The position numbers and the translations under genes were made by a program. Positions 1 through 64,000 of a stretch of 64,000 bases of DNA are shown here, piece by piece (position 1 is the first letter of the stretch; each line of letters opens with the position of its first letter). The stretch lies in assembly GCF_019312585.1 (NCBI RefSeq), contig NZ_JAHWDP010000002.1, positions 1 through 64,000 of the forward strand. Reading direction: 5' to 3'. Source of the DNA: Halomarinibacterium sedimenti. GTDB lineage: Bacteria > Bacteroidota > Bacteroidia > Flavobacteriales > Flavobacteriaceae. A model generated the notes under the pieces. The model had not been told where the DNA came from, made no database searches, and was given only the letters and a program-made list of their open reading frames with translations.

Positions 1-370
1 ATCACAACAAAAAGCCCTCAAAAAAATCTCAGGTATTTTACTTAGTCTAGTTTAATTTTCGTCTGAAATATATATCCTAAAATATATATTCCTACGCTGT
101 CAATTTCAATATATCAATGAACTTTTACTCGTTAGACGCTGTGGAATCGAACCACATTTTTTATTACCAAATCATCTTATTTCAATCCCACACCTTCCCC
201 TTAAGCGGGTGCAAATATACAACTGCTTTTTTCAATTAACCAAAACTATTATTAAAAAAATTCAACCTTTTTTATTAACAGTTTGTAAACACCTGAGTGC
301 TTGAATATTGAGTGAGTTTTTTCAAAAAGCGGAACTACTAAATTACACTATTTTCTAAAAGTGTGCAAGT
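1..370 (-). other. Intergenic/leader region reading leftward, possible ncRNA
   Basis: No coding region is visible here. On the minus strand an exact TAnnTTTG element (212-219) is followed by a GCACCCGC context of the kind I associate with stable-RNA promoters in Bacteroidota. About 60 bases downstream is a perfect 5-bp stem with a 7-base loop (140-156) whose loop fits the T-loop pattern TTCRANY. No matching acceptor stem, D-arm or anticodon arm could be folded around it, so this is not a tRNA. It may be the 5' part of a non-coding RNA or a long leader running past the left edge. Confidence 0.35.
212..219 (-). promoter_or_regulatory. Bacteroidota -7 promoter element (TATATTTG)
   Basis: The minus strand reads TATATTTG followed by CACCCGC, an exact match to TAnnTTTG. 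A TTG about 21 bases upstream could act as -33. It would drive leftward transcription across 1-205 and away from the DUF4294 gene. Confidence 0.5.
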
Positions 371-1057
371 TTATTTTACGGAATTATTCCAATGGGAGGT
401 TAATTCTAAATAATCAATATTGAAGGCTGGCTTCTGTCTTTGTAAAAGTCCAGATTGAAAGGAGCGTTCCAAGATGTCTTCTATTAAGTAATCCTCCTTT
501 ACCTCATAAGGCTTATACTCTTCCTTTAAAGAAATATCAAACATACTTGCCGTGGTATTATACCAAAAGGCTCTCCATCCTGTCCGTAGTTCTTTTACTA
601 GATCAAATGCCGTTCTTCCAGTTTGGCGATGTATTAGCTTTACCAATATTTGACCTTCCGTTCGGGTAAGCTTTTTTAATTCTTCAGAGAATTCTTCTTC
701 AATATACTTCTGAATGCGTTTTGTATACTTCCTCTTTAATCTTTTACTTTCTATCGTATTTAATCTTTCGGTCATAACGGTTAATCTTTCCGAAGCAAGC
801 TTTGCAAATGGGTACACCTTTCTAGTTTTTCTTCTTAGGATTAAATACCGTCTTCTGTCTTCTTTTGAATTGAACTGAAGCTTGTTCAACAAAACAACTT
901 CGTCAAGATCTATAAATTCTCTTGGAATGGTATCCCCTTCTATTATATAATAGTATACTTCCGAGGTATCACTTTTAACTTCATTATACGAAATAGTATC
1001 CTGAGCAAATACGCCAGTTGGAATTATAAAAAGAAAAATATATAATAGGTGTTTCAA
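371..1057 (-). CDS. DUF4294 domain-containing protein
   Basis: A 228-residue protein that I recognise as a DUF4294 family member, a Bacteroidota-restricted family of unknown function. Residues 1-18 form a signal peptide ending GVFA before Gln19, so the mature protein is exported. The central part (about 60-150) is rich in Lys, Arg and Glu and predicted helical, with RRRYLILRRKTRKVYPFAK as its recognisable block. A -7 element lies at 1102-1109, about 45 bases upstream of the ATG. It is divergent from the M42 peptidase and stands alone. No enzymatic motif is seen. Confidence 0.85.
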   Translation of the reverse strand: MKHLLYIFLFIIPTGVFAQDTISYNEVKSDTSEVYYYIIEGDTIPREFIDLDEVVLLNKLQFNSKEDRRRYLILRRKTRKVYPFAKLASERLTVMTERLNTIESKRLKRKYTKRIQKYIEEEFSEELKKLTRTEGQILVKLIHRQTGRTAFDLVKELRTGWRAFWYNTTASMFDISLKEEYKPYEVKEDYLIEDILERSFQSGLLQRQKPAFNIDYLELTSHWNNSVK

Positions 1058-1101
1058 AAATGAATTCTTTAAATGTAACTGTCTTTCTTCTAAAATCGTT
1101 C

Positions 1102-1109
1102 CAAAAATA
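1102..1109 (-). promoter_or_regulatory. -7 element (TATTTTTG) for DUF4294 gene
   Basis: Exact TAnnTTTG match on the minus strand, 45 bases upstream of the DUF4294 start. No clear -33 TTG at the usual distance. Confidence 0.45.
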
Positions 1110-1143
1110 ACAAATTGACGTGGGAAGGTTATTAATTAATTCC

Positions 1144-1151
1144 TAATTTTG
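1144..1151 (+). promoter_or_regulatory. -7 element (TAATTTTG) for M42 peptidase gene
   Basis: Exact TAnnTTTG match ending at 1151. Transcription would start near 1158, giving a short leader to the ATG at 1173. The element contains the TTG that could otherwise be read as an upstream start codon, which argues for the later ATG. Confidence 0.5.
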
Positions 1152-1172
1152 AAAGCAATTAAAAAAACCGAT

Positions 1173-2258
1173 ATGGCAAAATTTATTTTGAATAAAAAAT
1201 CACTCACTTTTTTAGAAAAATATCTAAACAATGCTTCACCAACTGGATACGAATGGGATGGCCAAAAAATGTGGATGGAGTATTTAAAACCTTATGTAGA
1301 TGAATTTATTACAGACACCTATGGCACGGCAGTAGCAGTAGTAAATCCCAAAGCAAAGTACAAAGTGGTTATTGAGGGTCATGCCGATGAGATTTCTTGG
1401 TACGTAAACTACATTAGTGACAATGGTCTTATATATGTTATTAGGAACGGAGGAAGTGATCATCAAATAGCACCTTCTAAAGTCGTAAATATCCATACCA
1501 AAAAGGGAATTTTGAAAGGTGTATTTGGTTGGCCAGCAATACATACCAGAACATTAGCAAAAGAAGAAGCACCAAAACCTGACAACATCTTTATTGATAT
1601 TGGTGCAAAAGACAATAAAGAAGTTGAAAAAATGGGAGTCCATGTAGGTTGTGTCATTACCTACCCTGACGAATTTCATATTTTAAACAAAGACAAATTT
1701 GTATGCCGTGCTTTGGATAATCGAATGGGTGGCTTTATGATTGCTGAAGTGGCTCGGCTTCTTCATGAAAACAAAAAGAAACTTCCTTTTGGATTATATA
1801 TCACTAACTCTGTTCAAGAAGAAATCGGTTTGCGAGGGGCGCAAATGATTACCGAACGTATAAAACCAAATGTAGCTATCGTTACCGATGTTACCCACGA
1901 CACGACTACACCAATGATCGATAAAAAGAAACAAGGTTTTGCGAAAATTGGAGAAGGTCCAGTTATTGCTTATGCTCCAGCGGTCCAACAAAAACTTCGA
2001 GATTTAATTATTGAAGCCGCAGAAGCCAATAAAATCCCTTTTCAAAGAGCGGCTTTATCTAGAGCTACTGGCACCGATACAGATGCTTTTGCATACAGCA
2101 ACGGCGGTGTAGCGAGCGCCCTTATTTCTTTACCCCTACGCTATATGCACACCACGGTAGAAATGGTACATAGAGATGATGTTGAAAATGTCATAAAATT
2201 AATTTACGAATCATTGCTCAAATTAAAAGATGGGGAATCTTTTAGTTATTTCGATTAA
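1173..2258 (+). CDS. M42 family metallopeptidase (glutamyl aminopeptidase/endoglucanase-like)
   Basis: A 361-residue cytoplasmic di-metal aminopeptidase of family M42, which trims N-terminal residues from peptides. Metal-ligand and catalytic motifs are visible: EGHADE (His70), ALDNRMGG (Asp182), QEEIGLRGA (Glu216/217), VTDVTHD (Asp239) and MHTTVEMVH (His326). Length is normal for the family. I chose the ATG at 1173 rather than an in-frame TTG at 1149, because that TTG is part of the -7 promoter element. A rho-independent terminator follows at 2270-2297. Peptide specificity cannot be told from sequence. Confidence 0.93.
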   Translation: MAKFILNKKSLTFLEKYLNNASPTGYEWDGQKMWMEYLKPYVDEFITDTYGTAVAVVNPKAKYKVVIEGHADEISWYVNYISDNGLIYVIRNGGSDHQIAPSKVVNIHTKKGILKGVFGWPAIHTRTLAKEEAPKPDNIFIDIGAKDNKEVEKMGVHVGCVITYPDEFHILNKDKFVCRALDNRMGGFMIAEVARLLHENKKKLPFGLYITNSVQEEIGLRGAQMITERIKPNVAIVTDVTHDTTTPMIDKKKQGFAKIGEGPVIAYAPAVQQKLRDLIIEAAEANKIPFQRAALSRATGTDTDAFAYSNGGVASALISLPLRYMHTTVEMVHRDDVENVIKLIYESLLKLKDGESFSYFD

Positions 2259-2269
2259 ATAATTACTGA

Positions 2270-2297
2270 ATGGGAGCCAATGGCTCCCATTTTTTTA
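2270..2297 (+). terminator. Rho-independent terminator after M42 peptidase
   Basis: A 9-bp stem (ATGGGAGCC/GGCTCCCAT) with a 3-base loop and a run of T residues, 12 bases after the stop codon. Confidence 0.85.
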
Positions 2298-2320
2298 TCT
2301 TTAACCCAAAGAACTTATAA

Positions 2321-3745
2321 ATGCTATTCAATTCTTTTGATTTTGGCTTATTTCTAGTCATTGCCTATTGCATTTATTGGGGTATTGGAGTACAACGATT
2401 GAAAGCCCAAAACTTGTTCATTTTAGTAGCGAGTTACTTCTTTTATGCCTTTTGGGATTGGCGCTTTTTAATTCTTATCATCGCAAGTTCTTTAGTGGAT
2501 TATCTAGCTGGGCTTTATATTGAAAAAAGCCGAAGCAATTCAAAAAGGAAAGTACTACTGTGGTCTAGTATTCTTTGGAATTTAGGAGTACTTTTTCTCT
2601 TCAAATATTTCAATTTTTTTATTGAAAGTTTTGAAGCCTTATTCAACATAGAATCATCTTCAACTTATAACTTTTGGAATGTTGCTATCCCTGTGGGATT
2701 AAGTTTTTACACCTTCCAAACTATGAGCTACACCATTGATGTTTACAAGAAGAAAATACCACCTACCAATAACTTGATTCATTTTCTATGTTTTGTGAGT
2801 TTCTTTCCCCAATTGGTTGCAGGACCTATTGAAAAAGCCAAAGACCTAATCCCGCAGTTTGCCAAGCAAAGGAAATTCGATTTTCAAAAAAGCAAAGAAG
2901 GATTACGTCAAATTTTATGGGGACTTTTTAAAAAGATTATTGTCGCCGAAAAGTTAGGCCTTGCCGTAGACATGGTTTACAATCAGCCCAGTGATTACAA
3001 CTTTATCACACTCCTTTTTGCTGGCACACTCTTTTTCTTTCAACTTTATTGTGATTTTTCTGGGTATACAGATATTGCCATTGGCACAGCAAAACTATTT
3101 GGGTTTAAATTAAGTAAAAACTTTAATTTGCCTTACCTAGCTACTAGTATTTCGGATATTTGGCAAAGGTGGCATATTACACTCACACGGTGGTTTACTG
3201 ATTACTGTTACATTCCATTTGTTTCTTCATTCAAAAAAAGTCCTGTTGTTGGAGGTATTGGGATTATTCTTACTATGACGCTGGTTGGCTTTTGGCATGG
3301 GGCAGATTGGAATTTTTTAGTCTTTGGCTTCTTAAATGGACTTATTATTGTGTTAGAGCGGATATCACTATTTCAAAATAAAATAACTCTTAGAAAATTT
3401 TTAACATCTACACCCTATATTTTTTCATTTATATATACAACTGGTTTATACACGGTTTTATGTTTAATTTTTAGAGCACAAAGCTACCAACAACTGGATC
3501 TTATTTTTAGTAGAATTTTCAGTTTCGCTTTGGACGGTGCTTTTACAACTTTAATCGGTTGGAAATTGGGCTATTTAATTTTTATCCTTTTTGCTGAATT
3601 ACTTTCCAAAAAGAAAGATTACCCATTGCAACAATTTGAAAATTGGGTGCCAAAACCAGTACGATGGGTTGCTTATTACGCCTTCATTTTTATTATCATT
3701 CGGTATGCCGAGCCAAAAGAAGCTTTTATCTATTTTCAGTTTTAA
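2321..3745 (+). CDS. MBOAT family O-acyltransferase (AlgI/DltB-like)
   Basis: A 474-residue polytopic inner-membrane acyltransferase of the MBOAT family. These enzymes move acyl groups, often acetyl, across the membrane onto polysaccharides or other cell-surface acceptors. About ten hydrophobic segments are visible. The family-defining histidine is His326 in GFWHGADWNF, and the upstream block DFSGYTDIAIG is typical of AlgI-like members. Its stop overlaps the start of the SGNH-like gene (TAATG), so the two are translationally coupled. The order MBOAT then SGNH matches AlgI-AlgJ or PatA-PatB type acylation pairs. The acceptor is unknown. Confidence 0.9.
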   Translation: MLFNSFDFGLFLVIAYCIYWGIGVQRLKAQNLFILVASYFFYAFWDWRFLILIIASSLVDYLAGLYIEKSRSNSKRKVLLWSSILWNLGVLFLFKYFNFFIESFEALFNIESSSTYNFWNVAIPVGLSFYTFQTMSYTIDVYKKKIPPTNNLIHFLCFVSFFPQLVAGPIEKAKDLIPQFAKQRKFDFQKSKEGLRQILWGLFKKIIVAEKLGLAVDMVYNQPSDYNFITLLFAGTLFFFQLYCDFSGYTDIAIGTAKLFGFKLSKNFNLPYLATSISDIWQRWHITLTRWFTDYCYIPFVSSFKKSPVVGGIGIILTMTLVGFWHGADWNFLVFGFLNGLIIVLERISLFQNKITLRKFLTSTPYIFSFIYTTGLYTVLCLIFRAQSYQQLDLIFSRIFSFALDGAFTTLIGWKLGYLIFILFAELLSKKKDYPLQQFENWVPKPVRWVAYYAFIFIIIRYAEPKEAFIYFQF

Positions 3746-4683
3746 TGCAACGTAAGTTTATCACATATAGCCTCCTATTTTTTATTCCAGTTTTGGTTGG
3801 TTTTTTGGCTGTAGAATGGCTGACAATCTCGATCCCTTCACACTTTTCGGTTAATAAAAAATACATTGAAAAAAGTGGAGATTCTATTGAAACATTGATT
3901 CTAGGGACCTCACACTTAATGAATGCCGTAAATCCAGAATGGATGGAATCCCCAACACTTAATTTAGCTTCCGGGAATCAATTCCTTGATACGGACTTAA
4001 AGCTTTATAATGGCATACGCGAAAAGTTCCCCTCAGTAAAGAATGTTGTTCTTGAAATATCCTATAGTCATTTTGAAATAGCCCCTAACGGAAAAGACTT
4101 CTGGAAGAATAGCCTCTATTACAAGTATTATGATGTCAATTGCTTTGAGAGAACTGCTTATTTTAAAGACAGACTTGTTTACCTTTCAAACCCATCCTTC
4201 TTTTCTGAAAGAATTGAAGAATACTATATTGATAAAAAGAATATTCCTTCATTTAATGAATACGGTTTTAATAGTAATGATGGTTATGGGCAGTTTACTA
4301 AGCAGAATTATAACAAAGTGAAAATTGACACCATAAAGCGATTTAGAATTAATATTGAACCAAATTTGAATCTTTTTGAAACGAACGTAGCAACTCTTTT
4401 CAAACTTCTTGATTCATTAAAAAAACAAAACAAAAACGTGGTGATTTCTGCCACACCTATGTATCTAACCTTTCTAAAAAAAAGAAATCCTGAAATTTTA
4501 AATAGAAGGGACAGTATTTTTAACGTGATTCAAAAAAAATATCCTGAAGTAAAATTCCTAACTGCTGAAACAGACACCATTCATTATTCATTAAAGAACT
4601 TTTGGAACCATAGTCACTTAAACCCTTCTGGTGCAACCATTTTTACAAGACAGTTGGAATCTGTGTTACAATCTTTTAAATAG
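3745..4683 (+). CDS. SGNH-hydrolase-like protein partnered with MBOAT
   Basis: A 312-residue protein with one N-terminal membrane anchor (about residues 7-28) and a periplasmic SGNH-like domain. The nucleophile block reads LILGTSHLMN with Ser56, and the C-terminal block HSHLNPSGA (about residues 289-297) supplies the catalytic His. I start it at the ATG that overlaps the MBOAT stop. An upstream extension of the frame lies wholly inside the MBOAT gene and is not membrane-protein-like. By analogy with AlgJ/AlgX and PatB it would complete acyl transfer to the acceptor. The 3' end overlaps the convergent symporter gene by 8 bases. Confidence 0.82.
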   Translation: MQRKFITYSLLFFIPVLVGFLAVEWLTISIPSHFSVNKKYIEKSGDSIETLILGTSHLMNAVNPEWMESPTLNLASGNQFLDTDLKLYNGIREKFPSVKNVVLEISYSHFEIAPNGKDFWKNSLYYKYYDVNCFERTAYFKDRLVYLSNPSFFSERIEEYYIDKKNIPSFNEYGFNSNDGYGQFTKQNYNKVKIDTIKRFRINIEPNLNLFETNVATLFKLLDSLKKQNKNVVISATPMYLTFLKKRNPEILNRRDSIFNVIQKKYPEVKFLTAETDTIHYSLKNFWNHSHLNPSGATIFTRQLESVLQSFK

Positions 4684-6064
4684 AATTCTCCTTTATTTTA
4701 TTAAAATACTTTTTCGCTTCTGCAATCACTTTTGGAGCTAAAATTACAGTTGCTAACATAGTTGGAATTGCCATCAATGCAAAAAAAGTATCAATAAGAT
4801 TGAGCATTGTATTTAGGGTCGTTGTGGCACCTAAAATGATGCTTCCAATGTAAAAATAATTATAGATGTGTTTTTTTTCTGCTCCAAAAAGGAAAGACAT
4901 ACACTTTGTCCCATAATACGAATACGAAAAAAGAGAAGAAATACTAAATATTAAAATACACAGCAGCAACCCATATTTTCCAACATACGGAATGGCATTT
5001 TCAAAGGCAGTTGCCGTTAAAGAAACCCCATTACTATCACTTGTTTCCCAAACTCCAGTAACCAAAATGGCTAAAGCTGTTAATGAACAAACAATTAAAG
5101 TATCAATTGCTGGACCGAGCATCGCAACCAACCCTTCTCTAATTGGTTCGTTGGTTTTTGCAGCGCCATGTGCCATAGGCGCTGTACCTATCCCCGCTTC
5201 ATTTGAAAAAGCACCTCGTCTAATCCCTAATAAAATCAACCCACCTACAACACCCCCTAAAAAAGCATCTCCTTTATAAAAGGAAGCAGAAAAAGCATCG
5301 GTGAAAATTAGTTTTATATAATATGGAACAATTTCATAATTCACCCCTAAAATAATGAGTACTAATCCAAAGTACAACACTACCATTGTAGGAACCAATT
5401 TCTCGGCGGTTTTACTAATACGCGATAAACCTCCTAATATAACAAAGGCCGTAATGGTAGCCAGAATAATTCCAATGACTAAATTAGATTTAAAACCCAT
5501 AGATAAGCCTGCTGGTTGCAATAAAATATCATCAATCGCCTGTGTAAGTTGATTTACATTAAACACTGGTAAAGCTCCAATAAGCCCAGAAATACTAAAC
5601 ATCACAGCCAGCGGTTTCCACTTTTTTCCAAGCCCTTCCATAATAAAATACATAGGACCTCCTTGCGTTTTGCCTTCACTATCTTTTCCCCGAAATAATA
5701 TGGCCAAGGTGGCTGTAAAGAATTTGGTGGACATTCCTATAACGGCACTCACCCACATCCAAAATACAGCTCCCGGCCCACCCAATGTGATCGCTACAGC
5801 GACCCCTGCAATGTTACCCATCCCTACCGTTGCAGACAATGCTGTGGTTAAGGCTTGAAAATGAGAAATCTCTCCCTCATCATTTTCGTCATCGTATTTT
5901 CCTCGTAAAACAGCTACCGCATGGAATAAATATCGAAAGGGTAAAAAGCGAATTCGTATTAATAAATACAGTCCTCCTCCTATTAAAATGATAAGCAAAG
6001 GTAAGCCCCAAGCAATGGAAGCCATTTGCGAGGTTAGTTGTTCAAAAGCGTTGAGTATATCCAA
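4676..6064 (-). CDS. Alanine/glycine:sodium symporter (AGCS family)
   Basis: A 462-residue inner-membrane transporter of the AGCS (sodium:alanine symporter) family. The signature segments TTALSATVGMGNIAGVA and GGPGAVFWMW follow the third membrane span, and later RRGAFSNEAGIGTAPMAHG is a second conserved block. About eleven transmembrane helices are predicted and the length is usual. It probably imports alanine or glycine with sodium, which suits a marine cell. It is transcribed alone, converging on the MBOAT/SGNH pair. The exact substrate is an inference from the family. Confidence 0.92.
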   Translation of the reverse strand: MDILNAFEQLTSQMASIAWGLPLLIILIGGGLYLLIRIRFLPFRYLFHAVAVLRGKYDDENDEGEISHFQALTTALSATVGMGNIAGVAVAITLGGPGAVFWMWVSAVIGMSTKFFTATLAILFRGKDSEGKTQGGPMYFIMEGLGKKWKPLAVMFSISGLIGALPVFNVNQLTQAIDDILLQPAGLSMGFKSNLVIGIILATITAFVILGGLSRISKTAEKLVPTMVVLYFGLVLIILGVNYEIVPYYIKLIFTDAFSASFYKGDAFLGGVVGGLILLGIRRGAFSNEAGIGTAPMAHGAAKTNEPIREGLVAMLGPAIDTLIVCSLTALAILVTGVWETSDSNGVSLTATAFENAIPYVGKYGLLLCILIFSISSLFSYSYYGTKCMSFLFGAEKKHIYNYFYIGSIILGATTTLNTMLNLIDTFFALMAIPTMLATVILAPKVIAEAKKYFNKIKENSI

Positions 6065-6129
6065 GGTTAATATTTCTTATTGCAATTTATAATTTTAAAA
6101 TTCAAATCAAATGTTTTTATTTGTACTCA

Positions 6130-7386
6130 ATGAAAAACATACTAACCACTTTATTTTTCATCGGAACACTTTGCGCTTTTGCGCAGGAAAATTCAATTTC
6201 AAAGGCTTCGGAATTTGTAATTACTCCTGAGTTTATGCTAGGGATTTCTGCCGAAGCAAACGATTTCTTTCCAGATAGATCGCTTCAAAAGCAGCTCATT
6301 ATTGGCTTCGGAAGAGAACACCACAACAATCCCCAAGAATGGGCATATTGGCTTAATGCGCCTAAAACAGCCATTAATTTTGGTTTAACAGATTTTGGTA
6401 ATAGTGAGGAAATTGGGTATGCTATTTCTGCCATGCCTATTATTGAATTCAATATTTTTAAAAGTAAAAGACTAAAAATTCTAACTGGAATGGGTGTTTC
6501 TTACTTCCCAATAAAGTATGACCCTGTCGAAAACCCATTTAATCAAGCCATTACTACAGATGTTTCTTGGTCATTTCGAGCAGGATTTAATTACGAGTTT
6601 ATTAAAACAGAAAAACTTGATTGGCGTATTGGAATTGGGTATTATCACCACTCGAATGGGCATACTAAGTTACCCAATCAAGGGTTGAATTCCTTTTTAG
6701 GTAGTTTTTCAATAGATATAAAAAACCCGTATCACAAGCCTTCCGCAGAAAGTACCGTTGAAAGAGTAATTCCAGAAAAAAGCCAATATAGGTTTGCCTC
6801 GCTTCGGTTTGGTTTAGGAAATAATGTGCTATCTCTTGCATTTAATGATCAAAAACCGATTTACACCATTGCTGGGGAATATGGAAAAGTGATTAACAAA
6901 ACCTATAAATTAGGAATTGGATTCTATTACCGTTATTATGATCATTATTATGATTATATAAAAAATAATGAATCATTGGTTCAGGATGGTAGAGAGTTTG
7001 AAGATTTCAGAAAAAATCCTTGGTATAACGCAACTGCATTAGGTATTACAATTAATGGAGAGTTTCTATTAAACCACATAGGTATTGATTTACAAATTGG
7101 CGCCAATGTATTTAAACCTGCCTACAAAATTGATTGGCGAATTAATGAAGGGTGGGATAACACCCCAAGGGAGATACCAGAAGATTGGGTCTTAGGTGAA
7201 TTTACCACCAAGTTTAAACTAAAACATATTATCTCGTCCAGAATGGGGATTAAATACTATATGTTTGGTAATAATGATGTCCCAACACATAACCTCTTTG
7301 TGGCAGCACATATAAATTCAAATCTAGGTCAGGCTGATTTTACAGAATTTAGCTTAGGATATGTGTATAGTTTTAAAAATAAATAA
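6130..7386 (+). CDS. Acyloxyacyl hydrolase (PagL-like lipid A deacylase family)
   Basis: A 418-residue outer-membrane protein with a signal peptide ending CAFA before QEN. The segment YYHHSNGHTKLPNQGLNS (HHSN at 173-176) fits the His-Ser active-site motif of PagL-type lipid A 3-O-deacylases, which remodel lipopolysaccharide in the outer membrane. The protein is more than twice as long as classical PagL. The second half (about 215-418) is also beta-strand rich and may form further barrel strands. I start at the ATG at 6130, nine bases inside an in-frame TTG. Activity on lipid A is inferred only. Confidence 0.78.
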   Translation: MKNILTTLFFIGTLCAFAQENSISKASEFVITPEFMLGISAEANDFFPDRSLQKQLIIGFGREHHNNPQEWAYWLNAPKTAINFGLTDFGNSEEIGYAISAMPIIEFNIFKSKRLKILTGMGVSYFPIKYDPVENPFNQAITTDVSWSFRAGFNYEFIKTEKLDWRIGIGYYHHSNGHTKLPNQGLNSFLGSFSIDIKNPYHKPSAESTVERVIPEKSQYRFASLRFGLGNNVLSLAFNDQKPIYTIAGEYGKVINKTYKLGIGFYYRYYDHYYDYIKNNESLVQDGREFEDFRKNPWYNATALGITINGEFLLNHIGIDLQIGANVFKPAYKIDWRINEGWDNTPREIPEDWVLGEFTTKFKLKHIISSRMGIKYYMFGNNDVPTHNLFVAAHINSNLGQADFTEFSLGYVYSFKNK

Positions 7387-7414
7387 GCCTCCAAAAAAAT
7401 GAAGGCTAATTTTT
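7384..7414. terminator. Weak bidirectional terminator between convergent genes
   Basis: A short stem (AGCCT/AGGCT) around an A-rich loop with T-rich flanks, between the PagL-like gene and the convergent T9SS repeat protein. Confidence 0.4.
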
Positions 7415-7435
7415 ATTACACTATTTATTATCAAA

Positions 7436-9547
7436 TTAATCTATTAACATTCTTTTTGTATCGATTCTTTTTCCGTCTAGGTACAATGTATATAAGTATA
7501 TCCCTGAGCTTAAAGCAGTTCTACTAAATTCAATACTTCCCTCTCCTACTTTATTTACAGGGATCCTCCTTAGTATTTGACCTGTAACAGTAGTTAAGAC
7601 AATTTCTGCTTTATTATATTCAAAAGGAATGTAATATCTAATACTTGTGACATCCCCATATGGGTTTGGTATATTTTGAAATAAGTACGGACTATTTGGG
7701 TCTGAAATAATATCATCTATTGGTAATTGACAAGCACAAGCCTCTAAAAATTCTACTCGAGCTATAAGATCATCTATTTGGAGCTGCTGACTAGCGTTTT
7801 CTACTTCTAATGGAATTAAAATGGAAGATAAATCCACTTCCACAACATTCGAATTTTCAAGCTGAAGCTTTAACAAATTTCCTTCTAGATTGAACGTCGT
7901 AATACTTTGGTTATCTGTATTATCTAAATATCCCGAAAGATCAACACTTCCTCCATCTTCTAAATCAAGAGAATTCCCAGTGAGTGTCAATTGTTGGTCA
8001 TCTGTACCTGAATTATTAAAAACCGAAAGATCCACATCTTCTGAAGTTCCTCCAGAAATACCAATAGTCAATATGTTACCCGCCAGTCCTGAACCAGAAA
8101 TGTTTTGGTTGTCGGTATTGTCTAGATATCCTGATAAATCAACATTCCCTCCATCTTCAAGTGCTAAAGTATTACCCGTTAAAGATAATTGTTGGTCGTC
8201 GGTATTATCTAGGTATCCTGAAAGATTCACAGTTTGTGTTGGGGCACCATCGTTTTCTAAAGACAATTCCAAGTTGTTTCCATTTAATTGAAATACATCC
8301 GCAACTTGGTCATCGGTATTATCCAAATACCCTGAAAGATCTACTATTTGTGTTGCTGCCCCATCATTTTCTAAGGAAAGTTCTAGGTTATTTCCATTCA
8401 ATTGAAATACATCCGCAACTTGGTCATCGGTATTATCTAAAAATCCTGATAAATCAACTGTCTGTGTAGCTACCCCATCATCTTCTAAGGAAAGTTCTAA
8501 GTTATTCCCGTTTAATTGAAAGACATCCGCAACTTGGTCATCGGTATTATCTAAATATCCAGAAAGATCAACAGTTAGAGTTGCAACTCCATCATCCTCT
8601 AAAGACAGTTCTAAGTCATTCCCGTTTAATTGAAAGACATCAGCAGTCTGGTCATCTGCCCCTGCAGTTTTCCAAAGAGCGCCATCCCATGTATATAACA
8701 AACCATCATCTGTATTAAAAACCACGACACCAACTTCTGCCGCGCCAAGAGCGACCCCTAGTGCATCACGTTGTACTGTTGTCAATCTATTTAATTGAAG
8801 TCCTTTGTTTGTAGCATTTAGGTCAATTGATGCGTTTGGGTTAGGATAATTTGTACCTGCCATACCCACTCCAATATTTCCATCGTCACCTAGGCTTAAT
8901 GTTCCAGTTGGTGCTCCAGGCTGTATTCTAAAAGGCAAGGTACTACCATTAGTAGCGTCTCTAACAAAAAAATTGGATTCATTTCCAGCAATATCCCATG
9001 TCTGCGGCGTAAATCCACTTGATCCATTTTGTTCCAAACGCATAGTAGGTGTATCGCCGTCTGTTATTTGTAATTCGACCACAGGGGTATTAGTCCCCAA
9101 TCCTACATTACCTCCACTACTACTTACATGAATAGCATTGGCTCCCGCTCCTGCTTCAATGCGGAAAGGGTTATTACCAGCAGTAGCATCGTCAACAGCA
9201 AAATAACTTTCTCCTCCATTTGTTTGATCATTAATAGTGATTCTCCAATCATTTCCAGGGAAGGTGCCTACGCTGGTATCATCAAAGTGGATACGCAAAT
9301 TGTTTTCTTTTAATCGAACGGTGTCAAACCCAAAGCTTTCACCATTCACGCAATCAAAGCCCACGCAAAGACTTCCGCCATTAATTATGACATCGTCAGC
9401 ATGAATAATATCTCTCGTGGGAACATCACGATCTACAATTGGACTACCTATAGGAGGTTGTGCCAAACTTGAATCAGATTCTTGAGCCATAATACTAATT
9501 GGCAACACAAGAAAAACACATAATAGAATAAAAGAATGGAATTTCAT
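7436..9547 (-). CDS. Repeat-rich surface protein with T9SS type A sorting domain
   Basis: A 703-residue secreted protein. Residues 1-21 are a signal peptide. Residues 140-290 resemble the tail-fibre-like region seen in many flavobacterial surface proteins (GNVGLGTNTP). Residues 298-449 are four near-identical 38-residue repeats (DDQVADVFQLNGNNLELSL), followed by shorter 29-residue variants to about 590. The last 80 residues (from NIPNPYGDVTSIRYYIP to RMLID) are a T9SS type A C-terminal domain, which directs export across the outer membrane and attachment. The repeats suggest a fibrous adhesin or stalk. No catalytic motif is seen. Confidence 0.85.
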   Translation of the reverse strand: MKFHSFILLCVFLVLPISIMAQESDSSLAQPPIGSPIVDRDVPTRDIIHADDVIINGGSLCVGFDCVNGESFGFDTVRLKENNLRIHFDDTSVGTFPGNDWRITINDQTNGGESYFAVDDATAGNNPFRIEAGAGANAIHVSSSGGNVGLGTNTPVVELQITDGDTPTMRLEQNGSSGFTPQTWDIAGNESNFFVRDATNGSTLPFRIQPGAPTGTLSLGDDGNIGVGMAGTNYPNPNASIDLNATNKGLQLNRLTTVQRDALGVALGAAEVGVVVFNTDDGLLYTWDGALWKTAGADDQTADVFQLNGNDLELSLEDDGVATLTVDLSGYLDNTDDQVADVFQLNGNNLELSLEDDGVATQTVDLSGFLDNTDDQVADVFQLNGNNLELSLENDGAATQIVDLSGYLDNTDDQVADVFQLNGNNLELSLENDGAPTQTVNLSGYLDNTDDQQLSLTGNTLALEDGGNVDLSGYLDNTDNQNISGSGLAGNILTIGISGGTSEDVDLSVFNNSGTDDQQLTLTGNSLDLEDGGSVDLSGYLDNTDNQSITTFNLEGNLLKLQLENSNVVEVDLSSILIPLEVENASQQLQIDDLIARVEFLEACACQLPIDDIISDPNSPYLFQNIPNPYGDVTSIRYYIPFEYNKAEIVLTTVTGQILRRIPVNKVGEGSIEFSRTALSSGIYLYTLYLDGKRIDTKRMLID
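8201..8656 (-). repeat. Four tandem 114-bp in-frame repeats
   Basis: Four head-to-tail 114-bp units encode the 38-residue DDQ...LDNT repeats 298-449 of the surface protein. The copies differ by a few substitutions such as NGNDLE/NGNNLE and EDDGVA/ENDGAA. Unequal recombination could change copy number without breaking the frame. Confidence 0.9.
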
Positions 9548-9722
9548 AAAAAGGATTTTGGTTAGTTAGTTTTCTAAATTTAAAAAAATTAATTCTGTAT
9601 TCTGGACTTTAAATGGTTTAATCGATTAAAAAGCCAAAATCAAGATAAAGGGTTAGTAAAATACCATAGCTCTGTTTTTAATTGTTTTATATTTATTGAA
9701 TTATTATGAGTTAAATAACTTT

Positions 9723-12700
9723 ATGGTTTTAAATCAATTTAAACGGGTTTTTGTCTTTATCACCTTATTTCAGGTAATGGGGTTATATGCCCAACAGTCT
9801 TCAAGCATTTCAGATATTATTGATAAAATTTATGATTTAGAAAAAGAACGGGATCCCAAATGTTATGCTACCGCAAATAGACTTGAAGATTTTATGTATG
9901 GCACTCCACTAGAAGAAGAAGCCCGAAATTTAAAGATTGATATTCAGAAAGAATTTATTTATTATTTAAAGGAAAAAGGTTCTGCCCTTGCCAAAAACGG
10001 CAATCATTTAAAAATAAAAAGAATACACCTAGAGTCCGTATTGCAAGATTTAACCGAATACAAATTACTAGAAAATGGAAATTATCAATACAAACTCACT
10101 ACAGGAACCATTACTATAAACGCCAAGGATTATAGACAATACGCATCTGTTTCTTATGGATACCGTTCTTTATTATCGGTAGAGCAAGATTTATTTTATT
10201 TTTCTGAAAATAAGTTGTTGGCTTTTGATAGTGAAGCATTGCAACTTGCAAATGAATATGTAAATCTTATTACGTTAGTCACTTTAAAAATAGCCGACAT
10301 CAATGCTCGAAAAGCAAATGAAAAAACAATTTCTAAAGAACGATTAAAAGAAAGTTGGTTATTAATTCTAAATGAATCAAAAAACAAAAATTCTTTATCA
10401 ATTTCGAAGTATCCAAAACAAGATAGGAAAATAATAAAAGCTTCAGAAAACAATGAAATTCTTGAAGAAATAATAACTAAAAAAATCGAAGCCTATACAA
10501 CCTACAATCAGCTTTCAGAAAGTGTTTTTTTGAGAAATATTCAAGTGTATTTTGCACGTCAAAAATGGCCTACAGATTTACCAACTTCAAATAATCTTCG
10601 ATCCTACTATATAGAATCCTTAATTGGTTTTACAAAGTCTTTATTAGAACTTTCAAATAAAAATAGCTCAGCATCAAATTCTCAAATAATTCGACCTATT
10701 CAAGTTCAAAAAGCACTTCATTTATTTTTACCAAGTGAAACAAATACTTTTGAAGATGTCACCTTTTTTCCAAATAATTTGACTGAAAAAATTGCGATAG
10801 AATCCTACGATTTGGATGCCTTTCGAGATAGTGGATTTCATTGGAGGATATTAGGTTATGCCTTAGATGATTTAGCAAAAGAAAATATAAAAAGTATTGA
10901 TCCTAATGCAGCTGAACAATTGGTTGAAGGGATTGCACAATTTGGAGTATTGGTGCTTCGTGTAGCCGGAGAAATTTCAAAAAATGATGCTAAAACAGTT
11001 CTTGATATTTCAGCTATTGAAAAAGCACGTAAGCACATCCAATCCTTAATAAATACCTATGATTTTACGGATGTAAAGAAAGAGGTTTCTAAAATTAACT
11101 CATCAAATAATTCCTCAACATCATCAATTGGAAAATTTGATATTGTAAATAATATTACGGGGGTAGATTTTGAACATAAATCATCAGACTGGCTCAATAG
11201 GTTTATAAGAAGCTACTCAACATCCCTAGAAGAAAATGTTATTAAACTTTCAATACCACCTGCTTTTGGGGGATCTGGTGTGGCATGTGAGGACCTAAAC
11301 AACGATGGCTGGATGGACATTCTTCTTTTAGGAGGTTTTGGCAACAAGCTTTTGATTAATCAACAAAATGGAAGTTTTAAGGATGTTACCCAAAGTACCC
11401 TTTTAAACGCTTGGGACAATGACTTAAAGTCCTACGGTGAAGCAAGACAACCAATTATTGCAGATTTCGACAATAACGGGACACAGGATGTTTTTATCTC
11501 GTACGTCAACGCACAACATAAATTGTACAATAACCAAGGCGAATTAGAATTTGTGGATGTATCCAACATAGCTAATTTAGGAGGCGAAAATGCTGTAGCG
11601 GGTCCGGCAACGGCTTTCGACTTTGACAATGACGGATTGCTGGATATCTATATTGGTTATTTTGGAAATTACATTGAAGGGATACTTCCTACCATTAGAA
11701 GAGACAACCAAAATGGAATGCCTAACAAGCTCTTCAGGAATTTAGGAAATTTTAAGTTTGAAGAAGTTGATTATTTGCGCGACATTTCTTCAGATACAGG
11801 TTGGACTCAGGCGGTTGGTCACTCTGATATTAATCAAGATGGTTGGCAAGATGTTATTGTTGGCAATGATTTTGGAGTCAACAAATATTATATAAACAAC
11901 CAAGATGGTACTTTTTCTGAAATAAGCAAGCAATTAGGAACCGATAAGCCTTCCTATACTATGAACGTTGGGATCACCGATTTGAACGGAGATTTTTATC
12001 CAGATTTTTACATATCCAATATTGTAGTCATGCAAAAGGATGAAAAATATGTGAGTCCCAATGAAAATACCACCATGAAATTTGACCCAAAAAAAATGGC
12101 GAATATTAGAACGGTGGAAGCCAATGATTTGTTTCTATCTTCAGTTAATAATTCTGAAATTTCCTATCAACTTTCAGATAATATAGGAAGAGGATATTCG
12201 GCCACTGGTTGGTCTTGGGATGCCGATTTTTTTGACTTTGATAATGATGGAGACGAAGATTTGTATTGTTTAAATGGTATGAATGACTTCAGCGTATATT
12301 CTAGTGAAAATCCATTTTATTTTGAACGAGAAGAAGAATCAAAATCCATAGAATATGCCCAAAGTGATCGTGAAAAAAATGTATTCTTTGTAAATGAGGA
12401 GGGTATTCTTCTTAACAAGGCCGAAGAGTTTGCGCTCGATTTAAATAGCAATGCAAGAAGTGCTTCTTATTTCGATTTTGATGAAGATGGCGATCTTGAT
12501 ATTATTATCAATAATTATCATGAAAAGGCTACATTTCTAGAGAATAAAACATCCAATGAAAATGATTGGATTAAAATAAAACTCATTGGGAATCCAGAGG
12601 CTAAAATTAATAACGATGCTATAGGTTCTTCAATCATTATAAACGGAGCCATTTGGAGAGAAATTCACAGTACTACAGGATATCTATCAGTACATCCAAA

Positions 12701-12845
12701 GCAACAACATTTTGGACTTGGCATAAATAAAATGGTTACCCTTGAGGTTCGCTGGAGTAATGGTGAGCGTTATACACTCGAAGGTCTTAAGGCAAATACT
12801 TCTTATGAAATTGAATATCCTAATAAGATAACCCAAAAGGATTAA
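9723..12845 (+). CDS. CRTAC1-like VCBS/FG-GAP repeat protein with ASPIC/UnbV domain
   Basis: A 1040-residue exported protein. The signal peptide ends GLYAQQ. The first ~480 residues are helical, without a family I recognise. Residues ~500-930 hold several calcium-binding FG-GAP/VCBS blades with motifs such as [30 protein letters not shown] and [10 protein letters not shown]. The end (about 945-1030) is an ASPIC/UnbV domain including HFGLG and VRWSNGE. Such proteins are surface or extracellular, possibly for adhesion or polymer handling. I start at the ATG at 9723, since the upstream TTG at 9696 only adds residues before the signal peptide. It overlaps convergent purC by 4 bases. Confidence 0.85.
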
Positions 12846-13792
12846 TGTTTTAAATACGCCAAAACATTTTTTTCAATTCGTTCCTGAATTTTTGAAACAT
12901 CGGCCTTTACAAAAGCCTCCCCCGTAATGTTTTCGTAGAGTTCTATATATCTTTCAGAAACCGTTTCAATGTATTCATCGCTCATAAAAGGTACTTGTTG
13001 TCCTTCCAATCCTTGAAACCCATTTTGAATTAGCCATTGTCTCACAAACTCTTTGGAAAGTTGTTTTTGAGGCTCACCCTTTTGTTGTCTTTCTTGATAG
13101 CCATTAGCATAGAAAAAACGTGAAGAATCGGGCGTGTGGATTTCATCAATTAAAACAATCCTACCTTCTTTAGTTTTTCCGAATTCATACTTTGTATCTA
13201 CCAAAATCAAACCTCTCTCAGCCGCTATTTCAGTACCTCTTTGAAACAATTTACGAGTATAATCCTCCAACTGAAGGTAATCTGTTTCAGAAACAATGCC
13301 CCGTTTTAATATATTCTCCCTAGAAATATCCTCATCGTGGTCGCCTTTTTCGGCTTTGGTCGCAGGCGTGATAATAGGAGTTGGAAATTGATCATTTTCT
13401 TTCATCCCATCGGGCATTGGTACACCGCAAATCATTCGTTTTCCTGCTTTGTATTCGCGTGCCGCGTGGCCACTTAAATAGCCTCTAATGACCATTTCTA
13501 CTTTAAACGGTTCACAAGCGATTCCTACGGCTACATTAGGGTCTGGGGTAGCTAGCAACCAATTAGGCACCAAATCCTCAGTATCCTTCATCATTTTGGT
13601 GGCTATCTGATTTAATATCTGCCCTTTATACGGAATCCCCTTTGGCATCACTACGTCAAAAGCACTAAGCCTATCGGTAGCAATCATCACCAAAATATCA
13701 TTTTTTAGGGTATATACTTCACGCACTTTTCCTTTATAGACTTTCTTCTGTCCAGGAAACTGAAAGTTAGTATCAATAATGGTATTACTCAT
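12842..13792 (-). CDS. purC: Phosphoribosylaminoimidazolesuccinocarboxamide synthase
   Basis: A 316-residue SAICAR synthetase of the longer type found in Bacteroidota. It joins aspartate to CAIR with ATP in de novo purine synthesis in the cytoplasm. Recognisable blocks are GKVREVY near the N-terminus, [35 protein letters not shown] and the later LVDTKYEFG and [12 protein letters not shown]. Its start overlaps the phoH stop (TAATG), so the two are co-transcribed and coupled. The 3' end converges on and overlaps the CRTAC1-like gene by 4 bases. Confidence 0.97.
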
Positions 13793-14745
13793 TAGTTTCG
13801 ATTTTCAATGGCATCGTACGCTGCAATTACTTTCTTCACTAAACGGTGGCGAATCACATCTTTATCATCCAAGTAAATCATTCCAACACCTTCTATTTCT
13901 TTTAAAACTAATAACGCCTCTTTTAAACCTGAAATCACTCTCCTAGGCAAATCTATTTGACCTGGATCTCCCGTAATCATAAACTTTGCATTTTTCCCCA
14001 TTCGAGTTAAAAACATCTTCATTTGTGCATGAGTTGTGTTTTGACCTTCGTCTAAAATTACAAAAGCATTGTCTAAGGTTCTTCCTCTCATAAATGCAAG
14101 GGGTGCAATTTGGATGACTCCTTTTTCAATAAAAGATTCCAATTTTTCATGGGGAATCATGTCCCGCAAGGCATCATACAGAGGTTGCATATAAGGATCA
14201 AGTTTTTCTTTTAGGTCTCCTGGGAGGAATCCTAAATTTTCACCTGCTTCCACGGCTGGTCGAGTTAAAATAATTCTTTTAACTTGTTTCTCCTTTAACG
14301 CTTTAACCGCTAAGGCAACACCCGTATAGGTCTTTCCTGTTCCAGCGGGTCCAATGGCAAAAACCATATCATTTTTGAACATAGATTCCACCAAACGCCT
14401 CTGATTGACGGTTTGTGCTTTTATAAGTTTTCCATTAACACCGTGTAATAGTACTTGGTCACTCCCTTCGGACGTTTGATATTCTTCCTTGCTATCACTA
14501 GACAAAACCCTTTCTATTGAGTTTTCATCAATTTTGTTGTATTTAGCATAGTGCTCCAAAATTAAGGTAAGGCGGGTGTCAAATTCTTCAAGAATTTCTT
14601 CGTCTCCGTAGGCAGTGATTTTATTTCCTCTGGCAACAATCTTAAGTTTAGGGAAGTATTTTTTGATAAGTTCAATGTTAGCATTTTGATTTCCAAAGAA
14701 ATCTCTGGGGCTAATTTCAGTAAGTTCGACTATAAGTTCGTTCAA
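13792..14745 (-). CDS. PhoH family ATPase
   Basis: A 317-residue PhoH-like cytoplasmic ATPase, related to the helicase core of RecD and implicated in RNA metabolism in other bacteria. The Walker A motif is GPAGTGKT at 132-139, Walker B is VILDEGQN at 229-236, and [13 protein letters not shown] follows as motif III. A short N-terminal KH-like or PhoL-type region (1-110) precedes the core. It is first in an operon with purC. The promoter at 14803-14810 is back to back with the one for the SAM hydrolase gene. Confidence 0.92.
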
Positions 14746-14802
14746 AAGCGATATAATTTTAAGAGAGATACATAGTTATTGTAAATATAGTTTTTCTAAT
14801 CG

Positions 14803-14810
14803 CAAAAGTA
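14803..14810 (-). promoter_or_regulatory. -7 element (TACTTTTG) for phoH-purC
   Basis: Exact TAnnTTTG match on the minus strand, 58 bases upstream of the PhoH start. It lies only 3 bp from the opposite-facing element at 14814-14821. Confidence 0.55.
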
Positions 14811-14813
14811 CCT

Positions 14814-14821
14814 TATTTTTG
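14814..14821 (+). promoter_or_regulatory. -7 element (TATTTTTG) for SAM hydrolase operon
   Basis: Exact TAnnTTTG match, 39 bases upstream of the ATG at 14860. Each -33 region would lie across or beyond the other promoter's start site. Confidence 0.55.
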
Positions 14822-14859
14822 TACGAGTTGTTTTAACAAAATATCAACAATTTTTCAGA

Positions 14860-15690
14860 ATGCCCATTGTAACCCTAACGACAGATTTTGGAGAGAAAGA
14901 TCATTATGTAGGTGCCGTTAAGGGTGCTATATATAGTGAATTGGAATCGCTTCGCATTGTTGATATCTCACATTCTATTTCTCCTTTTCATATTACGGAA
15001 GCCGCTTATATCATTCAAAACGCTTACAGAAGTTTCCCAAAAGGTACGATTCATATTATTGGAATTGACAGTGAACTCAATGCCGAAAACAAACACATTG
15101 CCGTGGCGCTCGATGGTCATTTTTTTGTTTGTGCTAACAATGGCATTATTTCTTTATTAGCTTCAGAAATAAAACCCGAAAAAATTGTGGAGATTAATAT
15201 TCACGATCGTGTAGAATCTAATTTCCCGGTATTAGATGTATTTGTAAAAGTAGCGTGCCATATTGCCCGTGGAGGAACCTTGGAAGTAATTGGAAAACTC
15301 ATTGATGATTTAAAGGAACTGAAAGGAATAAGACCCGTGGTAAATCCTGAAGCAAATCAGATTTTGGGTACGGTTATTTATATTGATAACTACGGAAATG
15401 TAATAACAAATATTACCAAAAGTTTGTTTGAAAAAATTGGAATGGGACGTGATTTTAAAATTTCTGCACGTACCGCTACCTTTTCTAATGTGCATAAAAA
15501 TTACAGTGATGCCATTAATTTTGACCTTCCACCAGAAAAGCGTGAAGAAGACGGAAAAAAATTAGCCCTTTGGAATTCATCTAATTATTTAGAATTGGCT
15601 ATTTATAAAAGTAACCCTAAAACCGTGGGTAGTGCTTCTACCCTATTCGGACTTGAATATTGGGATACTATCACCGTAAATTTTGAATAA
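14860..15690 (+). CDS. SAM hydroxide adenosyltransferase (DUF62 family)
   Basis: A 276-residue enzyme of the SAM-dependent chlorinase/fluorinase-like DUF62 family. Non-halogenating members hydrolyse S-adenosylmethionine to adenosine and methionine. The N-terminal TLTTDFGEKDHYVGAVKGAI and the middle block FFVCANNGIISLL are typical, and IYIDNYGNVITNI marks the C-terminal beta domain. The family's usual length is kept. It begins an operon with three small genes and gldFG, the first junction being TAATG. Whether it salvages SAM or has another role cannot be told. Confidence 0.9.
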   Translation: MPIVTLTTDFGEKDHYVGAVKGAIYSELESLRIVDISHSISPFHITEAAYIIQNAYRSFPKGTIHIIGIDSELNAENKHIAVALDGHFFVCANNGIISLLASEIKPEKIVEINIHDRVESNFPVLDVFVKVACHIARGGTLEVIGKLIDDLKELKGIRPVVNPEANQILGTVIYIDNYGNVITNITKSLFEKIGMGRDFKISARTATFSNVHKNYSDAINFDLPPEKREEDGKKLALWNSSNYLELAIYKSNPKTVGSASTLFGLEYWDTITVNFE

Positions 15691-15986
15691 TGTTTACAAG
15701 AATTGTAAAAATGGTTTTTGAACCTCAACACATTCCTGCTTTTTTGAATAATTTTGAAGAGGTAAAAGAAAAGATACGTGGGTTTGAAGGCTGTGAATTG
15801 TTAGAATTATATCGCGATAAAAATCAGGAAAATATATTTTTCACTTATAGCAGATGGAACGCCGAAGATGACCTTGAAAACTATAGAAATAGTGATTTAT
15901 TTAAAGAGGTTTGGAGTGTTACAAAACCCATGTTTAAAGAAAAAGCCGAAGCTTGGAGTGTGGATACCTTAGTTAATTTACCGTGA
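15690..15986 (+). CDS. Antibiotic biosynthesis monooxygenase (ABM) domain protein
   Basis: A 98-residue single-domain protein of the ABM ferredoxin-like fold (PF03992 type). The pattern MVFEPQHIPAFLNNFEEVKEKIRGFEGCELLELYRDKNQ and YSRWNAEDDLENYRNSDLF is characteristic. Members include haem-degrading and quinone monooxygenases, but small ones are often uncharacterised. It is translationally coupled to the SAM hydrolase upstream (TAATG) and the GNAT downstream (GTGA). Confidence 0.85.
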   Translation: MFTRIVKMVFEPQHIPAFLNNFEEVKEKIRGFEGCELLELYRDKNQENIFFTYSRWNAEDDLENYRNSDLFKEVWSVTKPMFKEKAEAWSVDTLVNLP

Positions 15987-16432
15987 AGATTATAAGAACA
16001 AATTCAGAAAATAAAGACTTTGTTGCATTGGTAAAACTACTTGATGCAGACCTAGCCATTCGTGATGGGGAGGACCACGCTTTTTACAACCAATTCAATA
16101 AAATTGGTATGTTGAAAAATGTGGTGGTTTGCTATGCGGAAGAAATTCCGGTAGGATGTGGCGCATTTAAGCCTTTTGAAGTGGATTCAGTTGAAATAAA
16201 ACGTATGTACACCCTGCCACAACAAAGAGGGAAAGGATTTGCCTCTTCTATTTTAAATGAATTAGAAACTTGGGCAAAAGAATTAGGGTTTACTTCGGCT
16301 GTATTAGAAACAGGGATAAAACAACCCGAAGCCATTGCACTCTATAAAAAAAATGGCTACAATAGAATGGACAACTACGGGCAATATGCTGGGGTAGAAA
16401 ACAGTTTATGTTTTGAAAAAGAATTGAGATAA
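15983..16432 (+). CDS. GNAT family N-acetyltransferase
   Basis: A 149-residue GNAT acetyltransferase that starts with GTG, overlapping the previous stop by 4 bases. The acetyl-CoA binding block is LPQQRGKGFASSILNELE, with the usual R/Q-x-x-G-x-G/A pattern, preceded by EIKRMYTL and followed by AIALYKKNGYNRM. It would acetylate an amine using acetyl-CoA in the cytoplasm. The substrate is unknown. It ends 3 bases before gldF and is probably in the same transcript. Confidence 0.88.
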   Translation: MKIIRTNSENKDFVALVKLLDADLAIRDGEDHAFYNQFNKIGMLKNVVVCYAEEIPVGCGAFKPFEVDSVEIKRMYTLPQQRGKGFASSILNELETWAKELGFTSAVLETGIKQPEAIALYKKNGYNRMDNYGQYAGVENSLCFEKELR

Positions 16433-16435
16433 TCT

Positions 16436-17149
16436 ATGCTTGCACTTATAAAAAAGGAAATAAACAGCTTCTTTGCTTCGCCTATAGGCTATTTGGTCAT
16501 AGGAGTGTTTTTAGTACTTAACGGCTTATTTCTTTGGGTGTTTTCGGGCAACTTCAACATTTTTGACAATGGCTTTGCCGATTTAGCACCTTTCTTCGAA
16601 CTTGCCCCATGGGTTTTTATATTTCTTATTCCTGCAATAACAATGCGTGCCTTTAGCGAAGAAAAACGTATGGGCACACTAGAATTATTGCTTACGAAGC
16701 CTATTTCTTTACAAAACATTGTTCTTGGAAAATATTTTGGAGCGCTACTATTAATACTACTTGCCTTACTCCCCACCCTTTTGTATGTTTTCACCATTTC
16801 AGATTTAGGAAATCCTCCTGGCAATTGGGACCTAGGAAGTACCATTGGCTCTTACATTGGGTTGTTATTCCTAGCCATGGCTTATACAGCTATCGGTGTG
16901 TTTTCTTCTACCCTTTCTGAAAATCAGATCGTAGCCTTTATCATCGCCGTACTGCTCTGCTTTATTATGTATTACGCCTTTGACGGAATTTCAACGGCTA
17001 TTAATGCCTTAGATGTTTCATTTTTAGGAATGCAAACACATTTTAATAGTGTGGCGCGTGGCGTACTAGATACTAGGGATATTGTTTATTTCTTAAGTGT
17101 ATCAGGATTCTTTTTAGTACTCACTTTTTTAAATCTGAAGAAAAAGTAA
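16436..17149 (+). CDS. gldF: Gliding motility ABC transporter permease GldF
   Basis: A 237-residue ABC-2 type permease with six predicted membrane helices. It matches GldF, the permease that works with GldA (ATPase, not in this window) and GldG and was first linked to gliding in Flavobacterium. The N-terminal KKEINSFFASPIGYLVI and the block AITMRAFSEEKRMGTLELLLTKP are typical. Its stop overlaps the gldG start by one base (TAATG). The genetic order gldF-gldG is conserved in this phylum. Confidence 0.93.
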   Translation: MLALIKKEINSFFASPIGYLVIGVFLVLNGLFLWVFSGNFNIFDNGFADLAPFFELAPWVFIFLIPAITMRAFSEEKRMGTLELLLTKPISLQNIVLGKYFGALLLILLALLPTLLYVFTISDLGNPPGNWDLGSTIGSYIGLLFLAMAYTAIGVFSSTLSENQIVAFIIAVLLCFIMYYAFDGISTAINALDVSFLGMQTHFNSVARGVLDTRDIVYFLSVSGFFLVLTFLNLKKK

Positions 17150-18837
17150 TGCTGAAAAACCCACAAAACATAAAAACCCTTGGAATTGCCATTGCAATAA
17201 TTGTGCTCATTAACCTATTAGGGCAATGGGTGTACAAACGCTTCGACCTTACTCAAGACAAACGATACACACTTTCTGAAGCTGCTAAAAACACCATTGC
17301 AACGACCAACTCCCCCATTTATGTGGATGTGTTTTTGCATGGCAATTTACCCCCAGAATTTAAACGCTTACAAGCTGAAACTGAACAGCTCCTAGAAGAA
17401 TTTTCGGCGTATAATTCTAATGTAATTTTCGAATTTATCAACCCACTTGAAGGAGAAGAAGACATTGCCGCCATTCAGGAGCAAATGACCGAATTCGGAC
17501 TTACCGGGGCACAAGTTGAAATTAAAGAGAATGGCAAACTCACTTCCGAAATTGTATACCCTTGGGCACTCGCCTATCACAATGAAAAAACGGTTCGTAT
17601 TCCGTTATTAAAAAATCAATTGGGTAGTACGCAAGAAGAACGGATTAACAATTCTATCCAAAACCTTGAATACGCTTTTGCCGATGGTTTTAGTAAACTT
17701 ACGCAACCCAAGAAAAGGAAGGTTGCCATTTTAAAAGGGAATGCGGAATTAGAAGACAAATACATAGCCGATTTCCTGAAAACCCTTGGAGAGTATTACT
17801 ACATTGGGCAATTCACCTTAGATTCGGTAGCGATAAGTCCGCAAAGAACGCTCGAAGAACTAAAAAAATACGATTTACTCATAGCAGCTCAACCCAAAAT
17901 TCCGTTTACGGAAGAAGAAAAATATACCCTCGATCAATTTACTATGAACGGCGGCGCATCCCTTTGGTTGGTCGATGCCACCGAACAAAGAATAGACACC
18001 GAATCAAGTACCACGTTTGCCTTTGGTAAAGACTTAAACTTAAATGATTTCTTCTTTAAATATGGTGTGCGTATCAACCCAGATTTGGTAAAGGATGTAT
18101 ATGCAGCTCCTATTGCCTTAGCCACGGGTGATAATAACGAAAGTCAGTATAGCAAGTACCCTTGGTTGTTTAGTCCGTTATCTCAGAGCGCCAATAGCCA
18201 CCCCATTGTAACGAACATAGAAGCCGTGAAATTCGATTATGCTTCCGCTATTGATACCCTGCCCAATAGCATCAAAAAAACGGTATTACTAAGTACTTCA
18301 CCCATTTCAAAAAAAGTAGGATTACCTGCCGAAATTGATATCAACAAAGAGATTCCGCAAAATTTAAAAATCATGAACGAAGGTCCAGACCCTTCCGAAT
18401 TTACAGCAGGTGAAATTCCGTTAGCAGTGTTGTTGGAAGGCGAATTTACTTCGGTATATGCTAACCGAATAAAGCCATTTAAAGCGGAAAAGGATTTTGT
18501 AAAAAGTACCCCCACAAAAATGGTTATCATTAGTGATGGAGATGTTATTAAAAACCAATTGGATCGTGGACGACCTTTAGAATTGGGGTTTGATAAATGG
18601 ACAAACACCTATTATGGAAACAAGGAGTTTTTGCTCAATACGGTCAATTATCTTTTGGAGGATAGCGGACTTATAAACATTCGAACAAAGAAAATTGCCA
18701 TTCCTTTTCTCGATCCACAAAAAACAGCAGAGAAAAGAAGCACTTGGCAATTCTTGAACCTATTGTTACCATTGGGATTATTGGCAGTCTTTGGAATTTT
18801 ATTTTCCTACTTCAGAAAAAGAAAATACACACGCTAG
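17149..18837 (+). CDS. gldG: Gliding motility-associated ABC transporter substrate-binding protein GldG
   Basis: A 562-residue membrane-anchored protein with one N-terminal helix (about 12-30), a large periplasmic domain of the GldG/ABC-type auxiliary type, and a C-terminal helix (about 535-555). The start KRFDLTQDKRYTLSEAAK is a hallmark of GldG and related DUF4350-like proteins. It is coupled to gldF and forms the Gld ABC transporter with it. Whether gliding itself occurs cannot be read from two genes, but the T9SS-tailed proteins nearby fit a gliding flavobacterium. Confidence 0.93.
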   Translation: MLKNPQNIKTLGIAIAIIVLINLLGQWVYKRFDLTQDKRYTLSEAAKNTIATTNSPIYVDVFLHGNLPPEFKRLQAETEQLLEEFSAYNSNVIFEFINPLEGEEDIAAIQEQMTEFGLTGAQVEIKENGKLTSEIVYPWALAYHNEKTVRIPLLKNQLGSTQEERINNSIQNLEYAFADGFSKLTQPKKRKVAILKGNAELEDKYIADFLKTLGEYYYIGQFTLDSVAISPQRTLEELKKYDLLIAAQPKIPFTEEEKYTLDQFTMNGGASLWLVDATEQRIDTESSTTFAFGKDLNLNDFFFKYGVRINPDLVKDVYAAPIALATGDNNESQYSKYPWLFSPLSQSANSHPIVTNIEAVKFDYASAIDTLPNSIKKTVLLSTSPISKKVGLPAEIDINKEIPQNLKIMNEGPDPSEFTAGEIPLAVLLEGEFTSVYANRIKPFKAEKDFVKSTPTKMVIISDGDVIKNQLDRGRPLELGFDKWTNTYYGNKEFLLNTVNYLLEDSGLINIRTKKIAIPFLDPQKTAEKRSTWQFLNLLLPLGLLAVFGILFSYFRKRKYTR

Positions 18838-18876
18838 TTGTTAATAAGTTTGTTTTAGCAAACAAGCGTTTTGGGA

Positions 18877-18884
18877 TATATTTG
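18877..18884 (+). promoter_or_regulatory. -7 element (TATATTTG) for dnaN
   Basis: Exact TAnnTTTG match 29 bases upstream of the dnaN ATG, with a TTG about 24 bases further upstream. Confidence 0.5.
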
Positions 18885-18913
18885 TAAGAAGCTTTAATCG
18901 AAAAAATAACTGA

Positions 18914-20032
18914 ATGAAATTTATTGTATCGAGTTCATATTTACTGAAACAATTACAAGTGCTTGGGGGCATTATCAACAATAACAATACCCTCCCTATT
19001 TTAGATAACTTTTTGTTCGAATTGGATAAAAACAGCCTAAAGGTTTCTGCGTCCGATCTTGAAACGACCATAACTTCAAAACTGAATGTAGAAAGCAACG
19101 AAAAGGGCGCTGTGTGTATTCCAGCTCGTTTACTGTTGGATACGCTAAAAACCTTTCCAGAGCAACCACTTACATTTACGGTAGAAGACAATCACACCGT
19201 AGAAATTAGCTCTAGTAGCGGTAAATATGCGCTTGCGTATGCCGATGGTGAAGATTTCCCTAATGCTATTGAATTAAAAGAGCCCAGTGCTACTAAAATT
19301 CAAGGAGATATATTAGCAACTGCCATTAGCAAAACCATTTTTGCCGCAGGGAATGATGATTTGCGTCCTGTGATGAGTGGTGTGTTTTTTCAGTTTTCTA
19401 CTGAAGAATTGACCTTTGTGGCAACCGATGCGCATAAATTGGTAAAATACACCCGTAGTGATGTAAAAGCTTCGGAAACGGCTGAATTTATTATGCCGAA
19501 AAAACCGCTAAATCTTTTAAAAGGAATTTTGGCAGGTAGCGAAGAAGATATAACCATCGAGTATAACGAGAGCAACGCCAAGTTTACATTTGAAAATACC
19601 GAAATGGTATGTCGCTTAATAGATGGAAAATATCCTAACTACGAAGCGGTAATCCCAAAAGAGAATCCAAACAAATTAACCATCGACAGAAACCAATTTT
19701 TAAACTCGGTACGTCGTGTGAGTATTTTTAGTAATAAAACCACGCATCAAATCCGTTTAAAAATTGCGGGGGCCGAATTGAACGTTTCTGCCGAAGATAT
19801 CGACTACAGCAACAAAGCCGACGAACGCTTAACCTGTGCGTATCAAGGCGATGATATACAAATAGGATTTAACTCGCGTTTCCTTACCGAAATGTTGAAT
19901 AACTTAACAAGCGACGAAGTTTCTTTAGAAATGTCGCTGCCAAATCGTGCTGGGATTTTAACCCCCGTGGACGGTTTGGACGAAGGCGAACAAGTGACTA
20001 TGCTTGTGATGCCTGTAATGCTCAATAACTAG
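18914..20032 (+). CDS. dnaN: DNA polymerase III subunit beta (sliding clamp)
   Basis: A 372-residue beta clamp that encircles DNA and tethers polymerase III during replication. Typical blocks are NNTLPILDNFLFELDKNSLKVSASDLETT near the N-terminus, FAAGNDDLRPVMSGVFFQF in the second domain, and the C-terminal MPVMLNN, equivalent to the conserved clamp end. Length is normal. It has its own promoter and a strong terminator (20053-20079). It is not next to dnaA here, as is usual for Bacteroidota. Confidence 0.97.
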   Translation: MKFIVSSSYLLKQLQVLGGIINNNNTLPILDNFLFELDKNSLKVSASDLETTITSKLNVESNEKGAVCIPARLLLDTLKTFPEQPLTFTVEDNHTVEISSSSGKYALAYADGEDFPNAIELKEPSATKIQGDILATAISKTIFAAGNDDLRPVMSGVFFQFSTEELTFVATDAHKLVKYTRSDVKASETAEFIMPKKPLNLLKGILAGSEEDITIEYNESNAKFTFENTEMVCRLIDGKYPNYEAVIPKENPNKLTIDRNQFLNSVRRVSIFSNKTTHQIRLKIAGAELNVSAEDIDYSNKADERLTCAYQGDDIQIGFNSRFLTEMLNNLTSDEVSLEMSLPNRAGILTPVDGLDEGEQVTMLVMPVMLNN

Positions 20033-20052
20033 CCAAACTATTTTTTAAGTGT

Positions 20053-20079
20053 AAAACCCACCAATAGGTGGGTTTTTTT
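20053..20079 (+). terminator. Rho-independent terminator after dnaN
   Basis: A 9-bp perfect stem (AAACCCACC/GGTGGGTTT), 4-base loop and T-tract, about 20 bases after the dnaN stop. Confidence 0.9.
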
Positions 20080-20161
20080 ATGTAGTGATGACATTATATC
20101 TATGTTACGATGTGTCATTAGTATAAACAAAAACCAATACTAACGTAACACATTTCTATTT

Positions 20162-20671
20162 ATGAAAATTCTTAAGACACTTAGCCTATTATTTTTATCA
20201 ATCCTTATCCTCTCATGTTCCAAAAAAGATGATGGTGGAAGTGATACCGACGCAGAGGCAACGTTTAACGCAACTATTAATGGTGGTCCTTACAGTAATC
20301 TAGCAGCCACTTTAGGAAGCTATTCTGCAGACAGCAGTAATGGGTTTACCATTGCCGTGGTAGATGCCAACGGAAACACCATTAGGCTTTTTATGAATAG
20401 TACGGGTGGCTTTACCAATGGCGTCACCAAAGAAGTTGGAAATATCGATTCCAACGGATTTCAAACCAGTGCCTTATTCCGTGACGCACAAACACAAGTA
20501 ATTTACAATTCCATTTCGGGAAGTATGAAAATTACCCAAAACAAAGAAAGCAATAACGATCCTAGCAATCGTGTGGTGACGGGAACTTTTAATATTACAG
20601 CGAATATCAATACAGGAACCACCATTACTATGACGGGATCATTTAATAACATTTTGGTTTCAGGACTTTAA
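20162..20671 (+). CDS. Small lipoprotein, DUF6252-like
   Basis: A 169-residue lipoprotein with a lipobox (LILSCSKKDD) near residue 20 and an Asp/Ser-rich linker. The remaining 130 residues are beta-rich (GFTIAVVDANGNTIRLFM, RVVTGTFNITANI), which resembles the DUF6252 family of Bacteroidota lipoproteins. It would sit in the outer or inner membrane facing the periplasm or surface. The function is unknown. It stands alone between the dnaN terminator and a bidirectional terminator. Confidence 0.7.
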   Translation: MKILKTLSLLFLSILILSCSKKDDGGSDTDAEATFNATINGGPYSNLAATLGSYSADSSNGFTIAVVDANGNTIRLFMNSTGGFTNGVTKEVGNIDSNGFQTSALFRDAQTQVIYNSISGSMKITQNKESNNDPSNRVVTGTFNITANINTGTTITMTGSFNNILVSGL

Positions 20672-20690
20672 TTTTGTGAGGTCATAAAAC

Positions 20691-20719
20691 AAAAAAAGGA
20701 AGCCAATGGCTTCCTTTTT
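20691..20719. terminator. Bidirectional terminator between convergent genes
   Basis: A 9-bp perfect stem AAGGAAGCC/GGCTTCCTT with a 3-base loop, A-run on one side and T-run on the other, serving both the lipoprotein and the DUF1573 gene. Confidence 0.88.
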
Positions 20720-20737
20720 CAATAGAATGAAGTAGGA

Positions 20738-21160
20738 TTACTCCATATCACTGGTTCCTTTTTCTTTTTCAGGCAATACTTTTCCCTTTATCTTTAAAAC
20801 AATAGTAGGTTCACTTGCATTAGAAGTAACCGTAACCGTTTTGGTAAACTGCCCTACTCTATTAGTGGCATATTTTACACCAATCTCCGCAGTTTCTCCT
20901 GGCATAATAGGTCCATCGGGTTTGGTAGGTACCGTACAACCACAGCTCCCTTTTACTTGGGTAATAATAATAGGTGCATTACCTGTGTTAGTAAATGTAA
21001 ACGCACGTACTCCATCAGAGTTGTATTCTATATTGCCGTAATCGATAACGGTGCTTTCGAAGGTGAAAACTCCTTTATTCTCCTTTTGTTTAGTCTCTTG
21101 TGCAAAAAGTGCCGAAGTAACTAAAAAGACAAATACAATAAGTACATTTTTTGTCATCAT
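20738..21160 (-). CDS. DUF1573 domain-containing protein
   Basis: A 140-residue secreted protein. The signal peptide ends SALFA before QETK. The mature part is a single Ig-like DUF1573 domain with FTFTNTGNAPIIITQVKGSCGCTVP, the hallmark of this family, and ending in TIVLKIKGKV. Such domains are abundant in Bacteroidota periplasmic and surface proteins, role unclear. I prefer the ATG at 21160, which places the signal peptide at the N-terminus. A longer frame would start at 21187. Confidence 0.88.
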   Translation of the reverse strand: MMTKNVLIVFVFLVTSALFAQETKQKENKGVFTFESTVIDYGNIEYNSDGVRAFTFTNTGNAPIIITQVKGSCGCTVPTKPDGPIMPGETAEIGVKYATNRVGQFTKTVTVTSNASEPTIVLKIKGKVLPEKEKGTSDME

Positions 21161-21293
21161 GTTAGTTTTAGTTAGATAAGATTTCATAATAGTTTATGTT
21201 TTAATTAGTATGCCACAAATATGGGCCAATTTAAAAAAACATCTGCAAACAGTGGGGTTGAAAGTGGTACTAGTCCCCCTTTGAATTTACTTT

Positions 21294-21656
21294 TTACTTA
21301 ATAATTCGAAAGGTTGCAAAGTAACTTGGCGCCTCTCCATTGCTGGCTTTTATAGCATTTACAATAGGCATTACAAAACCAATGATACATGCAAAAATGA
21401 GGATCAAAATACCTACACCTAATAATAAAATAGCAGGGATTCCAATAATCATATACAGAATTAAACTTATCTGAAAGTTAATAATTTGCTTCCCATGTGC
21501 GTCCATATCCTCCACCTTATCTTTTTGGGTAAGCCATAAAATAAGCGGCACTACTAGACCTCCAAATCCTGTAAAATAGGTAAGTAATTGCGAAAGGTGC
21601 GTAATGACCAATAAGGGGTTATCGGTGCGTTTTTGGGTGTGATTGAGAACTTCCAT
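21294..21656 (-). CDS. DUF4870 domain-containing membrane protein
   Basis: A 120-residue membrane protein of the DUF4870 (Tic20-like) family, with three hydrophobic segments. The characteristic start is QLLTYFTGFGGLVVPLILWLTQKD and the block HGKQIINFQISLILY follows. The end has NAIKASNGEAPSYFATFRIIK. Its role is unknown. It has its own likely promoter (-7 element at 21717-21724). Confidence 0.9.
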   Translation of the reverse strand: MEVLNHTQKRTDNPLLVITHLSQLLTYFTGFGGLVVPLILWLTQKDKVEDMDAHGKQIINFQISLILYMIIGIPAILLLGVGILILIFACIIGFVMPIVNAIKASNGEAPSYFATFRIIK

Positions 21657-21716
21657 GATGATAGTTTTGATTGATCTATTGTATAAGTAGGAAATTTTAA
21701 AAAATGTTACAGGCTA

Positions 21717-21724
21717 CAAAAGTA
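21717..21724 (-). promoter_or_regulatory. -7 element (TACTTTTG) for DUF4870 gene
   Basis: Exact TAnnTTTG match on the minus strand about 61 bases upstream of the DUF4870 start. Confidence 0.45.
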
Positions 21725-21829
21725 CTTTTAGTACACTAGAGTATAAAAATGTTATTCCTTTTAAGTTAGACCTATCTAACTCTTGAGATCTTATACCTAC
21801 TATTTAAATTTAACCCCTATCTCAATAGA

Positions 21830-22531
21830 TTACCCTTTATCCTCTTCCTTTAGCGATTTTACATCCACCATCAATTGCTGTATAGAAGCCCTGTTTAAAC
21901 CGTTATAAATGCCCCTAATGTGTTTGTCCTTATCAATCAGTAGAAAGTTTTCAGTGTGTAAAAAATCATCCATACTCTTTTCTTCTCCTAAATCATTTTC
22001 AACAAAATAGGATGCCCTACCAAGCGTATAGATTTCATTCTTATCCCCTGTCACCAAATGCCATTTGCCATCGATAACGTTATGATTTTTGGCATATTCT
22101 TTTAACACCGCTACCGAGTCAGTCGAAGGCATCACAGAATGTGACAACAATAGTACTTCAGCATCATTTTTAAATTCCTCTTGAACCTTCCACATATTAT
22201 CGGTCATCCTTGGGCAAATCCCAGGACAGGTAGTAAAGAAAAAGTCGGTAATATAAATCTTGTCTTCAAATGTTTGTTGTGTAACGGTATCGCCTAACTG
22301 ATTCACCAAAGTAAAATCTGGAATTTTATGAAAGGCTTGCTCCTCTTTAGACCCGGGGGTGAACCAATGAGGCGTAAAAGATTCATCACTATAATACGGC
22401 AGGTAGTCCGTTCTGCTAGTTTCAACAACGTTTATATTTTCCTTTTTTATTTCGTTGTTACATCCTACGCAAAACAGCAATACAATACCGCTTAAAAGAC
22501 TATATTTTTTTATCTCTAACAATGTTTTCAT
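21830..22531 (-). CDS. SCO family protein (copper chaperone/thioredoxin fold)
   Basis: A 233-residue lipoprotein of the SCO1/SenC family, which delivers copper to cytochrome oxidase or acts in thiol redox outside the cytoplasm. The lipobox Cys is residue 24 (FCVGC). The copper-binding pair is Cys102 and Cys106 in TTCPGICPRM, and the distal ligand is His192 in FLHTENF. I choose the ATG at 22531, which puts the lipoprotein signal first. This makes it overlap the upstream MORN-like gene by 32 bases. It is the last gene of the EF-hand/YHYH cluster. Confidence 0.88.
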   Translation of the reverse strand: MKTLLEIKKYSLLSGIVLLFCVGCNNEIKKENINVVETSRTDYLPYYSDESFTPHWFTPGSKEEQAFHKIPDFTLVNQLGDTVTQQTFEDKIYITDFFFTTCPGICPRMTDNMWKVQEEFKNDAEVLLLSHSVMPSTDSVAVLKEYAKNHNVIDGKWHLVTGDKNEIYTLGRASYFVENDLGEEKSMDDFLHTENFLLIDKDKHIRGIYNGLNRASIQQLMVDVKSLKEEDKG

Positions 22532-23126
22532 CTTCCAATGTATAACAAGAGTTCGCTTTTCGCATCCCAAAGATGCGCCCATTTTTAGCTTCATAATTCA
22601 CATAGAGTTTTCCGTTTTGCAACCAAGCTTTTTGCAACCCGTTTTCATTTCCGTCTACCAACTGACGTTCTTTTGCCAATTGCCCCGTGGGGTACCATTC
22701 TCTTTCATAACCCTGCTTTACCCTATCTTTGTAATACGATTGTGACGCTATGGCACCGTTCTCCCACCAAGTGGTATAGACACTGTCCAATCTGTTTTCT
22801 TTATAATACGATTCAATACGCAACACCCCATGATCCGACCATTTTTGGGCAATACCTTCTCGCTTTCCGTTATAATAACCAAGCCTTTCTCCTAGCGTAT
22901 CATTTGAGTGATACTTTACAGAATAACCGGAAAAAGGCTGGTCATTATAATACCATCTGCCTTCAAGCTGATTAAGCACCAACACCTCTTTTAGTACCTC
23001 CATAGTGTCAATTTCAATCCCCTTTGCTTGTAGGGTCGAGTCACTTTCAACGGGTGTATTCCAAACCGTATCTCCACACCCTGTGCAAAGTAAAAAAGAA
23101 ACCATAAGTACTAAATAGAACTTCAT
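22500..23126 (-). CDS. MORN-like repeat lipoprotein
   Basis: A 208-residue lipoprotein (lipobox LLCTGC, Cys17) made of MORN-like toxin-antitoxin-type repeats. Units such as WYYNDQPFSGYSVKYHSNDTL, GYYNGKREGIAQKWSDHG, YYKENRLDSVYTTWWENG and YKDRVKQGYEREWYPTGQL recur about every 22 residues. MORN variants often serve as surface scaffolds. The function here is unknown. An upstream in-frame extension to 23270 runs into the YHYH gene and is not supported. It lies 10 bases after YHYH and overlaps the SCO gene. Confidence 0.82.
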   Translation of the reverse strand: MKFYLVLMVSFLLCTGCGDTVWNTPVESDSTLQAKGIEIDTMEVLKEVLVLNQLEGRWYYNDQPFSGYSVKYHSNDTLGERLGYYNGKREGIAQKWSDHGVLRIESYYKENRLDSVYTTWWENGAIASQSYYKDRVKQGYEREWYPTGQLAKERQLVDGNENGLQKAWLQNGKLYVNYEAKNGRIFGMRKANSCYTLEDENIVRDKKI

Positions 23127-23136
23127 GCTGTATATT

Positions 23137-23910
23137 TTAATACCCTTGATATGGACCCGCAAACGCGATATAAGATCCTGTATTTGAGTATAATTCGTTA
23201 ATAATATGATAATGGTACTCTTCTTCCCCATCGGTATATTGCGTGGTTGTCGTATGCCCTCCCGACGCATCTAAATCGGTAGGATAGGTCCCCGTTGAAT
23301 TACATTTTCTTCCGTAGAGAAATACACCATCCAGTAAGATTCCAACCAAGTTGTCATCATCATCGGTAAACGCCTTTGGCTCTAAGTGATAATGATATAC
23401 TCCTGGGCCAATATGAGCTCCTGTCCAATCTAAGCTAGCTGCCGCTTGATCCAAAGGACCATTCCCTTCCGAATCATTAAATATGGAGGCTCCACTTACC
23501 GCAATACCAATAGTGTTTAATTGAGTGGCTACGGTAGCTCCTGATAAATCGGGTGTGGCATCCACAGTGATGGAGGTAGCATTATTATTGCTAGACATAT
23601 TGGAGGGTGTTAATGCCACATCGGGTTCGTCACGGTAAAGCTCATGACCCACACCCCAATATACCGTTTCGTGATTAGGCAATCCCGTGGTCTCAATCAC
23701 TACATTCGATCCATCGAGATAAATGGTCACTGCATCCGAATTAAATGCCGAAAAAGCGGCATGTAACTCGGTGACTACTTCTTCCTCTTCTTCTTCGGTA
23801 ACAGTTCCTGAAGAATCATCATTAGAGCACGCTATAAAAGCGATGGAAAGCACAAGGACTCCAAGAAATGCGCCCGCTACTTTATTCTTTGTGAAGCTTA
23901 CTTTTTTCAT
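23137..23910 (-). CDS. YHYH domain lipoprotein
   Basis: A 257-residue lipoprotein (lipobox IAFIACSNDD, Cys28). After an acidic linker of Glu residues it holds a YHYH domain, with the two namesake motifs at 172-175 (PGVYHYHLEP) and 232-235 (EEYHYHI). The conserved ILLDGVFLYGRK lies between. The histidines suggest metal binding. YHYH proteins are often near SCO and EF-hand genes in Bacteroidota, as here. The function is not established. Confidence 0.88.
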   Translation of the reverse strand: MKKVSFTKNKVAGAFLGVLVLSIAFIACSNDDSSGTVTEEEEEEVVTELHAAFSAFNSDAVTIYLDGSNVVIETTGLPNHETVYWGVGHELYRDEPDVALTPSNMSSNNNATSITVDATPDLSGATVATQLNTIGIAVSGASIFNDSEGNGPLDQAAASLDWTGAHIGPGVYHYHLEPKAFTDDDDNLVGILLDGVFLYGRKCNSTGTYPTDLDASGGHTTTTQYTDGEEEYHYHIINELYSNTGSYIAFAGPYQGY

Positions 23911-24049
23911 ATTTAATTATTTAAGATTTATAGTTTATTAGTAGTAGGTATTAAAATAGGTTTAGCATTTTGTTCTGAATTTGAAATTAAAAGCTCCATA
24001 ATTGCTTATGAAGCTTTTATCCAAATCAAACAAACAAAAACAAAACAAG

Positions 24050-24343
24050 TTAGTTTCTTCCCTCAGGCTTTCTTCCTTTGGGCTTGGGAGCGTTTTCAAA
24101 CTCCTCCTGGGTGATGTAACCATCTTCGTTAGTATCTATATCACCAAACATTTCTTTAAGGGGTCCTTTAACCTCTGCAGCCGAAAGTTTACCGTCCATT
24201 CCAGAATCCATTTCTTCAAGCAATTCGCTATAGGTAGGTTGTGTTTTTGGTTTTCTATCTCTAGACTGTGCTGTGGAAATGGTTGCGAAACCCAAGCTAA
24301 ATACCACAGCTAATAATCCCATTTTTACATTCGTTGTTTTCAT
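24050..24343 (-). CDS. Small secreted EF-hand protein
   Basis: A 97-residue exported protein with a signal peptide ending ISTAQ and two EF-hand calcium loops, at 46-57 (DSGMDGKLSAAE) and 70-81 (DTNEDGYITQEE). The tail is basic and proline-rich. It would bind calcium in the periplasm or outside. I start at the ATG at 24343, which gives a clean signal peptide. Upstream are a -7-like element (24376-24383) and a direct-repeat pair (24412-24441) that fits a LytTR activator site. Confidence 0.85.
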   Translation of the reverse strand: MKTTNVKMGLLAVVFSLGFATISTAQSRDRKPKTQPTYSELLEEMDSGMDGKLSAAEVKGPLKEMFGDIDTNEDGYITQEEFENAPKPKGRKPEGRN

Positions 24344-24411
24344 AATTCTTATTTTTAAATTCACTCTTATGACCTCAAAGGTGCGTAATAGTTCAATGCA
24401 AAAAAGCGACT

Positions 24412-24441
24412 TTCAGTGAAGGGGTACTAGTATTCAGCGAA
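24412..24441. promoter_or_regulatory. Putative LytTR binding site (direct repeats, 21-bp offset)
   Basis: TTCAGTGAA at 24412-24420 and TTCAGCGAA at 24433-24441 are direct repeats offset by exactly 21 bp, two helical turns. LytTR response regulators bind such pairs. The proximal repeat lies 10 bp upstream of a leftward TTG (24399-24401), which is 15 bp from a -7-like CACCTTTG, so the site is placed to activate the EF-hand gene. Confidence 0.55.
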
Positions 24442-24614
24442 TGGAATTTTTCACCCAATGGAAGGATTTTTAAAATCAACTCATAAGATGTAAACGGTCC
24501 AAATTATTGGAGCTCTTTCATATGGAGAACCCGCGCCTAACGAACGAATTCTTCCACTAACTAAAAGCAATATTCAACAATCTCAATTAGGTAGCTATTA
24601 TTCTATTAGGCAAT

Positions 24615-24644
24615 TTCAGCCAAACCCCCAACCTTTTCAGTGAA
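24615..24644. promoter_or_regulatory. Second putative LytTR binding site
   Basis: TTCAGCCAA at 24615-24623 and TTCAGTGAA at 24636-24644, again offset by 21 bp. The pair lies about 80 bp upstream of a rightward -7-like element (24725-24732) and may mediate autoregulation of the kinase/regulator operon. Confidence 0.45.
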
Positions 24645-24824
24645 TGGTTTTTCACCCACGACAAACCCTCTTAGTTACCCGTGTAAAACCGCCGTTTTTG
24701 GCATACCATTCCTTTTTTATTCCTTTAATTTGCCCAATGAAATACAAAATAGGACGGATGGAATCCAAGGAACTATTTTAAAAAAAAACCTTCCTCACTC
24801 CTATTTCTTTACTATTTTAAACAC

Positions 24825-25838
24825 ATGAATCGATTCAGTAGATATATCATTCAAGTACTACTCTGGCTAGGGATCTGGAGTCTGCTTTGGTTTTCTATCG
24901 GCAACCAAATGCAATTTCTTAGAGACAATGGGCCTGCCTTTGTGTTTCAAATACTCTTGCTTTTCCTATTTATCTACATGGCGGTTCCCCAATTACTATT
25001 TAAAAAGAAATACCTACTGTTCTTTATTGCCTCCATTTCAGCAATCTTACTAGGTGCCTATTTTGCTTCCGAAATGGGTCCAAAACCACCCATGGATAAA
25101 CCACCCCTCAACAATTTTGAGAGAAACCCTAGAGTGTTGCCCTCCCGATTCTTTATTCAATTATTAATACTTACCATTTCCTCGGTCATAGCGGTACTTT
25201 TAGAAACGTTTATAGATGCCCAACAAAAGGAAAAAAGCATTGCCATAGCAAAAGCAGAACTCATAGACAGTGAGCTTAAATTCCTTAAAATGCAGATCAA
25301 TCCGCATTTTCTTTTCAATGCCCTCAACAACATCTACGCCCTTTCGGTCACCAACTCCAACAAAACTCAGGAAAGTATTAGCACCCTTTCAGAAATGCTC
25401 CGCTACGTTATCTACGATTGCGAACAACCCAAAGTCCCGTTACGCAAAGAACTAGACTACATTACTAACTATATTGAGCTCTTTAAACTAAAAAGTAGCA
25501 ACCCCTTCGATATTTCGTTTACCCAAACCATCCAAAACGACCATGCCTTGGTGGCACCAATGCTTTTTGTACCTTACATAGAAAATGCCTTTAAGCATAG
25601 TGGCATCGAAAAGGGTAAGGATAATTACGTGCATATTTCGTTGGTACAAGAAGGACATACCATAGAGTTTACCGTAGAAAATAGCATTCCTACCACCGCT
25701 ATCTCTACCGATGCGCAAGGCGGAATTGGCTTACCCAATGTGCAAAAAAGATTGGAAATTCTGTATCCAGAAAAACACCAATTAACCATCACAAAAACCC
25801 GTAGCTTTACCGTCTATTTAAAACTAGAAATAGAATGA
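24825..25838 (+). CDS. LytS-type sensor histidine kinase
   Basis: A 337-residue membrane kinase with four predicted transmembrane helices in the first 130 residues and a His_kinase (LytS/YehU) domain. The phosphoacceptor is His161 in QINPHFLFNALN. The ATP-binding part carries PMLFVPYIENAFKHSG and GIGLPNVQKRLEILYP. It autophosphorylates and passes phosphate to the LytTR regulator, whose gene overlaps by 4 bases (ATGA). There is no large sensor domain, so the signal is probably sensed in the membrane. It is divergent from the EF-hand/YHYH/SCO cluster. Confidence 0.93.
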   Translation: MNRFSRYIIQVLLWLGIWSLLWFSIGNQMQFLRDNGPAFVFQILLLFLFIYMAVPQLLFKKKYLLFFIASISAILLGAYFASEMGPKPPMDKPPLNNFERNPRVLPSRFFIQLLILTISSVIAVLLETFIDAQQKEKSIAIAKAELIDSELKFLKMQINPHFLFNALNNIYALSVTNSNKTQESISTLSEMLRYVIYDCEQPKVPLRKELDYITNYIELFKLKSSNPFDISFTQTIQNDHALVAPMLFVPYIENAFKHSGIEKGKDNYVHISLVQEGHTIEFTVENSIPTTAISTDAQGGIGLPNVQKRLEILYPEKHQLTITKTRSFTVYLKLEIE

Positions 25839-26509
25839 GTTCCATACGCTGTATCATCATAGACGACGAGGAATTGGCAAGAACCCTGCTTAAAACCTAT
25901 GTAGATAAAATAGACTACCTAGCGTATAAAGGCGCCTTCCAAAATCCATTGAAAGCCCTATCCTTCCTTAAAGACAATACCATAGACCTAATCTTTCTAG
26001 ACATCCAAATGCCCGAAATTAAAGGCACCGAGTTTGCCGAAATGATTTCAAAATCGGGCATACGTATCATCTTTACCACCGCCTATTCAGAATATGCCTT
26101 ACAAGGCTTCGAGCTAAGCGCCCTAGACTACCTACTTAAACCCATTACCTTTAAACGGTTTGTAAGCGCCGTAGAAAAATTCCCAAAACCCGAAGCCCAA
26201 CAAGAAGATTCCCTTGTCATTAAATCGGGCTACGACCTGCATAAAGTGGCAATCGACGAAATTCTTTTTATTAAAAGCGAAAGCGAATACGTTACCTACC
26301 ACCTCGACAACGGCAAAAAAATCATGGCGTACCAGTCGCTTAGCAAATTAGAAGCCACCCTCCCTCATACCTTTTTACGGGTACATCGTTCCTATATCGT
26401 CAACAAACAAAAAGTAACAGGGCTTAAAGGCAGAGACCTACTCCTAGGAGAACATAGAATTGCCGTAAGCGATAGTTATTATGACACCGTAAAAAAGGAA
26501 TTGTTTTAA
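25835..26509 (+). CDS. LytTR family response regulator
   Basis: A 224-residue two-domain regulator. The receiver domain has acidic residues IIDDEE and phosphoacceptor Asp56 in LIFLDIQMPE, followed by TAYSEYALQGFELSALDYLLKP. The C-terminal LytTR DNA-binding domain includes EILFIKSESEYVTYHL and FLRVHRSYIVNK. LytTR domains bind tandem direct repeats spaced about 21 bp, and two such pairs lie in the divergent region upstream. It is translationally coupled to its kinase. Confidence 0.94.
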   Translation: MSSIRCIIIDDEELARTLLKTYVDKIDYLAYKGAFQNPLKALSFLKDNTIDLIFLDIQMPEIKGTEFAEMISKSGIRIIFTTAYSEYALQGFELSALDYLLKPITFKRFVSAVEKFPKPEAQQEDSLVIKSGYDLHKVAIDEILFIKSESEYVTYHLDNGKKIMAYQSLSKLEATLPHTFLRVHRSYIVNKQKVTGLKGRDLLLGEHRIAVSDSYYDTVKKELF

Positions 26510-26591
26510 GCTACAGCCCTATTCTAGATGGCACTACATGATGGGTACACATTTTTTAAGCATGTTTTTACCCACAAAAAAGACTTTTTAC

Positions 26592-26599
26592 TATATTTG
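26592..26599 (+). promoter_or_regulatory. -7 element (TATATTTG) upstream of the 115-residue hypothetical gene
   Basis: Exact TAnnTTTG match, about 140 bases upstream of the ATG at 26740. No -33 TTG at the usual distance, so modest support. Confidence 0.35.
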
Positions 26600-26739
26600 G
26601 CACAACTCCCCCACAAAAAAATTAGCGCAATTAGTTTTTATCATTTTATCTCCGTAAATGAATTGGATAACTGTGATAAAAGGTAATATTTTAAGAATTG
26701 GCAAACATTGAAAAAAAACAAAAATACAATCAATAAATT

Positions 26740-27087
26740 ATGAAAGCATCTGTACAATACAACGATAGAATAGGGCACGCCGCAGCGGACATTGCAAATA
26801 TTAACTATAATCAAATAGCTGAACTTTGCAATTTAGGAGAAAGATTTACAATAATAGGAATTTCACTATACGGAACTGATGAGATTAGTGTATCGCTAAT
26901 ATGTAGAGATAATGTAGAAAGCACTAATGAAAATGAAGTTTTAGTTGATGTATTTCCAGCTGTGGAACTATCGGTTGGAGATGTTATGGAGCGACTTAAC
27001 GTAACCATTAACATTACTAATAATCTAATCTATGATGACCCAAATCTTGAAACTGATAGAGAACATACAATTGAGGAAGATGAATAA
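26740..27087 (+). CDS. Hypothetical protein in accessory region
   Basis: A 115-residue acidic protein without signal peptide or membrane segment, so probably cytoplasmic. I do not recognise a family. The N-terminal MKASVQYNDRIGHAAADIAN and middle FTIIGISLYGTDEISVSLI look like a compact alpha/beta fold. It lies between the LytTR operon and the helicase cassette in AT-rich DNA. A motif after its stop (27113-27135) resembles the one after the helicase cassette. It could be a small effector, antitoxin or cassette gene, but nothing in the sequence decides this. Confidence 0.7.
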   Translation: MKASVQYNDRIGHAAADIANINYNQIAELCNLGERFTIIGISLYGTDEISVSLICRDNVESTNENEVLVDVFPAVELSVGDVMERLNVTINITNNLIYDDPNLETDREHTIEEDE

Positions 27088-27112
27088 TTCTCTAAAAATT
27101 AACTCTTGTGAA

Positions 27113-27135
27113 CAACAGATATAAATTGTTGATAG
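27113..27135 (+). repeat. Cassette-end motif copy 1
   Basis: A segment 26 bases after the hypothetical gene's stop with CAACA, ATATAAAT and GATAG in order. The same three elements follow the helicase cassette at 29953-29979. CAACA and TGTTG here can also pair as a 5-bp stem. Confidence 0.4.
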
Positions 27136-27150
27136 TTCTAGATTATTAAC

Positions 27151-27170
27151 GAAAATCCTTGTGGATTTTC
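27151..27170. repeat. Perfect 8-bp hairpin (dispersed-repeat-like)
   Basis: GAAAATCC and GGATTTTC form a perfect 8-bp stem with a 4-base loop. There is no T-tract, so it is more likely a dispersed palindromic element than a terminator. Confidence 0.6.
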
Positions 27171-27183
27171 AGTTTGGTGTGTA

Positions 27184-27203
27184 CCTGTCTACCGGCAGGC
27201 AGG
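27184..27203. repeat. REP-like palindromic element (CCTGTCTACCGG family)
   Basis: A 20-bp imperfect palindrome (8 of 10 positions pair) beginning CCTGTCTACCGG. I recall the same kind of element dispersed in intergenic regions of other flavobacterial genomes. It stands out as GC-rich in AT-rich DNA. Confidence 0.6.
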
Positions 27204-27250
27204 CTTGTAAAGTTAAGTGCTAAACCAAGCAACTACTCATAGCCGAGACC

Positions 27251-27260
27251 GTTGGCGGTA
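27251..27260. repeat. Left copy of 10-bp inverted repeat flanking helicase cassette
   Basis: GTTGGCGGTA, 60 bases before the helicase start. Its exact reverse complement is at 29947-29956, just after the partner gene stop. Confidence 0.65.
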
Positions 27261-27320
27261 ATAAAAGAAAAACACAATTATGAAATTCAAAAATCCTATT
27301 ATCTTTAGAAAAAATTATAA

Positions 27321-29324
27321 ATGAGTAGTTACTTTTTCCTTCACGCTGAAAAGAATGCGTTAAATGCAGGTCTTATTGATTCTCTAAAAGACTATTCTAA
27401 CCAGAAGCAAAGTTTAATTTATGTTCTTGATAGACCACTAACTGACCAAAAATATTCATATAAGTATTCAAAGGCATTAATTATACTTTCACCAAAGAAT
27501 AAAATTGCAATCATAAATTACGGAGATAATGATGAGCAGTTTGAAGATTACGTTGAAGATATAATCGAAGATATAGGCTCTATATCCGATAAATATCTCT
27601 ATAAAGATATTGTGGGAAGGCCTAGGAAGTGGAGAACCTCATTACTTGAAACTGAAATAGAATTAAACGAAATTAAGGATGTTGAAGATTTTCTAAAAGA
27701 ATTAGAAGTTAAAGATGAATCTAATAAGAAAAAATTAGATTTATTAATATCTCTATTTATTGGTAGTATAAACGACATAAATAGAGTTAAAGAAGAAGTT
27801 CCTATTACATTATTAGATAAAGTAAAGCAAAAAATTCAACTATTTGATGGCGACCAAACTAGATTTATTTATCAAAATCCAGATAAGAAAAAGATAAGAA
27901 TTCAAGGGCTTTCAGGTACTGGTAAAACTGAATTGCTTTTGCATAAATTGAAAGATTTATACATTAATGATAGCTCGTCTAAGATTTTCTTTACTTGCCA
28001 CAACAGGATACTTGCTGATAATCTAAAAAAAAGAATCCCAGACTTTTTCAATTTTATGAAAGTCGAACAACAAATTGAATGGGATAAAAGATTATGGTGT
28101 ACAAATGCTTGGGGTTCCAGTTCTTTCCCAAACTCTGGTGCTTACAGATATATTTGTGCTTTTTATAAAATTCCCTTCTATAGGTACTCATTTCAAATGT
28201 CTTTCAGCAAAGCTTGTAAAATGGCCATCGAGTCAATAAAAGAAAAATACATAGACTCTGATATTCCATATGCTCTAACTTATATGTTTATTGATGAAAG
28301 TCAGGACTTTGACGAAAATTTCTTTGAACTATGTGAACTAGTTACCGAAAAAAATGTATATGTAGCTGGAGATATTTTTCAAAGCATTTTCGATGAAAAC
28401 ATTTTAAGTTCTATTGAACCTGACTTTTTATTAGGCAAATGTTACCGAACAGATCCAAAAACTTTAATGTTCGCTCACGGACTAGGAATGGGACTTTTCG
28501 AAGAAACAAAATTGCGTTGGTTAGAAGAAAAAGAATGGAAGGATTGCGGATATAATGTAGAGGTGAAAAATTCAAATTACTATTTAAGTCGAGAACCCTT
28601 AAGAAGGTTTGAAGATTTGGATGAAAATTTTGAAAGTATTAGGATAGTTGAGGCAAAAGACACTTTTTCGGATAGTGTGATAAAAATTTTAAAAGAAATT
28701 ATATCTGAAAATGACACAGTCCAACCTGACGATATTGGTATAATTTTATTAGATTCTAGCAAAGATATTTATCGGTTTGCTGACATTGTACAGGTCAAAA
28801 TACAGCAAGAATTGGGTTGGATAGTTAATAAGGCTTATGAAACTAAAGAGAAACAACTAAACACATTATTAATTAGTAATAGGAATAATGTCAAAGGTTT
28901 AGAGTTTCCATTTGTCATTTGTGTTACTAAAAGAATAACAGATAGTCCAAGTTATAGAAATTCACTTTACACAATGTTAACTCGTTCGTTTATAAAATCG
29001 TTTTTTCTTACTCAGCCTGGTAACAAATCTGGACTTACTGTTGGAATGCAAGAAGGATTAGAGCATATAGTTTTAGAAAAAGAAATGGTAATTAAAGAAC
29101 CTACGGAAGCAGAAAAGGAAAAAATTCGTACACGTTTCAAATACAGCTTGAAGAAATTATCACATTTTGATTTAATGATGGAAATTTTTAAAGAGTTAAA
29201 AATCGAAAAGAAATACCAAGATAAATTACTTCAGGCTACACAACAAATGGATATGATTGAAAGTGATCAGTTGACTTTAAAGGACTTTGTTAAGGATAAT
29301 CTTAAATATGTTAAGGGTAAATGA
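27321..29324 (+). CDS. SF1 (UvrD/Rep-like) helicase or ATP-binding protein
   Basis: A 667-residue protein with superfamily 1 helicase motifs: Walker A GLSGTGKTE (about 195-203), motif II FIDESQD (about 323-329), motif III VAGDIFQS (about 349-356), motif V VKGLEF (about 523-528) and motif VI TMLTRS (about 550-556). The first ~190 residues and the last ~80 are not recognised and may confer nuclease or partner binding. It should act on nucleic acids in the cytoplasm using ATP. It overlaps the 206-residue partner gene by 4 bases. The pair sits between inverted repeats, as an accessory module would. A defence role is inference. Confidence 0.82.
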   Translation: MSSYFFLHAEKNALNAGLIDSLKDYSNQKQSLIYVLDRPLTDQKYSYKYSKALIILSPKNKIAIINYGDNDEQFEDYVEDIIEDIGSISDKYLYKDIVGRPRKWRTSLLETEIELNEIKDVEDFLKELEVKDESNKKKLDLLISLFIGSINDINRVKEEVPITLLDKVKQKIQLFDGDQTRFIYQNPDKKKIRIQGLSGTGKTELLLHKLKDLYINDSSSKIFFTCHNRILADNLKKRIPDFFNFMKVEQQIEWDKRLWCTNAWGSSSFPNSGAYRYICAFYKIPFYRYSFQMSFSKACKMAIESIKEKYIDSDIPYALTYMFIDESQDFDENFFELCELVTEKNVYVAGDIFQSIFDENILSSIEPDFLLGKCYRTDPKTLMFAHGLGMGLFEETKLRWLEEKEWKDCGYNVEVKNSNYYLSREPLRRFEDLDENFESIRIVEAKDTFSDSVIKILKEIISENDTVQPDDIGIILLDSSKDIYRFADIVQVKIQQELGWIVNKAYETKEKQLNTLLISNRNNVKGLEFPFVICVTKRITDSPSYRNSLYTMLTRSFIKSFFLTQPGNKSGLTVGMQEGLEHIVLEKEMVIKEPTEAEKEKIRTRFKYSLKKLSHFDLMMEIFKELKIEKKYQDKLLQATQQMDMIESDQLTLKDFVKDNLKYVKGK

Positions 29325-29941
29325 AAATTATTAATCGTGATATCTTACCTTTTCAAGAAGACGATTTTTTTTCGCCTTTGAGGGACAAAATAGATTATGC
29401 TAGATTAGTTGTCTTCGCAACAAGGTATCTTCTGCTTAATATTGATACATCTACTTCTAATTGTAAATGCAAACTCAAAATATGTGTTGACAAAATGAGC
29501 AGACTTTTTTTTTATCGACAGGATAAATTTTTTAGTGTAGCATTCCCTTTTTCAGTTATTACCGAAGATGATGAAATAGTCGAAATAAGTTCCTTTTCAG
29601 GAATTTCGATAGATAGTAAGGCTTTATCAAGTGTCTTATCTATTCTAGAAGATTCTAGTTTTAAATTAAATCCCTCGGTAACTGATTATTACATCGAATC
29701 TAATACAGTTGAAAATATTGGGATATCTCTGTTAGAAGAAATATTTCAATCAGAACCATCCTATGTAAGATATGATTATGATCCAAAATATGTAAATGGT
29801 AGATTGCATCCCCTTCATCATCTCGATATCAACTATTCCTCATATGGCACATATAAACTAGGATTGAATAATTCAATTGCAATAGATTACTTTGATAATA
29901 TTTTGAATTTGAATACTGATTGTACGTATTTAGAGGATTAA
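29321..29941 (+). CDS. Helicase-associated hypothetical protein (possibly DUF2290-like)
   Basis: A 206-residue protein translationally coupled to the helicase (ATGA). No signal peptide or membrane span. The segment VRYDYDPKYVNGRLHPLHHLDINY (about 148-171) with R-x-D and H-x-x-x-HH patterns reminds me of DUF2290, but I cannot confirm this. Cysteines in TSNCKCKLKIC (about 46-56) are clustered. Strict coupling suggests a complex or matched dose with the helicase. It could be a regulator, nuclease or sensor subunit. Confidence 0.72.
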   Translation: MKIINRDILPFQEDDFFSPLRDKIDYARLVVFATRYLLLNIDTSTSNCKCKLKICVDKMSRLFFYRQDKFFSVAFPFSVITEDDEIVEISSFSGISIDSKALSSVLSILEDSSFKLNPSVTDYYIESNTVENIGISLLEEIFQSEPSYVRYDYDPKYVNGRLHPLHHLDINYSSYGTYKLGLNNSIAIDYFDNILNLNTDCTYLED

Positions 29942-29946
29942 AATAC

Positions 29947-29956
29947 TACCGCCAAC
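29947..29956. repeat. Right copy of 10-bp inverted repeat flanking helicase cassette
   Basis: TACCGCCAAC, 5 bases after the partner gene stop; exact reverse complement of 27251-27260. Confidence 0.65.
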
Positions 29957-29979
29957 AATCGTATATAAATCATAGATAG
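29953..29979 (+). repeat. Cassette-end motif copy 2
   Basis: CAACA, ATATAAAT and GATAG occur in order, as at 27113-27135, and overlap the right inverted repeat. Confidence 0.4.
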
Positions 29980-30044
29980 CTATTTGTTTCGAAACCAACC
30001 TCCTACCTCTTCAAATCAAAGCCGTTTTTAACTTCCAGCCACTT

Positions 30045-30080
30045 GGGGGCTCCTTCGGGTCTGCTTGGGGGGAAGTCGGG
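30045..30080 (+). other. Putative G-quadruplex-forming sequence
   Basis: Four G-runs of 5, 3, 6 and 3 separated by loops of 7, 7 and 5 bases, which fits the usual G3+N1-7 rule. It lies in the 245-bp intergenic region between the helicase cassette and a lipoprotein gene, and is unusual in such AT-rich DNA. Confidence 0.6.
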
Positions 30081-30186
30081 TCAACATCATATGTAAAATA
30101 ATACCAAACACCCCTATTTTTTTTATTCACATACAACCAAGATATAGGTTTTTAAAGTATTTTTAATATACTCAAATAATCATCCT

Positions 30187-30531
30187 ATGAAGACCCTAAA
30201 ATATGGTATCTTTGGTGCCTTATTCGCAACCCTACTGTTAGGGTGTGGCACCTCTCAAAAATCAAATAGCAATACCCACATCACCAAACAAGCCCAAGAC
30301 ACCCCAGAGGCATTTGTCCCTGCACAGGGCATAGCATTAGACAATGCATCTTGCAAAAGCCCCATGATTGACCCAAGGGATGGTACAGAAATACTCATGG
30401 TGTCTGCAGAAAACGGTTTTGGAAATTACAAAGTAACACCACCTAAATACGGTGTACAACCCGGTGAGCTTTTACGCCTAGATTGCCAAACGGGCAAACC
30501 TATAGGCATCGTAAAAGGAGGCGGCAACTAA
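30187..30531 (+). CDS. Small lipoprotein of unknown function
   Basis: A 114-residue lipoprotein with lipobox LLLGCGTSQK (Cys20). The mature part has one clear conserved-looking block, CKSPMIDPRDGTEILMVSAENGFGNYKV, and a second Cys near the C-terminus (LDCQTG), so a disulphide is possible. I do not recognise a named family. It lies alone upstream of a repeat-rich region that precedes mnmE. Confidence 0.78.
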   Translation: MKTLKYGIFGALFATLLLGCGTSQKSNSNTHITKQAQDTPEAFVPAQGIALDNASCKSPMIDPRDGTEILMVSAENGFGNYKVTPPKYGVQPGELLRLDCQTGKPIGIVKGGGN

Positions 30532-30634
30532 TCCACCAACCTCCATCCGTTTGCCTAGTGCTTTCTTCCCCCCTAGCTTCCTAAAACCAAGCTAGAGACA
30601 ATCCCATGTTAGCTATGGAGCTAAGCCCAGCCTG

Positions 30635-30653
30635 CACTGAGCCTGTCGAAGTG
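30635..30653. repeat. REP-like palindrome (CACTGAGC...GAAGTG)
   Basis: A 19-bp element with CACT/AGTG ends, starting CACTGAGCCTGTCG. I recall near-identical dispersed elements in many bacterial genomes, often intergenic. The 20-bp element inside mnmE at 31947 has the same layout. Confidence 0.65.
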
Positions 30654-30654
30654 T

Positions 30655-30709
30655 CAAAGCCCAGTCAAAGCCCAGTCAAAGCCCAGTCAAAGTCCAGTCA
30701 AAGTCCAGT
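30655..30709 (+). repeat. 11-bp tandem repeat, five copies
   Basis: Five head-to-tail copies of CAAAGYCCAGT (three with C, two with T at the variable position), followed by a partial copy. The first copy begins directly after the REP-like palindrome. Confidence 0.92.
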
Positions 30710-30735
30710 CAAAGTAGGGTGTATCCAAAAACCAA

Positions 30736-30840
30736 TTCACCCTTCACCCTTCACCCTTCACCCTTCACCCTTCACCCTTCACCCTTCACCCTTCACCCTT
30801 CACCCTTTACCCTTTACCCTTCACCCTTTACCCTTCACAA
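30736..30840 (+). repeat. 7-bp tandem repeat, 15 copies (TTYACCC)
   Basis: Ten TTCACCC units, then TTTACCC twice, TTCACCC, TTTACCC and a degenerate TTCACAA: 105 bp in 7-bp phase. The minus strand is (GGGTGAA)n, with G-triplets every 7 bases, so it can form G-quadruplexes. It ends 16 bp before the mnmE -7 element. Confidence 0.95.
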
Positions 30841-30855
30841 ATCCTTTCTATTTCG

Positions 30856-30863
30856 TACTTTTG
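30856..30863 (+). promoter_or_regulatory. -7 element (TACTTTTG) for mnmE
   Basis: Exact TAnnTTTG match ending 5 bases before the mnmE ATG at 30869. Transcription starting about 5-7 bases downstream would give a leaderless mRNA. The -33 region falls in or next to the heptamer array. Confidence 0.6.
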
Positions 30864-30868
30864 CCGCT

Positions 30869-32281
30869 ATGACGCATACAGACACCATTGTTGCCTTAGC
30901 CACCCCTGCCGGAGCGGGTGCCATTGCTATTATCCGCCTATCGGGCGAACAAGCCTTGGACATTGCCTCCAGTGTGTTTGTTTCGGTATCTGGGAAAAAG
31001 CTCTCCCAACAAAAGACGCATACCATTCATTTAGGGCATATCAAGGACGGCGACCGTGTGGTGGACGAGGTCTTGGCGAGTGTGTTTAAAAACCCCAACA
31101 GTTATACAGGCGAAGATGTGGTGGAGTTTTCCTGCCACGGCAGTAATTACATTCAGCAGGAAATCATCCAGCTATGCCTTCGGAAAGGAGCTCGCATGGC
31201 ACAGGCAGGAGAATTTACCTTGCGCGCCTTCCTCAACGGAAAAATGGACTTAAGTCAGGCAGAAGCCGTCGCCGATTTAATCGCTTCAGACTCCGAAGCG
31301 AGTCACCAATTGGCGATACAGCAAATGCGGGGTGGGTTTTCATCCGAAATAAAGGCCCTTAGAGAGCAGCTCCTCAACTTTGCCTCCTTAATCGAACTCG
31401 AACTCGACTTCGCCGAAGAGGATGTAGAATTCGCCAATAGAGACGAATTTCAAGCCTTGATATCCAAAATCACCCACGTATTAAAACGCCTTATCGATTC
31501 CTTTGCTACAGGAAACGTCCTTAAAAACGGAATTCCCGTGGCCATTGTGGGCGAACCCAATGTAGGGAAGTCTACCCTACTCAATGCCTTACTAAACGAA
31601 GAACGCGCCATTGTAAGCGACATTGCAGGAACCACCCGCGATACCATAGAAGATGAAATCACCATTGGCGGTGTAGGCTTCCGCTTTATCGATACCGCCG
31701 GTATCCGAGAAACGACAGATACCATTGAAGGCTTAGGCATCCAGAAGACGTTCCAAAAGATGGAACAAGCCCAGGTAGTGATTTACTTATTCGACGCCAC
31801 TGTCATTTCGAACGGAGGTGAGAAATCTCAAAGCGTCCTACAAGAAATAGAGAAAGTAAAAAACAAGTTTCCACAAAAAACCTTGGTGGTCATTGCCAAT
31901 AAAGTAGATACCCTTTCGGAAGAAGAAATAAAGAAGTTACAAGTCTCCCTGAGTGCAGTCGAAGGGTCACAGACCATAAGTTTATCTGCCAAAACAGGAC
32001 AAGGTGTCGAAACCTTAAAAAACACGCTGCTTAACTTTGTCAATACGGGTGCCCTTCGCAACAACGAAACCATCGTTACCAATTCCCGTCATTATGATGC
32101 GTTATTAAAGGCATTAGAAGAAATTCAGAAAGTACAAGCAGGCATTGATGCCAACCTAAGCGGCGATCTACTGGCGATTGACATTCGGCAAGCCTTATAC
32201 CACTTTGGCGAAATCACTGGCGAAATCTCCAACGACGATTTATTAGGAAATATATTTGCTAATTTTTGTATTGGGAAGTAA
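30869..32281 (+). CDS. mnmE: tRNA uridine-5-carboxymethylaminomethyl(34) synthesis GTPase MnmE
   Basis: A 470-residue GTPase (TrmE) that with MnmG modifies the wobble uridine of several tRNAs. The N-terminal tetrahydrofolate domain starts DTIVALATPAGAGAIAIIRLSG. The G domain has GEPNVGKS (about 227-234), DTAG (275-278) and NKVD (344-347), and the C-terminus is the invariant CIGK. I start at the ATG at 30869; upstream reading through the heptamers is an artefact. Two stretches, VISNGGEKS (about 311-320) and SLSAVEG (about 360-367), are encoded by DNA that looks like dispersed repeats. The rest is intact. Confidence 0.96.
   Translation: MTHTDTIVALATPAGAGAIAIIRLSGEQALDIASSVFVSVSGKKLSQQKTHTIHLGHIKDGDRVVDEVLASVFKNPNSYTGEDVVEFSCHGSNYIQQEIIQLCLRKGARMAQAGEFTLRAFLNGKMDLSQAEAVADLIASDSEASHQLAIQQMRGGFSSEIKALREQLLNFASLIELELDFAEEDVEFANRDEFQALISKITHVLKRLIDSFATGNVLKNGIPVAIVGEPNVGKSTLLNALLNEERAIVSDIAGTTRDTIEDEITIGGVGFRFIDTAGIRETTDTIEGLGIQKTFQKMEQAQVVIYLFDATVISNGGEKSQSVLQEIEKVKNKFPQKTLVVIANKVDTLSEEEIKKLQVSLSAVEGSQTISLSAKTGQGVETLKNTLLNFVNTGALRNNETIVTNSRHYDALLKALEEIQKVQAGIDANLSGDLLAIDIRQALYHFGEITGEISNDDLLGNIFANFCIGK
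31801..31830. repeat. Dispersed-repeat-like element inside mnmE (1)
   Basis: A 30-bp segment starting TGTCATTTCGAACGG and ending GAGAAATCTCA. I recall a dispersed intergenic element in Bacteroidota with this TGTCATTTCGA...GAGAAATCTC shape. It codes in frame for about residues 311-321 of MnmE, between G3 and G4. Confidence 0.5.
31947..31966. repeat. REP-like element inside mnmE (2)
   Basis: A 20-bp element CCCTGAGTGCAG...GAAGGG with CCCT/AGGG ends, the same layout as the palindrome at 30635-30653. It codes for the SLSAVEG stretch just before the G5 region (SLSAKTG). Confidence 0.55.
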
Positions 32282-32307
32282 ATTACTTTTCGGTGTGCGT
32301 CTATAAA

Positions 32308-32341
32308 TAAAAAGGCTGCCCAAAATAAGACAGCCTTTTTG
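32308..32341. terminator. Terminator after mnmE
   Basis: A 9-bp stem (AAAAGGCTG/CAGCCTTTT) with a 12-base loop and T-tract, between mnmE and the convergent FG-GAP gene; the A/T flanks allow use in both directions. Confidence 0.82.
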
Positions 32342-32362
32342 TTAACAAACAAAAAACACACT

Positions 32363-33853
32363 TTAGTTCATTTTCACAATTTTCTGTGTCGATTTTTTAC
32401 CATCTGTGTGGTACACTTTTATAAAATAGACTCCTTCTGTAAACGACGAAATATCAAAGGTATGTTCCTTAATATCTGTAACACTTTCAACGCTAAGGGT
32501 CATTCCTAATTGATTACTTATCACAACTTTTGAAATAGCGTTAACAGACTCAATAGTGATACTGTTTTTGGCAGGAACTGGATACACTGTAAAGCTATCT
32601 AAGGTATTATTTGGTAAACCACCCAAGATATTAGGATTATCAAAAATATAGGCAGATCCGGCACGGTCTATCTCATCCCCTCCATTGGCATCGTGGTCTT
32701 CCCAGGGGGCTCCAACAATTAATTGCTGCTCATGCATAGCAACACTCCAACCGTAAAAGTCCTCCCCTACGGTGTCGTTTCCAAGAACAATTTGATCTTC
32801 CACCCATGAACCATTGGTGTCTTTCTTGTAGAAATAAACCTCTCCTGGTTCAAATCCGAAGATGTGTGGTGCGCTTACCATTATTATATTGGATTGAATA
32901 TCGGTATCCCAACCGTACTGAGCGGCTTCTGTGGTAGCATTTCCCATAAGTTTTTGGACTTCTACCCATGTTCCTTGAGCATCTTTTTCAAACACATATG
33001 CCGCTCCTTCTTCTAGGTTCATTCCATAAGCACCTACTACTAATTGGTCCCCAGATATACTTACCGAAGTGCCAAAGAAAGAATCGTCTGTAGCGTCAGA
33101 TGCTACCAATGTTTGTGCATATTCCCAAACTCCACTGGTATCCTTCATATACATATATACAGCACCCTTACGTCCGTCTACCTCATTAGCTCCTATGGCT
33201 AAATAGTCACCAGAAATAGAAACGCCTATTCCAAAAACATCTGAGGGTTGAGGTGATGGGCTTACTATTTTTTGCGCTTCTTCCCAAGTACCTCCATTAT
33301 TTGTAAATACATACGCTGCACCCGTCCAAGAATTATCTCCCGGAGCTCCAGCTACAATGGTATTTCCTTCAGCGTCCAATGACGTAGGATTCATTCCCAA
33401 CTTCGCTTCAGCACTCAAGTCTGAAGCCACAAGTTTCGTGCTATATTCCCAGTTGTTATTTTCATAATCGTAAACATACAGTGCCCCTGTTCTCTGCAAT
33501 CCGTTTACATCAGCCCTTCCGGCAGCAACCACAAGATAATCATCTGAAAATTTTGCTCCTCCACCAAACTCTGCACCTTCATTAGGATCGAAAGCTTCGA
33601 GCCTTTGTGTAAAATTCCAATTCCCGTCAATATCTTTCCCGTAGATATAGGCAGCACCTGAAGCAATGGTTTCGCGCGAAGCACCAACCATTGCAAATTC
33701 GTTGCTAATAGCAACAGAAGTGCCGTACTCTGCACGACTTTCTCTATTTTCACTTACAATTTTTGCACTCTGTGTAAATTGAGCTTTGGAGGTTGTAATC
33801 CCAAATAAGCAACCTAGGATAATAATACTTTTTGTAATGTTTGTTTTTTTCAT
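32363..33853 (-). CDS. FG-GAP repeat protein with T9SS type A sorting domain
   Basis: A 496-residue secreted protein. The signal peptide ends TTSKA before QFTQ. Seven FG-GAP-like blades follow (ASREEYGTSVAIS, DEFGIGVSISGDYLAIGA and so on, with LVVGAPWEDHDAN), expected to form a seven-bladed propeller (about 25-405). The last 75 residues (FTVYPVPAKNSITIE ... YFIKVYHTDGKKSTQKIVKMN) are a T9SS type A sorting domain. It should be exported across the outer membrane and may bind surfaces or polymers. It is transcribed alone; the upstream region shows no exact -7 element. Confidence 0.9.
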   Translation of the reverse strand: MKKTNITKSIIILGCLFGITTSKAQFTQSAKIVSENRESRAEYGTSVAISNEFAMVGASRETIASGAAYIYGKDIDGNWNFTQRLEAFDPNEGAEFGGGAKFSDDYLVVAAGRADVNGLQRTGALYVYDYENNNWEYSTKLVASDLSAEAKLGMNPTSLDAEGNTIVAGAPGDNSWTGAAYVFTNNGGTWEEAQKIVSPSPQPSDVFGIGVSISGDYLAIGANEVDGRKGAVYMYMKDTSGVWEYAQTLVASDATDDSFFGTSVSISGDQLVVGAYGMNLEEGAAYVFEKDAQGTWVEVQKLMGNATTEAAQYGWDTDIQSNIIMVSAPHIFGFEPGEVYFYKKDTNGSWVEDQIVLGNDTVGEDFYGWSVAMHEQQLIVGAPWEDHDANGGDEIDRAGSAYIFDNPNILGGLPNNTLDSFTVYPVPAKNSITIESVNAISKVVISNQLGMTLSVESVTDIKEHTFDISSFTEGVYFIKVYHTDGKKSTQKIVKMN

Positions 33854-34007
33854 TTAATCGTTTTTAAAATAAAATAGGTTATTAATAATTTGTGTTCAAT
33901 TATACTGTTTAGAAAATTGAACGATAAATTTAAATTTCCGGCGTATTATTCATTGTAAAAAGGTGGGACATTTTGTGACATGTGGTTAGCAATTTCGTGA
34001 CACGGGT

Positions 34008-35678
34008 TTAAATATTTGCAAGATATACGTGAAGGGAAGTATTACTTGACAAATTCATTTTTTTTGAGATTCGTTCCTTTCTTTTTCGACAAGATTGTGG
34101 AGTAATATTTAATAAAGATGCTATTTCTTTATAACTTAAATTCATATATAAAAAAGTGATAAAACGAATATCTCCAGGTGTTAATTCGGGATGTTGTGCT
34201 CTTAGCTTATTAAGAAACCCTTGATTTACTTCCTCGAAATGAATAAAGAAGCTATCCCATTGTCGGTCCTTTTTCAAATGCTTTTTAAGATCATTAATTT
34301 GTTTCTTTAATAAGGCATTATTTTCTATTTGAGTATTCTTGGATATAGATTCGACAATCTCTTCTATAAGTTCGTTTTTACTGGATAGGTACAATGCTTT
34401 GGCAGTAAGCTCTCTATTTTTTACATCCAATTCATTCTTTAAACGTTCTCTTTCAAGTAAAACTAAAGCCTCTTTTTCTTGATGTTTTTGTGCATTTAAA
34501 AGAGTTTCATTTTTCTCCCTTTCTAATTCCAGTTCGACTATTTTCTTTCGCTGTTTATGTTTTAAGGAGGTGTTCTTAAAAAACAAAACCAAAAATCCCA
34601 TAAAAACTACAACACAAATAATCAAGACATAATAAAACTGTCTTTCTTGCTTAAGTAAATCCTTACTTTCTATGAGCTCCTTTTTATAGTTTTGAACTTG
34701 AAATTTCAATTGTTCACTTTTAAAGAGCATGCCATTCTTTATGGCATATAAGGAATCGGTTGCAATAATGACAGAATCTTTATAGGAAACGGCTTTTTCA
34801 TAATCGTTAGATTGGCTGTAAAGCTGTGAAAGTAAGGTGTATATTTTAATTCTAGCTTCAATGTTTTTTTCGGCCGAACGTGCCAATAACGCAAATTCCA
34901 GAGCTTTTTCGGGCCTATTTAACTTTTCATATACCCTTGCAAGAATTATTAAAACTGAAATTTTATCGTTTACTGTTATTCTCTCTTTTAAATGAGAAAG
35001 ATTTTCCATCTGAGGTAAAATACTTAGAGCTAATTTTTCAGCACTCAAAAGATCCCCTTTTAATAAAAGGTTTTCGGCTTTTGCAATTTGTCCTAACAAA
35101 AAGACATTGGGAGATTCCTCTAATAGCGGTAAAGCCTCATTTATATACCTTTCTGAAAATTCCAATTCCCCCAATTCATTCCCAACCAAAGCGAGGTTTA
35201 TGGCATAGGCCCCCATTTGCTCTTTGTCGCCTAATTGTGCGGCTATTTCATAGGCATTAAGGAAGGATTCCTTTGCCTTGTAAAAATCCTTATCTTCAAT
35301 GTACAATACGCCTACATTATTAAAAACCTGCATTTCCTGCTTTGGCCCAAGATGAGCTAAAGCAGTTTCATACGCCAGTAAATAATAATGAAATGCTTCC
35401 CCATAATCCATCATTAAGAAATAATTGGTGCCAATGTTTAAGGTGGCATTGAAAACCTGAGGATACCATGAATTTTGAATTGAGATTTCGCGAGCATACA
35501 CCAATTCTTCTATCGATTTGGCATACTCTTTTTTAGATAGGTAGTTGATTCCTAAATTTATTCGATCTATAACACTGGATTGGGTGGCAGATTCTGTATC
35601 CCATTGAGATTGAGCGAAAAGTTGAAAAGTATATGTGCTAAAAAATAAGAATACAACAACGCAAGCATGTTTACACAT
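34008..35678 (-). CDS. TPR protein with C-terminal LuxR-like HTH
   Basis: A 556-residue regulator. An N-terminal signal or anchor (about 5-22) precedes TPR repeats covering 35-320 (EEYAKSIEELVYAREIS, NNVGVLYIEDKDFYKAKESF). One membrane span (about 355-375) is followed by a long coiled coil rich in Glu, Lys and Leu (385-470). The C-terminus has a GerE/LuxR-type helix-turn-helix: LTPGDIRFITFLYMNLSYKEIASLLNITPQSCRKRKERISKKM. This architecture is common in Bacteroidota regulators whose TPRs sense a periplasmic signal. The targets are unknown. Confidence 0.85.
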   Translation of the reverse strand: MCKHACVVVFLFFSTYTFQLFAQSQWDTESATQSSVIDRINLGINYLSKKEYAKSIEELVYAREISIQNSWYPQVFNATLNIGTNYFLMMDYGEAFHYYLLAYETALAHLGPKQEMQVFNNVGVLYIEDKDFYKAKESFLNAYEIAAQLGDKEQMGAYAINLALVGNELGELEFSERYINEALPLLEESPNVFLLGQIAKAENLLLKGDLLSAEKLALSILPQMENLSHLKERITVNDKISVLIILARVYEKLNRPEKALEFALLARSAEKNIEARIKIYTLLSQLYSQSNDYEKAVSYKDSVIIATDSLYAIKNGMLFKSEQLKFQVQNYKKELIESKDLLKQERQFYYVLIICVVVFMGFLVLFFKNTSLKHKQRKKIVELELEREKNETLLNAQKHQEKEALVLLERERLKNELDVKNRELTAKALYLSSKNELIEEIVESISKNTQIENNALLKKQINDLKKHLKKDRQWDSFFIHFEEVNQGFLNKLRAQHPELTPGDIRFITFLYMNLSYKEIASLLNITPQSCRKRKERISKKMNLSSNTSLHVYLANI

Positions 35679-35826
35679 TACTTTAGGTATTTAAATTGAA
35701 TATAAATGAAAATGGAAGCAACGAACAAATTGCCGAATTCCTTACGTTTTAAGACGACAATGGTTACAATATGTTACACTGTATGGACTTTAAAAAATAA
35801 CCTCAGGAGCTTTTTCTAGCGGAACA

Positions 35827-36285
35827 TTAGTAAATTCCTTTCATGGTAAGAACAGTTGTTCCCCAAACAATCAAGGAAGACAAAAAGATACCAATGGTGT
35901 TGGCGTAAAATGCTTTGCTCTTTTCAATTTTGAAAAGATAGGTCGCAATACTACCTGCATACACACCGGTTCCTGGCAACGGAATCATAACAAAGAGCAA
36001 TAATCCCCAAAATCCATACTTCTGAATTTTATTCCCAGAACCTGTCTTAGCTCGTCTGGCAACCCAGATGGCCGATTTTTTATAGAAATTCCAAGCCAAC
36101 AAATAGTGATTAACCTTGTCTAAGAAAAACATCATCATAGGGAACACCAATACATTAGCTGCAAAGGCTACAATAAAAACCAAATAGATATTGGTACCAT
36201 TAAGCAATCCCACAGGAATCCCCACCTTGGCTTCACCAAAGGGAGAGATACTCCATAGCATTACTGTAATAAGTTCTTGAATCAC
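35827..36285 (-). CDS. Small multi-drug export protein family (PF06695)
   Basis: A 152-residue membrane protein with four hydrophobic segments, matching the small multi-drug export (Sm_multidrug_ex) family. Typical blocks are SPFGEAKVGIPVGL near the N-terminus and GFWGLLLFVMIPLPGTGVYAGSIATYLF. The family name is historical and the transport activity is not well established. It stands alone with a promoter element at 36305-36312. Confidence 0.85.
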   Translation of the reverse strand: MIQELITVMLWSISPFGEAKVGIPVGLLNGTNIYLVFIVAFAANVLVFPMMMFFLDKVNHYLLAWNFYKKSAIWVARRAKTGSGNKIQKYGFWGLLLFVMIPLPGTGVYAGSIATYLFKIEKSKAFYANTIGIFLSSLIVWGTTVLTMKGIY

Positions 36286-36304
36286 AATTCAGTTTTTAAA
36301 AGTG

Positions 36305-36312
36305 CAAAAGTA
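36305..36312 (-). promoter_or_regulatory. -7 element (TACTTTTG) for small multi-drug export gene
   Basis: Exact TAnnTTTG match on the minus strand, 20 bases before the start codon. Confidence 0.5.
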
Positions 36313-36470
36313 CTGCTCTTAATTATACTAGCATATTTTGCAGTCATAATATTTTATTAAAGAAAGTATAACGCTCATTTTCAGTAAAGTGATATGATTT
36401 TTGTCATTTTTTTCTTCTTATATCCATTGTACTTTTTTACTCGATTTAAAAGTCATTTAATTCTTGAATT

Positions 36471-37211
36471 ATGGAACTAAAGAAAAATCCGAGCGTAAGC
36501 CTTGCCAACTGGAGTAGTACCTTCTTTTTAATGGGATTAGCAATGATGCTTTTTATCTCCTATCAAGCCATAGAAAGTAAATCGTTTGACAGAGATTTGG
36601 CTTCTGGAGAAGTATTAGATGTAGGTGATGACCTTGAAGATGTCATTCCTATTACAGATCAACTAACACCACCTCCGCCTCCACCACCTCCGCCTCCAGC
36701 GATATCTACTCAAGTGATTGAGGTAGTAGAAAACGATTCGGAAGTGGATGAAACACTTATAGAGTCTTCAGAAACAGATCAAGATCAAGTAATTGTTGAA
36801 ATTGAAGAAATTGAAGATGTGGATGTTGAAGAAGAGGAAATTGTCTACGTTCCCTTTGCCGTTATTGAAGATGTACCCATTTACCCAGGTTGTGAATCTA
36901 AAACCAACAACAACGACAGAAAACAATGTATGGAGGCAAAAGTGATGGAGTTTGTACAAAATAAATTTAATACCGAATTGGCAAATGATTTGGGTCTAGA
37001 GGGAAAGCAGCGTATCAGTGTTCAGTTTAAAATAGACAAGGAAGGCAATGTGGTAAACGTGCGTGCGAGAGCTCCTCACCCACGCTTAGAACAAGAAGCT
37101 ATTAGATTAGTGGAATCGCTTCCTAAAATGATTCCTGGGAAACAACGTGGAAAACCAGTAGGAGTTTTATATGCACTCCCCATTTTGTTTAAGGTTGAAA
37201 ATACAAATTGA
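36471..37211 (+). CDS. Energy transducer TonB
   Basis: A 246-residue TonB-like protein linking the inner-membrane proton-motive force (ExbBD) to outer-membrane receptors. It has one membrane anchor (about 17-36), a run of nine prolines (about 67-76), an acidic linker and a C-terminal TonB domain (about 125-245) with VPIYPGCE, a Bacteroidota signature, and FKIDKEGNVVNVRARAPHPRLEQEAIRLVESLPKM. Several TonB paralogues are usual in this phylum. It converges on the LytTR operon with a 2-base gap. Confidence 0.92.
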   Translation: MELKKNPSVSLANWSSTFFLMGLAMMLFISYQAIESKSFDRDLASGEVLDVGDDLEDVIPITDQLTPPPPPPPPPPAISTQVIEVVENDSEVDETLIESSETDQDQVIVEIEEIEDVDVEEEEIVYVPFAVIEDVPIYPGCESKTNNNDRKQCMEAKVMEFVQNKFNTELANDLGLEGKQRISVQFKIDKEGNVVNVRARAPHPRLEQEAIRLVESLPKMIPGKQRGKPVGVLYALPILFKVENTN

Positions 37212-37213
37212 AA

Positions 37214-37984
37214 TTACTGCAACCACTTTTTAAAGGCTTGTGCCTTTTCCCTACTAATATCTATAGAAATGGAAGCAGGGGCTATTAATTTTACTATAAG
37301 TTTTCCATAAGAGTCGGCTTTAAAGCTTTCCACGGCATCCGATTTTATAATGATTTGTCTATTGGCTCGGAAAAACAAACTTGGATTTACCAATTCTTCA
37401 ATTTCTTCCATGGTTTGGAAATCGGTAATAAATTTTTGGTTATCCTTAGTTACTAAATAAATAAGAACATCTTTTTGAAAATAGGATATATTCTCCTGAC
37501 TTACAATTATAAACGCCTTTCCAGAATGAACAATAAATCGCTCTTTATATATTTTTTGTGCTTTGGAAAGATTTAAATCACGAATTAAGGCTTCCAATTG
37601 GTTGTTAAAGGTGAAGTTTTTAATTTCTTTAATTCGCTTAAACTTATATATGGCTTGGGTTAACTCTTCTTTATCCACAGGTTTTAATAAATAATCGATA
37701 CTATTTAATTTAAAAGCCCTTATGGCATATTCGTTATAGGCGGTAGTAAAAATGACCGGGCAATTTATTTGAACTTCCTGAAATAAATCGAAACTTACTC
37801 CATCACTTAATTGGATATCCATAAATAATAAATCGGGTTCTGGATTAGAAGCAAAATAGGCTAAGCAGGACTTAATAGAATTTAAAACAATTTCTATATG
37901 AATATCCGAATCTATTTCACTGACTAGTTTTAAAAGTCCCCTTGCCACCAATGGCTCATCTTCAATAATAATCGCTTTTATCAT
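37214..37984 (-). CDS. LytTR family response regulator (second system)
   Basis: A 256-residue regulator. The receiver domain has IIIEDEP and phosphoacceptor Asp56 in LLFMDIQLSDG, with TTAYNEYAIRAFKLNSIDYLLKP. The C-terminal LytTR domain contains ENISYFQKDVLIYLVT and LFFRANRQIIIK. It lies 2 bases after its kinase gene. Two direct-repeat pairs with 21-22 bp offset lie in the divergent region (39102-39130 and 39219-39248), which is what a LytTR regulator is expected to bind. It probably controls its own operon and the outer-membrane cluster at 39366-42405. Confidence 0.94.
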   Translation of the reverse strand: MIKAIIIEDEPLVARGLLKLVSEIDSDIHIEIVLNSIKSCLAYFASNPEPDLLFMDIQLSDGVSFDLFQEVQINCPVIFTTAYNEYAIRAFKLNSIDYLLKPVDKEELTQAIYKFKRIKEIKNFTFNNQLEALIRDLNLSKAQKIYKERFIVHSGKAFIIVSQENISYFQKDVLIYLVTKDNQKFITDFQTMEEIEELVNPSLFFRANRQIIIKSDAVESFKADSYGKLIVKLIAPASISIDISREKAQAFKKWLQ

Positions 37985-37986
37985 AA

Positions 37987-38997
37987 CTAATGAATTAAAG
38001 GGATATACACTGCAAAATTATTTGGATCTGATTCGATTCTTAAACCTTTATCTGATAAGTATTTATATAAGTCTTTTAAATTTTCTAGCCCCAATTTATT
38101 GCTATTTTCAACTTGCGTTTTTTTAATGACATTATTTTTTACCATTAAATAAGTCCCATCTGTTTTTATCTGAATTAGGAGTGGATTTTCTAAAGTAATG
38201 CTATTATGTTTCACCACATTCTCAATCAACATTTGTGATATTACAGGAACAATTCCCTTTTCTAAATCTTCTTCGGCTATTTCAATTTGAAATTGTATGG
38301 CTCCATTGAAGCGAGTTTTCATAAGTGAAATGTAATGCTTTACAAAATCCATTTCAGTTTTTAATGATACCACATCTTTGTCTCTATTTTGAAGCGTGTA
38401 TCGATATACCTTTGATAATTGTTGAAGAAACTCGGAAGCCAATTGTTGATTTTCGAAAATTAGGCTATTAAGCGAGGTTAATGCATTAAACAAAAAATGA
38501 GGATTTAACTGATTTCGTAAGGCATCATATCTAACCATAGCCTGATCTTTTTCCAGATGGCTTCTACTTACTAAATTATATTTCCATTCTTCAAAATAAT
38601 AATACCCAAAAATAGTTAGGTTAAATATCACGGCTATAAAGAAATTCATCAAATAAACAACACTATTCCACATTGGGATAATTTGCAAATCGAAGAATAG
38701 ATTTGCAATAAAGAAAATGCTGTAGGAGATAAAAATTATCAATAGGGCTGAGAGGATTATTTGAATGCAAATCTTTTGTAACGGTTTTTTGGAAATGGGA
38801 ATTATTTTTTCCAAAAGCCGGTCCAATAGTACCGTACTTTCCCAACCTAATATAAATAACAACAAAGCTGTGATGGTTAAAATGATATGATAACTCGGAG
38901 GTTCATTTGGAAATACCTTTAACCTAATTATTATCATTACAATATTAATTGAGATTAAAACCGAATAACTATATCTACGTTTTATACTCATATTCAC
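37987..38997 (-). CDS. LytS-type sensor histidine kinase (second system)
   Basis: A 336-residue membrane kinase with four predicted transmembrane helices in residues 10-135, then a His_kinase domain. The phosphoacceptor lies in LNPHFLFNALTSLNS (about 165-180), and ISQMLIENVVKHNSI is the N-box equivalent. It pairs with the LytTR regulator directly downstream. No extracellular sensor domain is seen. A -7-like TAATTTTA precedes it (about 39035-39042). Confidence 0.92.
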   Translation of the reverse strand: MNMSIKRRYSYSVLISINIVMIIIRLKVFPNEPPSYHIILTITALLLFILGWESTVLLDRLLEKIIPISKKPLQKICIQIILSALLIIFISYSIFFIANLFFDLQIIPMWNSVVYLMNFFIAVIFNLTIFGYYYFEEWKYNLVSRSHLEKDQAMVRYDALRNQLNPHFLFNALTSLNSLIFENQQLASEFLQQLSKVYRYTLQNRDKDVVSLKTEMDFVKHYISLMKTRFNGAIQFQIEIAEEDLEKGIVPVISQMLIENVVKHNSITLENPLLIQIKTDGTYLMVKNNVIKKTQVENSNKLGLENLKDLYKYLSDKGLRIESDPNNFAVYIPLIH

Positions 38998-39101
38998 TTA
39001 AGTAGTTTATAAAGTAAAATGGTTTAAATTTTTGAGTTAAAATTACACTTTAGCACCTATTAATAATCGGTTTTTGTGTCGTAATGCATTATTTGAACAC
39101 C

Positions 39102-39130
39102 GAAGTGCTGTTTTACTATCCTAAAGTGCT
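39102..39130. promoter_or_regulatory. Putative LytTR site facing the kinase operon
   Basis: GAAGTGCT at 39102-39109 and AAAGTGCT at 39123-39130 are offset by 21 bp. Read leftward they are AGCACTTC and AGCACTTT, matching the core of the rightward pair at 39219-39248. Confidence 0.5.
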
Positions 39131-39218
39131 TAATCGTGATGTTTTACTTCCAAAAATTATAGTTACCTATCCTCATATTAAAGATATACCATTAATTATC
39201 AATAGCATAAACATTTTT

Positions 39219-39248
39219 CACTTCAACCTATACTTTTTTGCACTTCAA
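39219..39248 (+). promoter_or_regulatory. Putative LytTR site upstream of the outer-membrane gene
   Basis: CACTTCAA occurs exactly twice, at 39219-39226 and 39241-39248, offset 22 bp. The proximal copy ends 9 bp before a TTG (39258-39260) that is 14 bp from a -7-like TATTTTTT. The layout matches that of the first system. Confidence 0.58.
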
Positions 39249-39365
39249 TAGATTTCATTGCTACTTCGCCGTGATATTTTTTTAGGAAACAACACTGCCA
39301 TCTACATTTGTCCTATTAAATCATCAATAATCAAAAAACGAACTATTAATCTTAAATCTTTAAAC

Positions 39366-40031
39366 ATGAAAAAACTATTGTTTACCGCATTCATTCTACT
39401 TTGCTCTATAGGGGTAAAAGCACAAATTAATTATGGAATTCAAGCCTCAGGTGTATTAAGCAACGCCACTTTTACAGATGATGACCTTGACAATACCAAA
39501 AAGGAATTTAGACCTGGTTTTGCAGCGGGTATTTTTGTTGAATTCCCTATTTCAGACAATTTTAGTGTGATACCTTCAGTAAACTTTATGCAAAAAGGAG
39601 TGAAAGTAACCAGTGAAGCTACCATAGCTGGCGAGGATTTTAATCAAGAAATGAAAGCCAATCTAAACTACATTGAGGTTCCTGTAATAGTAGTGTATAC
39701 TATTGGCAAATCTAACTTCTATATTGGTGCCGGACCTTCATTTGGTTATGGCCTCTCTGGAAAATTAAAGGGGACATTTGAATTTGAAGAAGAGGGTGTC
39801 CTTTACAGTGAATCGTTTAATATGGACGCCTTTAAAAGTGAAGATGAAAATGGAGCCGGACTAAAAAGATTTGACTTTGGCATTACAGGGATGGCTGGAT
39901 ATAAAATATCATCAAATTTTTCAATTGCTGCGAGTTACCTACATGGGTTAAGCAATATTGCAAGCGATGATGCCAATGATGCAAAGTTTAGCAACAGAAA
40001 CATCTTAATTTCATTGGCATACAAAATATAA
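39366..40031 (+). CDS. Porin family outer membrane beta-barrel protein (PorT-like)
   Basis: A 221-residue outer-membrane protein. The signal peptide ends VKAQ, then INYGIQASGVLSN starts a beta-barrel of the outer-membrane protein beta-barrel 2 type (NYIEVPVIVVYTIGKSNFYIGAGPSFGYGLSG). I start at the ATG at 39366, which places the signal peptide at the N-terminus; a longer frame from 39258 would run through the proposed promoter. It is the likely first gene of a cluster controlled by the divergent LytTR system. Ligand or function is unknown. Confidence 0.88.
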   Translation: MKKLLFTAFILLCSIGVKAQINYGIQASGVLSNATFTDDDLDNTKKEFRPGFAAGIFVEFPISDNFSVIPSVNFMQKGVKVTSEATIAGEDFNQEMKANLNYIEVPVIVVYTIGKSNFYIGAGPSFGYGLSGKLKGTFEFEEEGVLYSESFNMDAFKSEDENGAGLKRFDFGITGMAGYKISSNFSIAASYLHGLSNIASDDANDAKFSNRNILISLAYKI

Positions 40032-40093
40032 TTTTTTATAAAACCAACTATAGTATGTTTTTGCAGACATCCTATGGGTTAAACCTTGAAAAT

Positions 40094-40861
40094 ATGAATA
40101 AGATCATTGCCATTACGCCAATCATTACTTTAATGTATTTTATGAATGCGTACTTCGGACATAGTATTATTGAGCCTGAAACTCTTGGCCTCAATTCTAT
40201 TGAAAATGTAATTATAGCTAAGAGTAAATTAAAGGGAAAGAAACATTCTTTAAAAGTTACTTTTAAGAAAGCAACAGAAAGGGAATACATTAATGCATCG
40301 ATAAATCAAGACATAATCTTTGAAATGAAAGAAGGCGATGCAAAAAAAATTGATGGTGTTATTCACCTAAAAATAAATGAAGAATGGAAAGCAATTACCA
40401 GTCTTAAAGATGAGTTCCTTTCAGAGTTTAATGTCAACCTTTGTACTTATTATTACCTCGGGAAAAGTAATTCTATTAATGCTTACTTGATTGGTTCCAA
40501 TTCTTTTTTTGATGAAAAGGAATGGTATTTAGTAGACGCCAAAACGGCGGAGGTTATTACTGTTACCTCCAACCCTATTTTTTCGCCCAATTACTTAAAT
40601 TTTGCCACTTTAAATTTAGTATCCACTTCTAGTAAACCACTTAAAGGTATTTATTTATCAAAACTCAATAAGACGAATAGCGTTTTAGAGGCATCTCATT
40701 ATTATGTGGCTAAAAATGAAAAGTGGATTCCATACGAACTTTTTTGGGAAACCAACAATTCATTACTAATTAAAGTACTTCCAGAAAAAAAATCAAATAA
40801 TCTAAAAAATGAACCTTTAGAAAGTGATTTCTCTTATGTGAGAATGACCATTAAAAACTAA
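40094..40861 (+). CDS. Hypothetical exported protein
   Basis: A 255-residue protein of unknown function with an N-terminal hydrophobic segment (about 4-22, signal or anchor). The rest is mixed alpha/beta with many Lys, Ser and Asn and no cysteine cluster. I see no recognisable domain. An alternative ATG at 40055 would add 13 residues, but the later start gives a better signal sequence. It lies 62 bases after the porin gene and 12 bases before the DUF4177-like gene, suggesting one transcript. Confidence 0.75.
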   Translation: MNKIIAITPIITLMYFMNAYFGHSIIEPETLGLNSIENVIIAKSKLKGKKHSLKVTFKKATEREYINASINQDIIFEMKEGDAKKIDGVIHLKINEEWKAITSLKDEFLSEFNVNLCTYYYLGKSNSINAYLIGSNSFFDEKEWYLVDAKTAEVITVTSNPIFSPNYLNFATLNLVSTSSKPLKGIYLSKLNKTNSVLEASHYYVAKNEKWIPYELFWETNNSLLIKVLPEKKSNNLKNEPLESDFSYVRMTIKN

Positions 40862-40873
40862 CACATTAACATT

Positions 40874-41332
40874 ATGAGACTAATTCAATTTTTAATTCCT
40901 ATTGCCCTATTTTTAGTAGGCAATATTACTTGGTCACAGACCATAGAATACAAGACTATTACGGTAGTAGAATCTATTATCCCCAATGGCTTAGGGAGGT
41001 CTAGAATGATAAGTTCCGAAGAACCCAGAGATTATAAAGAGTTTACCTCTAGCCGTACCGCGGAGGATGATGAACGAAATAAATCTGACAGAGGTGAAAT
41101 CCGTTTAAAAAACTTTGATGAAACCAAACTTCTAAATTTTTTCAACTTAGGAGGAATTCGATTTCAAAACATAGCTGCTAACGACGCTGTCGTAACATCA
41201 AAACTAAATGATCTTGCGATACAAGGTTGGGAGTTGGCCTTTGTAAATAGCGGGGTAGAAAGTTTTAGCGGAGAAAGTGACAGTAATGGTATTTTTATTA
41301 CAAGATATATCTTTAAAAGATTAAAGAATTAA
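40874..41332 (+). CDS. Exported DUF4177-like protein
   Basis: A 152-residue exported protein with a signal peptide ending NITWSQ. The C-terminal region KLNDLAIQGWELAFVNSGVE with FITRYIFKR resembles the DUF4177 pattern (leu-asn-x-leu-ala-x-x-gly-trp-glu). The N-terminal part has a hydrophilic insert with RTAEDDERNKSDRGE. It follows the hypothetical gene closely and ends before a terminator at 41372-41403. Function unknown. Confidence 0.75.
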   Translation: MRLIQFLIPIALFLVGNITWSQTIEYKTITVVESIIPNGLGRSRMISSEEPRDYKEFTSSRTAEDDERNKSDRGEIRLKNFDETKLLNFFNLGGIRFQNIAANDAVVTSKLNDLAIQGWELAFVNSGVESFSGESDSNGIFITRYIFKRLKN

Positions 41333-41371
41333 AATTAGCACAAACCATCTTTCAACTAATTAACCAAAATT

Positions 41372-41403
41372 AGGCGCTGGGTCATAAATCCTAGTGCCTT
41401 TTT
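41372..41403 (+). terminator. Terminator after the DUF4177-like gene
   Basis: A 10-bp stem AGGCGCTGGG/CCTAGTGCCT with three G-T wobble pairs, 8-base loop and T-tract. Confidence 0.75.
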
Positions 41404-41496
41404 CCATCTATATCTTATAAATAGTTTATTAGCACTAATACAATAAATCATAAAAATGATTTAGCACTTAGATACATCCTTTTAATTATATCACTT

Positions 41497-42405
41497 ATGA
41501 AAATCAGATTTAATTTATCCTATTGTCTTATCGTAATCTATTTTCTCATTATTGGATGTCATTCCGATGACCTTAGTGAACTATCTATACCTATTTTACA
41601 AACGAGTAAAATAACGAACATTACAGAAACAACGGCAAGTTCTGGTGGTTTAGTCCTTAGTGATGGTGGTACATCTGTTATAAAAAAAGGGATTTGTTGG
41701 GATATCAAATCGAATCCTTCCATAACGCTCTCTACTAAAACCATAGAGAGTCAAGAATCCAGTTTATTCAATAGTATGCTTTCAAACCTTGTTCCAAACC
41801 AAAAATACTATGTAAGAGCTTACGCTACAAACAGTGTAGGGACATCCTATGGAAATGAAGTTAGTTTCTTTACAAATCAAAAAAATACAATTATTTATAA
41901 AAAAGATGGTAGAATTTTAAGGCTAGGTGATCCTTTACCCCTTATGCTAGATATTTCAGAAGACGGCATGGTCGATTTTACCATATTTGTTGAACTTACG
42001 GCCAATACTCAAGGGGACCGCTTATATGTGGGAATAAATCCTATAGGACCCAACTTAATTAAATCTGGCCCGCCCATAAATGAAAACTTTCTCAACATGG
42101 GGTTAATAATATCAGAACCAATAGGCACCGTAATAAATCAAGATTTAATTCAGGGACAACGATGGACAAACGACTATGGAGCTTTAGTAATAAGAAATAC
42201 TTTTTCAAATGGAATAACCACTTACGAAGGAAGTTGGGAAAATTCCGCACAAATTGTTGGGATTCAAAATAATATTAATAATTCTAATTACTTTGGATGG
42301 ATTCGAATTGAATTTAATAAGGTGACTGAAGTAGTTACTTTAATTGACTATGCTTTTAATTCTACTTTAAACCATCCCATTTTATCGGGTGCAACAAACA
42401 ATTAA
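41497..42405 (+). CDS. Lipoprotein with Ig/FN3-like domain
   Basis: A 302-residue lipoprotein (lipobox FLIIGCHSDD). Residues about 40-128 form an Ig/fibronectin-III-like domain, with TASSGGLVLSDGGTSVIKKGICWD and LVPNQKYYVRAYATNSVGTSYGNEVSFFT, a very common domain in Bacteroidota surface lipoproteins. The rest (130-302) is beta-rich with no recognised family. Probably surface or periplasmic; the role is unknown. It has a strong terminator. Confidence 0.85.
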   Translation: MKIRFNLSYCLIVIYFLIIGCHSDDLSELSIPILQTSKITNITETTASSGGLVLSDGGTSVIKKGICWDIKSNPSITLSTKTIESQESSLFNSMLSNLVPNQKYYVRAYATNSVGTSYGNEVSFFTNQKNTIIYKKDGRILRLGDPLPLMLDISEDGMVDFTIFVELTANTQGDRLYVGINPIGPNLIKSGPPINENFLNMGLIISEPIGTVINQDLIQGQRWTNDYGALVIRNTFSNGITTYEGSWENSAQIVGIQNNINNSNYFGWIRIEFNKVTEVVTLIDYAFNSTLNHPILSGATNN

Positions 42406-42422
42406 ACGCTCAAATAAATTAT

Positions 42423-42457
42423 AAAAAACGCCGGGAAAATTGTTCCCGGCGTTTTTT
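42423..42457. terminator. Strong rho-independent terminator
   Basis: A perfect 15-bp stem (AAAAAACGCCGGGAA and its complement) with 5-base loop and T-tract, about 20 bases after the lipoprotein stop; symmetric, so usable in both directions. Confidence 0.95.
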
Positions 42458-42647
42458 GAAAAAAATTACTAACTTTTAAATTGAATTTGGATAAATATTA
42501 ACTTTTAAAACCATTTTCAAAGATACAGTTGTAAGGCTTTTATTGGGATTATTCGAAAATTAAAAAGATTAATGAAAAGTTAAGCGAGTTATAAATTGGC
42601 CTATCGTTACTTCAAAAGGAAAAAAATTAGTAATATGGCACCACATT

Positions 42648-43916
42648 TTGAAACGTAGAACGCTTTATATTATCATTCTTATTGTGTCGGTATTAGGACT
42701 CTTTGTCGTACAATACCAATACCTCAACATTGGTATTAATTTAGCTAAAGTCCAATTTCAACGAAATATTGGCAATGCCACACAAGAAATAAAAGCAGAT
42801 CTCGCAACCCAAAACCAGCTAACCTTTTTAATAGGTCATGCCATTACGCAAGATAATTCCTATTTTAATACAAGTATCGATAGTATTCAGGATGCTTCTA
42901 GGCATTTTTTAAACGATTTTATCACACATCGATTAACCGAAAATGGGATTGAAAGTGATTTTTCGTACCGTTTATTTACAAAAGATTCATCCGATTATCT
43001 AACGGCACCAAAAGTATATGATATTTCAGAAAAAATAAAAACGTATCCTATTGAATTAGAGGGGTATTTACCCCTCATACTAAACAAAAGATTAATATTA
43101 GAACTTCAGTTTAAAGACATCAATAGCTACTTCCTTTTTCAATTAAACGGACTTACCATTCCGAGTCTTATTTTTATTATTGCCATTATCTTTGTGATCG
43201 TTTGGGTGCTACGTTCTTTTTATTGGCAACGGAATATTATTACAACCACCAATGAGTTTATAAATAACCTCACTCACGAATTAAAAACACCTGTTTTTTC
43301 TATTGGGTTAGCCACGAAGATATTAAGTGAAAACGCTTTGGAAACCCAAAAACCTGTTATTGAATTAATTCAGCAGCAAACGGAGCGAATGAAAATCCAT
43401 ATTGAAAAAGTATTGGAACTAGGCACATTGGAATCGAAGAAACAATTATTTGAATTAAAAAAAGTAGATTTCACCCCTATTCTGGAACGGATTTGTGAAG
43501 ATTTTAAACAACTCTCAACACTTGATGACACCGACTTTTCATTCAAAATTGAAAACAAAGAGTTTATAATCCGTACGGAAGCGTCCCATTTAGAAAATGC
43601 CATTAATAATTTACTGGACAACGCGAAAAAGTATTCCGAGAAGCCTAAAGTATCTTTAAAAGCCTTTCAGAAAGGAAAAAATCTAGTGATAGAAATTCAG
43701 GACAATGGCATAGGGTTAACAAAAAAGGAGCAAGAGTTAATTTTTCAGAAATACTATCGAGTACCCAAAGGAAACACACATACCATCAAGGGATACGGCT
43801 TAGGACTTAGTTATGTTAAAGAAATTATGAAAAGGCATAAAGGGAAAATTAGTGTTGAAAGTGAGGTTGGAAGAGGAACCAATATAAAATTGAAATTACC
43901 TTTGCAACATGAGTAA
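42648..43916 (+). CDS. Two-component sensor histidine kinase (RprX-like)
   Basis: A 422-residue membrane kinase. An N-terminal helix (about 7-24), a periplasmic domain (25-168), a second helix (about 172-190), then HisKA with His210 in NNLTHELKTPVFS and an HATPase domain with NLLDNAKKYSEKP, IEIQDNGIGL and GYGLGLSYVKEIMKRHKG. The start is a TTG at 42648: no in-frame ATG lies nearby, and KRRTLYIIILIVSVLGLFVVQY is the expected family N-terminus. It overlaps the regulator gene by 8 bases. Confidence 0.92.
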   Translation: MKRRTLYIIILIVSVLGLFVVQYQYLNIGINLAKVQFQRNIGNATQEIKADLATQNQLTFLIGHAITQDNSYFNTSIDSIQDASRHFLNDFITHRLTENGIESDFSYRLFTKDSSDYLTAPKVYDISEKIKTYPIELEGYLPLILNKRLILELQFKDINSYFLFQLNGLTIPSLIFIIAIIFVIVWVLRSFYWQRNIITTTNEFINNLTHELKTPVFSIGLATKILSENALETQKPVIELIQQQTERMKIHIEKVLELGTLESKKQLFELKKVDFTPILERICEDFKQLSTLDDTDFSFKIENKEFIIRTEASHLENAINNLLDNAKKYSEKPKVSLKAFQKGKNLVIEIQDNGIGLTKKEQELIFQKYYRVPKGNTHTIKGYGLGLSYVKEIMKRHKGKISVESEVGRGTNIKLKLPLQHE

Positions 43917-44610
43917 ATCACTAGCGACTATTTTATTGGTAGAAGATGACCCAACCTTAGGCTATTTACTGCGGGAGTATCTAACTATGAATGGTTTTGA
44001 AATTTCCCTTGCAAAAACCGCTTCCGAAGCATTACAACTATTGGATTCTCATATTTTTGAATTAGCCATTTTAGACGTGATGCTTCCCGACAAAGATGGG
44101 TTTGAGTTGGCAAAAAATATTAAAAGTATCCATCCTACCATACCTTTTCTATTCCTCACAGCTCGGTCACTAAAGGTGGATGTTTTGAAAGGCTTTTCAA
44201 TAGGAGCCGTAGATTATTTAAAAAAACCTATAGATGAAGAGGAATTGGTGGTAAGAATCAAAGCGCTCCTGTCGCGAATTCAAACCACACCAAAAATTGA
44301 AACGACCGAAGCGGCAACCACTATTGGGAAGTATCATTTTCATTATAAAAATCAGCAATTAGCTTTTAAAAATGAAAAAATAACGCTTACAAAGCGGGAA
44401 GCAGAATTGCTTAATTTTCTCGTATCTAATAAAAATAATCTTTGCACTCACAAAGAAATCTTAAGCACTCTGTGGGGGAAAAGTGACTACTTCAATAAGA
44501 AAAGTTTAAACGTCTTTATCACCCATTTACGTAAGTATCTTCAAAAAGATCCCGCCATTTCAATTGAAAATGTACATAAGCAGGGGTTTATCCTTAAGAT
44601 TGACGATTAA
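43909..44610 (+). CDS. OmpR-family response regulator (RprY-like)
   Basis: A 233-residue regulator. The receiver domain has LLVEDDP and phosphoacceptor Asp56 in LAILDVMLPDKDG, with LTARSLKVDVLKGFSIGAVDYLKKP. The C-terminal winged helix contains KITLTKREAELLNFLVSNKNN and LNVFITHLRKYLQKDP. It overlaps the kinase gene by 8 bases and is co-expressed with it. Its targets are unknown; it ends 3 bases before the convergent Wzi gene. Confidence 0.94.
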   Translation: MSKSLATILLVEDDPTLGYLLREYLTMNGFEISLAKTASEALQLLDSHIFELAILDVMLPDKDGFELAKNIKSIHPTIPFLFLTARSLKVDVLKGFSIGAVDYLKKPIDEEELVVRIKALLSRIQTTPKIETTEAATTIGKYHFHYKNQQLAFKNEKITLTKREAELLNFLVSNKNNLCTHKEILSTLWGKSDYFNKKSLNVFITHLRKYLQKDPAISIENVHKQGFILKIDD

Positions 44611-44613
44611 TCC

Positions 44614-45954
44614 TTAAAATGCATAAGAGTAGCCTAGGCCTACTCCTACAACAGTATCGATTGACTTACCAGTATCCACTCCACCAAGTAAACGGAAAGT
44701 GCCATACTTTTGAGTTGGATATTGAAGCGATAGATAATTGTACCAAACTCGTATAGGTTCGGGAAAAGGATTGTTGTATGTTCCTAAATTTTTAACAAAA
44801 CTACTTTTTACTTGCCAAAGTATGTCCTTAACAGTTCCTGCGAAGCCAAAATGATGCGATATCACTCTGTTGCTTACGATTGGCGAATTGATAGCAGTAA
44901 TCTCCACATTAGAATCTATAATTATAAAAGGCAATCCAATGGCGTTACCTTCGTACGTCCAACCAGAACGATAAACACTATTACTAAAATAATTATCGGC
45001 TCCCACCCCTCCCTTACTCTGATTATTGGTAACAATAAATTCATATACCACCCCAGAAACTATTTTTGATTCGGTTGGCTGAAAATAAACACCCCAAACA
45101 CCGTCGGGAAGATTTGCCAATCGAGTTCCAGATCCATCTTCAAAAGGATGCTCGTGATAAATAGAAAAAACCCCTACTGAAGCATTAAAACTATAATCCA
45201 ATAAATAACTGCCTAAATGGTTCCCCACGGCATTTAGTAGTTCTCCTTCGATACTAATTTCGGAAGCTCTTTTAGCAAAAAACACATCTACAAAAGCTTC
45301 AAAATTGCTGTTTAGTTTTCCAAATTCTGGAGAGGTTCCTCCCCATTGTGCATAATGCTGTATTTGTGCTGTGACTTTGTTTGCCTCATTAAAATGAATC
45401 TGTAAGCCCAAACGCTTGTAGTGAATCATCACATCATCCACAAATCGATTGTCATTTAAATAATAATGTCCAATTCCCCAATCGATGGCAAAAGTTTCAG
45501 AAATTTTTATGGGATTATTCGCTTCCAAAAGTAACCCAGGTAATGGGCGGGCATCTTCAGAAAATAAAAAATTTTTATTGGTTGCCGAAAGTCCTTGTTG
45601 TTTTATTTCGCCAGATTTAGCTCCAATGGTCGCCCTTAACCAGTTATTTTGAAATTGCACGAAAGCGTTTTTACGTTGAAATTCATCTGTAACATCATCG
45701 CGATAAAAAAAGGAGAGGCCTGCTTTAATTGAAGCATTTTCAGAAAAAGCATAGGCTCCTTCCACGTCACCTAATGCTGAAAAGTTTGAAGAGGTTCCTA
45801 CTTGTGTGTTGGTATTGGCGTGAAACCAAAACGGATTTGATACTTCGGAGGAAAATGTACCAAGAAGTTCTACTTTTCCTTGCCATTCAATTTGTTGTGC
45901 ATAGGTAAACATCGAACAAATTAAAATAGCGTTGATGAAAATGAACCTTTTCAT
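44614..45954 (-). CDS. Capsule assembly Wzi family protein
   Basis: A 446-residue outer-membrane beta-barrel protein of the Wzi family, which anchors group 1 capsule to the cell surface in Escherichia coli. It has a signal peptide ending FTYA before QQIEW. Typical sequence is QQIEWQGKVELLGTFSSEVSNPFWFHANT and AKSGEIKQQGLSATN. I start at 45954, where the signal peptide begins; a longer frame overlaps Wzc. It is the last gene of the polysaccharide locus and overlaps nothing downstream (converges on the OmpR regulator). Confidence 0.9.
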   Translation of the reverse strand: MKRFIFINAILICSMFTYAQQIEWQGKVELLGTFSSEVSNPFWFHANTNTQVGTSSNFSALGDVEGAYAFSENASIKAGLSFFYRDDVTDEFQRKNAFVQFQNNWLRATIGAKSGEIKQQGLSATNKNFLFSEDARPLPGLLLEANNPIKISETFAIDWGIGHYYLNDNRFVDDVMIHYKRLGLQIHFNEANKVTAQIQHYAQWGGTSPEFGKLNSNFEAFVDVFFAKRASEISIEGELLNAVGNHLGSYLLDYSFNASVGVFSIYHEHPFEDGSGTRLANLPDGVWGVYFQPTESKIVSGVVYEFIVTNNQSKGGVGADNYFSNSVYRSGWTYEGNAIGLPFIIIDSNVEITAINSPIVSNRVISHHFGFAGTVKDILWQVKSSFVKNLGTYNNPFPEPIRVWYNYLSLQYPTQKYGTFRLLGGVDTGKSIDTVVGVGLGYSYAF

Positions 45955-45955
45955 A

Positions 45956-48343
45956 TTACCTTCGGAAAAGACGATTCTTAAAGGATGGCTTTTCGTCACT
46001 ATAACTATAGCCATATTTGTTTCCATAACCAAAATTACTTAAAGAAACATTATTTAATACCCCTGCAACATTCAATAAACGACCATCCTCTATGGCGTCA
46101 TTTACAAATTCGAGTAATCGCTTTTCGGTATAATTAGCCCTAAATACATACAATGTAACATCTGCCAACTTATTAATTAAAATTGTATCCGTAACAAGCA
46201 TAGAAGGTGCAGTATCTACCACTACAAAATCGTAGTCTTCTCTTAACTCTTCAAAAAATTGCTTGGTCCTATCGAGCATTAACAATTCTGCAGGGTTTGG
46301 AGGGATGGCGCCAGATAATACAATGGAAAGATTCTCATTTTCACTACTTTTTGAAGCTATATCCCTTGCCTTAATGGAAGCATCCATAATAAATTCGGTA
46401 AGGCCCGGCTGATTTTGTAATTCTCTAGGTAGATATCTATGCAATTGTGGATTTCTAATATCTCCCCCAACGAGCACCACTTTTTTTCCTGTTAAAGCTA
46501 ATGTTAAGGCTAAATTGAAGGCCACAAAGGTCTTTCCTTCTCCTTTAATTGTTGATGTAACAAAAACAGTATTGGACTTATGAGTATTTTCTAATTTATT
46601 AATGAATAAATATTGAAGATTGGTTCTTAAAATCCTGAAGGATTCTGCTAAAATACTTCTATCATTAAGCTGAATAAGTTGCTCTTCATCCTTTTTAAGT
46701 TTCGGAATTTCACCAATTAAATTTAAATTAGAAATACCAGTTTCAATATCACGGCGATTTGAAATTTTATTATTCAATAAGTCCCTTGAATAAATAAACA
46801 AGAATGGCACAAGCAATCCTGCCAATATTGAACCTAAATAAATTAATGATTTCTTAGGTGAAACAGGCGTGCTGCTACTATATGCTTTATCAACTACTTT
46901 TGCTTTTGGTGCAGTCACCGCCAGAGATATCGCCGCTTCTTCTCTTTGTTGTAATAAAAACAAATACAATTGCTCTTTAATACCTTGTTGACGTTCTATC
47001 CCTCTATAAATTTTTTCATTAGTGGGCACCTTAGACAATTTCGAATTAAGAACAGATTCCTGAAAATTTAAATCACGCAAGGAAACCTTTAAGGAATTGG
47101 TTGTATTCTTTAGGCTATTTAAAATGTTTTGACGAATTTCTTCTATTTGATCATTCACATTGACCACCACAGGGTTTTTTGCTGTGGAAGATTTTAAAAG
47201 TCTATTTCGCTGAAGTACGAGTTCGTTATAATTATTGACAGATTCTGAAACATCTCCCCCTTCTATTCCAATATTGGAAGGCAACAAATCATTATTGGAA
47301 GAATTCTCCATATAGTCAATCATTGTATTTGCCAGCTCAATCTGTGTATTTACATTAAATTGACGTTTTTCGAAATCACTTGCGTTTTCAAGAATAAGTT
47401 GTGCTTGTGCTTCAATATTAGTAAGCCTATTTGAGCTTTTAAAAGATTCCTTGTTTGTTTCAACCGAATCTAATTCCTTGGTAATAATTTCTAGACGAGA
47501 GTCGATAAAATCGGATGTTTTTTTGGCAACTTGCCCCCTATCCTCAATGGCGTCTCTATTATACTGAAAAACCAATTCGTTAATAAAATCTTCGGCTTTG
47601 CTTCGAACGGGGCTTTGCATACTTATTACAACAACATTACTGTTGTTAAGCTCATTTGCTACATTAAGGCTTCTTTGAAACACGGCAGCAACTTTATCTA
47701 CATCTCGATAGGAAACAGAAACCGTTTTAGATATAAAGCTCTTAAACTTGGTAGCATTATCTAAATTAGGAATTACTGTAATGCTTCCAAACGGTAAATC
47801 TACTTTAGTTCCAAAAGTATAAACCCCTTCAATGGAGTTGGATTCATTGTAAACTTTATATTGGGTTTCGTTTTCAATTTCGAAGTATAATTTGGGAATC
47901 ATTCTATTTGGCTCTCCCAAGCTATCATTGATAGATAAATATTGAACCTGGAAGGGTTTATATTGGTATAATTCGGTGGTTTTAATGGTCCCAACAGATT
48001 CATATAATATATTTAAATCTAGTGCGATTATTACTTCTTTAATAATTCGCTTAGATTTAAAAATAGCGATTTCATTTTCAATTTTACTGCTCTTAAATCT
48101 TGATAAAAATCCGCCCAAGTTTGAAAACGCGGCTAGTTCTTCTGCTCCACCATCAGATTTTTCATCCTTAATGATTATGGTTCCTTTAGATAGGTAAGAG
48201 ACTGTAGTATATCTTAAATAAATAAATGCCAAACTCGCGGCAATTATAACCCCAAAAATAAATAAATACCAATAGCGCGTATATTGTTCTAATATTTCCC
48301 TTACCGAAAGTTCATTATGTTTTGGATTGTGGTGTGTTTTCAT
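45956..48343 (-). CDS. Wzc-like polysaccharide co-polymerase/tyrosine autokinase
   Basis: A 795-residue inner-membrane protein controlling polysaccharide chain length and export with Wza. It has a Wzz domain with two helices (about 28-45 and about 495-515), then a BY-kinase. Walker A is IKGEGKT (about 597-603); the second motif reads VVLVGGDIRNP, with Gly where the classical DxD has its first Asp, and Walker B is FVVVDTAPS. The C-terminal tyrosine cluster is FGYGNKYGYSYSDE. Tyr residues there are likely autophosphorylated. It lies 1 base after Wza. Confidence 0.93.
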   Translation of the reverse strand: MKTHHNPKHNELSVREILEQYTRYWYLFIFGVIIAASLAFIYLRYTTVSYLSKGTIIIKDEKSDGGAEELAAFSNLGGFLSRFKSSKIENEIAIFKSKRIIKEVIIALDLNILYESVGTIKTTELYQYKPFQVQYLSINDSLGEPNRMIPKLYFEIENETQYKVYNESNSIEGVYTFGTKVDLPFGSITVIPNLDNATKFKSFISKTVSVSYRDVDKVAAVFQRSLNVANELNNSNVVVISMQSPVRSKAEDFINELVFQYNRDAIEDRGQVAKKTSDFIDSRLEIITKELDSVETNKESFKSSNRLTNIEAQAQLILENASDFEKRQFNVNTQIELANTMIDYMENSSNNDLLPSNIGIEGGDVSESVNNYNELVLQRNRLLKSSTAKNPVVVNVNDQIEEIRQNILNSLKNTTNSLKVSLRDLNFQESVLNSKLSKVPTNEKIYRGIERQQGIKEQLYLFLLQQREEAAISLAVTAPKAKVVDKAYSSSTPVSPKKSLIYLGSILAGLLVPFLFIYSRDLLNNKISNRRDIETGISNLNLIGEIPKLKKDEEQLIQLNDRSILAESFRILRTNLQYLFINKLENTHKSNTVFVTSTIKGEGKTFVAFNLALTLALTGKKVVLVGGDIRNPQLHRYLPRELQNQPGLTEFIMDASIKARDIASKSSENENLSIVLSGAIPPNPAELLMLDRTKQFFEELREDYDFVVVDTAPSMLVTDTILINKLADVTLYVFRANYTEKRLLEFVNDAIEDGRLLNVAGVLNNVSLSNFGYGNKYGYSYSDEKPSFKNRLFRR

Positions 48344-48344
48344 A

Positions 48345-49097
48345 TTATCGAGTAAGGATAATGGTTGTACTTAAAATGATTGTGACAAGGGACAAAAGTG
48401 CTGGAATATCGGGAATAAATCCTGATTTTTTCACCCCTTTTAATGAAGGTTCTACATACACAACATCGTTTTGCTTTAAAAAATAATAAGGACTTTCAAA
48501 AAAATCGGTTTTTGTAAAATCCACCCGAGTTACTTTTTGTTTTCCATCTTCATGACGAATAATCATAATATTGTTACGCTTTCCGTCTAAGGATAAATCT
48601 CCTGCCAAACCAATTGCTTGCGGCAATGTCACTCTTTCATCATCAATTCTATAAACCCCTGGATTGTTTACTCCTCCTATGACCGTAACTTTAAAATTAA
48701 TGATACGGACATCCACAACGACGTCGGTTACGTATTCCGAAAGTTTTGAAGTAAGAAGTAAAATCACTTCACCTCTTGTCTTCCCAGCAACATGGATTGC
48801 TCCTAACACTGGAAATTGAATATTCCCATTGTTATTTACTAAATATCCTCTTAGTAGTGGGTTTTGATTGTTTGAAACTCCTTCTTGGGAATTCATTTTA
48901 AAAGGAGCTACCACATTTTCATCCAAAGAGGAAACCATCACATGAAGAATATCATTGGCTTCAATTTCTGGTTCAAATATATTTTCTGAAAGAAGGTTGT
49001 TTAACTCTTCAGCATCTTGAAAATATAGTATTTGTTTTTTTGTAGCACAAGAAGCAAATAGCATTAGGCTAACTATGATGAGGGGTAATTTTTTCAT
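48345..49097 (-). CDS. Wza-like polysaccharide export lipoprotein
   Basis: A 250-residue outer-membrane lipoprotein of the polysaccharide export (Poly_export/SLBB) family. The lipobox is LMLFASCATKK (Cys17). Conserved blocks are ANDILHVMVSS, GNIQFPVLGAIHVAGKTRGEV and VTVIGGVNNPGVYRIDDERVTLPQAIGLAGDL. It ends in a hydrophobic C-terminal segment (about 228-248). With Wzc it forms the export channel. I start at the ATG at 49097, two codons inside an in-frame TTG. Confidence 0.92.
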   Translation of the reverse strand: MKKLPLIIVSLMLFASCATKKQILYFQDAEELNNLLSENIFEPEIEANDILHVMVSSLDENVVAPFKMNSQEGVSNNQNPLLRGYLVNNNGNIQFPVLGAIHVAGKTRGEVILLLTSKLSEYVTDVVVDVRIINFKVTVIGGVNNPGVYRIDDERVTLPQAIGLAGDLSLDGKRNNIMIIRHEDGKQKVTRVDFTKTDFFESPYYFLKQNDVVYVEPSLKGVKKSGFIPDIPALLSLVTIILSTTIILTR

Positions 49098-49173
49098 TAG
49101 CAAGGTTATAACAGTATAAATATAAGTGTTAAATGCAAAAACTTAAGGGAAAGGAACTATAGTTTTCCAAATG

Positions 49174-51123
49174 TTATTCACTTTCAATTATTACGTCCAA
49201 ATCTTTAAAAGTTGAATTTTCACTTTTAAACTCTGGCACCAATTCCTTTAATAACATAACCACCTTTCTATCCTCATGCTTGGTAGCTGTTTTTATAATG
49301 GTTTTAATTTTCGTTTTAATATCGAGGAATTCTCCAGCTGGTATTTTAGAAATCATAATTTTGGGGTGATGTGTCGGTAATGTCGTGGCAACATCATTAA
49401 GCAACTCCTCGTATAATTTTTCACCTGGTCTAAGCCCTGTAATTTCAATATCTATATCCTTGTAAGGCTCAAGTCCAGATAGGCGAATCATCTTCTCTGC
49501 CAAATCCAATATTTTTATAGGTTTCCCCATATCAAAAACATAAATTTCACCCCCTCTACCCATGGTTCCTGCTTGTAACACCAATTGACATGCTTCAGGA
49601 ATTGTCATAAAATATCTTATAATATCTTTGTGGGTAACCGTCACTGGGCCACCCTCTTCAATTTGTTTCCTGAAATATGGGATAACAGACCCACTAGAAC
49701 CAAGAACATTACCAAATCGTGTAGTAATAAATCTTGTGTAAACACCCTTTTCATTTTGAAGTGCTTGTACATACATTTCGGCTGCTCTTTTTGATGCTCC
49801 CATAACATTGGTAGGATTTACCGCTTTGTCGGTAGAGACCATGACAAACTTTTCAATTTCATAGTTTAGAGACAAAATAGAAAGATTTACCGTTCCTAAT
49901 ATATTTACATAAATAGCTTCGTGTGGATTTCTCTCAATCAAAGGAACATGCTTGTAGGCGGCGGCGTGATAAACTATATTGAAAGAATATTTCTTAAACA
50001 TTAAGTCCAAGCGGTACATATTGCTTATGTCCGCCAATTCAATAATAAAATTAAGGTTTGGATAGTTTTTTATTAAATATAATTCTAGATCATGTAACGC
50101 CGATTCTGCTTGGTCTAAAATGACAATCAACTCAGGTGAAAATTCTGCCAACTGCCTAACAATCTCACTTCCAATAGAGCCAGCACCTCCAGTTACCATA
50201 ACCGTTTTTCCAGAAATGTCTTTTTTGATGAGTTGATCATCAATTTTAATTTCTTCGCGTTCCAGTAGATCTTCAATCTCAATGGGCTTTATTTGATTTG
50301 TAATGTCTTCTTTTTTATTCCATTTTTCCATGGAAGGAACATTAAAAACTTCAATACCTAAATCGAGACAATCTTCAACAATTTTATTCTTTACTGTTCT
50401 AGAAAATGATTCACTTACTATTAATACACCATCCAAATGTAATTCCTTAACAGTTTCAGAAAATGATGCTTTTATCGGCACCACTGGCTTACCTAAAATT
50501 TTATATCGTTTCGAATCAATTTGTTGCGTTAAAAAACCGATTAATTTAAAAGGAAGTTTTGACTCGGTTGTTAAAGCTTTACCCACAGAAATAGTATCAT
50601 CATCTACTCCTATAATGGCTACTCTTTTTTTGGTTAATCCAGATGAAACATTTCGTAAATATTGATACGTTTCTTTAACTCCTATTCGAAATAGAAGCAT
50701 AATGGAAAACGAAAGCAACATGTATAAAATTAGTGACGTGTTGAGGAATATTTTATTGCCTTCGATTAATTCATAGGAAGTATTAAAAATAACAACCGTT
50801 AAAAAAGTGAATAGTGATGAAAAAGCAAGTTTTGTAATATCTGTAAAGGTGGAGTGCCTTATAATTCCTGAATAGGTTTTAAACAAGAAGAAAAAAATAA
50901 GATTAACTGATACCAGAATTATTCCTTGTTGAAATATCGTTAATACCGTATGAAATTTTATGGGAGTTCCCATTAAAATTAAATATGCCAAATAAAAAGA
51001 AAGCACAGCAATGGCGGTATCGATTAAAACCACTATCCACCTCGGTAAATACCTCTGATCAAGCAGTTTAATCTTATTATCTCCACTATATAAGTGTTTC
51101 AATATATTCTTTTCCTTTTCCAA
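49174..51123 (-). CDS. Nucleotide-sugar 4,6-dehydratase (PglF/WbpM/CapD-like)
   Basis: A 649-residue membrane enzyme with four N-terminal helices (about 28-150), a CoA-binding-like Rossmann domain (165-260) and the catalytic SDR domain. The NAD motif is TGGAGSIGSE at 311-320, with VYHAAAYKHVPLIERNP and STDKAVNPTNVMGASKR further on. Such enzymes convert UDP-GlcNAc to the 4-keto-6-deoxy sugar, the first step to bacillosamine-like or QuiNAc sugars. It is followed by export genes and preceded by a PglE-like aminotransferase, which supports the 4-amino pathway. Confidence 0.92.
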   Translation of the reverse strand: MEKEKNILKHLYSGDNKIKLLDQRYLPRWIVVLIDTAIAVLSFYLAYLILMGTPIKFHTVLTIFQQGIILVSVNLIFFFLFKTYSGIIRHSTFTDITKLAFSSLFTFLTVVIFNTSYELIEGNKIFLNTSLILYMLLSFSIMLLFRIGVKETYQYLRNVSSGLTKKRVAIIGVDDDTISVGKALTTESKLPFKLIGFLTQQIDSKRYKILGKPVVPIKASFSETVKELHLDGVLIVSESFSRTVKNKIVEDCLDLGIEVFNVPSMEKWNKKEDITNQIKPIEIEDLLEREEIKIDDQLIKKDISGKTVMVTGGAGSIGSEIVRQLAEFSPELIVILDQAESALHDLELYLIKNYPNLNFIIELADISNMYRLDLMFKKYSFNIVYHAAAYKHVPLIERNPHEAIYVNILGTVNLSILSLNYEIEKFVMVSTDKAVNPTNVMGASKRAAEMYVQALQNEKGVYTRFITTRFGNVLGSSGSVIPYFRKQIEEGGPVTVTHKDIIRYFMTIPEACQLVLQAGTMGRGGEIYVFDMGKPIKILDLAEKMIRLSGLEPYKDIDIEITGLRPGEKLYEELLNDVATTLPTHHPKIMISKIPAGEFLDIKTKIKTIIKTATKHEDRKVVMLLKELVPEFKSENSTFKDLDVIIESE

Positions 51124-51161
51124 TATTTATTTTAAATAAATGCAGCAAAGATACAGAATCT

Positions 51162-52295
51162 CTATGCGAATTGCTGAATAACCATGTTAATCCTTTGTAA
51201 ATCTTCGGTAGTAAGATTAGAACCCGAGGGTAAGCACAATCCTTGTAAAAAAAGGGATTCTGAAACCCTATTCTTTCCATAAAAGGGAGCGTTTTTAAAC
51301 ACGGGTTGCATATGCATAGGTTTCCAAAGAGGTCGCGATTCAATATTTTCTATTTCAAGAGCTAGCCTAAGTTCTGTAGGTGTAAATGATGCCAACTTCG
51401 AATCAATTAATATACACGTTAACCAATGATTTGAAAAATAATCTGGCGAAGGTTCTGAGAAAACTGAAACTCCTTTAACGTTTGAAAAAGCTTCAATATA
51501 AAACTGGTGGTTTTTTCTCCGTTCTGCAACTCGTTGATCGAGTACTTCCATTTGACCCTTCCCAATTCCTGCGCTTATATTACTAAGACGATAATTATAT
51601 CCTATTTCTGAATGCTGATAATGAGGTGCTTCATCACGAGCCTGAGTGGCTAAAAAAATTGCTTTTTGCTTTAATGCTTGAGACTTTGTTACTAAAGCCC
51701 CTCCACCCGATGTTGTAATAATTTTATTTCCGTTAAAAGAAAGAATAGAGATATCCCCAAATGTTCCGCATTTTTGTTCCTTATAATGGCTCCCTAGGGC
51801 TTCGGCACTATCTTCAATGATAGGAATTTCATATTTTTTCGAAATTGCTCTAAGTTCATCCACCTTATAAGGCATTCCATAAAGATGAACTGCAATAATG
51901 GCTTTGGGCTTCTTCCCTTTTTCAAGCCTGTCTTTTATAGCCTCCTCTAATGTTTCTGGACAAATATTCCATGTTTTCTTTTCACTATCAACAAAAATAG
52001 GAGTTGCTCCTTGATACACAATGGGATTTGCAGATGCAGAAAACGTCATACTCTGGCAAAGGACTTCATCATCTTTTTTAACTCCTAATAATATTAAAGC
52101 CAAATGCAAAGCTGCCGTACCTGAGCTTAATGCAGCCACACGGCTTCTTTCGCCTAAATAATTTTCTATGGCTGTTTCAAATCCGGTTACATTAGGCCCC
52201 AAGGGAGCTACCCAATTTGTATCGAATGCCTCTTGAACATAAACATGTTCTTTACCTCCCATATGAGGAGATGACAAATAGATTTTAGATTTCAT
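51162..52295 (-). CDS. PglE-like DegT/DnrJ/EryC1 aminotransferase
   Basis: A 377-residue PLP enzyme of the DegT/DnrJ/EryC1/StrS family. Its start YLSSPHMGGKEHVYVQEAF and APLGP resemble Campylobacter PglE, which aminates UDP-4-keto-6-deoxy-GlcNAc at C4. The PLP lysine is Lys191 in SFNGNKIITTSGGG, and IIEDSAEALGS holds the PLP Asp. NYRLSNI is also present. It overlaps the FemAB-like gene upstream by 4 bases. With the dehydratase, a GNAT and a PglC-like transferase it could form a UDP-bacillosamine-type pathway. Confidence 0.9.
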   Translation of the reverse strand: MKSKIYLSSPHMGGKEHVYVQEAFDTNWVAPLGPNVTGFETAIENYLGERSRVAALSSGTAALHLALILLGVKKDDEVLCQSMTFSASANPIVYQGATPIFVDSEKKTWNICPETLEEAIKDRLEKGKKPKAIIAVHLYGMPYKVDELRAISKKYEIPIIEDSAEALGSHYKEQKCGTFGDISILSFNGNKIITTSGGGALVTKSQALKQKAIFLATQARDEAPHYQHSEIGYNYRLSNISAGIGKGQMEVLDQRVAERRKNHQFYIEAFSNVKGVSVFSEPSPDYFSNHWLTCILIDSKLASFTPTELRLALEIENIESRPLWKPMHMQPVFKNAPFYGKNRVSESLFLQGLCLPSGSNLTTEDLQRINMVIQQFA

Positions 52296-53338
52296 TTATT
52301 GATTCTTTTTGCACGATAAAGAGGAAAAAAAGTACTGTTTGAAACTCCATTTTTTGAAACCAATTCTTTATATATAGCCTCATTAACAATATACTCCCAA
52401 GTCCTAAATTGACTCGTATTTTTTGAAAAGCCAGATTTAAACCTAAAAAGGGAGTCATCATCACTACCATTAAGCCCACCACCTAAATGTAAAAATTCTA
52501 ATTGTTTCTGATGACCGTATAATCTAGCTTCATCAATTATAAGTTTCATAGGGGTATCTTTACTATATTCTTCTTTCGTTCCAGCTAAATGGTATTGCAT
52601 AATTCCATTAGTTACTGTAAAAATAGCACCCGCCGTAAATTCTTTATCTTTAATAGCTAAAAAAAGATGTGCTTCAAAGGAAGAATTATTCAGTAATTGA
52701 GTGAAATATTCTTCTTCAAAAAAATAATAGTCCCCGGCATTTACACGCTCCATGGTTTCATTATAGATTGAAGCAAATAATAAAATTTCTTTTTCTGTTG
52801 TTGCTCTTATTACTTCATACCCCTTTTTGCCTCGTAGTTGATTTATTTCAGATTTATTAGATTTCCGGTACTGTTTACGCTGTTCTTCTGGAGTATCCTT
52901 TAAATTTATAAAAATAGTTTGATTTATGTCTTTTGTATTTCCAATCCCTTTTAAAATGGATTCTTGATAAATTAATGGGTGTAATCTGGCAAACACCGAA
53001 ATAATATTCTGTTCTTTAAAAAAATTCTCTATTTCAGTCTGAAATTTTTCAACTAACAATGGAGGTATTTTTTTATCTTCTAGGTTACTAATAGGACCGC
53101 AATACCCATAAACAGAAGTACCATCAAAATAAGAAGTGTTTTCAATTTCCCTAATTAGGAGTGGTAGGGCTATAAAATTTGAATCTAAAGAGCTCACAAA
53201 TAAAACCGCTTTATGATTTGTTGTTGATACTTCCATTTTATGGTAAGACCGTGTGTGATAAAAATCGTATGCATAGCAACTGCGCACTATTTCATCCCAT
53301 TCTGGGTTTTCCAAGAATATTTTTTGTGAACTATTCAT
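52292..53338 (-). CDS. FemAB/GNAT-like acyl- or aminoacyltransferase
   Basis: A 348-residue cytoplasmic protein of the FemAB-like GNAT superfamily. The segment IFINLKDTPEEQRKQYRKSNKSEINQLRGKKG and the later AGAIFTVTNGIMQYHLAGTKEEYSKDTPMKLIIDEA are typical of the two-GNAT-domain FemAB fold. Family members transfer amino acids or acyl groups to cell-wall or sugar amines. Here, inside the polysaccharide locus, it may decorate an amino sugar. It overlaps the divergent PLP-like gene by 8 bases and the aminotransferase by 4. Confidence 0.82.
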   Translation of the reverse strand: MNSSQKIFLENPEWDEIVRSCYAYDFYHTRSYHKMEVSTTNHKAVLFVSSLDSNFIALPLLIREIENTSYFDGTSVYGYCGPISNLEDKKIPPLLVEKFQTEIENFFKEQNIISVFARLHPLIYQESILKGIGNTKDINQTIFINLKDTPEEQRKQYRKSNKSEINQLRGKKGYEVIRATTEKEILLFASIYNETMERVNAGDYYFFEEEYFTQLLNNSSFEAHLFLAIKDKEFTAGAIFTVTNGIMQYHLAGTKEEYSKDTPMKLIIDEARLYGHQKQLEFLHLGGGLNGSDDDSLFRFKSGFSKNTSQFRTWEYIVNEAIYKELVSKNGVSNSTFFPLYRAKRINK

Positions 53339-54374
53339 TAAAAAAGGCCTTTATTTTATTGGCCACAAAGGTAACCTCCTTGGAAGTATAACGAAAATCT
53401 AAGTGTACAAAAAGGGTGCGCTTTTCTATTTCTTGGTCTTTTTTATTTACTTGGTTAGGCCATAAAACAGCAGGGAAAATATTGTTTTTAATGAGATATG
53501 TTTTTAAGGCTTCCCTACTTTTATTTGAGGTCAATTTAAAAATAAGACCGAAAGGATTAGCATCTTTAGTATCTATATTAAAAGAAACATTTGGAATATC
53601 GTTGAGAATTTTAAGCGCCTCTTCTACGTTTTCATGCTTTTGTTTTAAAATCTTTGAAACATGTAAGGAGTTTAAAATTTTTGTAGCAGTTTCTGGTAAT
53701 CTTGTGTTTGTGTATTTTTTTTCAAAATCCTGCTCGGCTTTTTGAAAAAGAGTTCTATAGCCTTCCTTGTTTTCAATTTCCCCTCTTAAATACTGCTCTT
53801 TCAACAACATAGCTTTTAACTTCTCATTCGCTACATCTTCTGCTTTTTTATTTGAATTGCTTTGGGCAAGTGAATGATTTTGTGAGTAACAAAACCCACC
53901 CACAGGAATAGGCAATTCCTTACGTAAAGAACCAAAACAATAATCTGCCTTACTTTCTTTAAGGGCCAATAAATTATGGCTATAATCCTCTATAATAGCT
54001 ATCTTTTTAATAGAAGGTAAGTTTATAGACTTAACTCCAAAGAATGAAACTTGCACCAAAACACTTGTAGGATCATCTTTTATTTCTTGAATGGAAATTT
54101 CTGTATCTAAAAATGGATTGAAATTAAAATAATGAACATTAATAGGTAAATCCTTTAAGTAAGCTATCACCTCGTGACAATAATAACTTGGAAAATATAA
54201 ATTCTTCCAGCCTTTTGTTTGTATCCCCTCTGAAACTAAAGTATAAAGTGCTGCGCGCCCAGAAAAATGAAAACTAAACCCTTTTGAAGAAAAAAAGGAT
54301 TCATCGGATTCCTTTAGCAACCATTTTGAATGGATTGGGTAATGAAATTCGGAACCGAATTCTTTTCTTTTCAT
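53331..54374 (-). CDS. Divergent PLP-dependent aminotransferase-fold protein
   Basis: A 347-residue protein I read as a divergent member of the DegT/AAT-I fold. FSGRAALYTLVSEG (38-51), FPSYYCHEVI (61-70), IIEDYSHNLL (127-136, with Asp130) and FGSLRKELPIPVGGF (147-161) fall in the order of the aminotransferase core, and Lys152 occupies the PLP-lysine position. The cofactor-binding Asp is kept, but overall it is far from the PglE-like enzyme nearby. It may modify the sugar or its amine in concert with the FemAB-like neighbour. Catalysis is uncertain. Confidence 0.7.
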   Translation of the reverse strand: MKRKEFGSEFHYPIHSKWLLKESDESFFSSKGFSFHFSGRAALYTLVSEGIQTKGWKNLYFPSYYCHEVIAYLKDLPINVHYFNFNPFLDTEISIQEIKDDPTSVLVQVSFFGVKSINLPSIKKIAIIEDYSHNLLALKESKADYCFGSLRKELPIPVGGFCYSQNHSLAQSNSNKKAEDVANEKLKAMLLKEQYLRGEIENKEGYRTLFQKAEQDFEKKYTNTRLPETATKILNSLHVSKILKQKHENVEEALKILNDIPNVSFNIDTKDANPFGLIFKLTSNKSREALKTYLIKNNIFPAVLWPNQVNKKDQEIEKRTLFVHLDFRYTSKEVTFVANKIKAFFNE

Positions 54375-54375
54375 C

Positions 54376-54930
54376 TTACCAATATGGGTTTTCTGAAATA
54401 AATTGAAAATAATCTTCCGAAGTAATACCCATAATTACCTGATCCCACCAAGTGTTTTTTCTGAAATAAAAATTCTTTTTAACCCCTTCCTTTTTCCATC
54501 CACATTTAGTGAGGTATACGTGTAAGGAAGCTTCATTATATGCAATAATGGTACTATCTAGTCTTTTAAGTCCTAGCTCTTCAAAAGCATATCTATTTAT
54601 GGTCATTATGGTATCGACTCCATATCCTTTTCCTCTTATTTCTTTGTATCCAAGTAGCATGCCATGAAAAGCATTTCTATCTTTCCAATTTATGTCTACA
54701 AGATTTGCCATCCCTATTATTCCATCTTCCTTTGTCTCAATAGCAAATCTTTGGTCATTATTTTTTAGGCTTAAGGACTGAAACCATTTATGTTGATCTT
54801 GTCTGCTTGATGGGAAATGCCATCCTCCAAGATTGTAGTTAATTTCTGGATCGTTGGACCATTGGTGTATTAAAGCTAAATCTTCCTCTTCAATCGCGCG
54901 AAGTATTATTTTTTTACCGTGGATGTTCAT
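54376..54930 (-). CDS. GNAT family N-acetyltransferase
   Basis: A 184-residue RimJ/RimL-type GNAT. The start KIILRAIEEEDLALIHQWSNDPE and the acetyl-CoA block GYKEIRGKGYGVDTIM are typical. In the locus, it is well placed to N-acetylate the 4-amino group made by the PglE-like aminotransferase, as PseH or PglD do for related sugars. That role is inferred from context. It overlaps the PglC-like gene by 4 bases. Confidence 0.86.
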   Translation of the reverse strand: MNIHGKKIILRAIEEEDLALIHQWSNDPEINYNLGGWHFPSSRQDQHKWFQSLSLKNNDQRFAIETKEDGIIGMANLVDINWKDRNAFHGMLLGYKEIRGKGYGVDTIMTINRYAFEELGLKRLDSTIIAYNEASLHVYLTKCGWKKEGVKKNFYFRKNTWWDQVIMGITSEDYFQFISENPYW

Positions 54931-55571
54931 TTTTTTGTTTTAAAATGATTAGAATCTAAATTTCTACTTAAACCTAGGTCATCTACCTCGTCTACCGTTT
55001 GACCTAAAACTACATTTTTTGATTTGAAAAAAACAGTATATATCGTTTCAAAAATGATTTTCAAATCTAATATAAAGGATTGATTTTCAACATAAAAAAT
55101 ATCATTTTTCAATCTTTCACTAAATAACATTTGGTTTCTTCCTCTCACTTGAGCAAGTCCGGTGATTCCTGGCTTAACGAGATGCCTTTTCTTTTGTTCA
55201 AGGGTATACAAAGGTAAATATTCTGGCAATAAAGGTCTAGGTCCAACTAAACTCATTTCAAATTTTAAAATATTGAAGAGTTGTGGCAATTCATCCAAAG
55301 AAGTTTTACGAACAAGTTTCCCAATAAATGTTAATCGTTTTGCATCTGGCAATAATGTACCGTTGTCGTCTCTTTTGTTATTCATTGTCCTAAACTTTAC
55401 TATTTTAAATAGTTTCTCATTTTTACCAGGGCGAATTTGATAAAAAAATGGTTGTCCATTATTTGCAATGGTTAAAGCCAAAAAAACAAAAATAAATACT
55501 GGGCTAAGCAATATTAGAATGACCAATGCTGTACAAAAATCCAAAATAACTTTTATAAAATTAGCATACAT
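54927..55571 (-). CDS. Sugar-1-phosphate transferase (PglC-like phosphoglycosyltransferase)
   Basis: A 214-residue monotopic phosphoglycosyltransferase. It puts the first sugar phosphate on undecaprenyl phosphate at the inner membrane. One N-terminal hydrophobic segment (about 10-34) precedes FKIVKFRTM and the core TSLDELPQLFNILKFEMSLVGPRPLLPEY; the catalytic dyad is Asp93-Glu94, as in Campylobacter PglC. Small size fits PglC rather than WbaP. It overlaps the upstream glycosyltransferase by 11 bases. The natural donor is probably the amino sugar made by the neighbouring enzymes. Confidence 0.93.
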   Translation of the reverse strand: MYANFIKVILDFCTALVILILLSPVFIFVFLALTIANNGQPFFYQIRPGKNEKLFKIVKFRTMNNKRDDNGTLLPDAKRLTFIGKLVRKTSLDELPQLFNILKFEMSLVGPRPLLPEYLPLYTLEQKKRHLVKPGITGLAQVRGRNQMLFSERLKNDIFYVENQSFILDLKIIFETIYTVFFKSKNVVLGQTVDEVDDLGLSRNLDSNHFKTKK

Positions 55572-56718
55572 GAGCTTCCAGTGTTTTATATTCTGCTAAT
55601 AATGCTTTCCAAACTATTTCTTGTTGAAATCTATCTACTATAGTTTTTCGATAGGAATTTACATCTTGCCAACGTTCCTTTTCTTTTAAAAACTTCTGCA
55701 TTGCATTTGTTAAGGCGTCAATATCTTTAGGCGTAATTATAGTTCCATTTTTTCCTTCCATAATAATTTCGTTACACCCATTAATATCAGTCACAATAGC
55801 AGGCAGCCCCATAGCACAAGCTTGCAAAACAACATTAGGAAACCCTTCTCTATAGGTAGGAAAAACAAGTGCATTACTTATAGAAAGATAAGGCCTCACA
55901 TCCTTTTGAAAACCAACTTCTATAATATCTTTGTTTTCCTTCATTATTGAAATAGTTTCGAAAGAAAGAGGGTCTAATTCTGGTTCTGAAGCACCTACCA
56001 AAAGAAGTTTACAGTTTTTATGACTTTTAGATATGGTTTTAAAAGAGGTTATTAATTCGTTAATCCCTTTATCTCCAACGAGTCTTCCTATAAATATAAA
56101 AACAAAATCGTTTGGCTTTAATTGTAATTGTTCCTTTAATGCTTTTTGTTGTTTATTTGAAACGGCGGTTGGATTAAAGTAATGAATATCAATACCATTA
56201 GAACTGCCATTTGAAATGACCATTAACTTCTCTTTTTTACAGAATTTTTGTTCCAAAATGATATTGTATAGCCCTACAGAATTAGGATAAACTTTGGTCG
56301 CACAGGAATACGTTAATTTTTCAACAGAATTTAATATGAACCTCTTTAATCCAGTAGCTTCTAATAGGGGTAACCCTGCTACGGTATGTAATCTAATGGG
56401 TACTCCTGACAGTTTTGCCGCAAGCATTCCTACTATACCTGCTTTTGGGGTATGCGTGTGGACAATTTTGGGGCGCTCTCGTCTAAATACTCGATAAAGC
56501 TTCCAAACAGATCGAAGGTCCTTAAAAGGTGAAATGGTACGCGTCATCTCCACGGCGATGGTTTCAATTCCTTCGTTATTTTTTACTTCATCCAAATCTT
56601 CACCTTTACTTGAAATTCCAATAACGTCATAATATTCACTCATAAAAGAATGTTGCCCTTTTAAAAGAATTTTAAGAGAGCTTGGCACTGTTGTTATACG
56701 TATTAGTTTAGATTTCAT
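55561..56718 (-). CDS. Glycosyltransferase family 4 (PglA-like)
   Basis: A 385-residue retaining GT-B glycosyltransferase. The start KLIRITTVPSSLKILLKGQ and the blocks FIFIGRLVGDKGINELITSF and YREGFPNVVLQACAMGLPAIVTD are typical of GT4. In the EX7E motif the second Glu is replaced by Gln (EGFPNVVLQ). Such enzymes add the second sugar to the undecaprenyl-linked residue. The acceptor is likely the product of the PglC-like enzyme. It overlaps that gene and is 12 bases after the next GT. Confidence 0.9.
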   Translation of the reverse strand: MKSKLIRITTVPSSLKILLKGQHSFMSEYYDVIGISSKGEDLDEVKNNEGIETIAVEMTRTISPFKDLRSVWKLYRVFRRERPKIVHTHTPKAGIVGMLAAKLSGVPIRLHTVAGLPLLEATGLKRFILNSVEKLTYSCATKVYPNSVGLYNIILEQKFCKKEKLMVISNGSSNGIDIHYFNPTAVSNKQQKALKEQLQLKPNDFVFIFIGRLVGDKGINELITSFKTISKSHKNCKLLLVGASEPELDPLSFETISIMKENKDIIEVGFQKDVRPYLSISNALVFPTYREGFPNVVLQACAMGLPAIVTDINGCNEIIMEGKNGTIITPKDIDALTNAMQKFLKEKERWQDVNSYRKTIVDRFQQEIVWKALLAEYKTLEAHVC

Positions 56719-56730
56719 TTTTAACGAACT

Positions 56731-57816
56731 TTACTTGATTAAAAGATTTTTATAAAGTTCAATATGTTTATTAATCATTTTTTCAATGCTAAAATCTTGG
56801 GCTCTAGAATAACATCTTTTGCTTATTTCTTCATAGCGCTTCTTATCCTGAAAAAGGTTTTTTAATGTATTCGCTAAATCAAGCTCGTCTCCTTTTTTAA
56901 AAAGTAATCCGTATCCATCAACTATCTCTCTAAGGCCAGGAACCTTAGATGCAATAAAGGGTTTGCCCACAGCCATACCTTCAATACTTGATAGTGAAAG
57001 ACCTTCATGAAAAGAAGACAGAACCGAAGCATCTGCTGTTTTTAATAACCTAGGTATGTCATTTCTTATCCCTAGAAATTTAACTCTATTTTCAAGTTTT
57101 AAAGTAGCAACTAAGGTTTCTAAGTCATTTTTTAAGGGCCCATCCCCTACTAATAGTAACTTAAAATTTTCTGGAAGAATTGCAATAGATCTAATAAGCG
57201 TGGCTTGATCCTTTTGTTCTCGAAAAGAAGAAACTTGGATTAAAATTGTATCTAGAGGTCTAAAAAATTTACTCTTTTCATATGGAATGGCCTCTTCAAA
57301 CTTTTTTAAGTCTATTCCATTATTTATTAGTATGAATTTTGATTCCTTAGTCCTTAAATGCTTTTTCACATTAAAATCAACTTCATCGGCAATGGTAATT
57401 ATTTTGTCAACACCGCTGTAAATAATTCTATCCAACATTTTTAAGATGAGTTTATTTCTCCTTCTATTACTAGTACTATGCTCTGTGTAAACTAATTTTG
57501 TTTTACTAAACGATAACCAAGAAGAAAAAACCACCCAATAAAGGGATGGAAACAAATGTGTATGCACAATATCGTAGTTTTTTAGGTGTTTTGTTAATCT
57601 AAAAATCAAGGCTGGATTATATACACTGCCTTCCCCTAAGGAAATTTCTTTACAATCTGATATTTCTCTTAGCTCATCTAAAAAAGGATAACTTTTACCA
57701 TTTAGTAATAACAAATCTACAATAACTCCTTGTGCCTTATATTTTGGAATTGACTCTAAAAGTAATTTTTCTGCACCTCCAGTAGCTAAGCTATTAATAA
57801 CCATCAATATTTTCAT
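56731..57816 (-). CDS. Glycosyltransferase family 4
   Basis: A 361-residue GT-B glycosyltransferase of family 4. The N-terminal KILMVINSLATGGAEKLLLE and the C-terminal SSFHEGLSLSSIEGMAVGKPFIASKVPG with an intact EX7E (EGLSLSSIE) are clear. It acts in the cytoplasm on lipid-linked acceptors for the polysaccharide repeat unit. The donor sugar is unknown. It overlaps the polymerase gene by 4 bases. Confidence 0.92.
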   Translation of the reverse strand: MKILMVINSLATGGAEKLLLESIPKYKAQGVIVDLLLLNGKSYPFLDELREISDCKEISLGEGSVYNPALIFRLTKHLKNYDIVHTHLFPSLYWVVFSSWLSFSKTKLVYTEHSTSNRRRNKLILKMLDRIIYSGVDKIITIADEVDFNVKKHLRTKESKFILINNGIDLKKFEEAIPYEKSKFFRPLDTILIQVSSFREQKDQATLIRSIAILPENFKLLLVGDGPLKNDLETLVATLKLENRVKFLGIRNDIPRLLKTADASVLSSFHEGLSLSSIEGMAVGKPFIASKVPGLREIVDGYGLLFKKGDELDLANTLKNLFQDKKRYEEISKRCYSRAQDFSIEKMINKHIELYKNLLIK

Positions 57817-59012
57817 GAGGCACCCATTTGATTGTTGTTAATGCTTTTCGAATATTGTGAGTTATAGAAAATAATCCAAAGCCCAAAAATGATTAAATAG
57901 GGAATAAAGGCATTTTTTTGACGAAGCATTATTCCGAGGTTTCCTAAAATTAAAGAAAATAAGGATGCCCCAATTAAAAAATAAAACACCAACCCCTTGA
58001 TTAGACCATTTGAATTCCTTAAGCTTCTAAATGGCTTATTTCTAACTATTTTTATTGTTAAAAGAAGTAAAATTAAGTTTTCAAATGAAGCAACCACAGC
58101 AAGCACTCCATTAATATCAAAAAACAGGGGGCGGTATAAAAATGTAAACACTTTTAATGGAAATGGATACCCCGAAATGTCAATTCCACTGCCAGAATCT
58201 GCCTGATTTAATTTAGACGCTTTGGTATTTGCGTATTGCTCTATAGCGGTAATATCTAAACTCTCTAGCCTAATAAATTCTACTACATAATTAAACATAG
58301 ATGCAAAAGCGGCAATAAAAAGTAAAAAAATAAAAATCTTTTGATAGTTCTTTAAATAACCATCAAATAAATAAGCTACTCCAAATGCAGCAACCAAAAA
58401 CAGCATTATGTGAGGACGTATTAAAATAGCTATGAAAATGCTCAAAAGAATACCCAAAAATCTCTTTTTAAACTCTAGCAACGAATACACAAACAAGGCG
58501 ATGCAAAAAAATAAAATGGTATCCTTCCCTATTCCTGAGGACCAATAATGCAAATTTGGTAGAAACCATATCCAAGGGTGAATAGGGATGTTGAATAACT
58601 TAATTTCTTTAAGCTTTTCGGTGTCTGGAATAATTCTTTTTAAAATGAAAAAAATATAAATAAAAGATATATAACCAAACAATGAATAAATCATATTTCC
58701 AGTAAAAAAGGAAAGGTCTAAAATGTGAGATGGGAAATAATTGATTAAGTAAACAATTCCTGAAGGGGAGCCTTTTTCTATTACATTAAAAACATCATTT
58801 AATTCATACATTTTAGGAAAACTCCAATACAACTGGGCATCTCCACCATATCTTCCAACTAAAATACTGAAGCAAATACCAATAAAAAAGTGAAAGAAAA
58901 ATAATTTCCGTAAAAAGGACTTTTCATTTTTTGTAAGGTCTGAGAAAAAATTAACAAGGTTATAACCAAGCAAAAAAGCAATAATACAAATACATATATC
59001 CAGTATTATCAT
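57813..59012 (-). CDS. Multi-pass membrane protein, probable Wzy-like polymerase
   Basis: A 399-residue integral membrane protein with about eleven hydrophobic segments and a longer periplasmic loop (about 225-270, including QYANTKASKLNQADSGSG). It lacks transporter or GT motifs. Position between glycosyltransferases and sulfotransferases in a locus that already has Wzx suggests the repeat-unit polymerase Wzy (EpsG/O-antigen ligase-like). Wzy proteins have little sequence conservation, so context and topology carry this call. Confidence 0.7.
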   Translation of the reverse strand: MIILDICICIIAFLLGYNLVNFFSDLTKNEKSFLRKLFFFHFFIGICFSILVGRYGGDAQLYWSFPKMYELNDVFNVIEKGSPSGIVYLINYFPSHILDLSFFTGNMIYSLFGYISFIYIFFILKRIIPDTEKLKEIKLFNIPIHPWIWFLPNLHYWSSGIGKDTILFFCIALFVYSLLEFKKRFLGILLSIFIAILIRPHIMLFLVAAFGVAYLFDGYLKNYQKIFIFLLFIAAFASMFNYVVEFIRLESLDITAIEQYANTKASKLNQADSGSGIDISGYPFPLKVFTFLYRPLFFDINGVLAVVASFENLILLLLTIKIVRNKPFRSLRNSNGLIKGLVFYFLIGASLFSLILGNLGIMLRQKNAFIPYLIIFGLWIIFYNSQYSKSINNNQMGAS

Positions 59013-59893
59013 AGTTTAGATTCTTTAATGAATATAGCATTCAGCTTTTCTAAGTTTTTTGGGGTGATTTCCATTTTAAAAGTTGAACCCTTAGTTGCTT
59101 TCTTAAATAACCAATGTCTAAAATTAGAAGATAAATATTTTGAAAAATAATCCTTAACCCCCATTTGTTTCAAAAAATAAAAAAGTTTTTTGAATTTTGG
59201 CTCTCTTGCTACGTTTTTATGTTGAATGGTTGAGGTTTCAAAAACTTTAATACCCAAAAAAGAGCTAATCTTGGACAATTCTTCGTTTTCTCTACTAGCT
59301 AAATCTTCAATTCTAAGTACTAATACATTTTTAAATAACGAGGTATAATTTTCTACTGCGCTTTTATATAAACTCATCCCAATATGACTACTCCATTCTA
59401 AACTACCATTATTATATTCCTGAATTTCCCTTTCCATTAATTGATTAAAAGAAGCATTGATTCTACCTAAACCTATATCCATTTTATAATGAGAAAAAGC
59501 CCTTTTTAAAGGATCTCTTAGTAATATTATAATTTTTGCATCTTCATTATAACTGTAGATTTTTTGAGCAACGCCTGGGGCATGTAAGTAGGCAGTACTT
59601 GCGTCAACCCAGTATTTTTCATTGACGGATAATGAGTAAAGTTTTTTATATTGAGAGATATCTTCAATTTTACTGATGTGAATAGGCTTTGGAAACTCCT
59701 CTTTAAAGTATTTATCTAGATTAAAAAACCGAGAAGGTTCATATAAACTTTTAGGCAAAGTATCTACAAAAAAATGAGGTTCTTTAATAGGCGGAACATA
59801 AATTTCTGAATGATTTGAAAGGATTTCTATTAAAGAAGTAGTGCCCGCTTTCATAGCACCTACAACAAACAAATTTACTTTCTTATGATTCAT
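59009..59893 (-). CDS. Sulfotransferase family protein (1)
   Basis: A 294-residue PAPS-dependent sulfotransferase. The PAPS-binding P-loop is VVGAMKAGTTSL at 10-21, and the 3'-phosphate loop is LLRDPLKRAFSHY at about 124-136. HSEIYVPPIKEPHFF is a common family block after the P-loop. It would transfer sulfate to a sugar of the polysaccharide. It overlaps the polymerase gene by 4 bases and the GT2 gene by one. Two sulfotransferases in one EPS locus with CysN support sulfated polysaccharide. Confidence 0.9.
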   Translation of the reverse strand: MNHKKVNLFVVGAMKAGTTSLIEILSNHSEIYVPPIKEPHFFVDTLPKSLYEPSRFFNLDKYFKEEFPKPIHISKIEDISQYKKLYSLSVNEKYWVDASTAYLHAPGVAQKIYSYNEDAKIIILLRDPLKRAFSHYKMDIGLGRINASFNQLMEREIQEYNNGSLEWSSHIGMSLYKSAVENYTSLFKNVLVLRIEDLASRENEELSKISSFLGIKVFETSTIQHKNVAREPKFKKLFYFLKQMGVKDYFSKYLSSNFRHWLFKKATKGSTFKMEITPKNLEKLNAIFIKESKL

Positions 59894-60813
59894 TATCGTT
59901 GTAGGAATTTAAAAATGGGATACGTCTTTTTATATGGTAATAACCAAAGCGCCTTTATCAAGATTAAATATTTACCTTTTAAAATTTGTTTCATTTTTGA
60001 ATATACTTTCCCATCCTCTTCTTTTGAATACAGACCATAATTCTTAATATACGTTAATGCAATAAATTTATTGGTATAGCCTTCAAAATAGGCCTTTTCT
60101 TCCTCATTTAATTTATTTTCAACCTCGGTTAGGGTAGTCAAATAAGTTAAAAAGTCTGAAGCTTGATAGTAGGTATTTGATGCCGTGTCTATTTCCGTTT
60201 TTCTATAAAAAGATAAGGGCTTGTTTATAAAGATAACTTCATTTTTTACACACAAACGCATCCACAAATCGTGATCTTCGTGTTGTTTTTGTCCTTTCCT
60301 AAATAAACCTCTCTCCATCAACAATTCTTTTTTAATAACAACATTAGACGAGTTTATAGGAGGTAAATACTTTGAAATTATTCTAAAATAATTCACTGGA
60401 GATGTCTCGCCATCTTTAGGAAGAAATTCATTTTTGTAACGTTCAATATCGCTTTTAAACACCCTACTCCTCCCCGTTGCAAAAATATTTTTTGAAAGAT
60501 TATTATTTATTGCTGTTGCAACTTCAGACAGAAAGTTGGGAGCCCACCAATCATCTGAATCTAAAAAAGCAATCCACGGGAATTTTGCTAATTCTATCCC
60601 TGTATTTCTTGCCACTGAAACACCACTATTTGCTATGCTCATATATCGAATTCTATGATCATTAAATGTTTTAACTACTGCTTCAGAAGTATCGGTGCTT
60701 CCATCATTAATTAAAATCAATTCAAAGTCTGCAAAAGTTTGATTCAAAACAGATTGAATAGTTTCGGTAATAAACCTTTCTTTGTTATAAAGGGGTATAA
60801 CAACGGAAATCAT
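59893..60813 (-). CDS. Glycosyltransferase family 2
   Basis: A 306-residue GT-A glycosyltransferase. The start SVVIPLYNKERFITETIQSVLNQTFADFELILINDGSTDTS and the metal-binding FLDSDDWW (about 82-89) define it. It adds one sugar to the lipid-linked repeat unit at the cytoplasmic face. Donor unknown. It lies between two sulfotransferase genes with overlapping junctions. Confidence 0.93.
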   Translation of the reverse strand: MISVVIPLYNKERFITETIQSVLNQTFADFELILINDGSTDTSEAVVKTFNDHRIRYMSIANSGVSVARNTGIELAKFPWIAFLDSDDWWAPNFLSEVATAINNNLSKNIFATGRSRVFKSDIERYKNEFLPKDGETSPVNYFRIISKYLPPINSSNVVIKKELLMERGLFRKGQKQHEDHDLWMRLCVKNEVIFINKPLSFYRKTEIDTASNTYYQASDFLTYLTTLTEVENKLNEEEKAYFEGYTNKFIALTYIKNYGLYSKEEDGKVYSKMKQILKGKYLILIKALWLLPYKKTYPIFKFLQR

Positions 60814-61694
60814 CTAATAAATGTTTTTGCTATAATACTAGAGCTCTTAAAAAATATTTTTTCGAAAAAATTTAAATGGTGCAAATCAACTTTTTTGTTA
60901 GAAATAACTATTTTCTTATTACTACCACTTCTCATTGGGTTTCCTCCTATTGAATGAGTTGGAATCATAATAAATTCAGTAATATCAAATGGTTCCCCCA
61001 CAAATTCTTTAATTTTGGTTAACCAAAATTCCGGTTTCTGGCAAAAGGACTCATATTTGAGAAACATAAAGCAATTATTCTTTTTTAAATCTAACGCTAA
61101 TACTTTAATCTTAATCCAAGATTTTAAAATTACCTTATTCGTTTTTTGGGGCATAAATACATCTTTATCATAGTACTCCGGCAAGAGCATTTTCTTTTTC
61201 CAGCTATTTGCAACAGAAGCTAAATTCCTCTCCAAGTGTATTATTCTTAAATCAAAAGCCCCTGTATTTTGAAGAAAATAGCACCACCCAATACTCTTAG
61301 AACTATCTATAATGATATTACTTTGTGAAGTTTCGGCTATTTGATTATAAAAATAAATGACAATCTCTGCAAAATACTGCCATTCCTTAGTTTGTAATAG
61401 CTTTGGTATTTTTTTAAAATTCTTAAAATATTGTATTTCCTTTACTTTTTGTTTTATATATTCTGAATCATAATCAGGAAACTTTTGGTGTAATTTTTTA
61501 TCAATTTTAGACCATAACGTGCACTTTTCAATCTTTTCTCCACAACCGCATAGAGTCTCTTTTTCATAAAAACGAACCCAAAATCTATGGCATTCACCAA
61601 CCGAAACACTCCCTTCTATATTCGACAATATCGAGTCGAGTAATGTGGAGCCCGATCTTCCGTCACCCGCTACATAGATAATTTTTGGTTTCAA
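60810..61694 (-). CDS. Sulfotransferase family protein (2)
   Basis: A 294-residue sulfotransferase distinct from the first. The P-loop is VAGDGRSGSTLLDSIL at about 8-23. RIIHLERNLASVANSW (about 152-167) fits the 3'-phosphate loop, with Arg and Ser. It has a Cys-rich segment ETLCGCGEKIEKCTLW (about 51-66) that could bind metal; I recall it in related sulfotransferases. The sugar or protein substrate is unknown. It overlaps the Wzx gene by 4 bases. Confidence 0.85.
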   Translation of the reverse strand: MKPKIIYVAGDGRSGSTLLDSILSNIEGSVSVGECHRFWVRFYEKETLCGCGEKIEKCTLWSKIDKKLHQKFPDYDSEYIKQKVKEIQYFKNFKKIPKLLQTKEWQYFAEIVIYFYNQIAETSQSNIIIDSSKSIGWCYFLQNTGAFDLRIIHLERNLASVANSWKKKMLLPEYYDKDVFMPQKTNKVILKSWIKIKVLALDLKKNNCFMFLKYESFCQKPEFWLTKIKEFVGEPFDITEFIMIPTHSIGGNPMRSGSNKKIVISNKKVDLHHLNFFEKIFFKSSSIIAKTFIR

Positions 61695-62992
61695 AATATG
61701 GAGGTATTGATGTTTAAATTCTTCTGTACATATTTCAATAATATATAATTTTGAATTATTAATATCGCACTAAAAAGGAGCGCAGCGCCTATTTCATCCC
61801 AAATCATAATAAGAGGAACACCCAAAATCATATTTATTATTAACATAATTACATTACTATTAGAAAATACCTTCTGATTTCCAGTCATACTAAGTAGGGT
61901 TCCAACAGAGCCTACCATAGCACTTACCAATTGACCAATACATAAGATGAGTAATGGAAAATAGGCCACAGCATATTCATTACCAAATATATACATTACC
62001 AGACCCTTTCCTCCTAAAATAAAAATAAGCGCTACGGGTAGGGAAAATGCAAAAATAATTCGTCCCGTTTTTTTAACAATTTTTTGAATTTGCAACGTAT
62101 TTCCCTTTTCAAACGCAGATGAAATAAATGGAGAAATAGCAGAGTTTAATGCGTTGAGCGTAAAAGAGACTAGTGCTGCTCCACGCATTGCAACGTCAAA
62201 AATGGCAACCGCTTCAATGCTACCAAAGATGGCTAATAAATAGGTTAACAATTTAGAACGAACTATTTGAATGCCACTATTTATTGAAAAAGGAATGGTT
62301 TGTACATACCATTCTTTAGTATTATATATTGGGGAAACCTTTTTTAATTTATTTAAAAGCTTTTTATATAAAAACAAAAAACCAAGCAAAAAACCTATTC
62401 CCGCCGCTACAATTTGAAAAACAATCGCCAATTGAGGCGACAATGGATATTCTAAAAGAATGCATCCAATTAGCAAAATAGTAAGTAAAAAATTTCGAAG
62501 TAACGTATCGGGTAATTCAGAAAGAATAATGAGTTTTAATCCTCTTAAAGCTGCAGAGCGCAGGGCCCCAAATCCTAAAATAGGTAATAATAAAAATGAA
62601 TAAAGCAGGGTCTCTACAAAAACAGAATCATAATTTTTCCACCAGAATAAATAGGTTATGGCTGCAATGATATATATTGCTATAGTAGAAATTAAAACAA
62701 ATTGATTTGTTTTAATTAACAATCCCTTCATTCCAGCATAATTTTTTTCTACCTCATATTTTGAAATATATCTTGTAATAAGATTAGGTAGGCCAATAGT
62801 TGCTGGAACTGATATGATTGTTAGTGTGGTAAAAGCTAAAACATAGTACCCAAGTCCTTCAATTGAAAGATATCGAGCCAATAAAACTCCATTTAAAAAG
62901 GCAAAAAAGGCAGAACCGAATTTTATAACCAAACTCCCAATAGAAGCAGTTTTTATATCCTTTTTCGAAATAAAATTTAGATACTTTAACAA
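61691..62992 (-). CDS. Wzx-like oligosaccharide flippase
   Basis: A 433-residue integral membrane protein of the MOP/Wzx flippase superfamily with about twelve to fourteen helices. It starts with a short basic segment, then GSLVIKFGSAFFAFLNGVLLARYLSIEGLGYYVLAF, typical of Wzx. It flips undecaprenyl-linked repeat units to the periplasm. Its genomic neighbours (polymerase, Wzc, Wza) match the Wzx/Wzy-dependent route. Confidence 0.9.
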   Translation of the reverse strand: MLKYLNFISKKDIKTASIGSLVIKFGSAFFAFLNGVLLARYLSIEGLGYYVLAFTTLTIISVPATIGLPNLITRYISKYEVEKNYAGMKGLLIKTNQFVLISTIAIYIIAAITYLFWWKNYDSVFVETLLYSFLLLPILGFGALRSAALRGLKLIILSELPDTLLRNFLLTILLIGCILLEYPLSPQLAIVFQIVAAGIGFLLGFLFLYKKLLNKLKKVSPIYNTKEWYVQTIPFSINSGIQIVRSKLLTYLLAIFGSIEAVAIFDVAMRGAALVSFTLNALNSAISPFISSAFEKGNTLQIQKIVKKTGRIIFAFSLPVALIFILGGKGLVMYIFGNEYAVAYFPLLILCIGQLVSAMVGSVGTLLSMTGNQKVFSNSNVIMLIINMILGVPLIMIWDEIGAALLFSAILIIQNYILLKYVQKNLNINTSIF

Positions 62993-63022
62993 TTACAAAA
63001 TTTGATTTAAGAGAAACCACAA

Positions 63023-63595
63023 TTAATTTTTGCGCAATAACTCCTTATTTTTTTTCATCTTTTCAATAGACCAATCCCACCATTGTAGCTTTTCAATTTC
63101 TTCAATCTCTTGAGGTGAGAATGTACTTCTAATAAATTTTGCCGGTGCTCCTGCCACTACTCCATAAGGAGGAACATCTTTTGTAACCACAGATCCCGCA
63201 CCAACAATAGCACCATTCCCAATGGTAACACCAGGAAGAATAATGGCTTGATCTCCAATCCATACATTATGTCCAATGTACACATTAATTTTAGGGTCTA
63301 CCAACGATTTAAAACCTATTCGATTAAATAAGGCATATTGCAAAATTACTTCGTCTGTCTTATGGTTTGAAGTAATGATTCTAATATTTTCTCCAAATGC
63401 AACATATTTTCCTATCGTGCAAGAACCCCTACCTTTTATAATAATCTCCCCGTTTATTCTTGAGCCGTCTCCAATAACAGTTCCATTTACAATTTTGGAG
63501 CCTTTCCCAATAGAAATACCAGTCTTATCCGTGAGGTTTTTAAATTTTAGGATAATTCGATATAAGGTTCCTTTCTTTCCGTTAAACTCAATCAT
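63023..63595 (-). CDS. Left-handed beta-helix acyltransferase (hexapeptide repeat)
   Basis: A 190-residue acyltransferase of the hexapeptide-repeat family (WcaF/CatB-like). Repeats run through IVNGTVIGDGSRINGEIIIKGRGSCTIG, and the catalytic His lies in SNHKTDE (about 73-79). WIGDQAIILPGVTIGNGAIVGAGSVVTKDVPPYGVVAGAPAKFIR is the conserved C-terminal block. It probably O-acetylates a sugar of the polysaccharide. It lies 30 bases upstream of Wzx and 13 bases after cysN. Confidence 0.9.
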   Translation of the reverse strand: MIEFNGKKGTLYRIILKFKNLTDKTGISIGKGSKIVNGTVIGDGSRINGEIIIKGRGSCTIGKYVAFGENIRIITSNHKTDEVILQYALFNRIGFKSLVDPKINVYIGHNVWIGDQAIILPGVTIGNGAIVGAGSVVTKDVPPYGVVAGAPAKFIRSTFSPQEIEEIEKLQWWDWSIEKMKKNKELLRKN

Positions 63596-63608
63596 GAGGG
63601 TAAGATAT

Positions 63609-64000
63609 TTATAAAATCATTCCTGCTGCAACTGTTTCATGGGTGGCATCATCTATTAAAACAAAGCTTCCTGTGATTCTGTTATCTCGATACTCATCAA
63701 TCATTAAAGGTCGCGTGGTTCTAATTTTAATTCGGGCAATGTCATTCATGTTTAACGATTTATCCTCTTCCTCCCGATTGTAGGTATTGATATCAATTTT
63801 ATACAAAACATCCTGAATCATCGCTTTTTGTTCATTAGAGGTATGCAAAATGGTGTATTTGGCACGAGGTCTAGCTGGTTGGTTATGTAACCAACATAGC
63901 ATAGCACTAAACTCCTGAAGCGGCTCGGGTTTATTATTTGTCTTTACAATCATATCCCCTCGGCTAACATCAATATCATCTTCCAAAGTAATTGAAACCG
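63609..64000 (-). CDS. cysN: Sulfate adenylyltransferase subunit 1 CysN, C-terminal part (runs off window)
   Basis: About 130 codons of the C-terminal domain. The frame continues past the window edge (VSITLEDDIDVSRGD), so the real start is outside. FSAMLCWLHNQPARPRAKYTILHTS and RIKIRTTRPLMIDEYRDNRITGSFVLIDDATHETVAAGMIL match CysN. CysN is the GTPase subunit of ATP sulfurylase, which makes APS. As first gene here of the EPS transcript with two sulfotransferases, it probably supplies PAPS for polysaccharide sulfation, not only cysteine synthesis. Confidence 0.92.
   Translation of the reverse strand, partial: VSITLEDDIDVSRGDMIVKTNNKPEPLQEFSAMLCWLHNQPARPRAKYTILHTSNEQKAMIQDVLYKIDINTYNREEEDKSLNMNDIARIKIRTTRPLMIDEYRDNRITGSFVLIDDATHETVAAGMIL

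Follow-up and report, generated by a model that had tools for sequence, protein, structure and literature searches.

Two tightly coupled genes lie on the forward strand of the window, by which we mean the whole stretch of 64,000 nucleotides from Halomarinibacterium sedimenti that was analysed (Table 1). The first encodes an SF1 helicase of 667 residues and the second a partner protein of 206 residues, and the start codon of the partner overlaps the stop codon of the helicase by four bases (ATGA), as the earlier note had described. Its description of an AT-rich stretch is likewise accurate: the GC content of this stretch is 29-31%, compared to 37-40% upstream and 46-47% downstream.

Table 1. 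Coordinates of the helicase gene, the partner gene and their conserved parts in the window.
Feature	Position	Strand	Basis or residues
SF1 helicase, STM2767 family (NF053713)	27321..29324	+	NCBIfam, AlphaFold2, Foldseek
Helicase N-terminal accessory domain, ~residues 1-180	27321..27860	+	predicted secondary structure; without family match
Helicase motif I (Walker A), GLSGTGKTE	27906..27932	+	residues 196-204
Helicase motif II, FIDESQDF	28287..28310	+	residues 323-330
Helicase motif III, AGDIFQSIF	28365..28391	+	residues 349-357
Helicase motif IV, KCYRTDP	28437..28457	+	residues 373-379
Helicase motif V, NNVKGLEFPFV	28884..28916	+	residues 522-532
Helicase motif VI, SLYTMLTRSF	28962..28991	+	residues 548-557
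Partner, STM2766 family helicase-associated protein (NF053714)	29321..29941	+	NCBIfam, AlphaFold2
Conserved partner core, residues 148-181, YxRxDxD...HPxxHxD...KxG	29762..29863	+	invariant residues; DUF2290 profile match

The set of SF1 motifs is complete, as had been claimed, since motif Ia (residues 224-228) was found in addition to the motifs of Table 1. These motifs are largely invariant among the relatives: in the alignment of 19 sequences no change is seen at G196, G199, G201, K202, T203 and E204 of motif I or at D325, E326, Q328 and D329 of motif II. The Pfam domain UvrD_C_2 matches residues 518-561 (E=5.9e-9), over motif V. The AlphaFold2 model of the helicase (mean pLDDT 85.7) has its best Foldseek matches in SLFN11/14, followed by UPF1, Dna2, RecD and UvrD. 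The matches to the helicase part of Schlafen 11/14 (E 1.9e-14 to 6e-12) come with low TM-scores (0.33-0.36) and about 10% identity, and we take them as general similarity of the SF1 core and claim no kinship. Sequence searches against solved structures matched only fragments of the protein.

The earlier note left the N-terminal and C-terminal parts of the helicase unassigned, which is not correct, as the NCBIfam family profile spans residues 2-662. Pfam has no domain for the N-terminal part at E<=10. The predicted order of secondary structure elements in the first ~180 residues, beta-alpha-beta-beta-beta-alpha-beta, is that of a restriction-endonuclease-like fold, and a relic of a NERD/PD-(D/E)XK nuclease was considered; the order is suggestive, but the profiles give it no support and no ExK residues are visible in the alignment at the expected strand, and the candidate was set aside.

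The partner was said to contain a D-Y-D/H-rich segment, and this segment proved to be its most conserved part: all 19 aligned sequences agree at Y148, R150, D152, D154, H163, P164, H167, D169, K179 and G181. In the AlphaFold2 model (mean pLDDT 86.9, pTM 0.85) these residues lie on or beside three predicted C-terminal strands (148-153, 166-171 and 178-181), and a hydrolase or nuclease site might be built from R150, D152, D154, H163, H167, D169 and K179. The clustered cysteines that had also been pointed out (C48, C50 and C55) are present in the window copy but are not conserved in the relatives; thus there is no conserved metal site, and the idea of a zinc site was dropped. Foldseek gave no match of the partner model to PDB or viral structures better than E 0.02, and sequence searches against solved structures returned nothing meaningful. 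A sliding-clamp-like fold, which appeared among the Foldseek results at E 0.02 and worse with a TM-score of about 0.17, was judged to be noise. Since the model has no structural match, an effector activity of the partner is conjecture.

Comparison of the window with five relatives gave dN of 0.14-0.21 with saturated dS for the helicase, and dN of 0.24-0.41 for the partner, with dS of 1.6-2.4 in four of the five comparisons. Both genes are under purifying selection.

The surroundings of the pair were searched for signs of its arrival. The inverted repeats by which the stretch had been said to be bounded amount to a match over 13 bases, one of them mismatched (GTTGGCGGTARTA, at about 27251-27263 and 29944-29956), and a 13-base inverted match is reached in about 5% of trials with resampled flanks. 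The motif is not enriched in the window genome (15 matches, against 23 for the reversed control) and could not be made out by eye beside the pair in relatives, and we rejected the repeats as mobile ends of an insertion. Among 14 relatives searched, none offered a clean empty site to compare with the window locus, because synteny upstream of mnmE is broken even within the genus and the histidine-kinase-type neighbor at 24825-25838 has a similar protein in only one of the 14 at E<=1e-60. Just upstream of mnmE there are two tandem arrays, an 11-mer (GTCAAAGCCCA) repeated 5.6 times at 30653-30714 and the 7-mer TTCACCC repeated 14.7 times at 30736-30838; homology to the relatives begins at about 30848, right after these arrays, which suggests a rearrangement breakpoint. 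The adjoining gene upstream of the helicase (26740-27087, 115 residues) is indeed an orphan, without a family match and without relatives in 24 genomes of the family or in plasmids. No counterpart of it was noticed at other loci of the pair, and it was rejected as a third component. Ten neighboring proteins of the window had no PADLOC match at E<=1e-10, and the window pair is outside any recognised defence island.

Both genes can be assigned to named families. The helicase matches NF053713 ('STM2767 family DEAD/DEAH box helicase') with 918.5 bits and E=2.3e-276 over residues 2-662 of 667, and the partner matches NF053714 ('STM2766 family helicase-associated protein') with 222.8 bits and E=3.7e-66 over residues 4-205, the cut-offs being 550 and 70 bits, respectively. 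Judged by sequence, the pair is therefore a full-length member of the STM2767/STM2766 family, far above the NCBIfam cut-offs, whereas the earlier note had matched neither gene to a named system. The window pair has the same gene order and tight coupling as the rest of the family and shows no difference beyond membership. The family is named after locus tags of Salmonella Typhimurium, and our literature search found no functional study, phage test or plasmid experiment for any of its members. In PADLOC 2.0.0 (2023) the helicase is matched partially by PDLC03002 'Helicase' (E 6.7e-25, best stretch residues 117-360) and the partner is matched by nothing, including the DUF2290 models PDLC02998 and PDLC02999. 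This version of PADLOC misses the STM2767/STM2766 pair; later catalogues may already include it.

One would argue that an SF1 UvrD-like helicase within a two-gene module is a Gabija-like system, in which a GajB helicase lacks GajA or has been separated from it. PADLOC does give GajB matches to the window helicase, which are short and confined to the helicase motifs (best E 1.6e-4 over 65 residues). However, the match to the helicase of Helicase+DUF2290 is far stronger (6.7e-25), the second gene belongs to the STM2766 family, PADLOC found no GajA (the OLD-family ATPase-TOPRIM nuclease) among the ten neighbors in the window, and no OLD/TOPRIM gene was noticed in the other neighborhoods that were read. 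Thus membership in Gabija is refuted, and of the comparison made in the earlier note a remote analogy survives.

The system named by PDLC03002 offers a much closer comparison. The profile of the window helicase family and that of DUF2290-type helicases align with Prob 100 and E 8.8e-50 over 496 columns, 23% of them identical, and it is certain from this comparison that the helicases of the two families are homologous. The partner is related more distantly: Pfam DUF2290 (PF10053) matches residues 138-191 below threshold (13.8 bits against a cut-off of 25, E 0.038), and the two profiles align with Prob 89 and E 2e-6 over 50 C-terminal columns. Since the E-value of such a pairwise comparison is an approximation, the profile was also reversed and shuffled as a control: the comparison of partner and DUF2290 scores 46-47, the reversed profile 10-12 and 60 column shuffles 19.6 at most. 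The core that both protein families have in common reads R[YF]DxD...HPxxH...[KR].

The two kinds of module also resemble each other in organization. The helicase comes first and the partner overlaps or adjoins it, both in our pair and in the DUF2290 loci (e.g. L048, L051-L056, L058, L067-L070). In a tblastn search of plasmids, the next-best helicase matches beyond the family (24-28% identity) include DUF2290-type helicases, and in the four records that were opened a DUF2290-annotated gene stands directly downstream. A scan of 296 Bacteroidota genomes found DUF2290 in six, and in all six the gene follows such a helicase; the examples scanned with PADLOC are PDLC03002 helicases (about 520-1085 bits over their length) with PDLC02998/02999 partners. 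Carriage by phages, satellites and plasmids is a further likeness. There are differences as well. The helicases of the STM2767 family are about 660-680 residues long, compared to about 700-720 in Helicase+DUF2290, the N-terminal domains of the two helicase types give no significant profile match, and a maximum-likelihood tree without an outgroup sets the two helicase groups cleanly apart (100/100). The window helicase matches PDLC03002 over a part of its length, and the partner reaches the threshold of none of the models PF10053, PDLC02998 and PDLC02999; by the models that define Helicase+DUF2290 the pair is therefore not a member of it. Taken together, the profiles and the gene order indicate a relative of Helicase+DUF2290, most simply a diverged sister.

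This kinship is of importance, as Helicase+DUF2290 is a system of P4 satellites, one module of which was found in experiments to inhibit phage T7 (Rousset 2022, PMC9122126). For the STM2767/STM2766 family we found no published phage phenotype, so the support for a role in defence comes from homology and context. In Pseudomonas aeruginosa PAO1, the genes PA1372/PA1371 are annotated as Helicase+DUF2290 (PMC11637435), the one such system that PADLOC reports in this strain (PMC11878078), and mutations that abolish the function of PA1372 alleviate the fitness cost of plasmid pNUK73 together with the transcriptional disturbance and the high expression of rep (PMC4410645). This link suggests that such modules react to plasmid replication; the literature that we searched gives no mechanism for the T7 block or for the plasmid effect of PA1372.

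The closest relatives of the helicase are found in Psychroflexus, Wocania and Gilvibacter, and the relatives at 65-80% identity comprise these three, a Bacteroidales MAG, Psychrobacter and one phage contig. The family extends over Bacteroidota, Gammaproteobacteria and Lactobacillales, and it is rare in Bacteroidota: 2 of 395 Bacteroidota genomes exceed the cut-off, and a full-length match is present in 2 of 60 searched genomes (one being the window genome itself). In E. coli, a DNA-level match was found in 37 of 5,426 genomes. In the tree the Psychrobacter copy (65% identity), although from a gammaproteobacterium, groups with the Bacteroidota clade, while the Acinetobacter plasmid copy does not. 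The helicase tree does not follow taxonomy, and the pair, as far as the sequences tell, spreads horizontally.

These distributions bear on the possibility that we deal with a housekeeping enzyme, i.e. a chromosomal helicase for DNA repair or replication restart together with its cofactor. The UvrD-like match in the C-terminal part and the structural similarity to UvrD, Dna2 and RecD would fit such a role. Nevertheless, its sporadic occurrence (the 2 of 395 and 2 of 60 genomes above), the departure of the tree from taxonomy, the carriage by phages and the lack of constant neighbors largely refute it, and we regard it as very improbable. A single conserved housekeeping context, or a repair family with constant neighbors, which the earlier note had named as grounds against its own reading, was looked for and not found.

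The genes around the pair differ from carrier to carrier; apart from ten flanking proteins on these contigs that were scanned, their identities come from reading of the ORFs or from the annotation of the records. In Gilvibacter the pair adjoins a tyrosine recombinase, and mobilisation-type genes follow at a greater distance; in Psychroflexus it stands near a recombinase and type I restriction-modification (RM) genes. The Psychroflexus locus (L039, pair at about 10001-12619) also has two direct copies of a 57-bp sequence, 98% identical to each other, one about 0.7 kb before the pair and the other 0.1 kb beyond it, which may have been left by an insertion or a duplication. A copy on a Lactococcus plasmid (L046) is flanked by a similar repeat of 26 bp. 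On plasmids, the pair adjoins type I RM in Lacticaseibacillus, methyltransferase genes in Lactococcus, and AbiJ-NTD4 and PemK in Pantoea; an Acinetobacter plasmid and a Salmonella IncHI2 plasmid are further carriers.

Phages and prophages carry the pair at several sites. In a Bacteroidales phage contig its neighbors are the portal gene on one side and the major head protein gene on the other. It is also found in prophage tail regions at two loci (L042 and L085), and between NinB and DnaB in a lambdoid phage (L074), whose ORF order recurs in L080 and L084. A separate observation concerns an inovirus-like contig (L077:3954-5336), in which the pair comes right after a Zot-like gene and makes an unusually large cargo for a filamentous phage. 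In an E. coli P2-like prophage the pair is located between the replication gene (gpA) and portal gene Q (gpQ), and viral contigs L073, L075 and L076 have the same arrangement. This site of P2 is a hotspot of anti-phage systems that also carries non-defence genes, e.g. partition systems (Rousset et al., PMC9122126), and for that reason the location can be read as suggestive only. The search for the pair in defence islands, as had been proposed, thus gave a divided answer: elsewhere it occupies the P2 hotspot and neighbors RM genes, but the window copy is outside such an island.

The two genes stay together. Among the viral contigs, the helicase query found 16 loci and the partner query 15, all of them among the 16, and in the sixteenth (L072) the partner was recognised by its ORF, so that it is present in all 16 helicase-bearing contigs. 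Both genes are also present in all plasmid and E. coli loci that were read, and IMG/VR contigs match both; neither gene had a match in the phage records of INPHARED. The window helicase is matched by two PHROG families, apparently the halves of one split helicase.

A locus without genes of a mobile element was found in Psychrobacter glacincola (L036:8605-11520). Here polA stands on one side of the pair and a repeated, diverged polA 3' end on the other (about 11464-11508; 45 matched bases, 82% identity), and in other Psychrobacter genomes (e.g. L160 and L161) polA adjoins the downstream flank, with no pair in between. On sequence comparison this copy looks like a site-specific insertion of two genes and about 2.9 kb, which has att-like ends but brings no recombinase gene along.

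It could be that the pair serves its carrier, i.e. helps phage or plasmid DNA to replicate, recombine or be packaged, and does not exclude competitors. Phages and plasmids do carry it, SF1 helicases with accessory proteins are common in the replication of such elements, and the lambdoid copies sit within the replication and recombination region between NinB and DnaB. However, the carriers have unrelated ways of replicating (P2-like, lambdoid, inovirus-like and plasmid), most of their relatives are without the pair, the Psychrobacter copy at polA stands alone in the chromosome with no element genes, and the sister system inhibits T7 (PMC9122126). We therefore consider service to the element unlikely.

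Three of the 16 viral contigs carry a broken gene, frameshifted or split: the helicase in L091 and L100, the partner in L095. Such degraded copies suggest a cost and would suit a pair of the toxin-antitoxin or abortive-infection type, with a toxic protein, a second one that restrains it, and maintenance of the two by addiction as much as by defence. Two overlapping genes on mobile elements and a small partner with conserved charged residues agree with this as well. Yet nothing indicates toxicity of either gene, and L091 and L100 keep an intact partner beside a broken helicase, which argues against a lethal partner set free by loss of the helicase. Addiction of this kind appears rather improbable to us, and it and defence are not mutually exclusive.

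We therefore favor the reading of the pair as a self-contained, horizontally mobile two-gene interference module, in which the helicase would be the sensor and the partner the effector, and we put its probability at roughly 0.7. The pair is mobile as a unit and is distantly related to a proven anti-phage system, and thus it is probably a defence module; the two-gene defence module put forward in the earlier note is also the reading best supported here, by homology to Helicase+DUF2290 and by context. That the pair acts against mobile genetic elements, phages or plasmids, is likely. The division into a sensing helicase and an executing partner has about an even chance, and that the partner is specifically a nuclease is tentative and leans to the doubtful side.

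The module could work as follows, in analogy to helicase-containing systems such as Gabija and Hachiman. Both proteins would be made together from the overlapping genes and act together, possibly as a physical complex. The SF1 helicase would load on single-stranded DNA, DNA ends or abnormal replication intermediates that an invading phage or plasmid gives rise to, and its movement, driven by ATP, would license the partner, by releasing or activating it. The partner would then use the conserved R-D-D/H-H-D/K pocket in its C-terminal core to damage nucleic acid or otherwise stop replication, of the invader or of the infected cell. We infer the roles of sensor and effector, an enzymatic activity of the partner and the activity of the window member itself. 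With regard to known defence systems, Hachiman (HamA/HamB) is comparable by analogy only, HamB being an SF2 helicase and HamA belonging to an unrelated nuclease family. Its general plan of a sensor helicase with an effector is analogous (PMC12278908).

A bolder proposal, which we hold at a little less than even odds, is that STM2767/STM2766 is an anti-phage or anti-plasmid system missing from PADLOC, which very different phages, plasmids and minimal insertions of two genes have carried across phyla. Its partner would form, together with DUF2290, a new effector superfamily with YxRxDxD...HPxxHxD...KxG as its active site and a fold absent from the PDB, switched on when the SF1 helicase recognises foreign DNA in the course of replication.

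A pair of genes whose only names are Salmonella locus tags, and which occurs in Bacteroidota, Gammaproteobacteria and Lactobacillales, is now linked to a system with proven activity against phage. The biochemistry of both families is narrowed to one testable set of conserved partner residues, namely R150, D152, D154, H163, H167, D169 and K179. Finally, the part played by the sister system in the cost of a plasmid in Pseudomonas raises the question of whether these helicases sense replication that is initiated by foreign replication proteins.
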